Shown piece after piece: positions 1 to 64,000 of a stretch of 64,000 nt of DNA. Source of the DNA: Ancylobacter crimeensis (lineage in GTDB: Bacteria > Pseudomonadota > Alphaproteobacteria > Rhizobiales > Xanthobacteraceae); NCBI RefSeq assembly GCF_023016805.1, contig NZ_JALKCH010000001.1, forward strand, positions 1 to 64,000. Reading direction: 5' to 3'. The translations under genes were made by a program, and so were the position numbers. Every line of letters starts with the position of its first letter. Position 1 is the stretch's first letter. A model generated the notes under the pieces. That model was not told where the DNA came from. It made no database searches and saw nothing but the letters and a program-made list of their open reading frames with translations.

Positions 1-246
1 CCCGGCGGCGGCATAACCGAGGCCGAAACCCACTTAGCGACAACGCCAAAACTGTTCAGATCAACCGAGCCAGCTCTAAACATCGAGTTGGGCGCTCTTC
101 AATGTCGATACATAACAGCCACCCGACCATCGTGATGAGATCCAAGATGGCGGCAGTTCCCATGGCGCCTCGATCAACGTTTATGCCTTCGACCTTCAGT
201 CAGGAAGACCCTACGATTCCAAGAGTGCATTCTCGCCGGGTATCGC

Positions 247-861
247 ATGAGTCCCAGCCACGCCAACAAGGCGGGAGTTCGCTATCGCTACTACGTCTCA
301 CAAGCGCTGCTTCAGCACCGCAAGAATGAAGCCGGCAGTATCGCGCGTGTGTCCGCCCCAGATGTCGAGGCTGCGATACTCGGATTTTTGCCATTGGATA
401 GGTCAGAGCTGAGTGAGCGCATCGCGCGCATCACCCTGCATCGCGATCGTCTGATCGTTCATATGAAGGGCGAGCAAGACGAGCCTCCCTCCAAGCCGAT
501 TGCGATCCCTTTCGCGTGGCAGCCTCAGGGGCGCCGCAAGGGCATTGTCCACGAGCCCGCATCGAAGAAAGTTCAGTTGGCCCCCAGCATCGCCAAGAGC
601 ATACTTATCGCCATTAGTCGGGCACGGCGCTGGATGGCGGAATTGATCGAAGGCATTGTCGCCTCTCCAAACGACATCGCCATTCGCGAAGGGATGGGCG
701 AGCGCAACGTCCGCAAGTTACTGCCCTTGGCCTGCCTCTCGCCCGCTCTCGTCCGAGCCATCGTCGATGGCACAGCGCCAGCCGACCTAACCATCAGCAG
801 CTTGACCGCCGCGCTCCCTCACGACTGGGCGGCCCAGGAACAGCGCTTTCTCACGGCCTGA
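247..861 (+). pseudogene. Serine recombinase C-terminal remnant
   Basis: About 204 codons resemble the C-terminal part of large serine recombinases: the opening MSPSHANKAGVRYRYYVSQ is the typical stretch after the zinc-ribbon entry, and the tail holds a helix-turn-helix-like region (around IREGMGERNVRKLLPLA). The catalytic N-terminal resolvase domain is absent; in-frame codons upstream show no resemblance and a stop lies at about 133. An intact protein would have about 500 or more residues, so this is a fragment, whether or not it is translated. It probably marks an old element next to tRNA-Gln. The family is fairly sure; loss of function is inferred from the missing catalytic serine domain. 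Confidence 0.6.
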
Positions 862-1135
862 GCGTTCTGCCAGAACTCAATCAGATCTCAATGCGGGGCG
901 TTTTTCGTCCGCATGAGCGAACGGTCTTTATCGGGCTTAAACCTGTCTCTCATCGCGATACGGCGATGCATCCGGAATCGGGAATCACGCTACCGCAGAC
1001 TGGGGACAGGAAACCGGCCGCGGCACCGCGCCATGAGGAAGATGCAGGTCTCCGCGTGGACGACGCCCACGCTAACTTACGACACGGCCGCAGGAATTTC
1101 AGGGACGGCCAAAATCTCAGCGAATGAAGAATGGT

Positions 1136-1209
1136 TGGCTGGGGGACCAGGATTCGAACCTGGACTAACGGAGTCAGAGTCCGCAGTTCTACCGTTAAAC
1201 TATCCCCCA
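1136..1209 (-). tRNA. tRNA-Gln (anticodon CUG)
   Basis: Read on the minus strand the 74 nt fold as a cloverleaf. The acceptor stem is TGGGGGA/TCCCCCA with discriminator G and an encoded CCA, and the T arm has GGTTCGAATCC. The anticodon loop is CTCTGAC, giving anticodon CUG for glutamine codon CAG. The U1-A72 pair and G73 are typical of bacterial tRNA-Gln. It is a stand-alone gene between a recombinase remnant and a dead SRAP gene. Confidence 0.95.
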
Positions 1210-1295
1210 ACGGGATCAATGACTTAGCGCTGCGTTTTGCATATCGCGCCGTCGTTGTCCAAACGGTGTTGCTGGGCCGTTCTCTAGCTCGCCTG

Positions 1296-1309
1296 TTGGT
1301 GTAGATCAA
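1296..1309. promoter_or_regulatory. Possible FixK/FNR-like box
   Basis: TTGGT-N4-ATCAA differs by one base from the FixK/FNR palindrome TTGAT-N4-ATCAA. It lies 87 bp upstream of tRNA-Gln and 140 bp before the SRAP remnant, neither an obvious target. It may be chance; it is listed because a FixK-type regulator is encoded in this window. Confidence 0.2.
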
Positions 1310-1449
1310 CCCCTATCTGTGGAAAGGCGAGGCGTCTCCCGCAAAAGCGCCCGACGAGCCCGGCCCCACCTCGCGATACTCGCCCATCGCGGGCATCGTC
1401 GCTCCCCGGTTTTTGGCCATCATACTCACGCGAGTTACCCTACTCGCCC

Positions 1450-1890
1450 ACGTGCACCGTCTACAACCACCGCTCAAACCTTGACGCGATCACCGACCTC
1501 GTCGGCTCGCTGCGAAATGGCGCCGGTAACCTGGCGCCCCAGACGGGGATCTATCCCGATTATTCCACGCCGATCGTTCGTTCCGGGTGATGACGCGCGC
1601 GAGCTGGTGATGGCCCGGTGGGGAATGCCGTCGCCGGCCTTCGCCCTTCAAGGCAAGCGGACCGACAGGGGCGTCACCAACATCCGCAACACGTCCGGCC
1701 CGCATTGGCGCCGCCGGTTCGTGCCGGAGAAGCGGTGCCTTGTCCCGTTAACGAGTTTCATCGAGTCACCGGCCGGCGCCCGCGGGCCAGAGACGTGGTC
1801 CTGGTTCGCGCTTGCGCCCGACGAACCACTGGCGTTCTTCACTGGCATCCGGACGACATGGAGCAGCGTCTGGAAGCTGAAGGAGGGCCG
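1450..1890 (+). pseudogene. SRAP (YedK/HMCES-like) pseudogene
   Basis: SRAP proteins shield abasic sites in single-stranded DNA by linking the N-terminal Cys2 to the lesion. Here the first codons read T-C-T-V-Y-N: the start is ACG instead of ATG, followed by the expected Cys. The frame runs through PQTGIYPDYSTPIVRSG and stops at 1588-1590. Homology continues in another frame (RELVMARWGMPSP, NIRNTSGPHWRRRF, PLTSFIE) to WKLKEGR near 1890, so there is one frameshift at about 1587. The C-terminal third, including the conserved late His, is missing exactly where the convergent cupin gene ends. Start loss, frameshift and truncation make this clearly dead. Confidence 0.75.
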
Positions 1891-1891
1891 G

Positions 1892-2788
1892 TCAGGCAGC
1901 TCCCCGCTTGGCCAGGCGCTTGGCCATGCGCAGGCTGCTTATCATTGCCGATTTGGAGCGGTCTGCCAGCACCGATTGTCCGGGTGGACGCGGCGACATG
2001 CCGAAGCGGCGCATCATGTGGTTCGCGCGGTAGACGTTCGCATGCAGCCAGTTGGGAAATTCCATGTTGAGGCTCAGTGAAACCGAGACGTCGTCGTGAT
2101 TCTGAACCCAATGCGCCCCGTGCGTCGGGATATGGACAGCATCGCCGGGCTCCAGCGTGAACTTGTGCGCAGCCTTCTCCGCATGAGGTTTGTAGGTGCC
2201 GGCGGTGATGCTGACGCTGTAATATTGTTCGATCTCCTCCTCAGTCGTGATGGTGCGATCGTTGGGATCGCACACCCACAGATCCTTCGCTCCGTGGATC
2301 TGGACGAGGAAGTTTGGCTCCGCATCGAAATGATAGGGCGTCTTGCGGCGCGGCGACGTGATGAAGATCAGCATCTCGGCGTTGCTGAGCAGCTTGGAGC
2401 CTTCGGGTCCTGCAATGTCGCGGACGAAGGTTTCGAATTCGTCGAGCACTTCACGATAAGCGGGATTCTTCTCGACATGCTTCATCACGAGCCACGCACC
2501 GGCGGTTTCGATCCGGTCGATGATCTCGTGGATCGTCATGTCGGGCTTGGGCGTGGTGCCCCATTTGTCGGTGAGCGACAAGTCGCCCACGTCGACATAG
2601 ACGTCGTCCTTGCGCTTCATGGCCTCCTCGGCCACGGCGGCGAGGGCATCGATCGAGAAGAGAGGGTGATTGGCGAGCGAGTGTTTGGCCTCGAAGGGGC
2701 TGCGATGCAGGTGCCGTCGGCACTCCTCGATCGGATCCACCGTGCTCCAGTGCGGGCCGACAAGATTGAGCGGAGTCTTCGTGAGCAT
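1892..2788 (-). CDS. Cupin-like / JmjC-fold protein
   Basis: 298 residues. The segment YHFDAEPNFLVQIHG is the HxD metal-binding strand of the JmjC/cupin-8 group of Fe(II)/2-oxoglutarate oxygenase-like proteins. A distal histidine lies in the GDAVHIPTHGAHWVQN stretch, and a typical LEPGD turn precedes it. Members hydroxylate proteins or small molecules, but the substrate cannot be read here. ATG 2788 is preferred over the in-frame TTG 2794 because GGAGGG lies 7 nt before it. It stands alone and its stop abuts the truncated SRAP remnant, so its arrival or a deletion may have removed the SRAP 3' end. The fold is confident; the function is open. Confidence 0.7.
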   Translation of the reverse strand: MLTKTPLNLVGPHWSTVDPIEECRRHLHRSPFEAKHSLANHPLFSIDALAAVAEEAMKRKDDVYVDVGDLSLTDKWGTTPKPDMTIHEIIDRIETAGAWLVMKHVEKNPAYREVLDEFETFVRDIAGPEGSKLLSNAEMLIFITSPRRKTPYHFDAEPNFLVQIHGAKDLWVCDPNDRTITTEEEIEQYYSVSITAGTYKPHAEKAAHKFTLEPGDAVHIPTHGAHWVQNHDDVSVSLSLNMEFPNWLHANVYRANHMMRRFGMSPRPPGQSVLADRSKSAMISSLRMAKRLAKRGAA

Positions 2789-3299
2789 TGCCAACCCTCC
2801 GGTTGAAATCCGTCTGAAACGCTAAGATCCAGCGTAAGTCAGGACGAGTCTGTTTCTTCGCCACGAAGGCATCTGGCGCCCATGCTTTCGGATACGTCCT
2901 AATCCTTTCGGGGGGCGGTATTGGCCGATAGCGGAGCCGGAGGGCATCAAGGCGGGGCGCCTGACATGACGGTCTGACGCCAGGAGATGTGGATCTTGCT
3001 CTTCAGGTGTCATGTTCGCAGACAGGTCGCATTTCACGCTCACGGCCGCGCAAAGATGCCGGTGCGGAATGCAGTCGGTCATCCGGAACATTCGGCCGGA
3101 ACGCTGCTTGACGCTTCGACACGGCTTGCTAGGCTCTGTTCGAGTGGTGCCGTACCGAACGTCATGCCCCGTGAGGGCTGGCTCTCTGCCGTGAAATCCG
3201 CAGGGCGTATCCGGACGCAGGCCGCTTATCTTCTCACAATCGGGATATGCCCGCCCGCGCGCGCCTCAGGCCGTCGCGATCGGACATCAGGTCGCGGAC
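2789..3299. other. Intergenic region before the sulfur-relay operon
   Basis: About 510 bp between the cupin gene and the TusA-like gene. I see one sigma70-like promoter pointing right (3108-3135), which would leave a GC-rich leader of about 155 nt. The leader shows no riboswitch class I recognise. No convincing coding sequence is present on either strand. Confidence 0.4.
3108..3135 (+). promoter_or_regulatory. Candidate sigma70 promoter
   Basis: TTGACG (3108-3113) and TAGGCT (3130-3135) are separated by 16 bp. It is the best -35/-10 pair in the gap upstream of the TusA-DsrE-PhnDEC-MetE operon and points into it. The -10 element is a weak match, so this stays tentative. Confidence 0.35.
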
Positions 3300-3554
3300 A
3301 TGAGCGATTGCGCGTCTGACGAGTTGGCAGGGATGGTCATCTTCGATGCCGGCCATATGGGCTGTGGCGAGCTCGTGATGGTTCTTCGCATGAAACTGAA
3401 GACCATGCCCGGGCAGTTGATGCGCGTCGTCGCGCTCGACGCGGGGGCGCCCGAGGATCTGCCGGCCTGGTGCCGCATGACCCGAAACGAACTCATCCGC
3501 CACGATCCCGATTCCCACAGCTTCTGGATCCGTTCGCGGATCGACTGGAGCTGA
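3300..3554 (+). CDS. TusA-like sulfur carrier protein
   Basis: 84 residues with the TusA/SirA fold pattern. A Cys22 segment (MGCGELVMVLRMKL) leads into helix 1, then MPGQLMRVVALDAGA (the strand normally reading G..l.v.a.D.ga) and EDLPAWCRMTRNEL. TusA proteins carry sulfur as a persulfide on one cysteine. The usual CPxP motif is changed: Cys22 is kept but the prolines are not (CGEL). A second cysteine lies in AWCRMT. It is the first gene of a six-gene operon, followed by DsrE after 44 bp. The same CG-x-L type recurs in the N-terminal domain of the last gene (6521-8017), so the two probably act on the same cargo. The assignment rests on motif and spacing; the sulfur-carrier role is inferred. 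Confidence 0.7.
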   Translation: MSDCASDELAGMVIFDAGHMGCGELVMVLRMKLKTMPGQLMRVVALDAGAPEDLPAWCRMTRNELIRHDPDSHSFWIRSRIDWS

Positions 3555-3598
3555 TTTTGCCTGACACGACATCCCGAAAGTAATCGAGGAGCCTCGCA

Positions 3599-3961
3599 AT
3601 GCCCGGTAAGTTCGTCGTCTCCATCAGTTGCGCCAAGAACGACACCGACAAGGCCACGGTCGGCTTCGTCATCGCCAATGCCGCCGTTGCCTCGGACAAG
3701 GAGACGGTGGTTTTCCTGTCGATCGAGGGCACTCGACTTTCCCAGCAGGGCTATGCCGACGATATCCACGAGCAGGGCTTCGCACCCCTTGCGGAGCTGA
3801 TGGCGAATTTCGCCGCAGCCGGGGGCACGATCTATGTGTGCTCCCCCTGTTTCAAGAAACGCGGCCTCGACGAAGAGAATCTGGTGGCGGGAGCGAAGAT
3901 CGTCGGCGGCGCGAAGCTCGTCGAGTTCCTGGGCGAGGGTATCCCCTCGATCAGTTATTGA
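3599..3961 (+). CDS. DsrE family protein
   Basis: 120 residues of the DsrE/DsrF-like fold: an N-terminal FVVSISCAKNDTDKATVGF strand and loop, a central VVFLSIEGTRL, and GGTIYVCSPCFKKRGL bearing two cysteines. It ends in a KIVGGAKLVEFL helix typical of the family. DsrE proteins usually pass sulfur to or from TusA, so the pairing with the preceding TusA-like gene supports a sulfur relay. GAGGAG lies upstream of ATG 3599. The SBP gene starts 22 bp downstream, which suggests one transcript. Which cysteine is reactive cannot be told; the CSPC pair is the better candidate. Confidence 0.75.
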   Translation: MPGKFVVSISCAKNDTDKATVGFVIANAAVASDKETVVFLSIEGTRLSQQGYADDIHEQGFAPLAELMANFAAAGGTIYVCSPCFKKRGLDEENLVAGAKIVGGAKLVEFLGEGIPSISY

Positions 3962-3983
3962 TCCGGCGCGGTGGGAGCACACC

Positions 3984-4877
3984 ATGAGCTACGATCATCG
4001 CCGGTTCAGTCGCCGGACACTCCTCGCTGCCGGTGCGGGCCTCGCGGCGACGTCCCTGATCGCCCCGGCTCGCGCGCAGGATCGCAAGAAGCTGCGCTTC
4101 GGCGTCGGACCGCTGCTGCCATCGGCAGAAGACACGCGGAAAGCCTATACGCCGCTTTTCGCGCATCTCGCGAGGGAACTCGGCGCCGATTTCGATCTGG
4201 TCGCGACCACGGATTGGGCCGGCATGGCCGTGGCTATGGGATCAGGCCAGCTTGATGTCGCCTGGATGGGGCCGTGGGGCTACATCATCGCGAACAATTC
4301 CACCGGGTGTCAGGCCGTCGCGACGGTGAAATATGACGACAAGCCCACCTATCGCGCGATCATCATTGCTCGGCCGGATCTCGCCGTCTCGACATTCCCG
4401 GATGACACGAAGGGCAAGTCGATGTCTTTCGCCGATGTCGGGTCGACCTCCGGCTGGCTGATTCCGACCTACTACGCGAAGGAGGTCTGGAAGATAGATC
4501 CCAGGACCTTCTGGAACTACACGGAGGGCGCGACCCATGCGGCGAACGAGATGTCGGTCAGTGCCGGCCAGGTCGACATGGCGACCGATTTCGATCGCAA
4601 TCGAAACGCGATGATCGCCAGCGGGCGCGTGAAGGAGGATGCCAACAGGATCATCTGGACCTCGGATCCGCTGCCCAACGACGCCATCGCATTGCCGCCC
4701 GATGCCCCGCCGGAACGGGCGGAGCAGGTGCAGAAGATCCTCACCGCCATCACGCCGGAACAAGCAAAGGAACTGCTGCCCAGCCGCTACACCGGCTTCG
4801 TGGCGGCGAACCATGCCTCCTATGCGATGATCGAAAGGGCCGGAATCGCCGTTGGCAAGATCAAGCCGAAGAGCTGA
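3984..4877 (+). CDS. PhnD-type ABC substrate-binding protein
   Basis: 297 residues. The N-terminus has a twin-arginine-like signal (S9-R-R-T-L-L, hydrophobic stretch, ending RAQ), so the mature protein is periplasmic. The body matches phosphate/phosphite/phosphonate SBPs: FGVGPLLPSAEDTRKAY, SGQLDVAWMGPWGY and the anion-gripping STSG loop (residues 154-157). Known relatives bind oxyanions such as 2-aminoethylphosphonate or phosphite; the ligand here is unknown. ATG 3984 is chosen because it gives the signal peptide; longer in-frame extensions run inside dsrE. It is followed 7 bp later by the permease. Lodged between a sulfur relay and a MetE-like enzyme, it may import an organosulfur or organophosphorus compound (inference). 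Confidence 0.8.
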   Translation: MSYDHRRFSRRTLLAAGAGLAATSLIAPARAQDRKKLRFGVGPLLPSAEDTRKAYTPLFAHLARELGADFDLVATTDWAGMAVAMGSGQLDVAWMGPWGYIIANNSTGCQAVATVKYDDKPTYRAIIIARPDLAVSTFPDDTKGKSMSFADVGSTSGWLIPTYYAKEVWKIDPRTFWNYTEGATHAANEMSVSAGQVDMATDFDRNRNAMIASGRVKEDANRIIWTSDPLPNDAIALPPDAPPERAEQVQKILTAITPEQAKELLPSRYTGFVAANHASYAMIERAGIAVGKIKPKS

Positions 4878-4884
4878 GGCGGCG

Positions 4885-5721
4885 TTGGCGCGAACATCCG
4901 AGGCGCCATCGACCGCAGCCGAGCGTGCGCTCGCGCGCATCGAGGCCGAACGACGTGGCTTCTCCGCGCGCCGTATCCGACTCTGGCTGACCTGTGGCGC
5001 GATCCTCGCCTTCTATGTCGTCTCCTGGAATCTGGCGGGCATCGATCTCCAAAAGCTCGCCAGTGGCCTGCCGAAGCTAGGCCGCTGGCTGGCCAGCGCC
5101 TGGCCTCCGGATACGTCCGAACTTCCGCTTTTTGCCCTGCGGACCGCGGAGACGGTGGCGATGGCGGCGATCGGAACCACGCTGGCGACGCTGCTTGCCA
5201 TTCCGATGGCGGTGCTGGCCAGCCGTAACGTCACGCCTTGGCCGACGCTGTATTATCCGGCGCGCTGGTTCCTTAACGCGTTGCGCGGCATCGATTCTTT
5301 CGTGTTCGCGCTTCTGTTCGTGGCAGCGGTCGGCCTTGGCCCGTTCGCTGGCGTGCTCGGCATTGCGCTGCACACATGGGGCAGTGCCGCCAAGCAGTTT
5401 GCCGATCACATCGAGAATGCAGAGATGGGTCCGTTCGAAGCGGTGCGCACCACGGGAGCAGGGCACTTCACTGCCATTCTCTATGCGGTGGTCCCCGATG
5501 TCGCGCCGGTTCTGCTGTCGACGGCACTGTTCTGGTGGGAGTTCAATGTGCGCGCATCTACCGTGCTTGGCGTGGTGGGTGCAGGGGGCATCGGGCAGGA
5601 GTTGAAGAACAGCATGGACCTGCTGGATTTCCCTCGTCTCTTCACCATCATCGCACTCATTCTGGTCGTGGTCACCGTGCTGGACCAACTCTCCGGCTGG
5701 CTACGCCGGAGGCTCGCCTGA
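4885..5721 (+). CDS. PhnE-type ABC permease
   Basis: Integral membrane subunit of about 278 residues with several hydrophobic helices and the permease coupling loop (EAVRTTGAGHFTAILYAVVP) that contacts the ATPase. The ending GVVGAGGIGQELKNSMDLLDF is characteristic of PhnE proteins. I chose TTG 4885, preceded by GAGG at 5-nt spacing, over TTG 4852 inside the SBP gene. Its stop overlaps the ATG of the ATPase gene (ATGA). It would move the ligand delivered by the upstream SBP across the inner membrane. Confidence 0.75.
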   Translation: MARTSEAPSTAAERALARIEAERRGFSARRIRLWLTCGAILAFYVVSWNLAGIDLQKLASGLPKLGRWLASAWPPDTSELPLFALRTAETVAMAAIGTTLATLLAIPMAVLASRNVTPWPTLYYPARWFLNALRGIDSFVFALLFVAAVGLGPFAGVLGIALHTWGSAAKQFADHIENAEMGPFEAVRTTGAGHFTAILYAVVPDVAPVLLSTALFWWEFNVRASTVLGVVGAGGIGQELKNSMDLLDFPRLFTIIALILVVVTVLDQLSGWLRRRLA

Positions 5722-6524
5722 TGAACGAGCGGGCGCAGATCGTCTCGTCTCCGGCCTCGTCGCCGACGCATCTCGAGATCGATGGCGTGACGAAAAGCTT
5801 CCGCGGGCATGTGGCGGTGGAGGATATCAGCTTCCGGGTCGCACCGGGCGAGTTCCTCGCCGTGCTGGGGCCGAGCGGCGCTGGCAAGACCACGCTCTTT
5901 CGCTGCATGACCGGCCTTCTAGGACCTGACAGCGGCACGGTGCGCGTGGATGGCGAGGAGGTCCACGGCGTCGCCGGGCGAGCCCGGCGACGGGTTGCGG
6001 TGGTGTTTCAGCAGTTCAATCTGGTCGACCGGCTGACCGCGCTCGACAACGTCCTCGCCGGGCGGCTCGGCCACATGCCGGCGTGGCGGGCCTGGGCGCG
6101 CTGCTTCGAGCGCAGCGACCGCCTGCTGGCGCTCGATTGCCTCGATCAGGTTGGCCTGCTGGAGAAAGCCACCCAGCGGGCGGATTCCCTGTCGGGCGGA
6201 CAGCAGCAGCGCGTTGCCATCGCCCGGGCTCTGGCGCAGAAGCCGAGCATCATCATCGCGGACGAGCCGGTAGCCAGCCTCGATCCCCAGACCAGCGCCG
6301 GGGTGCTGGAGCTGTTGCGGCATATCGCCCGGTCAGAGCGCGTCAGCGTCGTCTGCAGCCTGCATCAGGTGACGCTCGCCCGGCGCTTTGCCGATCGCGT
6401 CGTCGGGCTGGTGGATGGAAGACTTGTCGTGGACGTGCCGGCGCATCGTTTCGACGAGCACATTCACAGGCAGCTTTTCGGCACGGCCGAGGGGACGGAT
6501 CCGCACACGGAGACAGCATCATGA
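5721..6524 (+). CDS. PhnC-type ABC transporter ATPase
   Basis: 267 residues with Walker A GPSGAGKT, Q-loop FQQFNL, signature LSGGQQQR, Walker B IIIADEP and a switch histidine in SLHQ. The order and the RVAVVFQQFNLVDRLTALDNVLAGRLG stretch are typical of PhnC ATPases. It starts at the ATGA overlap with the permease stop and ends in another ATGA overlap with the TusA-MetE fusion gene. Transport and enzyme are thus translationally coupled. Function in import is confident; the substrate is not. Confidence 0.85.
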   Translation: MNERAQIVSSPASSPTHLEIDGVTKSFRGHVAVEDISFRVAPGEFLAVLGPSGAGKTTLFRCMTGLLGPDSGTVRVDGEEVHGVAGRARRRVAVVFQQFNLVDRLTALDNVLAGRLGHMPAWRAWARCFERSDRLLALDCLDQVGLLEKATQRADSLSGGQQQRVAIARALAQKPSIIIADEPVASLDPQTSAGVLELLRHIARSERVSVVCSLHQVTLARRFADRVVGLVDGRLVVDVPAHRFDEHIHRQLFGTAEGTDPHTETAS

Positions 6525-8017
6525 ATCCCGTCGACGCCCACACGCTCGTGCCGGACATATCTTTCGACGGCGGGGATCTCGACTGCGGCAACGGGCTGCT
6601 TCTCCTCATCCGCAAGCACATCGACCCGCTGCCGCGCGGCGGTCTGCTGGAGATCCGCTCCACCGAGATTTCCGTCGACGAGGATCTGCCAGCCTGGTGT
6701 CGGCTGACGGGCAACGAATTCGTCTCCTGGACCAAGGTCAAGAAGCAGCGGTCCTTCCTGGTCTGCAAGGGGATGCTGGCCGAACGGGCCGCGACGCCCG
6801 CCGCCGTCGTCGTCGCGAAGGAGACGCCTTCATCGGTCCCGCGCCCGCGCATCCCTATCGAGCCTCCTCCCATCCCCGAACTCGCAGTGATGGGAATCGG
6901 CTCATGGCCGCGCCCGCGCTGGATGATCGAGGCCATGCACGCCTATGTGGAAGGGCGGCTTTCGGAGAAGGCGTTTCAGGAAACCGCCGACGATGCCGTG
7001 CGCCTTGCCATCGCTGCGCAGGAAAAGGCCGGCGTCGATGTGGTGACCGATGGCGAACAGCGGCGTGACTCCTATGCGAGCTTTGTTGCCAGCCGGCTCG
7101 ACAATTGCCAGCTCATCCCGCTCATCGACCTGTTGCCTCTCGTGGACGACCCGGCGGAATTCGAGGCGGAACTCCGTGCGCTCGACATTCCCGCCGGCGA
7201 GGTGCGCCATCCTGCCGTGTTCGGCAAGCTCTCCCGCTCGCGCCCCCTGGTCGCCCACGAGGTCGATTTCGCACGCAGCGTGACCGATCGTCCGGTGAAG
7301 GTCGCGCTGCCGGGCCCCTACCTCCTGACACGCACGATGTGGATGGAGTGCATCTCGGACCGCGCCTATGCGAGCCGGGAAGAACTCGCGGCCGATATCG
7401 TGCGCGTACTGCGCGAGGAACTTGCCGAACTGATGGATGCCGGTGCTGCGCTGGTCCAATTCGATGAACCGGTGCTTTCCGAGGTCGTGTTCGCCGGCGC
7501 CAAGAACAAGCGTTCCTTCATGTGCGGGGCGCTGTCCGAATCGCTCGGCCCGGCGCACGAACTCGCCTTTGCCCGTGATCTGCTGAATGCGGTGCTGGAC
7601 GGCGTGCCGCGCCGGCGCACGGCGCTGCATGTGTGTCGCGGCAACTGGACGCCGGACGAAAGCGTCGCGCTGGCCGGCAGCTATGGACCACTGGTCGGGA
7701 TGCTGGCGCAGGTCAAGGTCGGCGCGTATCTCCTGGAGATGTGCACGCCGCGCGCTGGCGAGGTGGACATCCTCACCGCATTGCCGCACGACGCCCGCAT
7801 CGGGGTGGGTGTGGTGAACCAGAAGGATGCGCATGTTGAAGGTATCGATCAGGTGGCCGGGCGCATCCGACATGCGATCGACCTGTTCGGCCGCGAGCGC
7901 GTCCTGCTGCATCCCGACTGCGGTTTCGCGACGTTTGCCGACAACCCGATCTGTTGCACGGGTTCGGCCCAGGACAAGCTGGCTGCCATTGCGAAGGCCG
8001 TGCAGACGTTCGGATAG
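6521..8017 (+). CDS. TusA domain fused to MetE-like catalytic domain
   Basis: 498 residues. Residues 1-85 form a TusA-like domain with Cys22 (DLDCGNGLLLL) but without CPxP, plus EDLPAWCRLTGNEF as in the first gene of the operon. After a Pro-rich linker (about 95-120), residues 125-498 match the C-terminal barrel of cobalamin-independent methionine synthase and its relatives. Zinc ligands are intact: His370 and Cys372 (HVCRGN), Glu406 (LLEMCTPRAGE) and Cys467 (LHPDCGF). MetE barrels activate a thiol on zinc for alkyl transfer; the same fold includes epoxyalkane:coenzyme M transferase. The MetE N-terminal half is absent. I infer that TusA hands a persulfide sulfur or thiol to the zinc site. No MesX (DUF1852) partner is present, so this is not the MesD type. 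Confidence 0.75.
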   Translation: MNPVDAHTLVPDISFDGGDLDCGNGLLLLIRKHIDPLPRGGLLEIRSTEISVDEDLPAWCRLTGNEFVSWTKVKKQRSFLVCKGMLAERAATPAAVVVAKETPSSVPRPRIPIEPPPIPELAVMGIGSWPRPRWMIEAMHAYVEGRLSEKAFQETADDAVRLAIAAQEKAGVDVVTDGEQRRDSYASFVASRLDNCQLIPLIDLLPLVDDPAEFEAELRALDIPAGEVRHPAVFGKLSRSRPLVAHEVDFARSVTDRPVKVALPGPYLLTRTMWMECISDRAYASREELAADIVRVLREELAELMDAGAALVQFDEPVLSEVVFAGAKNKRSFMCGALSESLGPAHELAFARDLLNAVLDGVPRRRTALHVCRGNWTPDESVALAGSYGPLVGMLAQVKVGAYLLEMCTPRAGEVDILTALPHDARIGVGVVNQKDAHVEGIDQVAGRIRHAIDLFGRERVLLHPDCGFATFADNPICCTGSAQDKLAAIAKAVQTFG

Positions 8018-8087
8018 CTGGGTGCGAGCATCTTCTGGCAACGTGTATCCGGAAGTGCGCGCAGGCGGGGCGGGCGTGATGCCGTGC

Positions 8088-8699
8088 CTATTCGGTCCAC
8101 CGGATCATCGAACGTCCGCGGGTCAGATCCGTCAGCATCCGTTCCACGTCTGGCGCCTCCGATTTCGGTGCACTCACCGACAGGGCTGCGCCGTCGTCCA
8201 TGAACGTCTGAACCGCCACCTGCACGCCCGAGAGCGCGGCCAATCTGGACTGCACCAGTGCCAGATCACTGAACGCACATGCAAACGTCCCGGATACGGT
8301 GTCGATGAGTTCCACTTTCGCAGCTTTGCGCAAGCACAGGGCCGCCGTCCCGCCATAGGCACGGATCAGACCGCCGCTGCCGAGAAGGATGCCACCGAAC
8401 CAGCGGGTCACGACGACAGCAACGTGATCGAGGCTTTGCCCGTCGATCGCGGCAAGGATCGGCTTGCCGGCGGTTCCGCCGGGTTCTCCGTCATCGTTGA
8501 AGCGGTAGTTCTGTCCCAGCCGCCATGCCCAGCAATTGTGATTGGCTGACGGATCCGACTGTGCTGCGATGAAGTCTTTGGCCGCTGCCTCGTCCGCGAC
8601 AGGACCAGCGACCGCAATGAAGCGGCTCTTCTTGATCTCTTGCTGGCATGTTGCGCGTGCGACGAGGGTAAGGCGTAGGACCATGTCCCCGTCTATCAT
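8088..8699 (-). CDS. YigZ/IMPACT family protein
   Basis: 203 residues. The IMPACT N-terminal domain shows SRFIAVAGPV, a DDGEPGGTAGKPIL segment (the family hallmark) and VVVTRWFGGILLGSGGLIRAY. A C-terminal DUF1949-like domain (residues about 135-200) follows. Family members are linked to translation control; the bacterial role is poorly defined. An alternative start, ATG 8684, would begin at MVLRLTL and fits relatives well. It is convergent with the operon to its left. Confidence 0.85.
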   Translation of the reverse strand: MIDGDMVLRLTLVARATCQQEIKKSRFIAVAGPVADEAAAKDFIAAQSDPSANHNCWAWRLGQNYRFNDDGEPGGTAGKPILAAIDGQSLDHVAVVVTRWFGGILLGSGGLIRAYGGTAALCLRKAAKVELIDTVSGTFACAFSDLALVQSRLAALSGVQVAVQTFMDDGAALSVSAPKSEAPDVERMLTDLTRGRSMIRWTE

Positions 8700-8833
8700 G
8701 CGATCGGCGTGGAATCTCCCCCGGCAATGGGCGTTGCCAGGCGTGGAGGCCCGAAAGCAGGTGAGCGGGGACTTGCCCCGGCGCGTGATAGGGGCATCCT
8801 TCGTTTCGAAGTCGGGTTGATCGAGACATTCCG

Positions 8834-8853
8834 ATATAAAGATGTCCTTATAT
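8834..8853. promoter_or_regulatory. Candidate SahR/ArsR-type methionine operator
   Basis: ATATAAAGATGTCCTTATAT is a 20-bp imperfect palindrome with one mismatched pair of positions per arm. It resembles the ATATAAAGATATCTTTATAT-type sites that, from memory, ArsR-family regulators (SahR class) use upstream of methionine-cycle genes in proteobacteria. It ends 4 bp before the candidate -35 element of the metE leader. It is AT-rich in a GC-rich setting. The regulator is not encoded in the window. Confidence 0.4.
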
Positions 8854-8857
8854 TATA

Positions 8858-8886
8858 TTGACGCGCGGCCCGTATCGCTGCATCCT
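8858..8886 (+). promoter_or_regulatory. Candidate promoter of the metE leader
   Basis: TTGACG (8858-8863) with a weak -10-like CATCCT (8881-8886) at 17 bp. It would start transcription just before the cobalamin aptamer and next to the palindrome at 8834-8853. The -10 element is poor, so the position is tentative. Confidence 0.3.
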
Positions 8887-8888
8887 GC

Positions 8889-9060
8889 GCGTGTCACGGT
8901 CTCCGGCCTCGCGCCGGAGCTAAGAGGGAATCCGGTGTGAAGCCGGAGCTGCCCCCGCAACTGTCAGCGGTGAGCATAGGTCCATTTCGCGTCACTGGGG
9001 CGATAGCTCCGGGAAGGCCGGACCGAAGCAACGACCCGCAAGCCAGGAGACCTGCCGCGA
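8889..9060 (+). promoter_or_regulatory. Cobalamin (B12) riboswitch
   Basis: The region carries the conserved aptamer blocks in order: GGGAATCCGGTGTGAAGCCG, then GCTGCCCCCGCAACTGT with the following GTCAGCGG, and finally the B12-box-like GCAAGCCAGGAGACCTGCC. It sits upstream of metE, the classical target. When cobalamin is available MetH replaces MetE, so the RNA is expected to switch metE off on B12 binding. Exact ends are estimated. Confidence 0.92.
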
Positions 9061-9105
9061 CAACATAATCGTCCCTGGGCGGGGTGTCCCGGTGGTGCGT
9101 TCGCG

Positions 9106-9175
9106 CGTCCACCGGCTTTGCGTCCGGTGGACGGGCTTATGCGTCCGCTCGGCCTTTGCCCCCATATCATTGGGG
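9106..9175 (+). promoter_or_regulatory. Riboswitch expression platform hairpins
   Basis: Two stems lie between the aptamer and the metE ATG. Stem 1 pairs 9106-9115 with 9124-9133 (10 bp, perfect). Stem 2 pairs CCCC at about 9160-9163 with GGGG at 9172-9175, and this GGGG is the only SD-like stretch before ATG 9184. Neither stem is followed by a strong T run. Stem 2 suggests control by masking the ribosome site (inference). Confidence 0.45.
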
Positions 9176-9183
9176 TTAGCCGA

Positions 9184-11547
9184 ATGACTTCTCCGATCAT
9201 CGCCGGCACCGTGCCGGTCTCGACCCTCGGCACGCCGCGTATCGGACCGCGGCGCGAGCTGAAGGCCGCTCTTGAATCCTACTGGTCCGGCCGGAGCGAT
9301 GCCGCGGCGCTGCTCGACACCTGCGCCCGGCTGCGCGCCGCCAACTGGGCGCGACAGGCTTCGCTGGGCATCGCCAATATCCCCTCCAACGACTTCTCGC
9401 TCTACGACCATGTGCTCGACACGGCAGTGATGGTCGGCGCCGTTCCCTCCGTCTACGGCGCAAATGAAGGGTCGGTCGGGCTTGATACGTACTTCGCCAT
9501 GGCGCGCGGCAGCACGGGCGATGTGGCCACCTGCGCCCACGGGCATGCCCATGACAATGGCGCGGGCGTGCCTGCGCTCGAGATGACCAAGTGGTTCGAC
9601 ACGAATTATCACTTCATGGTGCCGGAGCTTGAGCGCGGCCAGCGGTTCCGTCTTGCTTCCAGCAAGCCGGTGGATGAATATCGGGAGGCCGCCGCACTCG
9701 GCTATCGGACCCGGCCGGTGCTGCTGGGACCAGTGACCTTCCTCACCCTCGCCAAATCGCGGGATCCCGGCTTCGATCCGGTGAGCCTCATCGGAGACCT
9801 GCTGCCGATCTATGGCGAGGTCTTGCGCCGGCTCGCGGCGAGCGGCGCGACCTGGGTGCAGATGGACGAGCCCTGCCTTGCACTCGACCTGAATGCCGTC
9901 ACGCAAGCGGCGCTGCGCGAGGCCTATGGCTTCTTCGCCCATGCCCTGCCGCAGATTCAAATCATGCTCACCAGCTATTTCGGCGGGCTCGGCGGCAATC
10001 GAGACCTTGCGCTGTCTTTGCCAGTGGCGGGGCTGCACCTCGATCTGATCCGCGCGCAGGACCAGCTCGACGACGTCGTCGCACAAGCCCGGCCGGGCCT
10101 GGTGTTGTCGCTCGGCGTCATCGACGGGCGCAATATCTGGCGCGCCGATCTCTCTCGCCTGCTCGATCGCCTGGAGCCGGTGCTACGCCGGCGTGGCACC
10201 GACCATGTCGAGATTGCTCCCTCCTGCTCGCTGCTGCATGTGCCGATCGACGTCGAACAAGAAGCGGACCTCGATCCCGAGGTAAAAAACTGGCTCGCCT
10301 TTGCGGTGCAGAAGATAGGGGAGCTCACGACCCTCGCAACCGCCCTGTCATATGGCCGCGCCGCGGTCGAGGAGCGCCTCGCCGCATCGGATGCTGTCGT
10401 TGCTGCGCGCAAGGCGTCCGCAAAGGTTCACAATGCCGCGGTCACGGCACGGCTCGCCGGCGTCACACCGGAGATGACCCGACGTGCCAGCCCCTTCGCG
10501 GAGCGGCGGTTGGCGCAGGGGCGTCGTCTGTCGTTGCCTTTGCTGCCGACCACAACCATCGGCTCCTTCCCGCAGACCGGCGAGGTGCGCAAGGCCCGCG
10601 CCGCCTATGGCAAAGGCGCGCTCGACTCTGCCGCCTATGAGGCCTTCGTGAAGGAGGAGACCGCACGCACCGTGCGCTGGCAGGACGAGATCGGGCTCGA
10701 CGTGCTGGTGCATGGGGAGTTCGAGCGCAACGACATGGTGCAGTATTTTGCCGAGCAACTCGATGGCTTCGCCTTCACGAAGCATGGCTGGGTGCAGAGC
10801 TATGGCTCGCGCTATGTGCGCCCGCCGATCCTGTTCGGCGACGTCGCCCGTCCGCGGCCGATGACGGTGGCGTGGTGGCGCTATGCCCGAAGCCTCACAG
10901 ACAAGCCGATGAAAGGCATGCTGACCGGGCCTGTCACCATCCTCAACTGGTCGTTCGTGCGGGACGACGTGGCGCGCAGCACTGTCAGCCGCCAGATTGC
11001 ACTCGCCATCCGCGACGAGGTGCAGGATCTCCAAGCGGCGGGCGCCGCGATGATCCAGATCGACGAGGCGGCGATCCGCGAGGGGCTGCCGCTGCGCCCG
11101 GCGGAATGGCAGGCCTATCTCGACTGGGCGGTGGAGAGCTTCCGGCTCTGCGCCTCCGGGGTCAAGGACGAGACCCAGATCCACACCCACATGTGCTACT
11201 CGGAGTTCAACGACATCATCGTTTCCATCGCCGCAATGGATGCCGATGTCATCTCCATCGAGACCTCGCGTTCGAAGATGGAGCTGCTCGGCGCCTTCGT
11301 CGAGGATCACTACCCGAACGAAATCGGACCGGGTGTCTATGACATCCATTCTCCCCGCGTGCCATCGGTGGAGGAGATGACGGAACTACTGGAGCGGGCA
11401 CTGGACCGGATTGCGCCGGAACAGCTCTGGGTCAATCCCGATTGCGGGCTGAAGACGCGGCGCTGGGAGGAAGTGCGCCCGGCGCTCGTAAACATGGTGG
11501 CTGCGGCGACAGGCCTCCGCCGTCGTCTCGCGAAAGCCGCGGAATGA
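9184..11547 (+). CDS. metE: Cobalamin-independent methionine synthase MetE
   Basis: 787 residues, full length for MetE. It transfers the methyl group of 5-methyl-tetrahydropteroyl-triglutamate to homocysteine. The N-terminal barrel begins [19 protein letters not shown]; the C-terminal barrel begins around [12 protein letters not shown]. Zinc-site motifs are visible: HTHMCYSEF (His, Cys), [12 protein letters not shown] (Glu) and [10 protein letters not shown] (Cys). ATG 9184 is used because relatives start near MTSPI; an upstream GTG-type extension to 9118 would enter the riboswitch platform. The next gene overlaps the stop (ATGA). Regulation by the upstream B12 riboswitch is very likely. Confidence 0.97.
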
Positions 11548-12293
11548 GCGGGGAGCACAGTGCCGGGGCGTGCGTGATCGACATCGTCTTCCCCGGCGCC
11601 ACCAACCATCACGGCACGCTGTTCGGTGGCGCGGCGCTTGCTCTCATGGATCGGGCAGCCTTCATCGCGGCGGCCCGGCATGGCCGTGTCGATTTCGTCA
11701 CTGCGTCCTGCGAACGCATTGACTTCATTGCTCCCGCGCGGCTCGGCGATATCGTCGAAACGACCGCGCGGGTGATACGCGCCGGGCGCCGCTCGCTCGG
11801 CGTGGCAGTGGAACTCGTGGCGGAGGCGCCGCTGACCGGTGAGCGGCGGCGCTGCACCAGCGGCGTGTTCAACATGGTGGCGGCGGTAACATCCGTCACC
11901 ATGCCTCCGGTGCCTGAGACCGAGCGAGCAAGTCCGGACAGCCTAAGCATGGTCGATCTCGTCATGCCGGAGCAGACCAGCCACTATGGCAGCCTCTATG
12001 GCGGCAGCGCCCTCGCGCTGATGGCCAAGGCTGCCTTCGTGGTCGCCACGCGGTGCAGTCGGCAGGCGGTCGTCCTGGCGTCGTCCGGACGGGTCGATTT
12101 CCTGCATGAAATCCGCCCCGGCCAGGTGGTCGAGATCGAGGCGTCCCTTTTGCGCGAGGGGTGCAGCTCCATGACGGTGGAGACGCGGCTGTGGTCGGAG
12201 CTGCTGGCGACCGGTGAACGTCGTCTGTGTGGAACGGGTGCGTTCGTCAACGTCGCCGTCGATGCGGAGCACCGGCCGGTGAGGTGGAGATAA
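11544..12293 (+). CDS. Double-hotdog acyl-CoA thioesterase
   Basis: 249 residues with two tandem hotdog domains. Domain 1 has [24 protein letters not shown] and domain 2 has [24 protein letters not shown], each with the acyl-CoA thioesterase pattern (N/S-H-x-G-x-L-x-G-G). Such enzymes hydrolyse acyl-CoA to free acid and CoA. The start ATG overlaps the metE stop, so it is translationally coupled to metE and presumably under the same riboswitch. The reason for this pairing is not apparent. Confidence 0.85.
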
Positions 12294-12568
12294 GCCGCAT
12301 GTCCACAGGAGCCTTGCTTGACTTTCCAATACGGAATGATCAGTTCTTGGCACATGATGACCGAACCGCTCATGTTTCGTTTTGCACAGGCGTGTCCCAT
12401 CGCGGGACGCTGAGCCCCCGCCCGGTCGCGTCGCCCCGGCTGAGGGGCTCCTGAGGCGGCCTCTGTCTAACCCGGCAGATCGTGCCGCGATCCGCGACAG
12501 CACACACATTCCCCACTGCACTCCGGCACGCGTCTCGCGTCGCCGCTCTCTTGCCTCAGGAGGTCATC

Positions 12569-13024
12569 ATGGCCCTTGCCCGGCGCAAGCCTGCCATCGC
12601 CATAACCCGTCACGATCACGAGATGCTGTCACGGCTTGCCGATTCCTACGCCGCTCGTGATGCCGAGCTGGCTGACGAACTCTATACCGAGCTTGACCGG
12701 GCCCGGATCGTGGGCGACGGGTCGGCCCGCAACGTCGTTCGCATCGGCTCGGCGTTACGTTTCACCTCCGATGCCGGGGAGGACCGTGTCGTGAAGCTGG
12801 TTTTGCCGGGCGAGGCGGATATTTCCGCCGGCAAAGTGTCGGTCATGACACCCATCGGCATTGCGCTGATCGGCCTGTCGGCGGGGCAGTCGATGGACTG
12901 GACCGCGCGCGATGGACGGCGTCACAAGCTGACCGTCGTCAGCGTGGAAGCCCCCGATGTAGTGGTGGAGCCTGCTGCGCGACCGATGGCGGTTACCGGC
13001 GAACAGCAGGCATCGCAGAGCTGA
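12569..13024 (+). CDS. rnk: Rnk-type nucleoside diphosphate kinase regulator
   Basis: 151 residues with a C-terminal GreA/GreB-like domain (VVKLVLPGEADISAGKVSVMTPIGIALIGLSAGQSMDW, in family order) and a short helical N-terminus. Rnk proteins bind RNA polymerase and influence NDP kinase levels. ATG 12569 is chosen over 12482 because CAGGAGG lies just upstream and the extension is unlike the family. It is monocistronic as far as can be seen. Confidence 0.85.
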   Translation: MALARRKPAIAITRHDHEMLSRLADSYAARDAELADELYTELDRARIVGDGSARNVVRIGSALRFTSDAGEDRVVKLVLPGEADISAGKVSVMTPIGIALIGLSAGQSMDWTARDGRRHKLTVVSVEAPDVVVEPAARPMAVTGEQQASQS

Positions 13025-13071
13025 GCTCGCCCGGCTTCCGTTCTCCCTTTGAACAGGAAGTGTGAATGGTT

Positions 13072-15132
13072 TCAGTGGCGAAAGAACAGGTCGCGCATGT
13101 GCTGCGCGAAACGATCCGGCGCGTAGGCGGCCGCCCGTTCGCTTCCGGCGCGCCCGATGGCGATGCGCCGCTCTTCGCCGTCGGGTATCAGCAGGGCGCG
13201 CGTGCGTTCAACGAGGTCAGGCAGGCTCTCATAGAGAAGGCCGTTGACGCCATCCTCGATAATTTCGCGCGCGCCGCCGGCCCTGAATGCGAATGTCGCG
13301 GATCCGGCGGCCATGGCCTCGACGATGGCGATGCCGAAATGCTCCGCTTTCTCGGGGGACGCGGTGAGATCGACGCCAAGGCCGGTGCCATGCCAGTAGA
13401 TGGCGGCATCGCGATACAGGTGTGCCAGTTCGTCGGCCGAGCAGTTGACGTGGAAGACGATGGGCAGGCCTTCCGCGCTTTCTTCGAGGCGGCGCAGATA
13501 GTCCATGTGCTCGATACCGGGCGTGGAGGAGCCGGCAAGGTGCAGCTCCCCCCCAATCGTGCCGTCTGCGATCAGAGCGCGGAACGCCTCTATGAGCAGG
13601 TCCTGCTGTTTTGAGTGCCCCCCGACGAAGAAGCGGCCGACGGAGAGGATCATGGGCTTCTTCGTTCGCGCGTCGCCCCCGAACTGTGGCACGGGCGGTG
13701 CGATGACGTGGATGGGATAAGGTCGGCTCCCGGACGCTTGTAGCGCCTGTTCGACCGCCTGGGCCGTGAAGCCCGAATTGACGATGAAACGCTCATATCC
13801 ATCGAGTTCCGCCAGCCCTGGCCCCGGATACGGGAAGGGGAACTGGCAGTGGAACAGGTTGCGCGCCGCACGCGCCGATGTTGGCGGGTGAAGGTGGTTG
13901 CCCATCGTCAGCATGACTTCGAAAGGCCCGAGATCGTCGATCCGATCGAGCGTGACGGTTTGACAGGCATCCAGATCGATATCGAACAGCCGCCCGATCT
14001 GTCGCAGGCGCATCCGACTATAGGGATGAGGCGTGGCCAGGATGACCTGCCAGCGTTCGGAAAGCACCGCGGCCGTGGTGCAGAGATAACGCTCGCCGCC
14101 GCCCGGCGTGAGGGCATAGGGCGTATAGACCAGCGCGCGCGACGTATCAGACGGCAGTCGACGCACGGAGGGATCGCCGATGACCGCAGCACGGATCGTC
14201 TGTTGCTCGTCGCTGGAGCGATGCCGGAGATAGGCACCCCATCGGGCGCGAAGCTTGGCGCGATTAAGGGCGTTCGCCATGTCGTCAGGAGGCGTGCGCT
14301 CCCCCGAGCGGATGGCAGTCATTGCCGGGAGCAGCCGCACCGATTTTCCAAGCGCAGCGAGTTTGAGGCAGAGATCGATGTCCTCGCAGCCTTCAGGTTC
14401 AAAGGCGAGGTCGAAGCCATGAACGGCGGCGAAGTCCTCTCGGCGGACCAGCAGACAGGAAGCGGAGACGTAGTCCAGGGAGCGCGACGGCAGCAGAGCG
14501 AGGGGCGGAGCCCATGGCCCGGCCAGATGACGGGACGGCTCTCCCGTACCATCCAGCATCGCTCCGGCCTGCTCGATCGTTCCGTCGGCGGCGAGGAGGA
14601 TAGGCCCGGCCGCCGCTGCCTCCGGATGAGCGTCGAGCTCGGCCATCAGCCCTTCGAGACAGCGAGGTGAAAGCAGAACGTCCGTGTCCAGAAAGCAGAC
14701 GAACCGGCCCTGTGCCTGTTCAGCGAGGATGTTCCTTGCCTCGCCGCGATAGCGGTCGACGCCGAGCGGAAGGATCCGCGCTCTGCCGCGACCTTCATTC
14801 AGCAGAGCGAGGTCGTCCGGGGCGCTGCCATTGTCGGCGATCAGAATCTCGGAAGGCGGGCCAGCGTCGTTCGCTTCAATGTGCTCGATGCAGAGGAGCG
14901 TGTTCGGTGCATCATTCCGGCTGACGAGGAGGATGGAGACCTCCGGCTTCGTCTCGATCGGTAGATTGCCGGGCGCGGAAGGCGCGGCAACGACCGGCGT
15001 TGGGCTGGGCATGGTACGGCGGCACTCATCACGACAGGGCCGTAGGACGGCGTCCCACACCGTTCCATATAGCCCGGCCAATCGTTCCGTGCAGCCGCCG
15101 AGACGACGCAGGACGGGAATGTGACCGGGCAT
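13072..15132 (-). CDS. Two-domain glycosyltransferase (GT2 + GT4)
   Basis: 686 residues. Residues about 60-300 form a GT2 domain (VSILLVSRNDAPNTLLCIEHI; DxD-like FLDTDVLL; late EDIDLCLKLA). Residues about 340-686 form a GT-B/GT4 domain (LTPGGGERYL; MILSVGRFF; acceptor/donor motif EKAEHFGIAIVEAMAAG). The protein probably adds two sugars in succession to a surface glycan. I chose ATG 15132 because the longer reading overlaps the efflux gene and looks non-native. It starts 34 bp after the RND pump stop on the same strand, so it may be the third gene of that operon. Confidence 0.85.
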   Translation of the reverse strand: MPGHIPVLRRLGGCTERLAGLYGTVWDAVLRPCRDECRRTMPSPTPVVAAPSAPGNLPIETKPEVSILLVSRNDAPNTLLCIEHIEANDAGPPSEILIADNGSAPDDLALLNEGRGRARILPLGVDRYRGEARNILAEQAQGRFVCFLDTDVLLSPRCLEGLMAELDAHPEAAAAGPILLAADGTIEQAGAMLDGTGEPSRHLAGPWAPPLALLPSRSLDYVSASCLLVRREDFAAVHGFDLAFEPEGCEDIDLCLKLAALGKSVRLLPAMTAIRSGERTPPDDMANALNRAKLRARWGAYLRHRSSDEQQTIRAAVIGDPSVRRLPSDTSRALVYTPYALTPGGGERYLCTTAAVLSERWQVILATPHPYSRMRLRQIGRLFDIDLDACQTVTLDRIDDLGPFEVMLTMGNHLHPPTSARAARNLFHCQFPFPYPGPGLAELDGYERFIVNSGFTAQAVEQALQASGSRPYPIHVIAPPVPQFGGDARTKKPMILSVGRFFVGGHSKQQDLLIEAFRALIADGTIGGELHLAGSSTPGIEHMDYLRRLEESAEGLPIVFHVNCSADELAHLYRDAAIYWHGTGLGVDLTASPEKAEHFGIAIVEAMAAGSATFAFRAGGAREIIEDGVNGLLYESLPDLVERTRALLIPDGEERRIAIGRAGSERAAAYAPDRFAQHMRDLFFRH

Positions 15133-15166
15133 GTCCGCACGTCCGAGGCGTACATCGTAACGTTGG

Positions 15167-18100
15167 TCACGCTCCGGTGCCGGGCTCGGATCCGGCGCTT
15201 TCCGTCGACTGTGCGACCGGCGCCTCCCGTCGCCCAAGGCGATGCTGGACGGTTTCGCGGATGGTTTCGACGAGCACGTACAGCGCGGGGATGAGCAGCA
15301 ATCCGGCGATTGTGCCGAGCACCAGTCCGCCGAACACCGTAACGCCGATGGAACGGCGGCTCGCCGAGCCGGCGCCGGTTGCCAGAATGAGCGGCACCAC
15401 ACCGAGGATCGAGGAGGCCGCGGTCATCAGAACGGGACGGAAGCGTTCGGCCGTGCCGGCCAGCGCGGCCTCTATTGCCGATATCCGATGCCGCTCACGG
15501 CGATCCTTGGCGAATTCGACGATGAGGATGGCGTTCTTGGCGGCGAGGCCGATCAGGAGCAGCAGGCCTATCTGGGCATAGATATTCAGGTCGATGCCCC
15601 ACGCCAGCAGCGCCCCAAGCGCGCCTACCGCGGCAACGGACACCGAAAGCATCACCGCGACCGGCACCGTCCAGCTTTCATATTGCGCAACCAGGAAGAG
15701 ATAGGTGAAGACGAGGCCCATCACGATGACCAGCGCGGTCTGGCTGCCGGCCTGTTTCTCCTGCAGAGCGAGGCCGGTCCACTCGAAGCCGAAGCCGGCC
15801 GGCAGAACGTCTGCCGCCAATGCCTCCATCCGTTCGATCGCCTGCCCGCTGCTGGTGCCGGCTGCGGCCTGCCCGTTGATCGCCGCCGATGGGAAGAGAT
15901 TATAACGGTTTACCGCGCTCGGTCCGTAGACGGTAGAGATCGACAGCAGTCCCTGCAAAGGGATCATCGCCCCGCTCTGGCTCCGCACATGCAGACGCTG
16001 GATGTCAGCGATGCGGCTGCGAAATTGCGGCTCGTCCTGGAGGCGTACCTGATAAACGCGGGAAAAGATGTTGAAATCGTCGACATAGGACGAGCCCAGA
16101 TGGGTCTGCAGGGCGCTGAAGATCGTCGCGGTCGACACGCCCAGAAGTTCTGAGCGGCCCCGGTCGATGTCCAGGAAAAGGCGAGGGACGTCGGCTGAGA
16201 AGGTGCTGAACACGCCGGACAGGCCCGGGGTGCGGTTCGCCGTGAAGATCAGGGCTCGCATGGCTTCGGCGAGTTCCTCCTGACTCTGTCCCTCACGCGC
16301 CTGAAGGCGCAGATCGAAGCCGCCCGTGGTGCCGAGACCGGGAATGGCTGGCGGGTTGAAAGCCGCGATGGAAGCCATAGAGATTCGCGCAAAGGCGGCG
16401 CGCAGGCGAGCCAGGATCGCGTCGATCCCCTCATTCGCACCGCGCTCGTTCCAGGGTTTCAGCGAGGCGATGACCATGCCGGTATTCGAGCCACTGCCGC
16501 CTACGATGCTGCTGCCCGATATGCCGATCGCATCGGCGACGCCCGGCGTCTGACGAAGCACGGTCGCGATCTGCGCCATGGTCTGGCTCGTGCGGTCCAG
16601 CGATGCCGCATTGGGGAGCTGTACATTGACGAAAAAGGAGCCCTGGTCTTCCGGCGGAACGAAGCCTGTGGGCAGCAGCCGGTACAAACCGTAGAGGCCG
16701 GTGCACAGAAGGAGCAACACGCCCGTCACCAGCACGAACTTCCGACCGAACGACGAGACCATGCGGAGATAGAGGTTGCGCGAGCAGTCGAGCCCGGCAT
16801 TGAAGCGCCCCAGGAGCCCGCCGCGGGCTGCCGGCTTGGCCCCGCCCAGCAGGGCGACACAGAGCGCGGGGCTGAGCGTCAGGGCGTTGATGGTCGAGAA
16901 GCAGATGGTAACGAGGATGGCGGTCGCGAACTGCTGGTAGAGCCGCCCCGTGATGCCCGGAAGGAAGATGACCGGAACGAACAGCGCGCCGAGCACGAGT
17001 GTCGTCGCGATGATCGGGCTCGTGACCTGTCCCATCGTGCGCAGCGTCGCCGTGCGCACGTCGAGACCTTCCTCGCTCATCAGGCGCTGGACGTTCTCCA
17101 GCACGACGATGGCGTCGTCCACGACAAGGCTGATCGCCAGCACCATGGCGAACAGGGTGATCGTGTTGGCGGAGTAGCCGAGCAGATAAAGGACCGCGAA
17201 CCCGCCGATCAACGAAACCGGAATCGTCAGCGTCGGGATGAGGGTGGCGCGCCAGTTCTGGAGGAACAGGTACGTGACCGCCACCACCAGCACGAAGGTT
17301 ATCGCCAGCGTCACCAGGATTTCGCGGATCGTCTCGGTGAGGAAGGTCGTGGTGTCGAACACGATCCGGTAGGACACGTCGTCGGGAAAGCGGGCGGCGA
17401 GCACCTCAAGCTCCGCGCGCACCGCCCTCGCAACGGCGAGCGCATTTGCGTCCGATGACTGGTGGATCATCACCGTCGCGCTCGGCTGGCCATTGAGGGT
17501 CGAACGGGTATCGTAGGATTGCGCACCGATCTCCACCCGTGCCACATCACGCAGGCGTACGATCGCACCGTCCTTGTTGGTCCGGATGACGATGCTGCCG
17601 AACTCGGCGGCGCTCGCCAGCCGGCCCTGCGCTGTTACCGTCAGCTGAAGCTGTTGCCCGTCCACCGCAGGCTGCGAACCGATCAGACCGGCAGAAGCCT
17701 GGGCATTCTGCGACTGTATGGCGGCCGTGAGGTCGGCTGCCGTGACGCCGAGCGCCTGCATTCGATCCGGGTTCATCCAGATCCGCATGCTGTAGACCGG
17801 CCCGAACACGCTGGCGTCACCGACGCCTGGGATCCGCGCAAGCGCATCGCGGACATTGATCGTGGCATAATTGCTGAGAAAGAGGTTGTCCCGCGTTCCT
17901 TTCGGCGAATAGAGGGCGATGCCCATGAGCCGGCTGGACGAACGACTGCGCACGGACACGCCGGTCTGTGTCACCGCCGCCGGCAGGCGGGGCATGGCCA
18001 TGGTCACGCGGTTCTGCACATTGACCTGTGCCATCGCCGGGTCCGTTCCCACGGCGAAGGTAACCGTCAGGGAGTAGGAGCCGGTATCCGTGCTCGATGA

Positions 18101-18343
18101 GGACATGTAGAGCATGTCCTCCACCCCGTTCACCTGGTCCTCGATCGGTGCGGCGACGCTATCAGTCAGAACGCCGGCACTGGCGCCCGGGTAGGTGGCA
18201 CTAACCTGCACCTCGGGCGGTGTGATCTGGGGAAACTGGGCCACGGGAATGTTGAGCAGCGCCAGCGTGCCGGCAATCGTCATCACGAGTGCGATGACGA
18301 TCGCGAAACGCGGACGGTCGACGAAGATGGCCGACAGGTTCAT
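15167..18343 (-). CDS. RND efflux pump inner-membrane transporter
   Basis: 1058 residues of the AcrB/MexB/MexF (HAE-1) family, usual length. It opens with [16 protein letters not shown]. The proton-relay Asp pair lies in TM4 ([15 protein letters not shown]) and the Lys in TM10 ([16 protein letters not shown]). It exports drugs or other amphiphiles using the proton gradient with an adaptor and outer-membrane channel. Its start overlaps the adaptor gene by 4 bp. No outer-membrane factor gene is nearby, so TolC/OprM must come from elsewhere. Confidence 0.95.
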
Positions 18344-19506
18344 TGTGCGGCTCCGGACGAGGCCGGAGCATCCATGTCGGCGGCGAGGGGATCCGCCGCT
18401 TCCGTCGCGCTCACGGCTGCGCCGGGCTCGGCATTCTGCAGCCCTTCGACGATGAGCCTCTCACCCTCGTTGAGGCCTTCCTCGACGATCCAGTGCCCGT
18501 CGCGCTGGCCGGAGACGCGGATGCGCCGCATGGCGACCATGTCACTGTCGTCCACCACGAAAACGAACTTGCCCTCCCGGTCTTGCTGCACCGCCCCGAA
18601 GGGCACCAGCGCGCGAAGCTTGGGCTTTTCCTCCCGCACCACTACGGTCACGAACTGGCCCGGCACGAGGAGCGAGCGGGGATTGGCGATGAGGACGCGG
18701 ATGGCGAGCGTACCGGTCTGCGGGTCTATCTCGTTGTTGAAGAATTCAATCGTCCCGCGCTGTTGGTAGATCTGGCCGTTCGACAGGCGCAGCGAGGTGG
18801 TGAAGCGTTGGGCAAGCTCCTCCCTGCTGAGCCCGCCGGCCTTCACCTGCAGGTCGAGTATGGTGCGGTCGCTCACCGAGAAGACGACGCGGATCGGGTC
18901 GGTCTGCACCACCCGCGCCAACGTGCCGGAGGACGGGGTAACGAGGCTCCCTTCGGAGAAGGCGCTCATCCCGATGCGGCCGTCGAGCGGAGAGCTGATC
19001 GTCGTGTAGCTGAGATTGAGCTCGGCTTGCCGTACGCGCGCTTCTGCCGATTTTACGTTCGCCCGGGCTCCGTCGAGCGCGGTTTCGCTCTGTTCGAGTG
19101 CCGCCGTGGAGATGGTCTGACGCCCGACGAGGGACTGGTTACGCTGCAATTGACGCTCGGCATCGAGCCGAGCCGCCTGGGCGCTCAACAGGGAGGCCTG
19201 GGCCTCGGTCAGTGCGATCTCGTAAGCGTCCTTCTCGATCGTGAAGAGTTCCTGCCTCTTCGAGACGATATCGCCTTCCCGGAAGTGGCGGGTCTGCAGC
19301 ACGCCTTCGACGCGCGAGAGGATGTCCACCGCGTTGATGGCTTCGACCCGCCCCACGAAATCGGTCTCAGGCGCGACATCCCGCATCTTCACCCGGCTTA
19401 CGCCTAACTGCGGTGCGTCCGCCTGCGCGGCTGGTGCGGCGACCAGAGCGGGCGGAGCCAGGAGAAATGTGGCTGCGATCAGCATACGCAAGGCGATGCA
19501 ATTCAT
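18340..19506 (-). CDS. RND efflux periplasmic adaptor subunit
   Basis: 388 residues of the membrane-fusion protein family (AcrA/MexE type). A Sec signal peptide (hydrophobic residues 8-25) is followed by a lipoyl half-motif [19 protein letters not shown], an alpha-helical hairpin (about 90-160), the second lipoyl half [15 protein letters not shown] and beta-barrel strands. ATG 19506 is chosen because AGGAG precedes it; 19545 adds an unlikely leader. First gene of the pump operon, divergent from the amidohydrolase gene. Confidence 0.93.
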
Positions 19507-19679
19507 GACGACTCCTGCATCGACCACGCGGCACAGCCCGACCATATCATGCCCGGAGGGAGTACGAGGATAATCATCCTCTATTCTCTCTCCCGGCGCG
19601 GTCGCCTTGCGATGGGTTGGCAGGCGTCGCGGTTCGTCCCATCAAGCCGTGCCCGACATGGGTATCTGAAGGAACTGTC

Positions 19680-20960
19680 ATGGATCTCGTCTTGCGTCGC
19701 ATCCGTCTTGATGACGAGAAGCCTCTCATGGATATCGGGATCGCGCACGGGCGCATCGTCGAGATTGCCGGAACCATCGATAAGCAGGCCGAGGAAGAGA
19801 TCGATGCCGGCGGCCGTGCCGCGTTGCCGAGCTTCGTCGAGCCGCACATGCATCTCGAGAAGGCGTTCCTGCATCGGCGCCTGCCGTCGCGGTCGGGAAC
19901 GCTAGAAGAGGCGATCCGCGTCACCGGTGCGCTGAAGGCACGGCAGACACGCGACGACGTTCTGGAGCGTTCCCGTCGCGTGCTGGATATGGCCGTTCTG
20001 AACGGAACGACCTTCATCCGTGCGCATCCCGATGTCGATCCGATCCAGGGGCTGATTGGCGTCGAGACCGCGCTCGCGCTCCGCGATGAGTATCGCGATC
20101 TCATAGACATCCAGATCGTTGCCTTTCCCCAGGAGGGCATTCTGAAGGCGGAAGGCGTGGAGGCCCTTATGGCGGAAGGGCTCGACATGGGGGCCGACGT
20201 TGTGGGTGGCTGCCCCTACAACGAGGCTACCCCCGAGGACACGCGAAGCCATATCGACAGGGTCTTCGCTCTCGCCGGGCAGCGCGACCTGCCGATCGAC
20301 ATGCATGCCGATTTCGCCGATGACGTGAGCGATCCTCGCTACGCGGCCGTTCGCTACATCGCGGAGAAGACCATCGCGACCGGTTACCAGGGCAGGGTGG
20401 CGCTTGGGCATGTCACCAGTCTCGGTGCCCTCGAGCCGGACCAACTCGCGCCGATCATCGATCTTCTTCAGCGTGCCGACATCCATATCGTGACGCTGCC
20501 GGCAACCGACGTGTATCTTGGCGGACGCGGCGATACATCCAATCCGCGCCGCGGCCTTGCGCCGGTGCGCTCACTCTATGAAGCGGGCGTCAATGTCGCC
20601 TATTCGTCGAACAATATCCGCAACGCCTTCACGCCATTCGGCAAGGCCGACCCGTTGCAGATCGGGAACCTTCTGGCCCATCTCGTCCAATTCGGCACGC
20701 CGGAGCATCAGGCCGCGATCATCAGAATGGGCACGCACAACGCCGCGCGGGTGGTGGGCGTCGCAGAGGACTACGGGCTGGAGGTCGGCAGGTGGGCGGA
20801 TATCGTCATCCTCGACACCTACAGCGTAGCCGATGCCTTGCTCGACCTGCCGGCCCGCTCCTGGGTGTTGAAGAGGGGACGCGTCGTCGCAATGAGTTCC
20901 GTGGAGGCGACCATCTGCCGGGACTGCGGGCGGCAGCACGCCATGCGGTTTCGGAGGTAG
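19680..20960 (+). CDS. CodA-like amidohydrolase, atypical active site
   Basis: 426 residues, length and order as in cytosine deaminase-type amidohydrolases. Metal ligands are present: His56 and His58 (EPHMHLEK), His209 (DMHAD) and probably His244 (LGHVTS). The catalytic Glu of CodA's HCDE motif is replaced (HADFADD), and the late metal-binding Asp is replaced by Asn in YSSNNIRNAFTPFG (Asn311). It is therefore probably not cytosine deaminase; related enzymes act on other cyclic or N-substituted amides. AAGGA precedes ATG 19680. It stands alone, so the pathway cannot be inferred. Confidence 0.75.
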   Translation: MDLVLRRIRLDDEKPLMDIGIAHGRIVEIAGTIDKQAEEEIDAGGRAALPSFVEPHMHLEKAFLHRRLPSRSGTLEEAIRVTGALKARQTRDDVLERSRRVLDMAVLNGTTFIRAHPDVDPIQGLIGVETALALRDEYRDLIDIQIVAFPQEGILKAEGVEALMAEGLDMGADVVGGCPYNEATPEDTRSHIDRVFALAGQRDLPIDMHADFADDVSDPRYAAVRYIAEKTIATGYQGRVALGHVTSLGALEPDQLAPIIDLLQRADIHIVTLPATDVYLGGRGDTSNPRRGLAPVRSLYEAGVNVAYSSNNIRNAFTPFGKADPLQIGNLLAHLVQFGTPEHQAAIIRMGTHNAARVVGVAEDYGLEVGRWADIVILDTYSVADALLDLPARSWVLKRGRVVAMSSVEATICRDCGRQHAMRFRR

Positions 20961-21062
20961 AACGACGACAGATAGCTGCCTTGGCGTCGTATAAAATATG
21001 GAAGATGTCACGGCATCTTCTGTTACGATCTTCTTGTTCAGGGCGCTTGGCGAGCGACGGGA

Positions 21063-22439
21063 ATGGTGCTGGAGGATCGCAGGCAGATCGGGAAGACCTT
21101 CCAGCGTGAGGTCATGCTGCCTGTCACCCTGCTTGTGGGACTGATGATCCTTGCGGTCATCGGGACGGTCATCTGGATTGCGCACTGGCAGACCGCCGAT
21201 GTTCAGGCGCGCGAACAGGCACTGGCGGCCAGTGCGATCGCGGAGCGGTTGTCCCTGTTGGAAAAGACCGCTGACGACTACGCGTTCTGGGACGATTCCT
21301 ACGAGCATGCCGGACGCGACGACAGCGAATGGGTCGACGCCAATGTCGCGAAACCCGTAGCCCAGAAATATGGCTTCCGGCTGATCGCGGTCGTCGATGA
21401 AAAGGGCCGCGCCACGTTCGGTGCCCGCGACGACACGAGATTCAACGGCCCTATGGGGCAGGTGCTGACAGGCGGCTTCGAGCAACTCCTCACCCAACTC
21501 GCACCGGCTACGGGCAAGGTCACGACGTCCGGCGTGCTGATGCTTGGTGCCGATCCGGCCCTGGCCGCGGTTTCCCGGATTCGTCCATTCGAATCCAAGC
21601 CTGCCGCGGATGATGCCGTCCGGCAGCGTTTTCTCGTCTTCGTCGATGCGCTGAACCCGCCCCAGCTTGCCGCGATTTCGCGCGCCTATCTGCTACCCGA
21701 CCTCCACGTCGCGGCACAGGCCTCTGCGGATACGTCGCTGAAGCTGGATACGGTCGACGGCGGCAAGCCTGTCCTCCTCGCCTGGCGCGCGGCTGACCCG
21801 GGCGGCGAGATGTTGCACAGCCTCCTGCCCATTCTGCTGCTGCTGCTCATCACCTTCGGCGCATTGACCGTCTATGTGTTGCGGCAGGGGCGGGATGCCG
21901 CCGTCCGGCTACGGGAGAGCGAGGAGCGGGCGCTGCGTGATCCACTCACCGGGCTTCCCAACCGCGTGATGCTTCACGCCCGCGCCGAGGAGCTGATGGC
22001 CGGGTCGTCGAAAGCCGGATTCGCCCTTGCCTATCTCGATCTCGACGGGTTCAAGCAGGTCAATGACGAGTTCGGTCATGACATGGGCGACGAGGTTCTG
22101 AAGCAGTCGACCCGACGTATCGCCGCGGCCATTCGCGACGAGGATCTGCTCGCCCGGCTCGGCGGCGACGAATTCGCCGTGATCTTCCCCGATCTCACCG
22201 ACTTCGCCGTGCTCCGGCAGATCACCGAGCGGATCATCGACGCGGTGAACGATCCGATCGTCGCGGGAGGGGCGGCGTTGCGGGTCGGCATCACCATCGG
22301 CGTCGCGCTCTATCCCTTTGATGCCACGAGCACTCTGGAGTTGGTCAAGGCTGCCGATGCCGCGCTGTACCGTGCCAAGCGCAACAGCAAGGGCACGGTG
22401 CAGTTCATCTCCGGCGCGCAGAGCGGTGCCCGCAACTAG
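21063..22439 (+). CDS. CHASE4-like sensor diguanylate cyclase
   Basis: 458 residues. TM1 is at about 17-38. A periplasmic CHASE4-type sensor (around KTADDYAFWDDSYE) follows, then TM2 at about 255-275 and a GGDEF domain. The active-site GGDEF is at residues 367-371 and the product-inhibition I-site RDED at 358-361, so it should make c-di-GMP with feedback control. No EAL domain is present. The signal sensed is unknown. Confidence 0.92.
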   Translation: MVLEDRRQIGKTFQREVMLPVTLLVGLMILAVIGTVIWIAHWQTADVQAREQALAASAIAERLSLLEKTADDYAFWDDSYEHAGRDDSEWVDANVAKPVAQKYGFRLIAVVDEKGRATFGARDDTRFNGPMGQVLTGGFEQLLTQLAPATGKVTTSGVLMLGADPALAAVSRIRPFESKPAADDAVRQRFLVFVDALNPPQLAAISRAYLLPDLHVAAQASADTSLKLDTVDGGKPVLLAWRAADPGGEMLHSLLPILLLLLITFGALTVYVLRQGRDAAVRLRESEERALRDPLTGLPNRVMLHARAEELMAGSSKAGFALAYLDLDGFKQVNDEFGHDMGDEVLKQSTRRIAAAIRDEDLLARLGGDEFAVIFPDLTDFAVLRQITERIIDAVNDPIVAGGAALRVGITIGVALYPFDATSTLELVKAADAALYRAKRNSKGTVQFISGAQSGARN

Positions 22440-22483
22440 GCCGAACGACGCCTGGGTGTTCCTGCCGAATGAAGGAGCCCAGC

Positions 22484-22869
22484 ATGGCTTCGCATGTGGC
22501 CGAGGATCAGTTGCAGGTCTTTGCCTTCCTGGCCGATCCGAAAACCCATGGCGGCGTCGATGTCGTGCGGATTGATACGCACGGCGCTGCCGTCTTCTTG
22601 GCCGGAGCCGACGTTTACAAGGTCAGGCGCGGTGAGCTTTCCTTTCATGGATTTCTCCACGCTGGAGGGGCGTCGGGTCGCCTGTGAGAGGGAGCCGAGA
22701 TTAACCGCCGCTCAGCGCCCGGCATAGACCTCGGCGACGCGCTGATCGTGACAGGAGCCAGGGGGCTGGCGCTCGGCGGTTCAGGGAAGTGGTGGACTAC
22801 GCCATGCACCTGCGTCGTTTCGACGAAAGCGCGATCCTTTTTCGTGGCGGAGCAAGGTTGATCGAATAA
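22484..22869 (+). pseudogene. Decayed APH-like kinase/AAA ATPase gene
   Basis: The pieces match the N-terminus of the bifunctional aminoglycoside-phosphotransferase-like/ATP-binding protein family. Frame 1 gives QVFAFLADPKTHGG and RIDTHGAAVFLAG; a second frame gives VSFPFMDFSTLEGRRVACERE; a third gives INRRSAPG and GLALGGSG; a last frame gives DYAMHLRRFDESAIL before a stop at 22867. At least three frameshifts occur in 390 bp, and about 400 downstream residues are absent. GAAGGAG still precedes ATG 22484. Confidence 0.7.
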
Positions 22870-23023
22870 TTCTATCAATCTCAGGTCTTGCCTTGCAATA
22901 TTACCGCCCACTTATCCGCAGGAGAGGGCGTATCGGGATCACGGGCGGCAAAAAGCCGTCCAAGTGTCTTAAACATCGCCGTAAACATGTTAATCAGGGC
23001 ATGGCTCCCGTGGACGGAAGCCC

Positions 23024-26000
23024 GTGAAAGTGAGCTTGAACATGCGTGCGGCAGACCCGGCCAGGGTGTTTCCGGGATCGAGCGAACTTGCCGGTCGCGT
23101 GCGGGATTTTCGCTGGGACGAGACCAGCCTCGGACCCATCGCGCAGTGGCCTGCGGCCGTTCGTTCCGTCGTCGCGATGATGCTGCTCTCGCCGTTGCCT
23201 ATCGTTACCCTATGGGGCGAGGACGGCGTCATGATCTATAATGATGCCTATTCCGTCTTCGCCGGCGAAAGGCATCCGCGTCTGCTCGGCTCCCGGGTGC
23301 GTGAGGGCTGGCCCGAGGTTGCGGACTTCAACGACAATGTCGTGCGTACTGTTTTCGGCCGTGGGGAAACGCTGTCCTACGAGAACCAGCAGCTTTATCT
23401 CGACCGCGGTCGTGGCCCCGAGCCGGTCTGGCTCAATCTCGATTATTCGCCTGTCGTCGACGAGGAGGGGCACCCGCTCGGGGTTATCGCCATTGTGGTG
23501 GAGACCACCGAAAAGGTGTTCGCCAATCGCCAGTTCGAAGAGGAGCGGCAGCGGCTGGAGCAGATGTACCAGCAGTCGGCTTCCTTCATGGCATTGCTCG
23601 AGGGGCCGGCGCACCGCTTCAAGCTGGTAAATCCTGCTTACCGCGAATTGATCGGCGGCCGCGACGTCGTCGGCCAGACCGTCGCCGACGCGCTGCCGGA
23701 GGCCGTCGCGCAGGGTTATGTCGACATTCTTGATGAGGTGTTCCGCGGCGGTCGACCTTATCGCTCCTATCAATCCGCCTTCGATCTCGATGTTGCGGGT
23801 ATCGGTACCCAGCGGCGCTATGTGGACTTCATCTATCAGCCGATCGTCGATCTCGGCGGGCACGTCACCAGCATCTTCGTCAATGGCATCGACGTTACCG
23901 ACGGCGTGGCCGTACAGGAGGCCCTGCGCGCGAGCGAGGCTCAGTTCCGGACCTTTGCCCAAGTCCTGCCGAATCAGGCGTGGGCGGCGTCAGCCGATGG
24001 CCTGCTCGACTGGTTCAACGAGCGCGTCAGCGCCTATAGCGGACGCAAGGTCGAGGATCTTCGCGGCAAAGGCTGGCTGACGATCATCCATCCTGAGGAT
24101 CGCGATCGCGCGCAGGCGGAATGGCAGGCGGCGCTGGAAGGCGGCGAATCCTACGAGACCGAGTTCCGCATCCGTCGAGCGGACGGCGCGTATCGCTGGC
24201 ATCTGGTGCGGGCCCTGCCGGTGCGTATTGCGGAGGGTTCCGTCACACGCTGGATCGGAACCAACACCGATATCCACGAGCAGAAGCTGATCGAGGCCGA
24301 AAGCCTGCGCGACCGGGACCGCATCTGGAACCTGTCTCCGGTGCTGAAGGTGGTGGCATCGGGCACGGGACAGGTCACTGCCGTCAATCCGGCCTGGACG
24401 CGGGCGCTTGGCTGGACGGAGGAGGAGACCGTCGGCCGCAACGTGCTCGATTTCGTTGCGGCGGAAAGTCGGGACGCGGCGAATGCACGGCTGGACGAGC
24501 TGCGAAGGTCCGACGTGATGACGCAGTCGGAAAGTGTCCTCCTTGCGAAGGGCGGCACTGTTCGGCGAGTTGCCTGGACCTCGGTTTCGGAAAACGGCGT
24601 GGTCTATGCCTTCGGCCGCGACATCACGGCCGAGACGGAGGCTGCCGCAGCACTGGCGAAGAGCGAGGCGGCTCTTCTTCAGTCGCAGAAGATGGAAGCC
24701 ATCGGCCAGCTCACGGGCGGAATCGCCCATGACTTCAACAATCTTCTGCAGGTCGTCAGCGGAAATCTCCAGCTGCTCGCCGGCGACATCGAAGGGAATA
24801 CCCGTGCCGAGCAGCGGGCGCGCAATGCCATGGAGGGCGTCCATCGTGGTGCCAGGCTGGCGTCCCAGCTTCTCGCCTTCAGCCGCCGCCAGCCTCTGGC
24901 GCCGAAGGTCGTCAATCTCGCGCGGCTGGTGCGAGGGATGGACGAGATCCTGCGCCGCGCCCTTGGCGAGGCAATCGAGGTGGAGACCATCATCAATGGT
25001 GGCCTGTGGAACACCTTTGTCGATCCCGGCAATGTCGAAAATGCGCTTCTGAACCTCGCCATCAACGCCCGCGATGCGATGGACGGGCAGGGCAAGCTGA
25101 CCATCGAGACCGGCAATGCGTATCTCGACGAGCTCTACAGCCGCAGCCACGTCGATGTGGTGCCCGGTCAATATGTGCTGCTGGCGGTGACCGACACCGG
25201 TGCGGGCATGCCGCCGGAGATCATGGCGAAGGTGTTCGATCCCTTCTTCACCACCAAGCCGGAGGGCAAGGGTACGGGCCTCGGGCTTTCCATGGTCTAC
25301 GGCTTCGTGAAGCAGTCGGGCGGCCATGTCGCGATCTACAGCGAGCCCGGCGAAGGCACGACCGTGAAGATCTACCTTCCCCGCTCCACGCGCACCGAGG
25401 ATGAGCGTGTGCTGAGTGATGAAGGGCCGGTGAAGGGCGGCAGCGAGACCATTCTCGTCGTCGAGGATGATCGCGGGGTTCGCGAAACGGTGGTCGAGAC
25501 GCTGCGTGGTCTCGGTTATCGGGTGCTTCAGGCCCCCGATCCGGCGGCGGCGCTGGTCATCGTCGAGAGCGGGGTTGCTCTCGACCTCGTCTTTACCGAC
25601 GTCGTCATGCCCGGACCGATCAAGGCGACGGAACTCGCCCGCGCCGCCGTGGCGCGCCTGCCCGGCGTCAAGGTGCTGTTCACCTCCGGCTATACGGAGA
25701 ACGCCATCGTCCATGCCGGGCGGCTCGACGACGGCGTGGAACTGATCGGCAAGCCCTATACGCGCGAGGCGCTGGCCGGAAAGCTGCGCCAGCTTCTCGG
25801 CAACAGGTCCGCATCCCTGGCGCAGACCGCTCCCACGCCCTCCGTCGCCGAGTCCCTTGCGCTGCCGAAAGGCAACCTGACCGTCCTTATCTGCGAGGAC
25901 GACATGCTCATCCGTTTTGCCATTCTCGACATGCTGGAGGAACTCGGTCATGTCGGGGTCGAGGCTGGCGATGCCCACACCGCGCTAGGCTTTCTCGTCG

Positions 26001-26224
26001 AGCGCAAGGTTGATGTGTTGATGACCGATCTCGGACTGCCGGATATGAGCGGCATCGAACTCGTCCGACGCGCGCGAGAGCTCCATCCGCACCTGCCGGT
26101 CATGTTTGCCACCGGGCAGATGGAGGTCGAGGGTACATCCGAGGACGGAGAGACGGTGATCCTGACAAAGCCATTCGGCACTGGGGAACTTGCCGCCGCG
26201 ATCGGGCGTCTGTCCAACGGCTAG
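23024..26224 (+). CDS. Hybrid sensor histidine kinase, multi-PAS, two receivers
   Basis: 1066 residues, no obvious TM segment, so probably cytosolic. Order: about four PAS-like domains (residues 20-530; the [12 protein letters not shown] and [13 protein letters not shown] stretches are PAS/PAC features), HisKA with His569 in [13 protein letters not shown], HATPase_c ([28 protein letters not shown]), REC1 with Asp859 (FTDVVMPG) and REC2 with Asp1002 (MTDLGLPD). It starts at GTG 23024 or ATG 23042. The architecture is common in soil alphaproteobacteria; the partner and input are unknown. Confidence 0.92.
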
Positions 26225-26233
26225 AGCCTCCGT

Positions 26234-27124
26234 TCACCCTCGCCGACTCCATCCGACGAAGAGGCGCTCGATCACGCGCACGCCGCATTCGAAGGCGAAG
26301 GCGACGGCCGCGATCACCAGAATGCCGGCGATCACCACGTCGGTTGCAAGGAAGTTCGCCGCCGACTGGATCATGAAGCCCACGCCGCGCGTGGCCGCCA
26401 CCAGTTCGGAAGCGACGAGGGTCGACCATCCGGCGCCAAGCGCGATGCGCGTGCCGGTGAGGATGGAGGGCAGGGTGGATGGAAAGACCACATGCCGGAA
26501 CAGCTGCACCCGGCTTGCGCCCAGTGCGCGAGCGATATTGAGCCGGTTGCGGTCCACGCCTTCCATGCCCGCCGCGGTCGCGATCACGATGGGCGGCAGC
26601 ATGGCGAGGGCGATGACCAGCACCTTGGCCGCCTCCCCGATGCCGGCCCAGATGATGATCAGCGGGAGATAGGCAAGGGGCGGGATCGGCCGCAGGAACT
26701 CGATGACAGGATCGAGGACGCCGCGTCCGATGGGGCTGCTCCCGATCGCGAAGCCGGCCGGTATCCCCAGAACCAGCGCCGCGCCAAGGGCCGCAAAGAC
26801 CCGCAGCAGGCTTGCTCCGAGGTGCTGGGCGAGGGTGCCGTCGACAAAGCCTTCGGTGGCAAGCCTGCCGAGCCGCGCAACCACGATCTCCGGTGAGGGA
26901 AGGAAGAGTGGAGCGACGGCACCGCTTGCGGTTACCGCCCACCACAGGACGAGAAAGCCCGCGATGGTGGCCAATGAGATCCAGAGCTGCGCGGAGGGTC
27001 CGGCGCCGGTGATTGCGGCTGCCTCCGTCCTGTGCGGGCGAGCATCGTCCACACCGGCGGGAATGCCCTCGGCCGGCACGATGAAGGGTAGGGCGGCGTC
27101 GGGAACGGGTACGGCCACGGTCAT
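26234..27124 (-). CDS. tauC: TauC-like sulfonate ABC permease
   Basis: 296 residues with about six TM helices and the coupling loop EGVDRNRLNIARALGASR. The motifs PSPEIVVARL, FLRPIPPLAYLPLIIIW and ALGAGWSTLVASELVAATRG are typical of the TauC/SsuC permease group. It overlaps the ATPase gene start-to-stop by 4 bp. It works with the upstream ATPase and SBP to import taurine or another sulfonate; the exact substrate is inferred from the SBP. Confidence 0.88.
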   Translation of the reverse strand: MTVAVPVPDAALPFIVPAEGIPAGVDDARPHRTEAAAITGAGPSAQLWISLATIAGFLVLWWAVTASGAVAPLFLPSPEIVVARLGRLATEGFVDGTLAQHLGASLLRVFAALGAALVLGIPAGFAIGSSPIGRGVLDPVIEFLRPIPPLAYLPLIIIWAGIGEAAKVLVIALAMLPPIVIATAAGMEGVDRNRLNIARALGASRVQLFRHVVFPSTLPSILTGTRIALGAGWSTLVASELVAATRGVGFMIQSAANFLATDVVIAGILVIAAVAFAFECGVRVIERLFVGWSRRG

Positions 27125-27900
27125 CGTTCGGCTCCGGCAAAGAAGAGGTCGTGCAACTCCTCGCGGGCTGCGGCGAAGGCTGGGGTGGATTTGATGCGAC
27201 CGCCGATCCGCTCCTCGACCGCGCGGCGACCGAAGGAAAGCGGCTTGTCGAGCAGCACGCGCCCGGGCTGGCCGCCGAGAACGATCAGACGCGAACCGAG
27301 ATAGAGCGCTTCATCCAGCCCGTGCGTCACGAAAAGGACGGTCTTTCCGGTACGTGCCCACACCTCGAGCACCAGATCCTGCATCTGCTCGCGAGTCAGC
27401 GCGTCGAGGGCGCCGAGTGGTTCGTCCATCAGCAGGATGTCCGGGTCGGCGATGAGCGCGCGGGCAAGGCTCACCCGCTGGCGCTGGCCACCGGACAACT
27501 GCCAGATGGCGTGGTCGCCCTTATCCTCCAACCCGACCAGCCGAAGCGCCTCATCGGCACGTTCGCGCCGCTCCTGCCGGGAGATGCCGCGCAGTTTCAG
27601 GCCGAAGCCGACATTTTCACGGGCATCGAGCCAAGGATAGAGCGCATCGGTCTGCAGGACGACGCCGCGATCGGGACCGGGACCGCTCACCGGCCGATCA
27701 TCGACCCATACTTCCCCGGAAGAGGGTTTCAGAAATCCGGCTATCACATTGAGAAGGGTGGACTTCCCACATCCCGACGCACCGAGGATCACCACGAATT
27801 CGCCCGCGGGAATGCGCAGGTTGATGTCCTCAAGCACCGCCGTCTCGCCGCCGCGCGGCTGCGCAAAGCCTATGGCGAGCCGAAACACGTTCAGCTTCAT
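27121..27900 (-). CDS. tauB: TauB-like sulfonate ABC ATPase
   Basis: 259 residues: Walker A GASGCGKST, Q-loop LQTDALYPW, signature LSGGQRQR, Walker B ILLMDEPLGALD and switch His in VTHGLDEAL. It closely follows the nitrate/sulfonate/taurine ATPase pattern. Second gene of the tauABC-like operon, separated from the SBP gene by 114 bp that holds a strong hairpin. Confidence 0.9.
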   Translation of the reverse strand: MKLNVFRLAIGFAQPRGGETAVLEDINLRIPAGEFVVILGASGCGKSTLLNVIAGFLKPSSGEVWVDDRPVSGPGPDRGVVLQTDALYPWLDARENVGFGLKLRGISRQERRERADEALRLVGLEDKGDHAIWQLSGGQRQRVSLARALIADPDILLMDEPLGALDALTREQMQDLVLEVWARTGKTVLFVTHGLDEALYLGSRLIVLGGQPGRVLLDKPLSFGRRAVEERIGGRIKSTPAFAAAREELHDLFFAGAER

Positions 27901-27926
27901 GGCACTGTTCCTCGAACGGGGAAAAT

Positions 27927-27952
27927 GCCCGGCGTTCCTTGGAACGCCGGGC
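27927..27952 (-). terminator. Hairpin between tauA and tauB
   Basis: GCCCGGCGTTCC and its perfect reverse complement are separated by only two bases, so a long stem forms in the tauA-tauB gap. On the minus strand it is followed by ATTTTCC, a weak T run. It may be a partial terminator or an mRNA-stabilising hairpin that keeps the SBP transcript in excess. Confidence 0.5.
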
Positions 27953-28014
27953 CAAGGGACACCGCGGGGTCCTGCCAGGGTCGCAGTGCTCGGGAACGGG
28001 TGGATCGTGTTCGG

Positions 28015-29019
28015 TCAGTCGAGTTTGGCGGCCTGCTCGGCGGGCACGCGGCTGACATAGGCGCTGTAGTCGTTCAGCACCGCGTCGATGCGACCCTGCT
28101 CCTTGAGAAAGCCCGCCGTTGCAACCAGCGCCCTCGCCGTGCCGCCGCCCAGCAGCTTGTCGGAAAGCTGTTCATCCAGAAGCGGGTAGGCGTTGCCCTT
28201 GAGAAGTTCCGGAATCTCCTCCGCCTTGGCGCCGGTCAGCCGGGCGATGGCCGCGACCTCCGGGGATCCGGTCGTCCATGCGGCGCCGCTCTTTGCGTAA
28301 TCGGCGTAGGACGAGGCGGTGACGCGGACGAATTCGGCGACGATCTCCGGGTGTTTCTCGGCGTAATCCTTGCGCACGATCCAGGCGTCGAAGGTCGGCG
28401 CGCCCCATGTCGCGACCTCGGCGGAAGAGGTGAGGACCTTGCCCGTCTCCTTGATCTTGCCGAGTGCCGGATCCCAGACATAGGCCGCGTCGATGTCGCC
28501 GCGGGCAAAGGCGGCGGCGATCTCGGGCGGGCGCAGATTGAGGATCTCGACACTCTTGGGATCGACGCCCCAATGCTTCAGCGCCGCCAGCAGCGAGTAA
28601 TGGCCGGTGGAGACGAAGGGCACGGCGATCTTCTTGCCCTTGAAGTCGGCCGGCTTCTCGATGCCCGAGCCGTTGCGCACCACCAACGCTTCGGCATTGC
28701 CGAGCAGGGCGGCGACGTAGATCGTCTCGATCGGAACCTCGCGGCTCGCCGCCGCCGCCAGCGGGCTGGAGCCCACATAGCCGATCTGGATGGCCCCGGA
28801 GGCGATGGCGGCGATGACATCGGCACCGGAATCGAATTTCCGCCAGTCGATGCTGGAGCGGGTCGCCTTTTCATAGGCGCCGTCGGCTTGGGCCACCTTC
28901 GCCGGATCAGCGCCGGTCTGGTAGCCGATCACGAGATCGGCGGCGTAGGCGGGAAAAGCCGCGAAAAGGCCGAGCGCGGCCGTGGCGGCGAGAAGGCCGC
29001 GGCGGGACAGGATGGACAT
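28015..29019 (-). CDS. tauA: TauA-like sulfonate-binding protein
   Basis: 334 residues. The signal peptide (MSILSRRGLLAATAALGL, ending AYA) directs export. The mature part starts DLVIGYQTGADP, and IQIGYVGSSPLAAAASR and AAYVWDPALGKIKETGKVL are typical of taurine-binding proteins. ATG 29019 gives the proper signal peptide; the longer reading does not. The operon has no tauD (taurine dioxygenase), so desulfonation must be encoded elsewhere or the ligand is another sulfonate. Confidence 0.88.
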   Translation of the reverse strand: MSILSRRGLLAATAALGLFAAFPAYAADLVIGYQTGADPAKVAQADGAYEKATRSSIDWRKFDSGADVIAAIASGAIQIGYVGSSPLAAAASREVPIETIYVAALLGNAEALVVRNGSGIEKPADFKGKKIAVPFVSTGHYSLLAALKHWGVDPKSVEILNLRPPEIAAAFARGDIDAAYVWDPALGKIKETGKVLTSSAEVATWGAPTFDAWIVRKDYAEKHPEIVAEFVRVTASSYADYAKSGAAWTTGSPEVAAIARLTGAKAEEIPELLKGNAYPLLDEQLSDKLLGGGTARALVATAGFLKEQGRIDAVLNDYSAYVSRVPAEQAAKLD

Positions 29020-29206
29020 GGTGAATCCAAAGATGGGCCGTCGAGTGCGCAGATGCGCCTCGCAGGGCATTGAAACAAATGGTGAAATCTTAGCGTCGTC
29101 AGCCGCGGCGTCGACAGGTCCAGGTCATTTGCGCCCCCTTGGCGTCCTTTGCGGGACGGACGCCGGCAGGCTCGCAGGATGCGCAGCGGCGGCGTCGATG
29201 AGCATG

Positions 29207-29263
29207 ATCTCAACAGGTCGGGCGATGTCGGTCAATAGAAATCTATACGATAAGTAGATTTCT
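29207..29263 (-). promoter_or_regulatory. Promoter region and dyad upstream of tauA
   Basis: On the minus strand TTGACC (29235-29230) and TGAGAT (29212-29207) are 17 bp apart. Directly upstream is a perfect 9-bp inverted repeat, AGAAATCTA at 29237-29245 and TAGATTTCT at 29255-29263. Position next to -35 suits an activator or repressor site. The regulator is unknown. Confidence 0.4.
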
Positions 29264-29284
29264 CTAGGGCGCCGCGACGCGCGC

Positions 29285-31204
29285 TCACTCGCTGTCGAGG
29301 AGCTGCCGCAGCCGCAACGTCAGCTCGCGCGCGGTGTAGGGCTTTCTCAGCCATGCGCCATCGGCGGCCAGCTCGCGCCCGGCCACGCTGGGTTCGGAAT
29401 ACCCCGAGGTGAAGAGGATCTTCATGTCCGGCCGATGGTGGCGCACCTCGCGCGCCAGTTCGTCACCGGTCATGCCGCCGGGCATCACGATGTCGGTGAA
29501 GAGGAGCCGGATTTCGGGATGCTTCTCAAGCAAGGCGAGCGCTTCCTGCGCGTTCTGCGCCGGGATGACGGTGTAGCCGGCATCTTCCAGCCTCGCTACC
29601 GCAACCCGGCGCACGCGGGCATCATCCTCCACCACTAGGATCGTTTCATGCCCGCCCGGCAGATCCGCACCCGCCGGGCCGGCCTTTGCGTCGGCATCCT
29701 CCCTGGCGGCGCCGGCCGGTAGGAACAGGCGCACGCAGGTGCCCCTGTCCATTTCGCTGTAGAGCTGGACGTGGCCGCCCGACTGCTTGACGAAACCATA
29801 GACCATGGACAGCCCCAACCCGGTGCCGGAGCCGACGGCCTTGGTTGTGAAGAAGGGCTCGAAGGCGCGCTGCTTCACGTCCGCCGTCATGCCGGTGCCG
29901 GTGTCGGACACCGAAATCACCACGTAGTCCCCGGTCCGCACTTCCGGATACATGCGGGCGTAGTCGACATCGATGCGGGTGCGCGACACCTCGATCGACA
30001 GCAGTCCCCCGCGCTGCATGGCATCGCGGGCGTTCAGCGCGAGATTCAGCAGCGCGTTCTGGAGCTGGCTCGAATCGACCAACGCCAGATTCGAGGCGCC
30101 GGTGATGGTGGTGCGAAGCTGCACCGTTTCGCCCAGCGTGCGGCGCAACAGGCCGCTGAAGTTCGACAGGAGTTGCCCGACATCGTTGAGCTGGGCATTA
30201 AGCGGCTGTCGGCGGCCGAAGGCGAGCAGTTGTCCGGTCAGCTTGGCGCCGTCGCCCGCCGCGTCCTGCGCCTCGCGCAGCAGCACCCGTTGGCGCTCGT
30301 CGGTGAGCCGGGCTTCCAGCATTTCGAGATTGCCGCTGATGACGGTCAGCAGATTGTTGAAGTCATGCGCCAAGCCGCCGGTGAGCTGGCCGACCGCTTC
30401 CATCTTCTGAGCCTGCCGGAGTTCCTCCTCCATCCGCTGCCGGCTGGTGAGGTCTCGGATGAAGCCGGTGAAGATGCGCGTGCCGTTGGCGATGGCCTCG
30501 CCGATGGCGAGCTCCATGGGAAAGCTCTCGCCATCCTTGCGCATGCCGGTGACCACGCGGCCATAACCGATGATGCGGCGCTCGCCGGTGTTCAGATAAC
30601 GGTGGATGTAGCTGTCGTGCGCTCCCTTATCGGGCTGCGGCATCAGCAGCGAGACGTTCTGCCCGCAGGCCTCCGCGGCGGTATAGCCGAAGAGCTGCTC
30701 GGCCGCGGTGCTGAAGGAGGTGATGATGCCTGCCTCGTCGATCACCACCACCGCCTCGGGCACGGTGTCGAGGATCGAGCGCAGATGCGCCTCGCGGGCG
30801 AGCAGGTCGGCCTGCGCATTGCGCAGGTCGCTGACGTCGATATTGGTTTCGACGATCGCGCGTTTCGCCTCGGTGCCTGCTTCGTCCTCCGAATGCAGCG
30901 CCGTCCAGCGACTGGCGACGTACAGGCGGTTGCCGAATCTGTCGCGCTGTTCGAGCTGGCCCTTCCACGTCTCGTGCCGGAGCAGATGGTCTCGGATTAC
31001 CTCGAGCGGCTGGGGAAAAACGGTGCACAGCAGCTCATGGGCGACAGCGCCAAGGGCCTCCTCGCGCAACCAGCCGTAAAGCTCCTCGCACCCGGTGCTC
31101 CAGCCCGTGATGATGCCGTCGAAGCCATGCACGATGATGTTGGCGCCGTCGAGCACGCGCACGATCTCGTCGAGGCTTCGCCCGCTCGTCACCGTGGGAT
31201 GCAT
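29285..31204 (-). CDS. FixL-type hybrid oxygen sensor kinase
   Basis: 639 residues. PAS1 (about 10-130) is followed by a heme-PAS (about 140-250). It keeps the key FixL residues: proximal heme ligand His196 (AHDSYIHRY), Arg202 and distal Arg216 ([10 protein letters not shown]), matching His200, Arg206 and Arg220 of B. japonicum FixL with the same spacing. Then HisKA with His280 ([11 protein letters not shown]), HATPase_c and a C-terminal REC ([11 protein letters not shown]). The receiver tail makes it a hybrid FixL like hFixL of Rhizobium etli. O2 binding should inhibit the kinase. It lies 27 bp downstream of the fixK-like gene on the same strand. Confidence 0.88.
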
Positions 31205-31231
31205 GGTGAGGGTCGTCCTTCGTCTGCCGTG

Positions 31232-32008
31232 TCAATGCGGCCACACCGCCCGCCGCACCGCGCCGGCTTCCGGCACGCCGGTCTCGCCGCTGCTGTCGTC
31301 TTCGTCGCATTCGCCGGCCAGCACGGCAAGGGTGCGCAGCTTGCGGACGAGGATCGTGTGGCGCCCGTTCGGCTCGATCACGCCACGCTGGGTGAGGCGG
31401 GTCATGGTGCGGGAGACCGTTTCGATGGTGAGGCCGAGATAGTCCGCCATGTCGAGCCGCGTCATCGGGATCTCGACCAGCGGCGCGCCCGCAACGCTCT
31501 TGAGCCGACGCGCGCTCACCAGCAGGAAGCTGGCGACCCGTTCCTCGGCGGTCTTGCGGGCGAGCAGCACCATCTGGTCCTGCGCAGCGGCCATCTCGTC
31601 GCAGAGCTGGGCGAAGAGCTGGGGGCGCAGCTCCGGCGAGCTGTGGATCTCGCTCTGGAACCGGTTGCGGGCGAAGCGCCGCAGCTTCACGGGAGTCACA
31701 GCCTCGGCGGTATAGAGATAGTGCCGCTCAAGCGACACCCCGACGAGATCGCCGGGATAGAGGAAGCCGGTGATGACGCGCCGCCCGTCATTCATCATGC
31801 GGAACACGCGCAACACGCCGTCCACGACCTCGAACACATGCGCCGCCGTGTCGCCCTCCCAGAAAACCGCCGCCCCGGCCTCGAAACGTTCCACCGGCTG
31901 CCGGGCGAACAGCGACGAAAGGCTCGGCGCTCCTTCCGCGGCAAGGCTTTCCGGCGTCTCGCGGCGCAGGGCCGGTTCGTGGTTGGAAAGGGCGCTTTCG
32001 ATATACAT
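31232..32008 (-). CDS. FixK-type Crp/Fnr family regulator
   Basis: 258 residues: cyclic-nucleotide-binding fold (about 30-150; AGAAVFWEGDTAAHVFEVVDG) and a C-terminal HTH with the recognition helix TIETVSRTMTRL. The E..SR pattern reads TTGAN4-type half sites. The N-terminal cysteines that bind the Fe-S cluster in FNR are lacking, as in FixK. It would activate microoxic genes. A K-box-like repeat lies 91-106 bp upstream. Followed by the hybrid FixL gene in a likely operon. Confidence 0.88.
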   Translation of the reverse strand: MYIESALSNHEPALRRETPESLAAEGAPSLSSLFARQPVERFEAGAAVFWEGDTAAHVFEVVDGVLRVFRMMNDGRRVITGFLYPGDLVGVSLERHYLYTAEAVTPVKLRRFARNRFQSEIHSSPELRPQLFAQLCDEMAAAQDQMVLLARKTAEERVASFLLVSARRLKSVAGAPLVEIPMTRLDMADYLGLTIETVSRTMTRLTQRGVIEPNGRHTILVRKLRTLAVLAGECDEDDSSGETGVPEAGAVRRAVWPH

Positions 32009-32098
32009 GGCTGGCTCCCGGACCGCTTGCGTATGTCCACGAGTTCACCTGCGCCGCGTGACGGGGGATCGCCGCCCGTGTTACCGTTGGCGAAGTTT

Positions 32099-32114
32099 TG
32101 TAGCAGATTGTAAC
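32099..32114 (-). promoter_or_regulatory. K-box-like FxkR binding site
   Basis: On the minus strand the sequence is GTTACA-N4-GCTACA, one base off the K-box direct repeat GTTACA-N4-GTTACA recalled for R. etli fixK promoters. It lies in the divergent gap between the fixK-like and OmpR-type genes, upstream of the fixK-like gene. It also overlaps a possible -10 (TGTAAC) of the rightward regulator gene, so autoregulation is possible. Confidence 0.55.
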
Positions 32115-32148
32115 CGCGACCTTCCCAGGCAGAAACGCACGAAACGGA

Positions 32149-32883
32149 ATGACGGACGCTAGCGCGGGCAGCGGTCGCATCCTGGTGGTGGACGACGATC
32201 CCCGTATTCGCCAGATGCTGACCCGCTATTTCGAGGATGAGGGCTATTCCATTACCGCCGTTCCCGATGGCGGGGGCTTGCGCCGCAGCCTTCAGTCGGC
32301 GGTGTTCGACATCATCCTGCTCGATCTCATGCTGCCGGGCGGGGAGGACGGGCTCTCGCTGGCGCGGGAGATCCGTCTCACCTCCGACATTCCCATCATC
32401 ATGCTGACCGGGCGCGACGACGTGGTCGACAAGATCGTCGGGCTGGAGGTCGGGGCGGATGACTACATCGCCAAGCCCTTCCATCTGCGGGAGGTTCTGG
32501 CGCGGTTGAAGACCGTGCTGCGCCGCCGCCGGCCTCCGGTACCCGTTGCCGCGCCAGCTCCCGGAAACGGGGTGCTGCGTTTCGAGGGTTGGTCGCTGGA
32601 TCCCGGGCGGCGTCAGCTGCTCGATGGGTCCGGTGCCGAAGTGCCTCTGACGACAGGGGAATTCGACATGCTGCTGGTGCTGGCGCGCCAGCCGGGTCGG
32701 GTGTTCACCCGCGAGATGCTGATGGATCTGACCCGCGCCCGAAACTGGGACGCCTATGACCGGACCATCGATTCGCAGATCGCCCGGCTGCGCCGCAAGA
32801 TCGAGCCGGACCTGCGCAACCCGACGCTGATCAAGTCGGTGCGCGGGGTTGGCTATGTGTTCACCGGACGGGCGGTGGGCTGA
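32149..32883 (+). CDS. OmpR-type response regulator, FxkR-like
   Basis: 244 residues. The receiver domain has acidic pocket DDD at 15-17, phospho-Asp59 (IILLDLMLPG) and Lys in YIAKPF. A C-terminal winged helix (about 140-240) ends KSVRGVGYVFTG. It is divergent from the FixK-type gene and near a hybrid FixL. In R. etli, hFixL signals to FxkR, an OmpR-type regulator that activates fixK, so this is the probable equivalent (inference). No classical FixJ-type (LuxR-HTH) regulator lies here. Its 3' end overlaps the convergent small gene by 23 bp. Confidence 0.85.
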   Translation: MTDASAGSGRILVVDDDPRIRQMLTRYFEDEGYSITAVPDGGGLRRSLQSAVFDIILLDLMLPGGEDGLSLAREIRLTSDIPIIMLTGRDDVVDKIVGLEVGADDYIAKPFHLREVLARLKTVLRRRRPPVPVAAPAPGNGVLRFEGWSLDPGRRQLLDGSGAEVPLTTGEFDMLLVLARQPGRVFTREMLMDLTRARNWDAYDRTIDSQIARLRRKIEPDLRNPTLIKSVRGVGYVFTGRAVG

Positions 32884-33346
32884 GGAGGCTTTCCCCCGGC
32901 AGCCGGAGCCCTGCGTCGCACGCGACGTACTCCTCGTCGGAAAAAGCGCTCTCCGTGCCGAGGCGGCGCCAGGCGGTGGGGTGATGCTTCCAGATGCGCA
33001 GCGGGCATCCGCCATGCTGGCCGGTGAGTCCAGTGAGGTGGGTAGTGAGTGCAGCCTCGACCCCTTCCGGGTCGGCCGCACTCGCGGCGAGGAGGACCGG
33101 CACCTCGATCACCGGGCCGCCTCCGGGAATCTGCCGCGCCTGCGCCATGCACAGCCCCTGGACATAGGCGCGCGGATTGCAGACCACCACGGCGCTGCAC
33201 GACCGCGCGCGGCAGGGCGCGCTCAACGTCCGGCAGAAATCCCGCCAGTCCGACAAATCGAGGCCGGGGGCGATGAGACGCATCAGCGTGTAGGCTTGGT
33301 CCACCCGGGCGGGATGGAGCGGCTCGATCCGATAGGTGCCGGGCAT
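32861..33346 (-). CDS. Possible GNAT-like protein, FixK-box associated
   Basis: 161 residues. I do not recognise a specific family. The layout (YRIEPLHPARVDQAYTLMR at the start; VVVCNPRAYVQGLCMA as a central strand pair; VPVLLAASAADPEGVEAALTTHL) resembles an N-acetyltransferase fold, but the acetyl-CoA loop is not clear. AAGAGG precedes ATG 33346. A perfect FixK/FNR-type palindrome lies 125 bp upstream, so low-oxygen control is likely. Convergent with the FxkR-like gene. Confidence 0.55.
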   Translation of the reverse strand: MPGTYRIEPLHPARVDQAYTLMRLIAPGLDLSDWRDFCRTLSAPCRARSCSAVVVCNPRAYVQGLCMAQARQIPGGGPVIEVPVLLAASAADPEGVEAALTTHLTGLTGQHGGCPLRIWKHHPTAWRRLGTESAFSDEEYVACDAGLRLPGESLLSPPPVR

Positions 33347-33470
33347 GGCGCGCCTCTTGAGGAATGGCCGGCCGCCATCGGACGCCCCCGCGCGATAGCG
33401 GTGGCGGGCAGCGCGGTCGGGTTCTGCCTGTGCGGAGGCTCATTGGTTCCATGGTGCGCGCGCGGACGCG

Positions 33471-33484
33471 TTGACGTGCGTCAA
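33471..33484. promoter_or_regulatory. FixK/FNR box
   Basis: TTGACGTGCGTCAA has perfect arms TTGAC/GTCAA around N4. It lies between the divergent small gene (start 33346, minus) and ppx/gppA (start 33687, plus). Distance favours the small gene; neither side shows a strong -10 at the expected spacing. It is a likely target of the FixK-type protein encoded 1.5 kb away. Confidence 0.6.
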
Positions 33485-33686
33485 GCGGAACCCGGCGACG
33501 TTTGGCGCGCGCCCGGAAAGGGATTGCCCCTCGGCCGAACGGCACGAATGGCGCTCCTTCCTGCGGCCTTGCCATTGCGCAGGAGGCCCGCGGTGCTTAC
33601 ACTTTTCCGTAACATGTGCCGAGCTCATCTCGCCCCGCTTTCGCCAAGGCGCCCCGCTGCCGAATCTGTGTGCCGGGTGGTGTGCC

Positions 33687-34838
33687 ATGGCTGACGATCT
33701 GCAAACCCAGGCGTCTCCTCCGGTCGACCGGTTCGGCCGGGAGGAGCGAGGGGCGGATTCCGCCCGCGCGCCTGCTCCTTCCGCGGCTCCGTGGCACCAT
33801 GGCCGGCGGCATCGGGGCGGGCGGCCCGGGGCGCCGGGCGAGCGGCCCGAGCCGTGTTATGCCGCGCTCGATCTCGGCACCAATAATTGCCGCCTGCTGA
33901 TCGCCAAGCCGACCGGCTCCGGCTTCCGCGTGGTCGACGCCTTTTCCCGCATCGTCCGGCTCGGCGAGGGGCTGATCGGTTCCGGTCGGCTCGGCGATGC
34001 CGCCATGGGCCGGGCGATCGACGCGCTCGGCGTGTGCGCCGGCAAGATCGGCGGGCGTCGCATCGCTCATGCCCGTCTCATCGCGACCGAGGCCTGCCGC
34101 GCGGCGGCGAATGGCGATCATTTCATTTCCCGCGTCGAACGCGAGACCGGCCTGAAGCTGGAGATCGTCGATCGCGAGACCGAGGCCCGGCTTGCCGCGG
34201 TCGGTTGCACGCCGCTGGTGGATCCACGTTCGGATGGGGCGGTGCTGTTCGACATCGGCGGCGGTTCGACCGAAGTGGTGTGGCTCGACCGGGTCGACAC
34301 AAATGACGACGGCCCGCCCGCCGCGGTGATCCGTGCCTGGGTGTCGGTGCCGCTCGGCGTCGTCTCCATGGCCGAGCGCCATGGCGGCGTGCAGGTGACG
34401 CACGAGAATTTCGAGGCCATGGTCAACGAATTCCGTCCGCATCTGGGAGGGTTCGTCGCTGCCGTCGGTGCGCATGATTGCGGGCGCCTGCATCTGCTCG
34501 GCACCTCCGGGACGGTGACGACCATCGCCGGCGTGCATCTCGACCTGCCGCGCTACGACCGGTCGCAGGTCGACGGCACCTGGCTCGGCGCCGGGCAGGT
34601 TGCTGCGGTGGTGGATCGGCTGCTCGCCATGCCGTTCGCCGAGCGCGTCGCCAATCCCTGTATCGGGGCCGAGCGCGCCGATCTCGTGCTGGCGGGCTGC
34701 GCCATTCTCGAAGCCGTGCGCCGCTGCTTCCCGTGTGACCGGCTGCGCGTGGCCGATCGCGGCCTGCGCGAAGGCATTCTCGTCGAGCTGATGCGCGCCG
34801 ACGGGGTCTGGAACCGTTCCGTCGAGGACCATCCGTGA
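33687..34838 (+). CDS. Exopolyphosphatase / pppGpp phosphatase family
   Basis: 383 residues of the Ppx/GppA fold (ASKHA). Phosphate-1 motif [32 protein letters not shown], phosphate-2 [10 protein letters not shown] and [11 protein letters not shown] are all present. The first 50 residues are Pro/Arg-rich and probably disordered. Family members degrade polyphosphate or hydrolyse pppGpp. ATG 33687 is used; the 5' extension is unlike the family. The stop overlaps the GTG of rlmE by 4 bp, a pairing that, from memory, is common in alphaproteobacteria. Confidence 0.9.
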
Positions 34839-35605
34839 ACGATCGCTCGAAGACGCCGGGCCGCGCTCCCACCGGGGAGGGCCGTCCCGAGAGCCGTCCG
34901 CTGAAGGTGCGGCTGAAGAAGGCCCGCTCGCTGACCTCCTCGTCGCAGAAATGGCTGCAGCGCCAGCTCAACGACCCCTATGTCGCGCGCGCCAAGCGCG
35001 AAGGCTGGCGCTCGCGTGCCGCCTTCAAGCTGATCGAGATCGACGACCGGCTGAAGATGCTGAAGCCCGGCCTGCGGGTGGTGGATCTCGGCGCCGCCCC
35101 CGGCGGCTGGAGTCAGGTCGCGGCGCAGCGGGTGAAGGCGGAGGAAGGGCGCGGCAAGGTGGTCGCCATCGACCTGCTGGAGATCGACCCCGTGGCCGGC
35201 GTCGACTTCGCCCAGATGGACTTCCTCGAAGCCGATGCGCCCGAGCGGCTGAAGGCGATGCTCGGCGGCCCCGCCGACGTGGTGCTCTCCGACATGGCGG
35301 CCAACACCACCGGCCACCGGGCGACGGACCATCTGCGCATCGTCGGCCTCGTCGAACTCGCCATCGACTTCGCCCGGCAGGTCCTGGCGCCCGGCGGCTC
35401 CTTTCTCGCCAAGGTGTTTCAGGGCGGCACCGAAGGCACGCTGCTCACCGAGCTGAAGCGCGACTTCGCGGTGGTGAAGCACATCAAGCCGCAGGCCAGC
35501 CGGCAGGATTCGGCCGAGCTTTATGTGGTGGCGACCGGGTTCCGGGGGCGGCAGGCGCAGGATTTGAGCGCGGCGAAGGATTCGGACGAGGCCGACGAGG
35601 CCTGA
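34835..35605 (+). CDS. rlmE: 23S rRNA U2552 2'-O-methyltransferase RlmE
   Basis: 256 residues. After a basic N-terminal tail (residues 1-45) comes the FtsJ fold: [21 protein letters not shown]-binding [27 protein letters not shown] and [11 protein letters not shown] catalytic residues fit these positions. It methylates the A-loop of 23S rRNA in the 50S subunit. The GTG start overlaps the ppx stop. The C-terminal acidic tail (SDEADEA) is an extension common in the order. Confidence 0.95.
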
Positions 35606-35738
35606 ACGCCGTCCGGGCACGGGTCGCTACATCCGGACGGGCAAGGCCGGCCGAAGCATGTCTCGCGCGCCCGCTACGGGTAGAAGCGCAATGGCGAGTA
35701 TGGGCAAGCCCCGCCTTCACGCCCCGCCTTCACGCGCT

Positions 35739-37181
35739 TCACGCCGTCGTGCCGACCTCGCCCTCGGCTGCGGGCGCGGCGGCGGCCTTTGCGCGCGCGG
35801 GGGCGCGGCCGGAGAGTTCGGCGCCGGCGTCGGCGGGCAGGCGGATGTAGAAGAACACCGAGACGATGCCGATCAGCGCCACCACGCAGAAAGCGACGTG
35901 GAAATCGCCGAGCAGGATCTGCGTGTCGCCGCGCGTGGCGCGCATCGCTTCCAGCACCATCGCCGCCACCGCGACGCCCATCGAGATCGACACCTGCTGG
36001 GCGACGCTGGCGAAGCTGGTGGCGCGGCTCATGGCGTCCGGCTCGACATCGGCATAGGAGAGCGCGTTGGTGCTGGTGAATTGCAGCGAGCGGAAGAAGC
36101 CGCCGGCCAGCAGGCAGACCATCATCACCACCGGCGACATGCCCGGCGCGAACAGCGCCGAGGCGGCGATGAAGACGCAGCTGATGAAGGCGTTCACCAC
36201 CAGCACCCGGCGGAAGCCGAACAGGCGGATGATCGGCCCGGCGGTCATCTTCATGGTCATCGCACCGGCGGCGGAGGCGAAGGTCACGAGGCCGGAGGCA
36301 AAGGGTGTGAGGCCGAAGGAGAGCTGCAGCATCAGCGGCAGCAGGAACGGCACCGCGCCGATGCCGATGCGGAAGAATGAGGCCCCGATCACCCCGGCGC
36401 GGAAGGTGGGGATGCGCAGCAGCTTGAGATCGAGGATCGGCCGGTCGATCCCACGGGCGTGCCGCACATAGAAGACCATCGTCACCGCGCCGAGCGCGAA
36501 CACGCCGATGGCGATCTTCGGGCTGACCGCTTCCTGTCCCAGCAGCGCGGCGCCGAAGACGAGGCCGGCCAGCCCGACGCCCGACAGCAGCATGCCCGAC
36601 AGGTCGAGCGGCGGCACGTCCTCCTCGCGGATGTCGGCGATGAAGCGGGTGGCGAGCAGCACGCCGAGGACGCCGATGGGAATGTTGATGAAGAAGATGA
36701 AGCGCCAGTCGAAATAGGTGGTGATGAAGCCGCCCAGCGGCGGCCCCAGCACCGGCCCCAGCAGCGCCGGCACGGTGAGCCAGGCCAGCGCGTTGACGAG
36801 ATCGTTCTTCGGTACCGTGCGCAGGATGACCAGCCGCCCCACCGGCACCATCATCGCCCCGCCCATGCCCTGAAGGATGCGGAAGGCGACGAATTCCGGC
36901 AGCGAATGGGCGAGCCCGCACAGCAGCGAGCCGAGGGTGAACACGACGATGGCGCTGCGGAACACTGTCCGCGCGCCGAACCGGTCCGCCATCCACCCGC
37001 TGGCAGGGATGAAGACGGCGAGGCTGAGCAGATAGGAGGTCAGCGCCAGCTTGAGTGCGATCGGGTCCTCATGAAGGTCGATCGCGATCGCCGGCAGCGA
37101 GGTGGAGAGCACCGTCGAATCGAGCTGCTCCATGAAGAGCGCGCAGGCGACGATCAGAGGGACGAGGCGTTCGGTACGCAC
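35739..37181 (-). CDS. DHA2-family MFS multidrug exporter
   Basis: 480 residues and about 14 TM helices. Motif A-like WMADRFGARTVF, motif C-like GPVLGPPLGGFITTYFDWRFIFFINIPIG and the N-terminal ALFMEQLDSTVLSTSLPAIA place it in the EmrB/QacA (DHA2) group. It would export drugs by proton antiport. It starts at GTG 37181. No adaptor (EmrA) gene or regulator is adjacent. The 133-bp gap to rlmE (convergent) holds no gene. Confidence 0.92.
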   Translation of the reverse strand: MRTERLVPLIVACALFMEQLDSTVLSTSLPAIAIDLHEDPIALKLALTSYLLSLAVFIPASGWMADRFGARTVFRSAIVVFTLGSLLCGLAHSLPEFVAFRILQGMGGAMMVPVGRLVILRTVPKNDLVNALAWLTVPALLGPVLGPPLGGFITTYFDWRFIFFINIPIGVLGVLLATRFIADIREEDVPPLDLSGMLLSGVGLAGLVFGAALLGQEAVSPKIAIGVFALGAVTMVFYVRHARGIDRPILDLKLLRIPTFRAGVIGASFFRIGIGAVPFLLPLMLQLSFGLTPFASGLVTFASAAGAMTMKMTAGPIIRLFGFRRVLVVNAFISCVFIAASALFAPGMSPVVMMVCLLAGGFFRSLQFTSTNALSYADVEPDAMSRATSFASVAQQVSISMGVAVAAMVLEAMRATRGDTQILLGDFHVAFCVVALIGIVSVFFYIRLPADAGAELSGRAPARAKAAAAPAAEGEVGTTA

Positions 37182-39072
<1,891 letters not shown>

Positions 39073-39079
39073 GGGGAGG

Positions 39080-39103
39080 GCCGGGCACGCCCGGCTTCGT
39101 CTT
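39080..39103 (+). terminator. Candidate guaB terminator
   Basis: GCCGGGC and GCCCGGC separated by 2 bp form a stem 8 nt after the guaB stop. TTCGTCTTTC follows. The T run is broken, so it is a moderate intrinsic terminator candidate. Confidence 0.4.
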
Positions 39104-39347
39104 TCGAGCTGCGCATGTCCGGCTGGCACGAAGCGGAAAGCCGGCGACCTGCCGGGCGCGTCTCCGGCACGGCAGGTGGAAATCGCTACCGGAAGCGGCA
39201 AGGAATCCGGCTATGCCTGCACCGATATGCCGGTGCGCGCATGGCGGGGGCCATCACGGCGGCGGGATGACGGCGCCCCCATTCCCGCCGTCGCCGCGGG
39301 TGCGAAGCTCGTGCTGGCATCGTCCGGGCGCCGGAAGGGGGTCTCGT

Positions 39348-39791
39348 TCAGGCCTTCCGGGCCTTCTCCGCCAGTTCCTCGAACTCGGCGCGGATCTTCT
39401 CCAGATCCTTCTCGTCCAGCTCCTCGAGATCCAGCAGCACCTCGCGGGGGCCGTCCAGCTTTGAGATGAGCTCGTCGAGCTTGATCTGCAGCGCGGCGGT
39501 GTCGCGGTTCTGGCTGTTCTGGATCACGAACACCATCAGGAAGGTGATGATGGTGGTCGAGGTGTTGATGACGAGCTGCCAGGTGTCGTTGAAGCCGAAG
39601 ATCGGGCCGCTGAGGCCCCACACCACGATCAGCCCGACCGCAATCACGAAGGTTACCGGCTTGCCGGCATAGGCCGCCACCGCCTGCGAGAAGCGGGTGA
39701 ACAGCGAACGCTTCGGCTTGTTGCTGCACTGTTGTCCGGGTTCCGGGGATGTACCGGAGGAGGCATCGGCGGTCGAAAGCGTGTCAGCCAT
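39348..39791 (-). CDS. Low-affinity iron permease family protein
   Basis: 147 residues. Two TM helices (about 57-77 and 85-107; VIAVGLIVVWGLSGPIFG and INTSTTIITFLMVFVI) are followed by the family's IQNSQNRDTAALQIKLDELI segment and an acidic coiled-coil tail. This is the small Fet4-like (PF04120) group; an iron role is assigned by family only. ATG 39791 with GGAGCAGG upstream is preferred over 39830. Confidence 0.85.
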   Translation of the reverse strand: MADTLSTADASSGTSPEPGQQCSNKPKRSLFTRFSQAVAAYAGKPVTFVIAVGLIVVWGLSGPIFGFNDTWQLVINTSTTIITFLMVFVIQNSQNRDTAALQIKLDELISKLDGPREVLLDLEELDEKDLEKIRAEFEELAEKARKA

Positions 39792-40302
39792 GGGTCCTGC
39801 TCCCGAAAGGGTGCCTGACAACCGCGCCACCCGGCGGCGGGTTCCTTATAAGCAACTGGCGGAGCGGGGTTTTTAGGCTAACCTTGGGGAATGCACGGCG
39901 CCGCGCTGGCCGACAGTTTATGGGCCGCTCCTGCCGCAGGTGCGGCACCCTCGCCCTCGGGAGGAGAGGGTTGCGGTGAGGGGCTGGCCGGCCGCGGGTT
40001 GTCCGTTCCCGGCTCAACCCGGCCTTCGTGTCGTGAGATGGGCGAGGGCCCTGTCCCTTGGCGGCCTAAGGCTACCCCCGCCTCACCACCCCGGCGCCCA
40101 TCCGCCGGGCCGCCCACAGCGCCGGACTTGTGTTCGCGGACCGTTCCTCCCGTGCCGGCAGATCTCTCCCGTCCCGACAGGTCCCACCCGTGCCGGCAGA
40201 GACCGACGCGCGCCGACCATCCGCGGCGCGTCTCCCCAGGCCGGCCGGAGCGCCCTATCTTGTCTCCACCCGCGATCCCGCTGAGCCCCGGAGCCGCCCC
40301 TC
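39792..40302. other. Intergenic region with GC-rich low-complexity DNA
   Basis: About 510 bp. It contains a CCCTCxCCCTCGGGAGGAGAGGGTTGCG-type segment (about 39949-39980) of the kind found as dispersed intergenic repeats in alphaproteobacteria. Several C-rich tracts and short repeats (CCGTGCCGGCAGA at about 40150-40201, twice) follow. Open frames here are compositional; no gene is supported. Confidence 0.35.
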
Positions 40303-40731
40303 ATGACCGTGCCCGCCATCATGCTGCCCGTCTTCATCCAGGTGGCGCTGACCTTCGCCATCCTGTTCCTGCTCGGCCCGCGCCGGGGCCGGGCGCTCAA
40401 GGCCGGGGACGTGAAGGGCGATCCGCTTCTGGACGACGGCGCCTGGCCCGCCAGCGTCCGGCAGGCCTCCAATTCCTTCCGCAACCAGTTCGAGATTCCG
40501 GTGCTGTTCTACGCGCTCACGGCCTTCGCCATGATCGCGCACAAGGCGGACCTCATCTTCGTCGTGCTGGCCTGGGTGTTCGTGCTGAGCCGCATCGGCC
40601 ATGCGTTCGTCCACCTCACCTCGAACGACATCCGCCTGCGCTTTCCGCTGTTTCTCGTCGGCGTGGTTGTTCTTCTCGTGATGTGGGTGCTATTTGCGCT
40701 CTCGATCCTGTTCGCCCCCGTCCTTCCCTGA
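40303..40731 (+). CDS. MAPEG family membrane protein
   Basis: 142 residues, four predicted TM helices. The hallmarks RQASNSFRNQFEIPVLFYAL and VFVLSRIGHAFVHLTSND match the prokaryotic MAPEG group related to microsomal glutathione transferases. Bacterial members are poorly characterised. It precedes the rsmB-like gene by 50 bp in the same direction. Confidence 0.88.
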   Translation: MTVPAIMLPVFIQVALTFAILFLLGPRRGRALKAGDVKGDPLLDDGAWPASVRQASNSFRNQFEIPVLFYALTAFAMIAHKADLIFVVLAWVFVLSRIGHAFVHLTSNDIRLRFPLFLVGVVVLLVMWVLFALSILFAPVLP

Positions 40732-40781
40732 TGCCAGCGGCCGCGCCGCCGGCCGGGTTCGGACTGCATCTGGAGTGTCTT

Positions 40782-42080
40782 ATGACACCTGCCGCCCGGC
40801 TCGCCGCCGCCATCGAGATCGTCGAGACCGTCGCCAGCAGCCGCCGGCCCGTCGCCGACGTGCTGAAGGACTGGGGCCGCAGCCACCGCTTCGCCGGCTC
40901 GGGGGACCGTTCGGCGATCGGCTCGCTGGTCTATGACGGCCTGCGCCGCCGGGCTTCCAGCGCCTTCCTGATGGGCGAGGAGAGCGGCCGCGCTGTGCTG
41001 CTCGGCATGCTGAGGCTCGGGCGCGGGCTCGATGTCGAGGCCATCGCCGCGCTGTGCGACGGTTCCCGCTTCGCTCCGGCCGCGCTCTCCGAAGCCGAGC
41101 GCACTCGCCTTGAAACCGGCAGCCTCGACGATGCTCCCGCTCATGTCGCCGGTGATTATCCCGAATGGCTGGACGCCCCGCTCGCCGTGCTGTTCGGCGA
41201 GGAGCGCGCGGCGGAGGGTGCGGCTTTGGCCGAGCGCGCACCGCTCGACCTGCGCGTCAACACGCTGAAGGCGACGCCGGCGAAGGCCGCCGAGGCGCTG
41301 GCCCATCTCGACCCCACGCCCGGCCGCTGGTCGCCCCTTGCGCTGCGCATTGCGCTGGAGCCGGACGGCAAGGCCCCTCCGGTGACCGCCGAGCCGGCCT
41401 TCATCAAGGGCGAGGTCGAGATCCAGGACGAGGGCTCGCAGATCGCCGCCATCCTCGCCGCCCCGCCGCCGGGCGGGCAGGTGCTGGACCTGTGCGCCGG
41501 CGGTGGCGGCAAGACGCTGGAATGCGCCGCGCTGATGGACAATTCCGGCCAGATCTACGCTCATGATTCCGACCTGCGCCGCCTCGCGCCGATCCATGAA
41601 CGGCTCGCCCGCGCCGGGGTGCGTAACGTGCAGGTGCGCTCGCCGAAGGGGGCGGCGGACGTGCTGGCCGATCTTGCCGGCCGCATGGACCTCGTGCTGG
41701 TCGACGCACCCTGTACCGGCACCGGCACCTGGCGCCGCAACCCGGACGCGAAATGGCGCATCCGGCCCGGCGCACTCGACGAACGGGTGAAGGAGCAGGC
41801 CACGATCCTCGACCGCGCGGCCGGCTTCTTGAAGCCGGGCGGCCGGCTCGCCTACATCACCTGCTCGCTGCTGGATGCGGAGAACGGCGCGCAGATCCGG
41901 GCTTTTCTCGACCGGCATCATGGCTTCGAGGTGATCCCGCCCGCCGAGACGCTGCCCGCCCTCGGCCTCGCCGGCCTCGCGCTGCGCGGCGCCGCGTTGG
42001 TGCGGCCGGAAGGCGCGATGCTGACCCCGCGCCGCACCGGGACGGATGGCTTCTTCATCAGCGTGCTGCGCCGGGCGTGA
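40782..42080 (+). CDS. RsmB/NOP-family RNA m5C methyltransferase
   Basis: 432 residues. The C-terminal half has SAM motif VLDLCAGGGGKTLECAALM, the motif IV cysteine in VDAPCTGTGTWRRNPD and the catalytic motif VI cysteine in YITCSLLDAEN. The N-terminal NusB-like part is reduced. The enzyme makes 5-methylcytosine in rRNA. Which nucleotide is uncertain, so no symbol is given. TGGAG precedes ATG 40782. Confidence 0.92.
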   Translation: MTPAARLAAAIEIVETVASSRRPVADVLKDWGRSHRFAGSGDRSAIGSLVYDGLRRRASSAFLMGEESGRAVLLGMLRLGRGLDVEAIAALCDGSRFAPAALSEAERTRLETGSLDDAPAHVAGDYPEWLDAPLAVLFGEERAAEGAALAERAPLDLRVNTLKATPAKAAEALAHLDPTPGRWSPLALRIALEPDGKAPPVTAEPAFIKGEVEIQDEGSQIAAILAAPPPGGQVLDLCAGGGGKTLECAALMDNSGQIYAHDSDLRRLAPIHERLARAGVRNVQVRSPKGAADVLADLAGRMDLVLVDAPCTGTGTWRRNPDAKWRIRPGALDERVKEQATILDRAAGFLKPGGRLAYITCSLLDAENGAQIRAFLDRHHGFEVIPPAETLPALGLAGLALRGAALVRPEGAMLTPRRTGTDGFFISVLRRA

Positions 42081-42277
42081 GGCGCCGGCGGCTTCGCGAT
42101 GGGCCGATGGTCACCGCTCCCGACCTGCGGGAACGGGAAGGGGAGCAACGGGCGGAAGGCGTGACGGACGGGTTGGGTAGGTTTGACGACAGGCTTCGGC
42201 GGGCCCGGGCCACTGTCTTCGAATCGCGCCGCTCCCGGTCTATGCTGGCTCATTCCAGCGCCACCGGAGGCCCGTGC

Positions 42278-42502
42278 ATGTTCCTGATCCGCCTGCTGCT
42301 GGTGCTCTTCGTCGTCGTGCTCGGCTATTGGCTCTATTACGTCTTCGCCGCCGCCGACCTCTACGACCCCATCGGCGTCGCCATCAACGAGCACATGCCC
42401 CGCACCCTGCGCGACCTGAGCTGCCGCACCCTGTTGCGGCGCCATCCCGACGCGGTGCAGGAGCCCGCCGGCTGCGAACATCTGTGGCGGGTCGAGCTGT
42501 GA
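42278..42502 (+). CDS. Small single-TM protein, unknown
   Basis: 74 residues: a TM helix (about 2-24, MFLIRLLLVLFVVVLGYWLYYV) followed by a short soluble tail with two cysteines (LSCRTLLRRHPDAVQEPAGC). GGAGG stands 7 nt before ATG 42278. It lies between the rsmB-like gene and guaA, same strand. I do not recognise a family. The strong SD and clean membrane/soluble layout support a real gene. Confidence 0.6.
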   Translation: MFLIRLLLVLFVVVLGYWLYYVFAAADLYDPIGVAINEHMPRTLRDLSCRTLLRRHPDAVQEPAGCEHLWRVEL

Positions 42503-42570
42503 GCCCGCCGCATTCCCCCGCTGCGCATCTGGCGCTGGACGCCTGCCCTGCGCCTCACTAAAAGCCCGCC

Positions 42571-44154
42571 ATGACACACGCTGCACACATCACCGCTTCC
42601 GCCCCGACGCACGACACCATCCTCATCATCGACTTCGGCTCGCAGGTGACGCAGCTCATCGCCCGCCGGGTGCGCGAGACGGGTGTCTATTGCGAGATCC
42701 ACCCCTTCCAGAACGCGGCGGCCGCTTTCGAGCGGCTGAAGCCGAAGGGCGTCATCTTTTCCGGCGGCCCGGATTCGGTGACGCGCGAGGGCAGCCCGCG
42801 GGCGCCCGAGGCGGTGTTCGAGAGCGGCGTGCCGATCCTCGGCATCTGCTACGGGCAGCAGACGCTGGCGACCCAGCTCGGCGGCCTTGTGGAAGGCGGC
42901 CACGCCGCGGAATTCGGCCGCGCCGATATCGAGGTGAAGGCCGCCAGCCCGCTCTTCGAAGGCGTCTGGGAGATCGGCGGGCGCTATCCGGTGTGGATGA
43001 GCCATGGCGACCGCGTGACGAAGCTGCCCGAGGGCTTCGCGGTTCTGGCGACCTCCGAGAACGCGCCCTTCGCCATCGCGGCGGATGAGGCGCGGGGCTA
43101 CTACACCACCATGTTCCACCCCGAGGTGGTGCACACGGTGGATGGCGGCCGGCTGCTGGCGAATTTCGTGCACAACATCGTCGGACTGAAGGCCGACTGG
43201 ACCATGGCCGCCTTCCGCGAGGAGGAGATCCGCCGCATCCGCGCGCAGGTCGGCACCGAGAAGGTGATCTGCGGCCTGTCGGGCGGCGTCGATTCCGCGG
43301 TGGCGGCGGTGCTGATCCACGAGGCGATCGGCGACCAGCTCACCTGCGTCTTCGTCGACCACGGCCTGCTGCGCCTCGGCGAGGCGGAGAAGGTCGTCAC
43401 CCTGTTCCGCGACAGCTACAACATCCCGCTCGTCCATGTGGACGCGGAGGAGATGTTCCTGAAGGCGCTGGAGGGCGTGAGCGACCCCGAGGTGAAGCGA
43501 AAGACCATCGGCAAGCTGTTCATCGACGTGTTCGAGGCCGAAGCGAAGAAGATCGGCGGCGCCCGCTTCCTCGCCCAGGGCACGCTCTACCCGGACGTGA
43601 TCGAGAGCGTGAGTTTCTCGGGCGGACCCTCGGTGACGATCAAGAGCCACCACAATGTCGGCGGCCTGCCCGAGCGCATGAACATGAAGCTGGTGGAGCC
43701 GCTGCGCGAGCTGTTCAAGGACGAGGTTCGCGTGCTCGGCCGCGAGCTCGGCCTGCCGGAGGCCTTCGTCGGCCGCCACCCGTTCCCCGGCCCCGGCCTC
43801 GCGATCCGCTGCCCCGGCGAGATCACCCGCGAGAAGCTCGACATCCTGCGCCTCGCCGACGAGATCTACCTGGAGGAGATCCGCCGCAACGGCCTCTACG
43901 ACGTGATCTGGCAGGCCTTCGCCGTGATCCTGCCAGTGAAGACGGTGGGTGTGATGGGCGACTACCGGACCTATGACTACGTGGTCGCGCTGCGCGCGGT
44001 GACCTCGGTGGACGGCATGACGGCGGATTTCTACCCCTTCGACATGACCTTCCTGGCCCGCACCGCCACCCGTATCGTCAATGAGGTTAAGGGCGTCAAC
44101 CGTGTGGTCTACGACGTGACCTCAAAGCCGCCGGGGACTATTGAGTGGGAGTGA
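42571..44154 (+). CDS. guaA: GMP synthase GuaA
   Basis: 527 residues. The class I amidotransferase domain has Cys in GICYGQQTL and a His/Glu pair in FHPEVVHT. The ATP-PPase domain has the PP-loop GLSGGVDSA, and the dimerisation domain ends in [15 protein letters not shown]. It converts XMP, ATP and glutamine to GMP. Its last codons form the integration site of the island that begins right after the stop; the coding end is restored intact. Confidence 0.97.
44131..44154. other. Presumed attL in the 3' end of guaA
   Basis: The end of guaA (encoding PPGTIEWE and stop) followed 220 bp later by a rightward tyrosine integrase matches the known habit of integrative elements to insert in the guaA 3' end. 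The exact core cannot be set without the right copy. I searched by eye to the end of the window and found no second copy. Confidence 0.5.
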
Positions 44155-44270
44155 ATTAGGGTGGTTTCAGACCATCCCGCTCCGTGCCAGAAATCGCACG
44201 AACTCTTTGACTGACAAGGATTATTTTTCCCACCCCGTATCGCTGCGTGTCACCCCAGCCGAGCCACTTT

Positions 44271-44349
44271 GTTGGTACCGATGTTGGTATGGCGCAGGAT
44301 GGTCGAAAAACGGGCTTCCGATACCAACAGGGCCTCTTGATGGTATCCG
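44271..44349. repeat. Four TTGGTAYS motifs before the integrase
   Basis: GTTGGTACCG (44271-44280), GTTGGTATGG (44283-44292), the inverted CCGATACCAAC (44319-44329) and TGGTATCCG (44341-44349) lie within 80 bp between the presumed attL and int. Their spacing and orientation suit arm-type integrase or excisionase (AlpA) sites. Confidence 0.45.
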
Positions 44350-44374
44350 TTCGCCCCCGACCGGATGCGGATTT

Positions 44375-45724
44375 ATGAGCGAACTCACTGATAAAGAACT
44401 GAAAAATCTGAAGCCGAGGGCCAAGCTCTACAAGGTGACGGACCGCGACGGGATGTACGCGGCCGTCACCCCGACCGGGGTCGTCTCGTTCCGGTATCAG
44501 TACCGGGTGAACGGGCGGCAGGAGGTCTTAACCATCGGCCGATATAGCGCCGAGGCGGCGCGCAAGCTGACACGGGCGCCCGACGTGCTGGAATACGGCA
44601 TGGAGGTGTCGCTTGCGGAGGCGAGGTCGCTGCTCGCGCGTGCCCGGCGTCAGGTCGAGCGGGGAGAGTCGCCGTCGAAAGCCAAGGTGGAGAAGCGCAC
44701 CGCGTCAGCCGAGGCGTTGACGTTCGGCGGGTGGGCGGAAGCCTACTTCAAGCACAAAGCCGATCCCAAGTCGGGGGCCGAGAGACTGGCCGACAGCACC
44801 CTGGCGATGCGCCGGTCTGTCTATGACCGCGCCATCGCGGGGGAGTTGTCGAAGCTCAAGCTGGGGGAGGTGACGCCGCAACGCCTCAAACATCTGTGCG
44901 ACGAGGTTAAGGAGAAGCGCGGGCCAGCCGTCGCCGTGCATGTCCGCGAGGTCGTGTTGCTGGTGTTCCGCCATGCCCAGGGAAGTGGGCTGGACGTGAG
45001 CAACCCGGCCGAGTCGATCCGCACCAGCGCCATCGCCAACTTCGAGCCGCGCGAGCGCGCCTTGTCGCCATCCGAGGTCCGCGCCGTCCTGGCGGCCTTG
45101 GATCATGTGTCGGCTGCGCCCACGCTGCGCTTGGCGGTGAAGTTTGTCCTGCTGAGCGGCGTCCGCAAGTCGGAGTTCATCGACGCCACTTGGAAGGAAA
45201 TCGACTTCGCCGCTGCGCGCTGGACGATCCCGGCCGAGCGCATGAAGGCCGGCAAGGCGCATGTCGTCCCACTGAGCGATCAGGCGCTCGACATTCTGAC
45301 CGTGTTTCGCACCATGTTCGGCGCCAGCCGATACCTGCACCCCGGCCGATACGACAGCGACACGCCGATCAGTAACGCCACCCTCAACCGCGTGATTGAC
45401 ACGGTGGTAGAGCGTATCCGGGAGACTGATCCTGACTTTCAGAGCTTCGGCGTTCACGACCTGCGTCGCACGTTCTCCACCGGCCTGAACCGCGCCAAGT
45501 TCGATGATCGCTGGATTGAGATGAGCTTGGCCCACGCGCCCCGGAACCGGATCGCGGCCGTCTACAACGTGAACCGCTACCTCGCCGAGCGGAAGATCAT
45601 GCTTCAGTGCTGGGCCGATATGCTCGACGCCTGGGCGAAGGGCGAATCCGCGAAAGACCTGATCGCCGACGCGAAGCGACGTGCCGCCGAGGTCCACGAC
45701 GACGAATTGGATGACGATCTCTGA
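44375..45724 (+). CDS. int: P4-type tyrosine integrase
   Basis: 449 residues. An N-terminal DUF4102-like arm-binding domain (about 1-105, KVTDRDGMYAAVTPTG; FRYQYRVNGRQEVLTIGRYS) precedes the core-binding and catalytic domains. The catalytic set is visible: Arg in LLSGVRKSEF, HxxR in VHDLRRTFSTGL, late His in LAHAPRN and Tyr in AAVYNVN. It would integrate and excise the island at guaA. ATG 44375 is taken over the long reading that begins inside guaA. Confidence 0.95.
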   Translation: MSELTDKELKNLKPRAKLYKVTDRDGMYAAVTPTGVVSFRYQYRVNGRQEVLTIGRYSAEAARKLTRAPDVLEYGMEVSLAEARSLLARARRQVERGESPSKAKVEKRTASAEALTFGGWAEAYFKHKADPKSGAERLADSTLAMRRSVYDRAIAGELSKLKLGEVTPQRLKHLCDEVKEKRGPAVAVHVREVVLLVFRHAQGSGLDVSNPAESIRTSAIANFEPRERALSPSEVRAVLAALDHVSAAPTLRLAVKFVLLSGVRKSEFIDATWKEIDFAAARWTIPAERMKAGKAHVVPLSDQALDILTVFRTMFGASRYLHPGRYDSDTPISNATLNRVIDTVVERIRETDPDFQSFGVHDLRRTFSTGLNRAKFDDRWIEMSLAHAPRNRIAAVYNVNRYLAERKIMLQCWADMLDAWAKGESAKDLIADAKRRAAEVHDDELDDDL

Positions 45725-45725
45725 A

Positions 45726-45974
45726 CTACGTGCGGCTCGCGTCCATTCTGTTGTCCCGCTCCCGGCCCTGAGTTGTTGTCGTTGGTGGCCGCCAGCCGGC
45801 GGGATCGGCGATCCAGCGGTCGATGTCGGATTCGTGCCAGCCCGCACCATTGACGCTGATCCTCATCTGAGTGGGGAACGTGCCCTCGGCGATCTTGCGG
45901 TAGATGGTGGACCGGGACAGGCCGGTGCGGGCGAGAACAGTTTTCATGCGGACGATACGGTCTGCTACGAGCAT
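45726..45974 (-). CDS. AlpA-family HTH regulator/excisionase
   Basis: 82 residues. An AlpA/MerR-like winged HTH (ARTGLSRSTIYRKIAEGTFP) with the usual WHESDIDRWI end. AlpA proteins regulate or assist excision of P4-integrase islands. It is convergent with int, whose stop is 1 bp away. The basic, polar tail after residue 60 is not conserved in the fold. Confidence 0.85.
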   Translation of the reverse strand: MLVADRIVRMKTVLARTGLSRSTIYRKIAEGTFPTQMRISVNGAGWHESDIDRWIADPAGWRPPTTTTQGRERDNRMDASRT

Positions 45975-46103
45975 GGTTGCGCTGCCTCCTGCTGGGTGCT
46001 TCTGACATTGCAGAGACCAGACAGAGCGATGATTTGTTGTTGTGCAATAGATATTTAGTGGTCGTAGTAGCGTGGCGTGGAGGCGGCGGAAAATAGGATA
46101 GTT

Positions 46104-48183
46104 CTACAGTCCGATACTCCGGCCTCTGCCGAGATCGATGCCGTGGCTGAACGCGAGTTCCCGACCGAGGCTGCGGCCCGAGTCGATCCCGATACCGAGG
46201 TCTCGCTTGCGGCCTTCGAGGATGGATTCAAGCTGCGGATCGCGTTCAAGGCTCTTCGCCATGTCGCCCATCGCCGACCGCGTGGACTTATAACCGGACA
46301 TGTCGCCCGCTTGGTATTGGCGCTGGCTGGCGCGGTCCAGCCTCTGCCAACTCTCCACGAAGCGATCCGCACGAATCTGCGGATCAGTGCGCAACTCGGT
46401 TTCGAGTTGAAGGGCGCGCACAGTGCGATTGACCTGGCCCGTGGCCGCTTCCGAGGCAAGCTCCGGGTTCTTCTTGTAGGCGGCTTCGGCGTCGTGCGGA
46501 CCGTAGGGCCGCACCTCCTCGAAGACCTTGCGGGCTTCCTGCAATTCCTCCACCTGCTCCGGGCTGGCCCTGCCGCCTTGCTCCTGCATCTCGAAGATCG
46601 CATCCACGGCGCGGGCATGACGCACGAGCGCCTTGGTGCGGACCTTGCGCAGGGCCTCCTCCGGGTCTTCCTCCACCTTCCTTTCCGACCCTTGCTCGCT
46701 CTCGGTGGGCAGGTGCATCCCGTCGAACATGCCGCGCACCTTTTCCGGCACGACCTTGCGCACGATTTCGGCTAGGCGCTCGCGGAAGGCGATCCCGCGC
46801 CGCTCGGCATAGTCCTGCGCCGGATCGGCGCGCTCGTAATCCGACGCCATATCCTTGGCCCGGTCGCGCGACAGGGTGCGGATGAGCCGGTCCTGGTCGG
46901 CGAAGTCTTCGCGGCCGTAATGCAGGTCCATCCCGTCGCGGTGCCGCGACAGGGCGACATAGCTGCCGTGGGCGTCCAGGCCAGGCGTCGCCAGAACATG
47001 GGTGCGGTCCACCGTCATGCCCTGCGCCTTATGGATGGTCGCCGCATAGCCGTGGTCGATCCGGTCGTAATCTTTGAAGTCGAATGAGACATTGCGCCCG
47101 TCGTCGGTGCGCACGGACATAGATCGTTCGCTGACCTGCTCGACGGTCCCGAGCGTGCCGTTCTTCACGCCAAGGCCGCGCTCGTTTTGTAGGAACATGA
47201 CGCGATCCCCGCCGGCGAAGCTGCGCGCGCCGCGTTCGACCGTTAGGCGGACGTCATCGCCCAAATCGCCGGCTTCCCGCATCCGTTCGCGCGCGGCCTC
47301 GTTGAGCGCGCGCACCTCGTCGTTGGTGTGGGTGAGGATGATGCGGCTCTGGTCGGGCGATGCCTGTCGGTCGCGGTCCCAGCGGTCGATCAGATCGTCG
47401 CGCGCCTGTTCCCGCGTCGGCGCGGCATGGACCATGCCGTGACCGTCATAGGCATGGATCGCGTCGCCCGTCCGGCCGGTCGCCAGATCGCGCGTGGCGT
47501 CGCGCTGCCAATCCTCCCGTTGGCGGCGCACCTCGCCGATCTCCGCGCCGCCGTGGCGTTCGTGAATGGAGCGGAACGCCGCGCCCGCCTCGATGGATTG
47601 CAACTGTTGCGGATCGCCGACCAAGACCACCTTGGCGCCCGCGTCGGCGGCATGGGACAGCACGCGCTCCAACTGGCGCGTGCCGACCATGCCGGCCTCG
47701 TCGATGACAAGTACATCGCGCGACGTGAGTGCGTCGCGGCCCTGTCCCCAACCATGTTCCATGCTGGCGATGGTGCGCGACGCGATGCCCGATCCGCTTT
47801 CCAGATTCTCGGCGGCGATGCCGGACAGCGCGACGCCCCGGACCTCATAGCCCGCCGCTTCCCAGGCTTCGCGCGCCACGCCCAGCATTGCGCTTTTTCC
47901 CGTCCCGGCGTAACCGACCACGACGCCCAGATCACGCCCGTCCGTGACATGCGCCAGCGCCTTGGCCTGCTCTCCTGAAAGCACAAGGCCGCGCGCTTCC
48001 GCACGCGCCAGCGCCGTTTCGCGATCTCTGTCGCCGACCTCATGGCGCTCCTTCTCGACCATGAGTTCGGCGGCGCGGTGCAGGCGCTGTTCAGTCTCGA
48101 TCATCTCGCGGGTGGTGAAGCGGTCCTCGCCGCGTCCGTCCGCGCCGAGTTCGACCAGGTCGGGCGCGCTCCGTATTGCGCCC
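46104..48183 (-). pseudogene. TraA relaxase, helicase half only
   Basis: About 693 codons match the C-terminal two thirds of Ti-type TraA: TTREMIETEQRLHRAAELM, Walker A VGYAGTGKSAML, DEAG-like VLVIDEAGMVGTRQLERVL, GDPQQLQSIEAGAAFR and late YAATIHKAQGMTVDRTHVL. The N-terminal MobA/MobL relaxase domain with its nicking Tyr and His triad is missing. The gene begins in the middle of the broken abiEii sequence, with no start of its own. The helicase portion is otherwise open, so a fragment might be translated, but conjugative nicking is lost. Confidence 0.8.
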
Positions 48184-48681
48184 ATGCTGGCGGTCGAAGG
48201 CCGCCACGATCTTGCCCGCATAGAGGTCGGCGAAGGACACGACCTGCATTTCGGCGAAGCCGAAGGCGTCTTCGACAGCGGGAACCACGCTCATCACGAC
48301 AGGATCATAGACCGCGCCGCGAAGCACTGGCGTCACCTCGATCTTGATCTGCACGCCGCTCGCCCGAACGATCAGCTTGGTGACGATATTCTCGTCGGCG
48401 GAACGTGAAGCATTGACTCTCGCGGCGGGGATGCCCCGCTTGATTCGTTCCTTGATCCGCAGCATGGCGGCGTTGATTGACGCGAGCGATGTGGCTCGAT
48501 CTTCGACCGGCAGATAGGTCAGGTCGATGTCCACGGAGAGGCGCGGCATGTCGCGCACGAACAGGTTGATCGCGGTGCCCCCTTTGAGCGCGAAAACCCG
48601 CTCCTCCGCGACGAAAGGAAGGACGCGAATGAGAAGGGCGACCTGCTGTCGATATGTGTCCAGGAAGGCCATGAACTTCAC
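48184..48681 (-). pseudogene. AbiEii toxin, 3'-truncated
   Basis: About 166 residues of the nucleotidyltransferase toxin AbiEii. The active-site pattern is intact (GGTAINLFVRDMPRLSVDID, then LTY), and homology runs to FADLYAGKIVAAFDRQH at about 48184. The frame then enters TraA sequence out of frame, adding about 30 foreign residues. Family members have about 290-300 residues, so the C-terminal helical domain is lost. The start overlaps the end of the antitoxin gene by 4 bp. Confidence 0.75.
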
Positions 48682-49466
48682 GGACCTTCAAGATCGGACG
48701 GCACGGTGATGTTGTAGCGCGGATCGAGTCTGCCGCCTTTGGCGAGGACGCGCTTGCCCGAACCCAGGTCGACGCGGGATACATCGAGCCGGGATCGCCA
48801 CGCATGGCGGTGGCGGTCGGCGAAGTAGAGAAAGAGCCGCTTGACCTTCACGCTGGCGCAAGCCTCCAATAGGGCTTGCAAACGGCGCGGGCTCAGATCG
48901 CTCATCCCCGCCATCAAGGCATCGGCCTGATGGAAGCTCTCATGCTCGGGCAGTTCGTCGAGCAATTCGAGAACGGCGCGCTCCTTGCTGGAATAGCGGA
49001 TGGGCAAGGTCAGGCCGCCGGCGCTGACCATGACGGGGCTTGGCTCGGGCGGTGCGTCGGCATCGCCGGGAAACAGCCGCAGGCTGTTGTGCCAGCGAAA
49101 GGTCACATCGAGCGGCAGGCTCGCCAGCCAAGTCGGCGGGCGCTTCGGCCCGTAAAGATGAACCTCGCGCATGGCTGTCGAAAGGTAATGGACGTAACCC
49201 TGCTGTTCGAGCGCGGTGCGCCCGCCAACGGCGAGCGGAAGGTCCAGCACCGTCTGGAGCGAGACGACCACCTGCTGCCAGGTGAGCGGCGTGCGCGAGC
49301 GGCGATAGACGCGCCGGGCCGGGCTATAGAGCCAGCCCGCGCGAACATACTGGCTGCGCAGCGCCGACGAGTAGCCGTGGGCCTCCATCCAGGCGGCATC
49401 GGCCAGGAGTCCCTCGGGGAGTTCCTGCTGGAGCCGGTTTAGCTTGCTGCCAGAACGCATATCCAT
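48678..49466 (-). CDS. AbiEi antitoxin (type IV TA)
   Basis: 262 residues. An N-terminal HTH (LPEGLLADAAWMEAHGYSSALRSQYVRAGWL) regulates the operon; a C-terminal AbiEi domain (about 100-250) follows. AbiEi both represses its operon and opposes AbiEii. Starts at MLS, MDM or MRS (49475, 49466, 49460) all overlap a palindrome in the start region; 49466 is a compromise. It appears intact although its toxin is truncated. Confidence 0.8.
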   Translation of the reverse strand: MDMRSGSKLNRLQQELPEGLLADAAWMEAHGYSSALRSQYVRAGWLYSPARRVYRRSRTPLTWQQVVVSLQTVLDLPLAVGGRTALEQQGYVHYLSTAMREVHLYGPKRPPTWLASLPLDVTFRWHNSLRLFPGDADAPPEPSPVMVSAGGLTLPIRYSSKERAVLELLDELPEHESFHQADALMAGMSDLSPRRLQALLEACASVKVKRLFLYFADRHRHAWRSRLDVSRVDLGSGKRVLAKGGRLDPRYNITVPSDLEGP

Positions 49467-49538
49467 GCTTAGCATTTTGGCGGATTTCCAAACCGATGTC
49501 GAGTTCATACTTCTTGAGATTCGCTAAGTTATGCTTAG
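49465..49538. promoter_or_regulatory. Operator-like repeats at abiEi
   Basis: ATGCTTAGCAT (49465-49475) is a palindrome at the abiEi start. CTAAGTTATGCTTAG (49524-49538) is an inverted repeat 50 bp upstream. Both share ATGCTTAG. Such paired sites suit AbiEi autorepression. Confidence 0.45.
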
Positions 49539-49757
49539 TGTTTCATGAAATTTATAAACCGCCTTCAAGATCAATGAGAAGCTCGACCACACCGGATCGT
49601 CCTGGAAAATCCGCTTCCAGAGCGGAATTTTCAATATGATGCTGCGGCAGCCCGGCCCAACCGCCACTGCTCGCCTCAGGATGGGGCGCTACCGCTATCT
49701 TCCCTAATTTTCTCCGATCTTCTATACACTTCTCAAACCACGAGTCACGGCGGGCGC

Positions 49758-49955
49758 ATGGCCGACGAAATCCTGACGATCCGGGAGGTGGCGGAACTTC
49801 TCAAGATCAATGAAAAGACCGCCTATAAGCTCGCCTCGGCAGGCAAGATTCCTGGCTTCAAGGTCGGCGGATCGTGGCGATTCCAGCGGCAGGAAATCGC
49901 AAACTGGATAAAGCGTAAGGTTGAGGAACAGCAGGGGGGCAGCGGGGGCGCATGA
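49758..49955 (+). CDS. HTH_17 excisionase-like DNA-binding protein
   Basis: 65 residues: LTIREVAELLKINEKTAYKLASAGKIPGFKVGGSWRF, the MerR-like/excisionase HTH_17 fold, and a short basic helix IANWIKRKVEEQ. Its stop overlaps the HsdR start (ATGA). Small HTH proteins of this type often precede EcoEI-like restriction genes, so a regulatory role on that locus is likely rather than excision. Confidence 0.85.
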   Translation: MADEILTIREVAELLKINEKTAYKLASAGKIPGFKVGGSWRFQRQEIANWIKRKVEEQQGGSGGA

Positions 49956-52477
49956 CGAACGAAGCCGACACCTGCCGAAAATTCGTCGTGCCCAAGCTGC
50001 AATCCGCCGGTTGGGACAGCGAACCCCATTCCATCGCCGAGCAGCGCACCATCACGGATGGCCGCGTCATTCCCGTAGGCAAGGGCTTTGTCCGCAAGCC
50101 GCCCAAGCGGGTGGATTACCTGCTGCGCTACACGCGGGGTTTTCCGCTCGCCGTGGTCGAGGCGAAGGCCAGCTACAAATCCGCGACCGATGCCGTGCAG
50201 CAGGCCCGCGACTACGCGGAAATCCTCGGCCTCAAATACGCCTACGCCACCAACGGCGCCGAAATCATCGAGATCGACTATTTCAAAGGGACGGAAACGC
50301 GCATCGCCGACTTCCCCGCACCGGATGACCTTTGGCGGCGCTATCAGGCTGGCAGCGGAATCGACACGCCCGAGCGGGTGGAGCACCTGATCGCCCCCTA
50401 CAATACGGTCGGCGGCAAGCCGCCCCGCTACTATCAACAGATCGCCATCAACCGCACGGTCGAAGCCATTCTTGCCGGAAAGAAGCGCCTGCTTCTCACG
50501 ATGGCGACGGGCACCGGCAAGACCATCGTGGCCTTCCAGATTTGTTGGAAGCTCTGGTCGAGCCGCTGGAACACGACCGGGGAACATCGCAAGCCGCGCA
50601 TCCTGTTCCTCGCCGACCGCAACATCCTCATCGACGACCCGAAGGACAAGACCTTCACGCCCTTCGGGGACGCGCGCCACAAGATCGAATCCGGCGAGAT
50701 CGTCAAAAGCCGGGAGATGTATTTCGCCATCTACCAGGCGCTTGCAGAGGACGAGCGCCGCGCGGGGCTTTTCCGCGATTATCCGCCGGACTTCTTCGAC
50801 CTCATCATCGTCGATGAATGTCACCGGGGAAGCGCGCGGGACGATAGCTCATGGCGAGTCATCCTTGAGCACTTCAAGCCCGCCTACCAGCTCGGCATGA
50901 CGGCCACGCCGCTACGCGAGGACAACCGCGACACCTACCTCTATTTCGGAAACCCGATCTACGAATACAGCCTGCGCCAGGGCATCGACGACGGTTTCCT
51001 CGCGCCCTACCGCGTGCATCGCGTCGTCACCCAATGGGACGCGGCAGGCTGGCGGCCGAGCAAGGACGAGGTTGACCGCTTCGGCCGCGCGATCCCCGAC
51101 GATGAATACCAGACCAAGGATTTCGAGCGATCTATCGCCTTGCGCGCCCGCACGGAGGCTATCGCCCGCCACCTGACCGACTTCCTCAAAAAGACCGACC
51201 GCTTCGCCAAGACCATCGTGTTCTGCGTCGATCAGGAACACGCCTCGGACATGCGGCAGGCGCTGGTCAACCTCAATGCCGATCTTGTGGCGCAGTATCC
51301 CGACTATGTGGCGCGCGTCACCGCCGACGAGGGCGCCATCGGGCGCGGCCACCTGTCGAAGTTCCAAGACCTCGAAACCAAAACGCCGGTGATCCTCACA
51401 TCGTCGCAACTGCTGACGACCGGCGTCGATGCACCGACCTGCAAGAATGTCGTGCTGGCGCGCGTTGTCGGGTCCATGAGCGAGTTCAAGCAGATCATCG
51501 GGCGCGGCACGCGCCTACGCGATGACTACGGCAAGCTGTGGTTCAACATCCTCGACTACACCGGCTCGGCCACCCGCATGTTCGCCGACCCGGATTTCGA
51601 CGGCGATCCGGCCCGGATCACGGAAGAAGAAGTCAACGACGCCGGCGAGACCACGGCGACGACGGAAATCGTCCCCGAAGGGCAGGAGCCGGAGCCCGTG
51701 CCACCGGAGGACGGCGAACCTGGCGTGATCGAACCGCCGACCGGCGAGCCGCGCAAATTCTATTTCGATGGCGGCCAGGTCGAAGTCGTGGCGCATCTGG
51801 TCCACGAGCTTGATCCGAACGGCAAGCAGCTTCGCGTCGTCAAATACACTGACTACGCCGCTGAAAGCGTCCGGTCGCTCGCGCCAACCTCCGCCGAGCT
51901 TCGCAGGCGTTGGGCCGATGCCGACCAGCGCAGCGAGATTATTGCCGCCCTGGCCGAGCGTGGCATCGACTTCGACGTGCTGGCCGAACAGACGGGCCAG
52001 ACCGAGGCCGACCCCTTCGACCTGCTTTGCCATCTGGCCTTCAACGCGCCGCTTCGTACCCGGCGCGAGCGGGCGCAGCGCCTCAAATCCGAGCGCAAGG
52101 ACTATTTCGAGAAATTCTCGCCCGAGGCGCGTCAGGTGCTCGACGAGCTTCTGGAAAAATACGCGGAACACGGCGACGCGCAGTTTGTCCTGCCGGACGT
52201 GCTCAAGGTTCCGCCCATCTCAACCCACGGCCAGCCCGCCGAAATCATCAAGCTGTTCGGTGGCCCCGACGAGCTTCGCCGGGCCGTAACCGACCTGCAA
52301 GGACTGCTCTATCCGCGGATCGCTCCAGGGCAGCCGATCCGCTTTGAACCGGAAGGCGGCCCCGGCCTTGCGGCCGGAGCCTTGTCGTGTCCGCCTCAGT
52401 CGCTGCGGCGACCGTTGGGGCGGGACCAGATGAGGGAGAAGTCTTCGCCGTCCTCGTCGTCGAAGAGGTTGGCGTAG
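49952..52477 (+). CDS. EcoEI-type HsdR subunit, altered C-terminus, orphan
   Basis: The first about 787 residues match EcoEI-type type I restriction subunits. A PD-(D/E)xK-like nuclease (RVDYLLRYTRGFPLAVVEAKAS) leads into helicase motifs: Walker A MATGTGKTIVAF, DECH, TATPLR, LTTGVDAP and IIGRGTRLRD. A C-terminal EcoEI_R_C domain runs to AVTDLQGLLY. There the family normally ends, but here the frame runs on 55 codons through sequence antisense to the DUF736 gene. A deletion or insertion joint therefore lies near 52312. No hsdM or hsdS gene is in the window, so it cannot form a standard type I system locally. Confidence 0.85.
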   Translation: MTNEADTCRKFVVPKLQSAGWDSEPHSIAEQRTITDGRVIPVGKGFVRKPPKRVDYLLRYTRGFPLAVVEAKASYKSATDAVQQARDYAEILGLKYAYATNGAEIIEIDYFKGTETRIADFPAPDDLWRRYQAGSGIDTPERVEHLIAPYNTVGGKPPRYYQQIAINRTVEAILAGKKRLLLTMATGTGKTIVAFQICWKLWSSRWNTTGEHRKPRILFLADRNILIDDPKDKTFTPFGDARHKIESGEIVKSREMYFAIYQALAEDERRAGLFRDYPPDFFDLIIVDECHRGSARDDSSWRVILEHFKPAYQLGMTATPLREDNRDTYLYFGNPIYEYSLRQGIDDGFLAPYRVHRVVTQWDAAGWRPSKDEVDRFGRAIPDDEYQTKDFERSIALRARTEAIARHLTDFLKKTDRFAKTIVFCVDQEHASDMRQALVNLNADLVAQYPDYVARVTADEGAIGRGHLSKFQDLETKTPVILTSSQLLTTGVDAPTCKNVVLARVVGSMSEFKQIIGRGTRLRDDYGKLWFNILDYTGSATRMFADPDFDGDPARITEEEVNDAGETTATTEIVPEGQEPEPVPPEDGEPGVIEPPTGEPRKFYFDGGQVEVVAHLVHELDPNGKQLRVVKYTDYAAESVRSLAPTSAELRRRWADADQRSEIIAALAERGIDFDVLAEQTGQTEADPFDLLCHLAFNAPLRTRRERAQRLKSERKDYFEKFSPEARQVLDELLEKYAEHGDAQFVLPDVLKVPPISTHGQPAEIIKLFGGPDELRRAVTDLQGLLYPRIAPGQPIRFEPEGGPGLAAGALSCPPQSLRRPLGRDQMREKSSPSSSSKRLA
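52358..52381 (-). terminator. Hairpin after DUF736 gene
   Basis: On the minus strand a 10-bp GC stem closed by a GCAA tetraloop lies 15 nt past the DUF736 stop. There is no T run, so it is terminator-like or an RNA-stabilising end. Confidence 0.4.
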
Positions 52478-52722
52478 ATCGGAGCGTTGAAGCTCGGATC
52501 GTCGAGCTTGAGGCCCAGATAGTCGCGGCCCTCGTTGGAGCGCTTGGACCAGGCGGCGCCGATCTCGGCGCGGCCGACCAAGACCCGGTGGCTGGGGGCG
52601 TTCTCGCCGCTGGCGCGCAGGTCGGGAACGATGCGTACGCCCTTGGCCTGGACGCTGAGGGTGACGATTTCGCCGGTGAATTCGTTCGAGCCGGTCTTCT
52701 TGAAGGAGCCGATGGTCGCCAT
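52396..52722 (-). CDS. DUF736 family protein
   Basis: 108 residues: MATIGSFKKTGSNEFTGEIV, LGLKLDDPSFNAPIYANLF and an acidic/Arg-rich end. DUF736 is a marker of alphaproteobacterial ICEs and plasmids; its function is unknown. ATG 52722 has GGAG upstream. Its leader resembles that of the DUF2493 gene. Confidence 0.92.
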   Translation of the reverse strand: MATIGSFKKTGSNEFTGEIVTLSVQAKGVRIVPDLRASGENAPSHRVLVGRAEIGAAWSKRSNEGRDYLGLKLDDPSFNAPIYANLFDDEDGEDFSLIWSRPNGRRSD

Positions 52723-53294
52723 TGTAAGTCTCCGTTTTCCGTTTCGAGCCCGCACCATTGCGGTCTCGATGGCGATCGACCGGCCGGAGGCGAGCGCCGA
52801 CACATCGCTTGCGACCGCAGCGAGAGCGGAGGATGGCGCAGACGCGACTTGGTTGTTTCGCGAGGAATGACGGCGCAGCCGGCAGGGGAAGAAAGTCGGG
52901 ACCAGCCGTTGTGGCTCAGGCGCTCGAGGCGAAGCCGTCCTTCGGCCAGATCAGGCCATTGAAGAGGCCGTTTTGGAGCGGGTGCTGGACGGATCGTTGG
53001 CGGAGACGGTGGAGGCCCTCGCATTGGTCCCAGAGACCCGGTCCGTGATCACTGGCGGAAACATCCCTTGAACAGGCCTGCGCTGCGCATTTCACCATTC
53101 CATCAGCCCTGACGGAACGCTTCGACACTGAGGTTCCTCCGGCCACGACGTCGCTGCCGCTTCCGGCGCGCTCCACCGTTCCGCAACAGGCAGGCCCAGC
53201 CTCGGCCCGCAATTCCGCTTCCTGTCGGGCCAACCTGATGGCGTGCGCGAGAAGGCCATACGCCGTCTGGTCCCGCTCCGAATGAATGTCGGGG
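52723..53294. other. Leader of DUF736 and unassigned DNA
   Basis: The first 150 bp (52723-52875) is the DUF736 leader with the repeat described separately. The rest (52876-53294) shows no recognised gene apart from a weak minus-strand frame (52916-53311). Confidence 0.3.
52827..52874 (-). repeat. Shared leader element, copy A
   Basis: Read on the minus strand it contains TCGCGAAACAA and, after a variable stretch, CGCCATCCTCCGC. It lies 105 bp upstream of the DUF736 start. Copy B at 56115-56160 lies 108 bp upstream of the DUF2493 start in the same orientation. Confidence 0.5.
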
Positions 53295-53311
53295 TTAGGT
53301 GTCGGACACAT
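52916..53311 (-). CDS. Doubtful small gene, unknown
   Basis: 131-residue frame starting within the tail of the amber-interrupted gene (17-bp overlap). The first 40 residues (PNPDIHSERDQTAYGLLAHA; IRLARQEAELRAEAG) look protein-like and helical, the remainder is low in recognisable structure. Overlap suggests coupling, but I recognise no family. It could be a real gene with an altered 3' part. Confidence 0.25.
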   Translation of the reverse strand: MCPTPNPDIHSERDQTAYGLLAHAIRLARQEAELRAEAGPACCGTVERAGSGSDVVAGGTSVSKRSVRADGMVKCAAQACSRDVSASDHGPGLWDQCEGLHRLRQRSVQHPLQNGLFNGLIWPKDGFASSA

Positions 53312-53735
53312 GCCCCGCCACAGGGCTGGACGCAGCCATTCCGGTGATACAGGCGAACGCGACGATGCCGACCGCGATGGCTCCGATGATCGAGAATGCG
53401 GTCTGCCATGCCTCGGACGGCATAGTGTGTTTCACGATACCATGAGTGGCATGGAAACCGGCGACCACGGCCGGGGCGACAAAGGCCGCGGCGATGAGCA
53501 GCCGCGCCCAGGTTGGACGGACGGTCGCGAGCAGCAATTGGCCGAGGCCGAAGGTAAGACCTGCGGCGACAAAACCGACAAGGATCGCGCCGAGCCATCC
53601 GGCGCCAGTGCCATAGGCCCATGTGCCTGCGGTCACGGCCGCGAAGAACGGAAGTGCGAATACCGCAAGCGTGAACAGCAGCTAGCAGAGGAAGCCGATG
53701 GCGGCGATGCTGAGAAGAATGCCGATGAAGATCAT
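53295..53735 (-). pseudogene. Membrane protein gene with an amber codon
   Basis: From ATG 53735 the frame reads MIFIGILLSIAAIGFLC, then TAG at 53684-53682 (codon 18), then LLFTLAVFALPFFAAVTAG and on through four TM segments to 53295. Reading through gives a coherent 146-residue membrane protein; a Trp (TGG to TAG) at that position fits the local pattern. Internal GTG 53636 could give a shortened product. The family is a small island-borne membrane protein of unknown role. Confidence 0.7.
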
Positions 53736-53867
53736 GGTGGTGACTCCGCAAATGTCAGACGGATGCGCCTCCACAACCACCATGACGCGACAGCGAGATT
53801 AGCAGAAATTCTGTCGCCGGGGGAGCGCAAGCGCGCCGCGTCCGCCGTTCGTGCGACCCTGTTTGCC

Positions 53868-54035
53868 TCATGAGGCGAAGGGGTCGATTTCACCGATGAT
53901 GGCTTCGTCGTCGCCGTCATATTCTGCCGCCGGGGTGACGGAGAGCGTGCCGTCGCCGGCGCGGTAGATGACGATGGCGGCCATCAGGGTGGTGGCGAGG
54001 CTGAAGGCGAAGGCGTGAGCGGTTTGAAAGGACAT
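53868..54035 (-). CDS. Small TM protein, unknown
   Basis: 55 residues: one TM helix (about 5-23, TAHAFAFSLATTLMAAIVIY) and an acidic tail ending DDEAIIGEIDPFAS. CAGGAG stands upstream of ATG 54035. Similar short genes occur beside DUF736 genes on alphaproteobacterial elements, as I recall. Function unknown. Confidence 0.6.
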   Translation of the reverse strand: MSFQTAHAFAFSLATTLMAAIVIYRAGDGTLSVTPAAEYDGDDEAIIGEIDPFAS

Positions 54036-54321
54036 CGACCTGGCTCCTGCTTGAGCGGAGGTCGATCCCCCGCTGACAGGCGCCCGGAGAGTTCGGCCGT
54101 TGGCCGCAATCACCGCGCAAGGCGCAGCCGGAGCGGCGGCACGCACATGCGTAGTCCGACCCTTTACGGGTTGATGGCGTCAGGCCATCGGCGGAACCAA
54201 AGGATCAGCGTCTTGAAGCGGGGGTGGTCGTCCGATCAGGAGACCATGATGCGTGTCTGCTTGCCGCAAGGGCCGTTTCTGGCGGTTTGCCCGGTCCACT
54301 CCGAATGCTGGTGGCAGGTCG

Positions 54322-54744
54322 TCAGCGCCCGGTTTTCCAAGGGTCGATGACCTCGACATTGGCGGCGTCGAACGCGCTGGTGTCGCGTGTGGCGACGACG
54401 AAGCCCTTGGCGGCCGCGATCGCGGCGATGTAACCGTCGGGGGTCGGGAAGCCTTTCCCGGCCGTTCGGGCTTTGACGGCGAGATTCGCGTAATGTCGCG
54501 CGGCATCTATGTCGAACGGCAGGATGCGATCGGTGAACAACTCCATCACCCCCTCGATAGCATCGGTGAGCCTGTCCTTGCGCTTGCCGTCGGGGAGCGC
54601 GCCGATACCGAACATCAGTTCGGCGATGGTGATGCTGGAGAGAAAGAGCGTTTCCGCCGCCTGCTCGTCGAGCCAGGCCCGCATGGCTTCGTCGGGCGCG
54701 GGTTTCATGGCCTCCGATACGACATTGGTGTCGAGGAGGATCAT
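54322..54744 (-). CDS. VapC-type PIN-domain toxin
   Basis: 140 residues. PIN-domain acidic residues are in place: Asp5 (MILLDTNVVSE), Glu42 (TIAELMFG), Asp103 (FPTPDGYIAAIA) and Asp121 (ATRDTSAF). It resembles FitB/VapC ribonucleases that cut tRNA or other RNA. It overlaps its antitoxin gene by 4 bp. It looks intact. Confidence 0.9.
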   Translation of the reverse strand: MILLDTNVVSEAMKPAPDEAMRAWLDEQAAETLFLSSITIAELMFGIGALPDGKRKDRLTDAIEGVMELFTDRILPFDIDAARHYANLAVKARTAGKGFPTPDGYIAAIAAAKGFVVATRDTSAFDAANVEVIDPWKTGR

Positions 54745-54995
54745 TCGAAGCTCATCGGCTTGGCGAGCGTCTTGTCGCGCGCCTGGTCGAGGGCGTCGAC
54801 GTCCTCATTGGTGAGGCCGAGGCGGCGGCTGCATTCCGCGAGCGCCGTGCCAAGCCGAAGGCGCGTGTCGGGACGAACAGCCGCTTCGAGGATATCGCGC
54901 ATCTCAGCCTCGGTACTGCGGCCGTGCTGGGCGGCGCGCACCTTGAGCGCGCGGTGCGTCGCGTCGGACAGGTTCCGGATCGTGACGGCTGGCAT
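54741..54995 (-). CDS. FitA/VapB-like antitoxin
   Basis: 84 residues. The N-terminal ribbon-helix-helix (VTIRNLSDATHRALKVRAAQHGRSTEAEMRDIL) binds DNA, and the C-terminal segment should wrap the PIN toxin. CAGGAGG precedes ATG 54995. TGATATCTATGATAGCA at about 55017-55033, with two TGATA half-sites, is a likely autoregulatory operator. Confidence 0.88.
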   Translation of the reverse strand: MPAVTIRNLSDATHRALKVRAAQHGRSTEAEMRDILEAAVRPDTRLRLGTALAECSRRLGLTNEDVDALDQARDKTLAKPMSFE

Positions 54996-55080
54996 GATAG
55001 CGCCTCCTGCAAAGTTGATATCTATGATAGCAAAGTAGAGAAAGTACCATCATTTTTCAAGATGGGGCTGAAGGCGGCGC

Positions 55081-56007
55081 TCATGCGCCGCCCGAGCCGA
55101 ACCGATAGACCGGGATGCCCATCTTGCGGGCCTTGTCGGCGAGATTGTCCTGAATGCCCGTGCCAGGGAAGATCACGACCCCGATTGGCACGACGCTGAG
55201 CATCTGATCGTTGCGTTTGAAGGGCGCCGCCTTGGCGTGCTTGGTCCAGTCGGGCTTGAAGCCGACCTGCGGCACCTTGCGGCTGTCGGCCCAGCGGGAA
55301 GCGATCTTTTCGGCGCCCTTCGGCGAGCCGTCGTGCAGCAGCACCATATCGGGGTGCTTGGCGTGGATCTGATCGAGCTTGGCCCAGATATGCTTGTGGT
55401 CGGCGGTGTCGCCACCCGAGAAGGCGATCTTCGGTCCGGCTGGCACGAGCACCTCGCTATCCGCGCGCCTCCTGGCGGCGAGGAAGTCGCGGCTGTCGAT
55501 CAGCGACGCGGTGAGGTGACGATGGTTGACCCGCGATCCGGTGCGTTGCGACCAGGGTGAGCCGGTGGCGATGCGATAGCGCTCGGCGGCAGCCTCGCGG
55601 AAGCTTTCCATGTCGTCGCGGCGGTCGATCAGGTTCATGCCGATGTCGATGAGGCGCTCGAGCTGGAGGGATTTCACCTCGGAGCCGTCTTGTTCGCGCT
55701 GAAGCTGCTTTTGGACTTGCTCGTTGTCGTCGAGCTTCTGTTCGATCCGGTCCACCGCGCGGTGGAAGATGTTGACGGTCGACCAGAGCAGATCGGGGAG
55801 ATCGAAATCGAGGCTCGTGTCGGTGATCGTGGCGACGAGGGCGTCGAAGATGTCGGCGACGGCGCCTGCGATGATGCGGTCTTCCGGCGGCGGGCGCTGG
55901 TCGAGTTCGTCTTCGGAAGGGCGATAGCCGTGGAGTTGCAAGTCCTGGATCAGCTGGTCGGTCGGGGATGACTCGTGGTGCGGTTCGTAGTCGTCGTGCT
56001 CGCTCAT
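55081..56007 (-). CDS. DUF2493 (SLOG-like) protein
   Basis: 308 residues. The N-terminal 180 residues are helical and charged. The C-terminal DUF2493 domain has the nucleotide-binding style strand KIAFSGGDTADHKHIWAKL, MVLLHDGSPKGAEKIASRWA and VVIFPGTGIQDNLADKARKMG. SLOG-type folds bind nucleotide-derived ligands; the role is unknown. Common on alphaproteobacterial ICEs. Its leader holds copy B of the shared element. Confidence 0.88.
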   Translation of the reverse strand: MSEHDDYEPHHESSPTDQLIQDLQLHGYRPSEDELDQRPPPEDRIIAGAVADIFDALVATITDTSLDFDLPDLLWSTVNIFHRAVDRIEQKLDDNEQVQKQLQREQDGSEVKSLQLERLIDIGMNLIDRRDDMESFREAAAERYRIATGSPWSQRTGSRVNHRHLTASLIDSRDFLAARRRADSEVLVPAGPKIAFSGGDTADHKHIWAKLDQIHAKHPDMVLLHDGSPKGAEKIASRWADSRKVPQVGFKPDWTKHAKAAPFKRNDQMLSVVPIGVVIFPGTGIQDNLADKARKMGIPVYRFGSGGA

Positions 56008-56114
56008 GGGATGCTCCGTCGGATTGGACCGCGACCGTCGCGGCCTTCATGGCGACGAAGCTGTCGGGCGGGACGGACCTGCACCCGGAGCGTGAGCCGA
56101 AGGGCCGAAGCGTC

Positions 56115-56160
56115 AGCGGAGGATGGCGAAGGCCGGCAATTTTGTTTCGCGATGGAAAGA
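56115..56160 (-). repeat. Shared leader element, copy B
   Basis: Same layout as copy A (52827-52874): on the minus strand TCGCGAAACAA then CGCCATCCTCCGC, 108 bp before the DUF2493 ATG. The bases between element and ATG also show scattered identity (TCGCCAT then GCCGC or ACCGC). Confidence 0.5.
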
Positions 56161-56512
56161 CCCGAAGGGTCGCCGGAAAATCGTCGGCAGGAGCCATTGC
56201 CGATCCGGCCCGGCTGACGGCCGATCGCTCTCTCGAAGGCCGAGGCGCGGTCCCCTTCCGATGGTGGGCGCATCCTTGTGGGCATGGCGGTTGTGCGCCG
56301 CCCTCCAGCCCTTTCCGGCGATGCCGTCAGGCTCAGGACGCGGCCGGCGTCTTTCAGCGGAGACTCGGGAGCGCATGTCTCAGTGAGGACCTACAGAAGG
56401 TGGCGGACGACCTCGCGCGGGATGGGTCTGCCGGGGGCTCGCGCGGGGTTGGATGAAGAATGCAGGATGCGAATACGGATCATTCATGCATGGCTTGATA
56501 CGGAAAGAGATC

Positions 56513-56524
56513 ATCAAGCTTGAT
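56513..56524. promoter_or_regulatory. Palindrome upstream of hipB
   Basis: ATCAAGCTTGAT is a perfect 12-bp palindrome 66 bp before ATG 56590, inside an AT-rich stretch with several GATA and TATC words. HipB-type antitoxins bind such dyads to repress their operon. Confidence 0.4.
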
Positions 56525-56589
56525 ATCGCCGAGGAAAATGATATGTTTTCGCGTCATGTTTGGCTGTGAAGATATGTTAAGGGATCTCC

Positions 56590-56901
56590 ATGCGACCTGA
56601 ATCGGAAACCCTGCATGAGATTGGCAGGCTCCTCGGGCAGGCCCGGACGGCTGCCGGGCTGACGCAGGAGCAGGTTGCCGAACTGGCTGGCATATCCCGG
56701 CCGCGCTACCGCGATATCGAGAAGGGGACGGCTGCTGCCCGCGCGACGACGCTCATGAACATCGCGCGCGCGCTCGGGCTGGAGATGATGCTGGTGCCGC
56801 AAACCATGGTTCCAGCCATCGACGCGCTGATGCATCCACACGACGACGATGACCGCCCCGCCTTCGCCGTGCAGTCGGACGAGGGAGATGACCATGGCTG
56901 A
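56590..56901 (+). CDS. hipB: HipB-like antitoxin
   Basis: 103 residues with an XRE-type HTH (LGQARTAAGLTQEQVAELAG; ISRPRYRDIEKG) and a mobile acidic C-terminus. It should neutralise HipA and repress the operon. Stop overlaps the hipA start by 8 bp. Confidence 0.88.
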   Translation: MRPESETLHEIGRLLGQARTAAGLTQEQVAELAGISRPRYRDIEKGTAAARATTLMNIARALGLEMMLVPQTMVPAIDALMHPHDDDDRPAFAVQSDEGDDHG

Positions 56902-58147
56902 CAAGCCATTTGCACGCAGGGCGGTCCAGTCGCTCGACGTGTTTCTGAACGCGCTGAAGGTCGGCACGATCGTCAGGACGCCGGGTGATTTCAATGCGTT
57001 TAGTTTCGATGAGGCGTATCGCGCGGGGGGCGGTTCGCCGACTTTAAGCCTTTCGTTCCGGGCAGCGACCGGCGGTTTGCGCAAAGATCCCAAGCCTCTG
57101 GCCGGCGCGCTTCCGGCGTTCTTCGCGAACCTGCTGCCGGAAGACAAGCTGCGCGAGGCCATGGAAAAGCACCATGCCGGCGATGTTCGTCCGGGCAATG
57201 ATTTCGACCTGCTCGCGGCGCTCGGCGCGGATCTGCCGGGCGCGGTGCGGGTCGTGCCCGGTGATGGCATGAATGAGGCTCCGCTAACCGCAGCACATGA
57301 AAAGCCCAAAGCGCGCTTTTCTCTTGCCGGCGTGCAGATGAAGCTGTCGGTGATGAAGAACACCGGCAAGGGCGGCGGGCTGACGCTTCCGCTCGACGAC
57401 GGCGATGGGCAGTATATCGCCAAGTTCCCCTCGACGGCGTTTCCCGGAGTATCGGAAAACGAATTCGCCGCGCTCGCACTTGCGGCGGCGATCGGCATGG
57501 ATGTCCCGGAGCGCGAGCTCGTTGCCAAATCGGATTTCGAGGGAATACCGCAAGAGTTCGACACGCTGGCCGAAGGCCGGGTGCTCCTCATTAGGCGCTT
57601 CGACCGCGGCGCCGACGGGACACGCATTCATATCGAGGATTTCGCCCAGGTCTTCGGCGTCTACCCCGCCCGTAAATATGAAGGCGCGGCCTATCACGAC
57701 ATTGCCGCGGCATTGACCGCCGCGATTTCGCCCGCCGCCGCGCTGGAGTTCGTTCGCCGTCTGGCGCTGGCGGTCGTGACGGGCAATGGCGACATGCACC
57801 TGAAAAACTGGTCGCTGATCTATCCAGGCGACGGGAGCACGCCCGCGTTCGCGCCGGCTTATGATCTGCTGTCGACCGTTCCCTATATGCCCGCCGACAA
57901 TCTGGCGCTGTCGCTGGGCGGAGAGCGATCGTTCAAGGCGTTGTCGGCGCCGCGATGGAAGGCTTTCGCCAATCGCGCCAGATTGCCCGAGCCCGCGGTC
58001 ATGAAGGCGGTGGTGGAGACGATCGGCCGCGTCGATGCCTGCTGGTGGACACTTCCCGAACGCGATGCCGTACCCGAGCCCGTCCTCGAACGGATCGATG
58101 CGCATGTGCGTGCGATGATGCCGATCCTGAAGAGCTGCGCCGAATAG
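56894..58147 (+). CDS. hipA: HipA-like Ser/Thr kinase toxin
   Basis: 417 residues. The N-subdomain-1 (couple_hipA) begins around SLDVFLNALKVGTI. The kinase part has the P-loop-like RFSLAGVQMKLSV, catalytic Asp300 in GNGDMHLKNWSL and the metal Asp324 in PAYDLLSTV. HipA proteins phosphorylate aminoacyl-tRNA synthetases and induce dormancy. All key residues are present, so it is probably active. Confidence 0.9.
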   Translation: MADKPFARRAVQSLDVFLNALKVGTIVRTPGDFNAFSFDEAYRAGGGSPTLSLSFRAATGGLRKDPKPLAGALPAFFANLLPEDKLREAMEKHHAGDVRPGNDFDLLAALGADLPGAVRVVPGDGMNEAPLTAAHEKPKARFSLAGVQMKLSVMKNTGKGGGLTLPLDDGDGQYIAKFPSTAFPGVSENEFAALALAAAIGMDVPERELVAKSDFEGIPQEFDTLAEGRVLLIRRFDRGADGTRIHIEDFAQVFGVYPARKYEGAAYHDIAAALTAAISPAAALEFVRRLALAVVTGNGDMHLKNWSLIYPGDGSTPAFAPAYDLLSTVPYMPADNLALSLGGERSFKALSAPRWKAFANRARLPEPAVMKAVVETIGRVDACWWTLPERDAVPEPVLERIDAHVRAMMPILKSCAE

Positions 58148-58207
58148 ACGCGCAGGCGCTGAGTGGATTCAGCGCTTGCCGGGATTTCCGCCAACTGTCT
58201 CGTGGTA

Positions 58208-59372
58208 TCAAAGGAAGCGGGCAACGTCCTCCGGTGCGAGTTGCACCCGGATGCCAGCGCGTAGCGCATCAAGGCCGAGGCGCTGGAGATCTTCGTTGAA
58301 GTCCCGAGCGTCGGCGACGATGGAATGGCCTCGATTCCCTCGGCGTTGGCCCGTTCGATCATTATGTCGCGCGCGCCGTCACCCGCCGGGTCGTCATCTC
58401 GGACGATATAGAGCCGCCGCAGAGTCGATGGCAACAGGATGGCGGCCAGATGCGCCGCCGAGAGCGCCGGAGCCATCGCCATCTCGGGCAAGACCTGCGG
58501 GAGCGACAGCATGGTCTCGATACCTTCGCCTGCCGCCATCACGCTGCCGGGTACACCGATGCGGACGGCAGCCCCAGCAGATCGCCCATTGCCTTGCGCG
58601 GAGTGTCGATCGGGGCCTTGTCCGAGCCGTCGGGCGCGAGCCAGGTGCGGTGTGCGCCGGTGATCTTGCCATCGAGGTCGGTCACGGCGGCGATCATGGC
58701 GGGCCAGGTCTCGGTCGGGCCATCGTCGGGTTTGTAATAGCAGCGCGGGTGGAAACGCAGGCTGCCGGTTCCGTGCAGAAGCGTAATGCCGCGTCGGCGC
58801 AGATAGGTGTCGAGCAGCTTGCCGAGGACGGCGGGACCGGAGGCGCCGACCGGCACGAAGAAGCGCAGCTTCCACGAAATGATCTCGCTGAAGAGACCGT
58901 AGGCGCGCAGGCGATCCCGCATTGTGTCGCTCAGCTCGATGCGGTTCGTGCCCATGACGCGCGCGGCTAAGCTGGAGCCCGTCAGCTAGGTCGAGGATGG
59001 TGCGGCCGTCCACCAGTGCGGCATAGGCGTCGTCGCTGCTGAGATTGGCAGTTCCGGTCGAGGCGGCGTTGGTGGCCCAGGCGAGCGACACCCGCCGTCC
59101 GATGATGCGTTCGCCATCATCGGTCTGAAGCCGATAGACGCGCGTCGACTCGTTCGGCAGGCGCTTCCACACGGGCAGGAGCAAGCCGCTGACCATGTGG
59201 ATCGTCCCGTCGGTGAAGGCGGGCACCTCGTCGACCTCGCGTTGCCAGACGGCGGCGAAGGTGTCGCGCTCGGTCTCCTGCCAATGGCTGTCCGCCATCA
59301 TGACGATGGTCGCATGATGCTGTTCCATCGGCCGGATCAGCCGGACGCACCGGAGCATCTGGCCGGCGGCTT
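58208..59372 (-). pseudogene. Chimeric remnant: strawberry-notch helicase tail + toprim protein
   Basis: Part 1 (59372 to about 58805) matches the C-terminus of ICE-borne strawberry-notch helicase/methyltransferases: IVMMADSHWQETERDTFAAVW, VSGLLLPVWKRLP, STRVYRLQTDDGERIIGRRVS, then after a frameshift NRIELSDTMRDRLRAYGLFS and GPAVLGKLL. At about 58805 it fuses to part 2, a toprim-domain protein: YLRRRGITLLHGTGSLRFHP, DLDGKITGAHRTWLAPDG, then after another frameshift VMAAGEGIETMLSL, LYIVRDDDPAGDGARD, and a last shift before DFNEDLQRLGLDALRAG and stop 58210. Three frameshifts plus a fusion make it dead. Confidence 0.75.
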
Positions 59373-60180
59373 GGCTATGCAACGCTTTGGATGTCTCCCG
59401 ATCAGGCTTTCATGCCTGGCTCAACCGCAGCCCGAGTGCGCATGCCCGGCACGATGGCATGCTCGCGACGGTGATCGACCGCAGCTTCAAGAGCAGCGAT
59501 CGAATCTATGGTGCACGACGCGTCTGGCACGATATGCTGGCGGAAGGGCTCTCCTGCGGCCTGCATCGGGTTGAACGGATCATGCGGGAGCATGGATTGC
59601 AGGCTCGGCCGCGCCGTCGTATGCCGAAGAATGTCGGCGTGCGGGCTGCCGCGTCGGACAAACTGCTCGACCGCGCCTTCGAGGCCTCAGCTCCAACCAG
59701 AAATGGGTGGCGGACTTCACCTACATCTGGACTGCGGCGGGCTGGCTCTACGTTGCCGCCGACGTCGACCTGTTCTCACGACGTGTCGTCGGCTGGGCAA
59801 TAAAGGCGGAGATGACAGCGCAACTCGTCACCGATGCTCTCATCATGGCGATCTGGCGCCGCGGCAAGCCGGATAGCCTGCTGCATCACAGCGACCAGGG
59901 CAGCCAATATACCAGCGAGCCGTTCCAGCGCCTGATGGCTGACCACGGCATCACCTGTTCGATGAGCCGGTCGGGCAACGTCTGGGACAATGCTGCGATG
60001 GAGAGCTTCTTCTCGTCGCTGAAAACCGAGCGCACAGCCCGCAAGGTCTACAGGACGAGGGATGACGCGAGAGCGGATGTGTTCGACGACATCGAGCGCT
60101 TCCACAATCGCCGACGCCGGCACTCGACGCGGGGCTATCTGAACCCGATCGAGTTCGAGGAACGAGCTAAATTAGCTTAA
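59373..60180 (+). mobile_element. Broken IS3-family transposase OrfB
   Basis: The frame begins ALDVSRSGFHAWLNR, so OrfA, the OrfB start and the left IR are missing. A one-base deletion near 59695 (expected APNQKWVADFTYIW) shifts the frame; the second frame then holds the DDE core: Asp in WVADFTYIW, Asp in LHHSDQGSQYTS and Glu in NAAMESFFSSLKTE, ending EFEERAKLA. GTGTCCACAGAACCGG after the stop may be part of the right end. Not mobile on its own. Confidence 0.85.
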
Positions 60181-60249
60181 CCTCGTGTCCACAGAACCGG
60201 CAGCAGCCCACTTCCCGTCGCGCTTGGCTGCGCGGGTCCAGTGAAGTGA

Positions 60250-60432
60250 CCAGTCCCGTCCAAGCTGACCAACGCCAAATGGGCAACGATCACGAAGGCG
60301 TCGTCCGACACGGCGTTGCGCGACATCAACGACCTGGTTCCGCGCGGCATCCTGGCGAAAGATCAGGGAGGCGGGCGCAGCACGAGCTATTCGCTTGCGG
60401 TCGCTCCCGGTGACGCGGAAACCGGGAGCTGA
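60250..60432 (+). pseudogene. Fic-family C-terminal remnant
   Basis: About 55 codons (LTNAKWATITKASSDTALRD, then INDLVPRGILAKDQGGGRST and SYSLA) match the winged-HTH tail of Fic/DOC-type AMPylating proteins. The Fic core (HPFxDGNGR) is absent. It lies directly after the broken IS3 element. Confidence 0.55.
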
Positions 60433-60514
60433 CGTCCGGGCGGACGTGGTGAGAGTGGAATCGGGCGCGGAGGGAGCATAACGGCATTGCCGTTGCGTCC
60501 CCCGCCGGGAAAGA

Positions 60515-60610
60515 TCAGCCCGTCCTGCGCGGGGCTTTGGCGAAGCCGTGATCGGTGGCGATGAGGGGTTCGAGCATCGGCACGATCAGCTTGGCGGGCT
60601 TGCCCGTCAT
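60515..60610 (-). CDS. Possible 5' fragment of next operon gene
   Basis: A 31-codon frame begins 3 nt after the aldolase stop (MTGKPAKLIVPMLEPLIATD). It may be the beginning of a gene cut by the island border, or chance. I recognise no family. Confidence 0.2.
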   Translation of the reverse strand: MTGKPAKLIVPMLEPLIATDHGFAKAPRRTG

Positions 60611-60613
60611 CCT

Positions 60614-61255
60614 TCAGCGCGGGGCCATCGCACGCAACTCGGCGATCTCGGGGGCGGTCAGGTAGCGGATCTTTTCACCGCGCAGGATGAAGGCGAGCCG
60701 GGCGGTCTCCTCCAGTTCCTCGGCATTGTTGACCGCGTCTTCCAGATCCTTTCCGAGCACCACCACGCCGTGCGAGGCGAGCAGGAAGGCGTTGACGGGA
60801 TGTGCCTTGGCGGCAATCGCCAGGTCGCGCCCGATCTCCGGGGCGCCTGGCCGGTAATAGGGAATGACCGGCATGTAGCCGACCCGCATCACATAATAGG
60901 GTGTGAAGGGGCGCAGGGCATTGTCAGCCGGCAAATCCTCGAGGCAGGAGAGCGCGGTGAGATAGGTCGAATGCAGGTGCACGATGGCGCCGACTTCGGG
61001 CCGGCTCTCGAAAAGCGCCAGATGAAAGGCGAATTCCTTCGACGGTTTCGACCCAGGAACGGGCGTTCCCTTCGCATCGATCTCGGCGAGATCGGCCGGG
61101 GTGATGCGGCCGAGGCTGCCGCCGGTCGGGGTTACGAGAAAGCCCCCGCCCTCGAGCCGGACCGAGACGTTGCCGGCACCGCCCACCGAATAGCCGCGAT
61201 CGAACAGGCTGTGGCAGAGCTTGCACAGCAATTCGGCCTTGGAGTTCCGGTTCAT
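60614..61255 (-). CDS. Class II aldolase, OtnC-like decarboxylase
   Basis: 213 residues. The zinc-binding HLHSTY (with a second His in the SHGVVVLG stretch) and the GGAGNVSVRLEGGGFLVTPTG start are typical of class II aldolase/adducin enzymes. It is close to 3-oxo-tetronate 4-phosphate decarboxylase (OtnC), used for C4 sugar acids. It lies 109 bp downstream of a TRAP transporter gene on the same strand, supporting a sugar-acid route. Other class II aldolases (fuculose-phosphate type) remain possible. Confidence 0.8.
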   Translation of the reverse strand: MNRNSKAELLCKLCHSLFDRGYSVGGAGNVSVRLEGGGFLVTPTGGSLGRITPADLAEIDAKGTPVPGSKPSKEFAFHLALFESRPEVGAIVHLHSTYLTALSCLEDLPADNALRPFTPYYVMRVGYMPVIPYYRPGAPEIGRDLAIAAKAHPVNAFLLASHGVVVLGKDLEDAVNNAEELEETARLAFILRGEKIRYLTAPEIAELRAMAPR

Positions 61256-61364
61256 CGTTTTCCCTCGACGCTGGATGGAGGCTCGGCCCCGGAAAGAAGC
61301 CCGGGTGCGCGTTTCGGCGGCGTGAAAAGCCGGGCGCCGGCAGGCAAGGCGCCCGGTTCTTCGG

Positions 61365-62633
61365 TTACTTTGACATCGCCCAGCTTGTGAACCCAGGCAC
61401 GTAGGTGACCAGGGCCAGCACGGCCAGCATGATGCCGATGAAGGGCAGCATTTTCCCGGTAAGCCTCATGATAGGCACGCCCGAGATACTGCTGGCGAGA
61501 TAGAGCGCCGTTCCGACCGGGGGCGTCAGCAGGCCGATGGTGAGGTTGATCACCATGATCAGGCCGAACTGCACGGGGTGAACGCCGAGATGCGCGGCCA
61601 CCGGGGCGAGGATCGGAGTCATCAGCAGGATCGCCGGGCCGCTGTCGAGGAACATGCCGACCACGAGCAGCATGAGGTTGATGAGCAGCAGCAGGAGGAT
61701 CTTGTTCTCGGTCAGGCTGAGAATGGCGGCCGCGATGGTTTGCGGCAGCCGGGCATTCGTCAGCAGCCAGCCGAACAGCGATGTCGCCGCGATGATGGCC
61801 GCAATGACGGCCGTGGCGATGGCGGCCTCCATGCAGATCTTCGGGATGCTGGCAATGTCGATCTCCTTGTAGACGAACATGCCGACGATGAAGGCATAGA
61901 CCGCGACGACGGCACCGCCCTCGGTGGGCGTGAATATCCCCGTCCGGATGCCGCCGATGATGATGACCGGCATCAGCAGCGCCCAGCTCGCATCCTTGAA
62001 GCGCTGCCACTTCTCGGCGCCGCTCACCCGGCCTTCGGTCGGATAGCCGTGCTTGACGGCGTAGAAATAGGAATAGACCGCGAAGCTGAGGCCGATCAGG
62101 ACGCCGGGAGCGATCGCAGCCAGAAACAGATCGCCGATCGACGCCTGGTTGGACACGCCATAAATGATGATGGCGATGCTGGGCGGGATGATCAGCGCGA
62201 GGCTGCCGGACGACGCGACCAGAGCCGCGGAGAAGCCGGCGTCGTAGTTGCGCTTCTTCATCTCGGGGATCATCACCGAGCCGAGCGCCGCAACGTCCGC
62301 TACGCCCGAGCCGGAGATGCCGCCCATGATCACGCCGCTGGCCGAAACCACATGGGCGAGGCTGCCGCGGATGTTGCCGACCAGCGCCAGCGCCAGATTG
62401 ATGATGCGCCGGGTAATGCCGCCATGACCCATGAGCGAGCCTGCCAGCATGAAGAGCGGGATGGCCATCAGCGGGAAGGAGTCCACCGAGGTGAACAGCC
62501 GCTGGCCGAACAGGGCCATCGGATAGCCCTGATAGAGGATGGCGCCCAGCGACGCCAGGGCGATGCCGAAAGCGACCGGAACGCCCAGGATGAGAAAGAA
62601 CGCGAAACCGCCGATGAGAAGAAGTGCGATCAT
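61365..62633 (-). CDS. dctM: TRAP transporter large permease (DctM)
   Basis: 422 residues and about 12 TM helices. Typical DctM segments: ALFGQRLFTSVDSFPLMAIP, SGSGVADVAALGSVMIPEM, TPTEGGAVVAVYAFIVG and GLLTPPVGTALYLASSISG. It is the ion-coupled translocation subunit. ATG 62633 overlaps the DctQ stop (ATGA). Confidence 0.93.
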   Translation of the reverse strand: MIALLLIGGFAFFLILGVPVAFGIALASLGAILYQGYPMALFGQRLFTSVDSFPLMAIPLFMLAGSLMGHGGITRRIINLALALVGNIRGSLAHVVSASGVIMGGISGSGVADVAALGSVMIPEMKKRNYDAGFSAALVASSGSLALIIPPSIAIIIYGVSNQASIGDLFLAAIAPGVLIGLSFAVYSYFYAVKHGYPTEGRVSGAEKWQRFKDASWALLMPVIIIGGIRTGIFTPTEGGAVVAVYAFIVGMFVYKEIDIASIPKICMEAAIATAVIAAIIAATSLFGWLLTNARLPQTIAAAILSLTENKILLLLLINLMLLVVGMFLDSGPAILLMTPILAPVAAHLGVHPVQFGLIMVINLTIGLLTPPVGTALYLASSISGVPIMRLTGKMLPFIGIMLAVLALVTYVPGFTSWAMSK

Positions 62634-63127
62634 AGCGCGCCCTTTTCGTCGAAGGTGACCTGCTTGCCGGAGACGGCCTGTTTCCACGTCGCGCGCAGCG
62701 CGAAGTAAGCCAGCATGGCTCCGCTGAAGGGGATCACCACGTAAACGTAATACATCGGGATACCGAGTGCGGCGCTGCGCTGGTTGAGGCCGAACCTCAT
62801 CAGCGAGATGCCGCCGACGAGCAGCGTGACGCCGACGATCGCCACCAGCAAGGTGTTGAACACCGCCAGTGCATGCGACGGCTTTACCGGCAGAAGCGAC
62901 ATCAGGAAATCGAGCGCGACGTGCGCCCGCGACTGGAAGGCGGCGGCCATGCCGAGGAAGGTGATCCAGACGAAGATGTAGCGTCCCAGCTCTTCCGACC
63001 AACTCAGCGAGTTCGCCAACGCATAGCGGGCGATCACCTGACCGAAGGTGACCAACATCATGGCGAAGATCAGCGCGCCAATGATCCAGAGAAGAGTAAC
63101 GTGTAGCAGGCGATCAAGATTTTCCAA
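62630..63127 (-). CDS. dctQ: TRAP transporter small permease (DctQ)
   Basis: 165 residues and 4 TM helices, with the family's SWSEELGRYIFVWITFLGMAAA stretch. TTG 63127 is preferred because AAGGAGG lies 7 nt upstream; the upstream extension (to 63232) is unlike DctQ. It partners DctM. Confidence 0.88.
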   Translation of the reverse strand: MENLDRLLHVTLLWIIGALIFAMMLVTFGQVIARYALANSLSWSEELGRYIFVWITFLGMAAAFQSRAHVALDFLMSLLPVKPSHALAVFNTLLVAIVGVTLLVGGISLMRFGLNQRSAALGIPMYYVYVVIPFSGAMLAYFALRATWKQAVSGKQVTFDEKGAL

Positions 63128-63179
63128 GCTGGTTCCTCCTTGGGCGGCACGCTGCGACCGGTTTCGCCGGTGGCTTGCG

Positions 63180-63218
63180 GCCCGGGACGGCAGAGCTTGA
63201 ACCTCCGCCGCCCCGGGC
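63180..63218 (-). terminator. Hairpin between dctP and dctQ
   Basis: GCCCGGG and CCCGGGC close a stem whose interior also pairs (CGGC/GCCG, GAG/CTC) around a short loop. There is no T run. It probably stabilises the SBP mRNA or gives partial termination. Confidence 0.45.
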
Positions 63219-63253
63219 ACTGCAGCAGTCAATGCCGGACAGGCCGTTGTTTG

Positions 63254-64000
63254 TTACCGTCCCAGCGTCTTGATGATGCGGTTGTAGAGATCGGGGTTCA
63301 CCTTGGCCGCGAAGGCCTCGTGAGCGCTGATGGCAGCGGCGGCGATCGGCGCCGTGTCGGGATGGCTGACCTGAAGGCCGGCGTCCTGCATCTTCTTCAG
63401 CATCTCGCCGGTCTGTGTGCGCACAGCCTCGTTCTCGGCCTGGGTGGCGGCAGCCCCGGCCTCGACGATGATCGTCTGCTGCTCGGGCGTGAGCTGGTTC
63501 CAGCGCAGATCGCTCATGGTCAGCGTCACGTACTCGTATTTGTGGTTCGTGAACGACAGGAATTTCTGCACTTCGTTGATGCGGCCGCCATAGATGAACG
63601 GGATCGGGTTTTCCTGCGCCTCGATGACGTGCTGCTCGAGGCCGGTATAGACCTCGCTCCAGGCCATCGGGGTCGGGTTCGCACCGATGGCACGCCAGGT
63701 GGTGACCATGGCGGGGATTTCCGGCACGCGGATCTTCAGGCCCTTGAGATCTTCGATACCCGTGATCGGCTTGTTCGCGGTGACCTGACGCGAGCCGCGC
63801 TCCCACCAGTTCAGGATGCGGACATTGGCGTTCTGCTGGACGTTGGCGGCGATTTCCTCGCCGATCGGACCCTGCACGATCTTGTTGAACTCGTCCTGCG
63901 ACTTGAACAGGTAAGGCAGTTCGAGCAATTGGATCGAGGGAGCGAAGTTGCCCAGCACGCCGGCGATCAGGCCGAAGTCCACCGTGCCCATCTGCATGCC
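63254..64000 (-). CDS. dctP: TRAP transporter substrate-binding protein (DctP), partial
   Basis: 249 C-terminal residues; the start and signal peptide lie beyond the window. Typical DctP features: FAPSIQLLELPYLFKSQDEF, GLKIRVPEIPAMV, VYTGLEQHVIEAQENP and TNHKYEYVTLTMSDLRWNQL. It binds the carboxylate ligand in the periplasm. The aldolase downstream suggests a C4 sugar acid (inference). Confidence 0.9.
   Translation of the reverse strand, partial: GMQMGTVDFGLIAGVLGNFAPSIQLLELPYLFKSQDEFNKIVQGPIGEEIAANVQQNANVRILNWWERGSRQVTANKPITGIEDLKGLKIRVPEIPAMVTTWRAIGANPTPMAWSEVYTGLEQHVIEAQENPIPFIYGGRINEVQKFLSFTNHKYEYVTLTMSDLRWNQLTPEQQTIIVEAGAAATQAENEAVRTQTGEMLKKMQDAGLQVSHPDTAPIAAAAISAHEAFAAKVNPDLYNRIIKTLGR

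Follow-up and report, generated by a model that had tools for sequence, protein, structure and literature searches.

YedF and YedE are selenium-linked proteins, tied to SelD by gene neighbourhood and by occurrence (PMC5322559, PMC2432076; papers are cited here and below from the parts available). YedF (TIGR03527) combines a TusA-type and a DsrE-type domain in one protein, with the motifs CPXP and CGXC (PMC5322559). In anaerobes, type I mlp gene clusters (MGC) encode Sec-linked corrinoid methyltransferases, for which a role in regaining selenium from methyl-selenides has been proposed (PMC10418091). The core (folate-independent) methionine synthases MesA, MesB, MesC and MesD consist of the catalytic half of MetE and lack its folate-binding half. 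The hypophosphite importer HtxBCDE and the phosphite importer PtxABC are built from a periplasmic binding protein (SBP), a permease and an ATPase. An operon of Ancylobacter crimeensis shows likeness to all of these systems and is identical to none of them.

The window analyzed is a stretch of 64,000 nucleotides, in which six genes on the + strand (3300-8017) follow each other in the order tusA-dsrE-SBP-permease-ATPase-(tusA::metE), overlapping or with at most 44 bp between neighbours. The original prediction of six tightly packed TusA-like, DsrE, importer and TusA-MetE genes was borne out, all genes lying in place with profile matches. The first, tusA-like gene (3300..3554) encodes 84 aa, or 73 aa from a possible alternative start at 3333, and matches PF01206 with 32.1 bits (cut-off 28.6). 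It has CG where TusA has CPxP, while the second Cys is retained; C22, G23 and C58 are invariant across an alignment of 31 sequences, made up of 30 free TusA proteins plus the TusA domain of the fusion. The dsrE-like gene follows after 44 bp (3599..3961; 120 aa; PF02635, 58.4 bits, 1e-15) and has a CSPC motif of which C81 and C84 are invariant in 21/21 aligned sequences. After gaps of 22 and 7 bp come the SBP gene (3984..4877; PF12974, 2e-50) and the gene of a PhnE-type permease with a TTG start (4885..5721; TIGR01097, 271.1 bits, cut-off 216.7). The latter overlaps by 1 bp with the PhnC-type ATPase gene (5721..6524; TIGR02315, 282.6 bits, cut-off 266.1), which in turn overlaps by 4 bp with the fusion gene (6521..8017). 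The TusA and DsrE proteins recall the selenium-linked YedF in domain types, a likeness that speaks for a selenium role. However, they are encoded by separate genes with CG and CSPC as motifs, TIGR03527 was not among the NCBIfam matches at E up to 0.1, and the operon adds an importer and a MetE-type enzyme; an identity as YedF was therefore rejected.

The fusion protein of 498 aa has a TusA domain (~13-84), a linker and a MetE-type zinc barrel (~120-498; PF01717, 3e-30). Its TusA part scores 22.3 bits, below the Pfam cut-off, and shares 38% identity (E 2e-7) with the protein of the first tusA gene. A structure model (pLDDT 81) has MetE and 3rpd as its nearest folds; 3rpd, also the best sequence match in the PDB, is named MesD in PMC7857596. 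The fusion is not a full MetE (TIGR01371, 87.9 bits against a cut-off of 929.95), the TusA domain standing in place of the N-terminal half of MetE, and its scores with the matching NCBIfam models for methionine synthase lie far under their cut-offs. The Paracoccus record annotates its copy of the fusion as methionine synthase. All seven positions of the core methionine synthases of the MesA-D type (zinc ligands HCEC/D plus homocysteine S, E/Q and D) are found in the protein, and the seven MetE zinc and homocysteine positions, with roles taken from PMC7857596, are retained in 44/44 aligned fusions. Invariant in these 44 are C22, C60, H370, C372, E406, C467, S128, E179, D315, W274, C277 and C335. 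The zinc/homocysteine residues are not specific to a selenium reaction, because they are also kept in 28/28 more distant MetE-like proteins that were fetched. C277 and C335, in contrast, are missing at the equivalent places in 28/28 and 21/28 of these relatives, respectively. Compared to MesA-MesD, the fusion thus adds an N-terminal TusA domain, two invariant cysteines and a selenium context. A true full-length MetE gene lies downstream of the operon (9184-11547), so the fusion is not the sole MetE-type enzyme of the cell.

Conservation was followed in 83 loci: the window, 80 fetched relatives, which are the kept part of 224 relatives found, and two plasmids. They range from Proteobacteria to Chloroflexota and Planctomycetota, judged by record titles. 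The core order tusA, dsrE, fusion on one strand recurs in 75 of the 83 fusion loci, far beyond chance; three of the eight loci without it (L059, L060, L061, L074, L089, L090, L100 and L106) start near a contig end (L059, L089 and L100). This recurrence in other genomes, together with the zinc/homocysteine positions kept in 44/44, supports the earlier proposal that these genes form a dedicated and conserved set, comprising a relay for chalcogen, an importer of the oxyanion type and a zinc site like that of MetE, a proposal that absence of co-occurrence would have undermined. Importer genes occur in 31/83 loci and two unnamed proteins, C4 and C6, in 29/83, with both in 2 loci and neither in 25/83. 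The importer, absent from the fetched stretch in 52/83 loci, some of them shortened by contig ends, is a non-obligatory part of the module.

Genomes with the fusion nearly always encode SelD. It was found over the cut-off in 73/78 (48/50 plus 25/28), namely in 31/31 isolates and 42/47 MAGs according to record titles, the five genomes without a match all being MAGs. The background in the order to which the window belongs is 23/297 genomes, and both genomes with a true fusion orthologue among these 297 carry SelD. Fusion genomes assigned to this order by title have SelD in 16/16 cases, against 21/295 of the others (Fisher 5e-17, a value that overstates the association because genomes are not independent). 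SelA was found in 44/50 fusion genomes and SelU in 19/50, which indicates that the module follows SelD rather than one particular selenium use. The module is accessory, because most SelD genomes are without it: 21/23 in the order of the window and 160/167 in the family of the genome of locus L078. In the latter family the association is uninformative, because the SelD base rate is 86%. Since the operon travels with selenium-using machinery, it probably is an undescribed system for selenium uptake and delivery to the activating enzyme. That the job of the module is selenium supply appears very likely; the preferred explanation, an operon for acquiring selenium and delivering it to SelD, is put at a probability of about three in four.

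What the sequences show is a conserved gene set that co-occurs with SelD and in some loci adjoins sel clusters. SelA, SelB or SelD is encoded on the fetched stretch in only 6/83 loci (L050, L053, L055, L069, L114 and L115), four of them from Paracoccus. Locus L050 reads tusA-dsrE-C6-C4-fusion-selD, followed by selB, selA, fdhE and the formate dehydrogenase gamma gene. In Paracoccus the fusion directly precedes selA and then trxB, with a cysteine desulfurase gene upstream, and in L055 selB lies near the fusion. SelA, SelB and SelD genes were looked for in the 64,000-nucleotide window and none was found; in the A. crimeensis genome SelD, SelA and the start of SelB are clustered on another contig than the operon, and this cluster also holds a formate dehydrogenase ORF with an in-frame TGA.

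The adjoining formate dehydrogenase genes of L050, and the fact that known systems use TusA and DsrE to carry sulfur (PMC4175335), would fit a sulfur module that only tracks selenoprotein users, for instance by delivering sulfur to the molybdenum cofactor of formate dehydrogenase, or by making or recycling a thiol, as first thought. Three fusion genomes (G328, G329 and G336) have SelU and SelD and no SelA, however, which places the link with SelD and not with selenoprotein formate dehydrogenase, and the pocket class of the importer tracks SelD even in genomes without the fusion. A sulfur module is therefore considered very unlikely. The sulfur, phosphonate or CoM role of the original prediction finds no support: the module goes genome-wide with SelD and SelA/SelU, and sits beside selenium genes in a minority of loci.

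The binding protein gives further information on what may be imported. The label PhnDEC-type, given earlier, holds for permease and ATPase, which pass the PhnE and PhnC cut-offs, but not for the SBP, which among solved proteins is nearer to HtxB (5me4, E 5e-77) than to PtxB (7e-21) or PhnD (1.5e-19). It is neither the PhnD of a phosphonate importer PhnCDE (161.7 bits, TIGR03431 cut-off 261.1) nor the putative selenate SBP TIGR04553 (80.1 bits, cut-off 250). The operon shares SBP, permease and ATPase families with HtxBCDE and PtxABC, and its SBP keeps W52, R178 and D206 of HtxB. N128 and F158, which close a third-oxygen site in HtxB (PMC5700983), are replaced by S154 and H185 in 23/23 SBPs compared, so a hypophosphite-type HtxB was rejected as well. 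The pocket (W78, S154-T155-S156, H185, F/Y203, R205 and D233) is the same in all 23 operon-linked SBPs compared (27 loci have an SBP match). With N128S, F158H and M176F/Y relative to HtxB, it belongs to the 'HtxB-like' class, left without an assigned ligand in the available part of PMC6629693. In the order of the window this pocket type tracks SelD (7/8 versus 0/7 genomes), the exception among same-pocket genomes being G101, without SelD over the cut-off.

This exception, and the phosphite and hypophosphite binders, AioX and ArrX among the solved kin of the SBP, could be explained by an importer that takes up arsenite or a methylated arsenical as arsenic oxyanion, or phosphite or hypophosphite as reduced phosphorus, its place in the operon being incidental or protective. 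Same-pocket SBPs (53-59% identical) of G170, G252, G142 and G129 adjoin a phosphoesterase/radical-SAM protein, and TIGR04282/TIGR04283 glycosyltransferases, labelled by NCBI as arsenosugar biosynthesis, lie nearby (G170 by model, G252 and G142 by look). However, all four genomes are SelD positive, N128S, F158H and M176F enlarge the HtxB pocket in modelling (PMC6629693), and the importer joins the selenium-linked core in 31/83 loci; such a ligand is thus regarded as unlikely.

For the selenium supply system, the zinc/MetE chemistry and the imported ligand, perhaps selenite or methylseleninate or the rival arsenic compound, are pictured as follows. The ABC importer would bring in a small selenium oxyanion, and selenium would travel on the stand-alone TusA and DsrE as a perselenide bound to Cys (Cys-S-Se). 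The fusion would act as a MetE of the 'core' type that needs neither B12 nor folate; instead of a folate, methyl-selenium on its own TusA cysteine (C22-S-Se-CH3), derived from methylselenol or methylseleninate, would donate the methyl group. Homocysteine bound to the zinc would accept this group, yielding methionine and leaving perselenide on TusA, which DsrE/TusA might pass on towards SelD. Demethylation of methyl-selenium at the fusion is a tentative proposal, judged less likely than not. It was also considered that the zinc site only binds or shields a selenide or perselenide of the TusA domain (e.g. from thioredoxin-reduced selenite) and hands it to SelD, homocysteine being no substrate. 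The same SelD co-occurrence and sel clusters apply to such a carrier; trxB and cysteine desulfurase beside the Paracoccus copy also fit, and the invariant C277 and C335 of the barrel, so often missing in distant relatives, suggest extra chalcogen-handling thiols. Identity of the homocysteine amino-acid-binding positions (S433, E484 and D599 of MetE) in 44/44 fusions would however be odd if no amino acid were bound, and a carrier without methyl chemistry is considered improbable.

Among the literature matches listed (titles and abstract starts), no report of a TusA::MetE link to selenium was found; mention is possible in PMC12013261 and PMC9879109 (Haft and co-workers, selenoprotein neighbourhoods). 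It is rather doubtful that the operon represents both the first dedicated high-affinity bacterial selenium importer and a new B12-independent methyl-selenium demethylase, in which TusA-held Se-CH3 and zinc-homocysteine would give methionine plus a perselenide for SelD via DsrE/TusA. Like MGCs, the operon links a putative methyltransferase of the UroD/MetE superfamily to Sec machinery, but MGCs rely on corrinoid proteins together with enzymes like MtaA (PMC10418091) whereas the operon has a MetE core fused to TusA, and no corrinoid protein was noticed on reading through the gene lists of the loci. It may be a B12-free counterpart of methyl-selenium salvage in anaerobes. For the 'HtxB-like' binding proteins, left without an assigned ligand in PMC6629693, the operon moreover provides a likely context. 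The finding matters for annotation, because of the methionine synthase label in the Paracoccus record, and for selenium cycling, and the operon provides a concrete importer and carrier set for testing in culturable bacteria.

The six genes at 3300-8017 on the plus strand encode, in this order, a TusA-like protein, a DsrE-like protein, a substrate-binding protein (SBP), a PhnE-type permease, a PhnC-type ATPase and a fusion protein of 498 residues, in which a TusA domain is joined to the catalytic half of MetE. Intergenic spacings of 44, 22 and 7 bp, followed by two junctions overlapping by 1 and 4 bp, are as in one operon. The TusA part of the fusion scores 22.3 bits against Pfam, under the cut-off of 28.6, and shares 38% identity with the protein of the first gene. 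A complete MetE gene (9184-11547) lies 1.2 kb downstream of the module, and no second close copy of the fusion was found in a search of the host genome. Elsewhere in the window, two adjoining short ORFs on the minus strand (54322-54995), encoding a FitA-like antitoxin and a PIN-domain protein, are likely a toxin-antitoxin pair.

Searching genome contigs with the fusion yielded 224 relatives. The 80 best were retained, with best segments 59-87% identical to the query. According to the record titles, the hosts of these 80 are alpha- and betaproteobacteria, one deltaproteobacterium, Rokubacteria, Planctomycetota, Chloroflexota and Obscuribacterales. The original prediction had tentatively read the six genes as a dedicated pathway in which an oxyanion-like compound is imported and persulfide sulfur is used at a MetE-type zinc site, and proposed looking for conserved neighbourhoods of TusA-MetE fusions. 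Such a neighbourhood exists: among 83 loci (the window, the best 80 of 224 relatives and two Paracoccus plasmids) the same-strand order tusA, dsrE, fusion recurs in 75. Three of the eight exceptions (L059, L060, L061, L074, L089, L090, L100 and L106) start close to a contig end. Importer genes occur at 31 of these 83 loci. Of the 27 importer loci with a local dsrE, 25 have the importer inserted between dsrE and fusion; at L093 and L109 it precedes tusA. Two unnamed families, the membrane-like C6 and the secreted C4, are present singly or together at 29/83 loci. Importer and C4/C6 kind are found together at two loci (L038, L105) and neither at 25, while C5, a second DsrE-type protein, is nearby at 14. 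C4 (L038:5517-7136) is predicted to be beta-rich with a C-terminal helix; C6 (L035:4526-5071) resembles a small membrane protein and has a CxxC inside a hydrophobic stretch, and neither family has a Pfam or usable NCBIfam match. Since the companions vary in this way, the minimal core is tusA-dsrE-fusion; the importer and C6-C4 appear to feed it as alternatives, and C4 plus C6 may form a second feeder of the same core.

Other neighbours recur locally. Planctomycetota, a deltaproteobacterium and Paracoccus have a transglutaminase-like, secreted-looking protein encoded upstream of the module (L077:7014-8171, L085:584-1675, L088:6495-7598, L114:6492-7574; PF01841 was run on L077 and L114). In two Chloroflexota loci (L107, L113; models run on L107) an FAD-dependent oxidoreductase (DAO), a Rieske/LigXa-like oxygenase and a GFO/IDH/MocA oxidoreductase precede tusA-dsrE-fusion, and transport permeases follow it; these shared neighbours extend over ~7 kb on the upstream and ~6 kb on the downstream side of the fusion.

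A link of the module to selenium, first indicated by neighbouring genes (below), was tested genome-wide by co-occurrence with SelD, the selenophosphate synthetase, scored as TIGR00476 above its curated cut-off. SelD was found in 73/78 genomes carrying the fusion (48/50 and 25/28, two matches in the latter set being fragments of 90 and 184 positions), that is, by title, in 31/31 isolates and 42/47 MAGs; the five genomes without a match are all MAGs (L065, L076, L088, L092, L103). Control frequencies were 2/14 for well-known genomes and 23/297 for genomes of the window's order. A true fusion orthologue occurs in two of these 297, with distant MetE-like matches in 49 others, and both are among the 23 SelD genomes (hypergeometric 0.006). 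Fusion genomes assigned to the order by title (L034-L038, L040, L047, L049, L050, L056, L060, L061, L066, L071, L102, L105; L061 is G274 of the order sample) hold SelD in 16/16 cases vs 21/295 for the others (Fisher 5e-17, related genomes not being independent). The family of L078's genome says nothing on this link, with SelD in 167/195 genomes and the fusion in seven of 195, all SelD positive. As to SelD itself, at L175:7836-10103 and G274:C8:87010-87921 it forms a fusion with a pyridine nucleotide-disulfide oxidoreductase domain (TIGR03169, run on L175), and a long SelD frame (743-1027 aa) occurs in 8/23 SelD genomes of the order, six of the eight with an HtxB-like SBP.

The window's host itself looks like a selenocysteine user. 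Its cluster at L177:8459-18000 (G000:C22) harbours selD, formate dehydrogenase, selA (588 bits) and the start of selB (180.6 bits over the 109 residues fetched), and the formate dehydrogenase alpha-subunit ORF beside SelD contains an in-frame TGA. SelA, SelB or SelD were encoded on the fetched stretch at 6/83 loci (L050, L053, L055, L069, L114, L115; four are Paracoccus), so only a minority of loci show physical linkage. At L050, tusA, dsrE, C6, C4, fusion and selD lie on one strand, followed on the opposite strand by genes for a GcvH-like lipoyl carrier, C5 and a lipoate ligase-like protein, then selB, selA, fdhE and formate dehydrogenase gamma; at L055 the fusion has a SelB over cut-off in its vicinity. 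A Paracoccus plasmid record has selA and trxB annotated after the fusion and a cysteine desulfurase upstream of tusA on the opposite strand. The lipoyl carrier and C5 near selB (L050:11054-12679 and L055:12190-13052, both minus strand), joined by the ligase-like protein at L050 only (carrier and ligase there identified by model), are reminiscent of the sHdr sulfur pathway with its lipoate-binding carriers, here in a selenium cluster.

The SBP is closest among solved proteins to HtxB (5me4, E 5e-77), with PtxB (7e-21) and PhnD (1.5e-19) far behind. HtxB residues W52, R178 and D206 are retained, whereas N128, F158 and M176 are replaced by S, H and F. In the available text of PMC6629693, these substitutions characterise 'HtxB-like' proteins, which have no known ligand and whose pocket is larger in models. 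The same pocket residues (F or Y at the M176 position) were found in 23/23 operon-linked SBPs compared; of the 27 loci with an SBP hit, four were set aside, two of them as near copies. In the order, 14/297 genomes encode an SBP with an E value of 1e-70 or better. Eight have the module-type pocket, seven of them SelD positive (all but G101), against 16/289 for the remainder (Fisher 5e-8, not adjusted for relatedness, G170, G252 and G142 belonging to one genus). A different pocket (A, W, T, E at four positions) is found in seven, with SelD over cut-off in 0/7; G101 holds both types. Five of the seven SelD-positive genomes with the module-type pocket (G167, G170, G252, G142, G129) have no fusion orthologue, and the tracking of SelD even there gives a partly independent hint that the importer may concern selenium. 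Gene neighbours speak against this hint: in G170, G252, G142 and G129 the importer adjoins a phosphoesterase/radical-SAM protein, to which G170, G252 and G142 add glycosyltransferases of a kind labelled arsenosugar biosynthesis by NCBI (models were run on the pair in G170), so an arsenic oxyanion is a possible substrate as well.

Same-pocket HtxB-like importers lie at L169 ~7710-13193, L170 ~6019-11496, L171 ~7048-12552 and L172 ~6562-12860, each next to a phosphoesterase/radical-SAM protein that is weakly related to the Rv1681 family and ArsS. TIGR04282/TIGR04283-type glycosyltransferases are also present at L169-L171 and a DUF3179 protein at L172; SelD in these genomes lies inside a long frame (743-869 aa).

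In the AlphaFold2 model of the fusion (mean pLDDT 81), a linker of low confidence connects a TusA-like domain with a barrel, and the nearest solved structures are MetE and MesD-type 3rpd. Zinc ligands H641, C643, E665 and C726 of E. coli MetE, and S433, E484 and D599, which bind the amino-acid part of homocysteine (accessible portion of PMC7857596), are identical in 44/44 fusions, which supports a working core methionine synthase-type site. They are equally identical in 28/28 more distant MetE-like proteins fetched from the order and thus do not single out selenium. At the H707 position K is found in 44/44 fusions and 21/28 distant relatives. C277 and C335 are invariant in fusions and, by pairwise alignment, missing at these positions in 28/28 and 21/28 distant relatives, respectively. 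Also invariant are TusA-domain cysteines C22 and C60 in the fusion, C22 and C58 in free TusA, and CSPC in DsrE. Unlike MetE, the fusion lacks the domain binding the folate methyl donor and has a chalcogen carrier in its place. The simplest chemistry using every kept part would be methyl-selenium chemistry: C22 of the fusion would bear Se-CH3, the methyl would pass to zinc-bound homocysteine, and selenium would stay on TusA as a perselenide, to be relayed by DsrE and the second TusA to SelD. The main rival is that the zinc site serves as a carrier only, with no methyl chemistry. Under methyl-selenium chemistry, selenium would be recovered from its methylated forms, a role that corrinoid-dependent clusters have been proposed to play in anaerobes (part of PMC10418091).

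According to excerpts of two reviews (PMC9312934; PMC13188914), prokaryotes have no known transporter that is specific for selenium and of high affinity. Selenium candidate genes in the available text of PMC5322559 and PMC2432076 include YedE, YedF and SirA-like proteins; MetE is unmentioned in that of the former, methionine synthase and phosphonate in that of the latter (term counts zero). No report of this gene set was among the matches listed in our literature searches, which covered selenoprotein neighbourhoods incompletely.

Fusion genomes have SelA over cut-off in 44/50 cases and SelU in 19/50, with at least one of the two in 47/50. The module thus follows SelD rather than one use of SelD, which places it upstream, probably in selenium supply. 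Since most SelD genomes in both samples are without the module, it is one accessory route.
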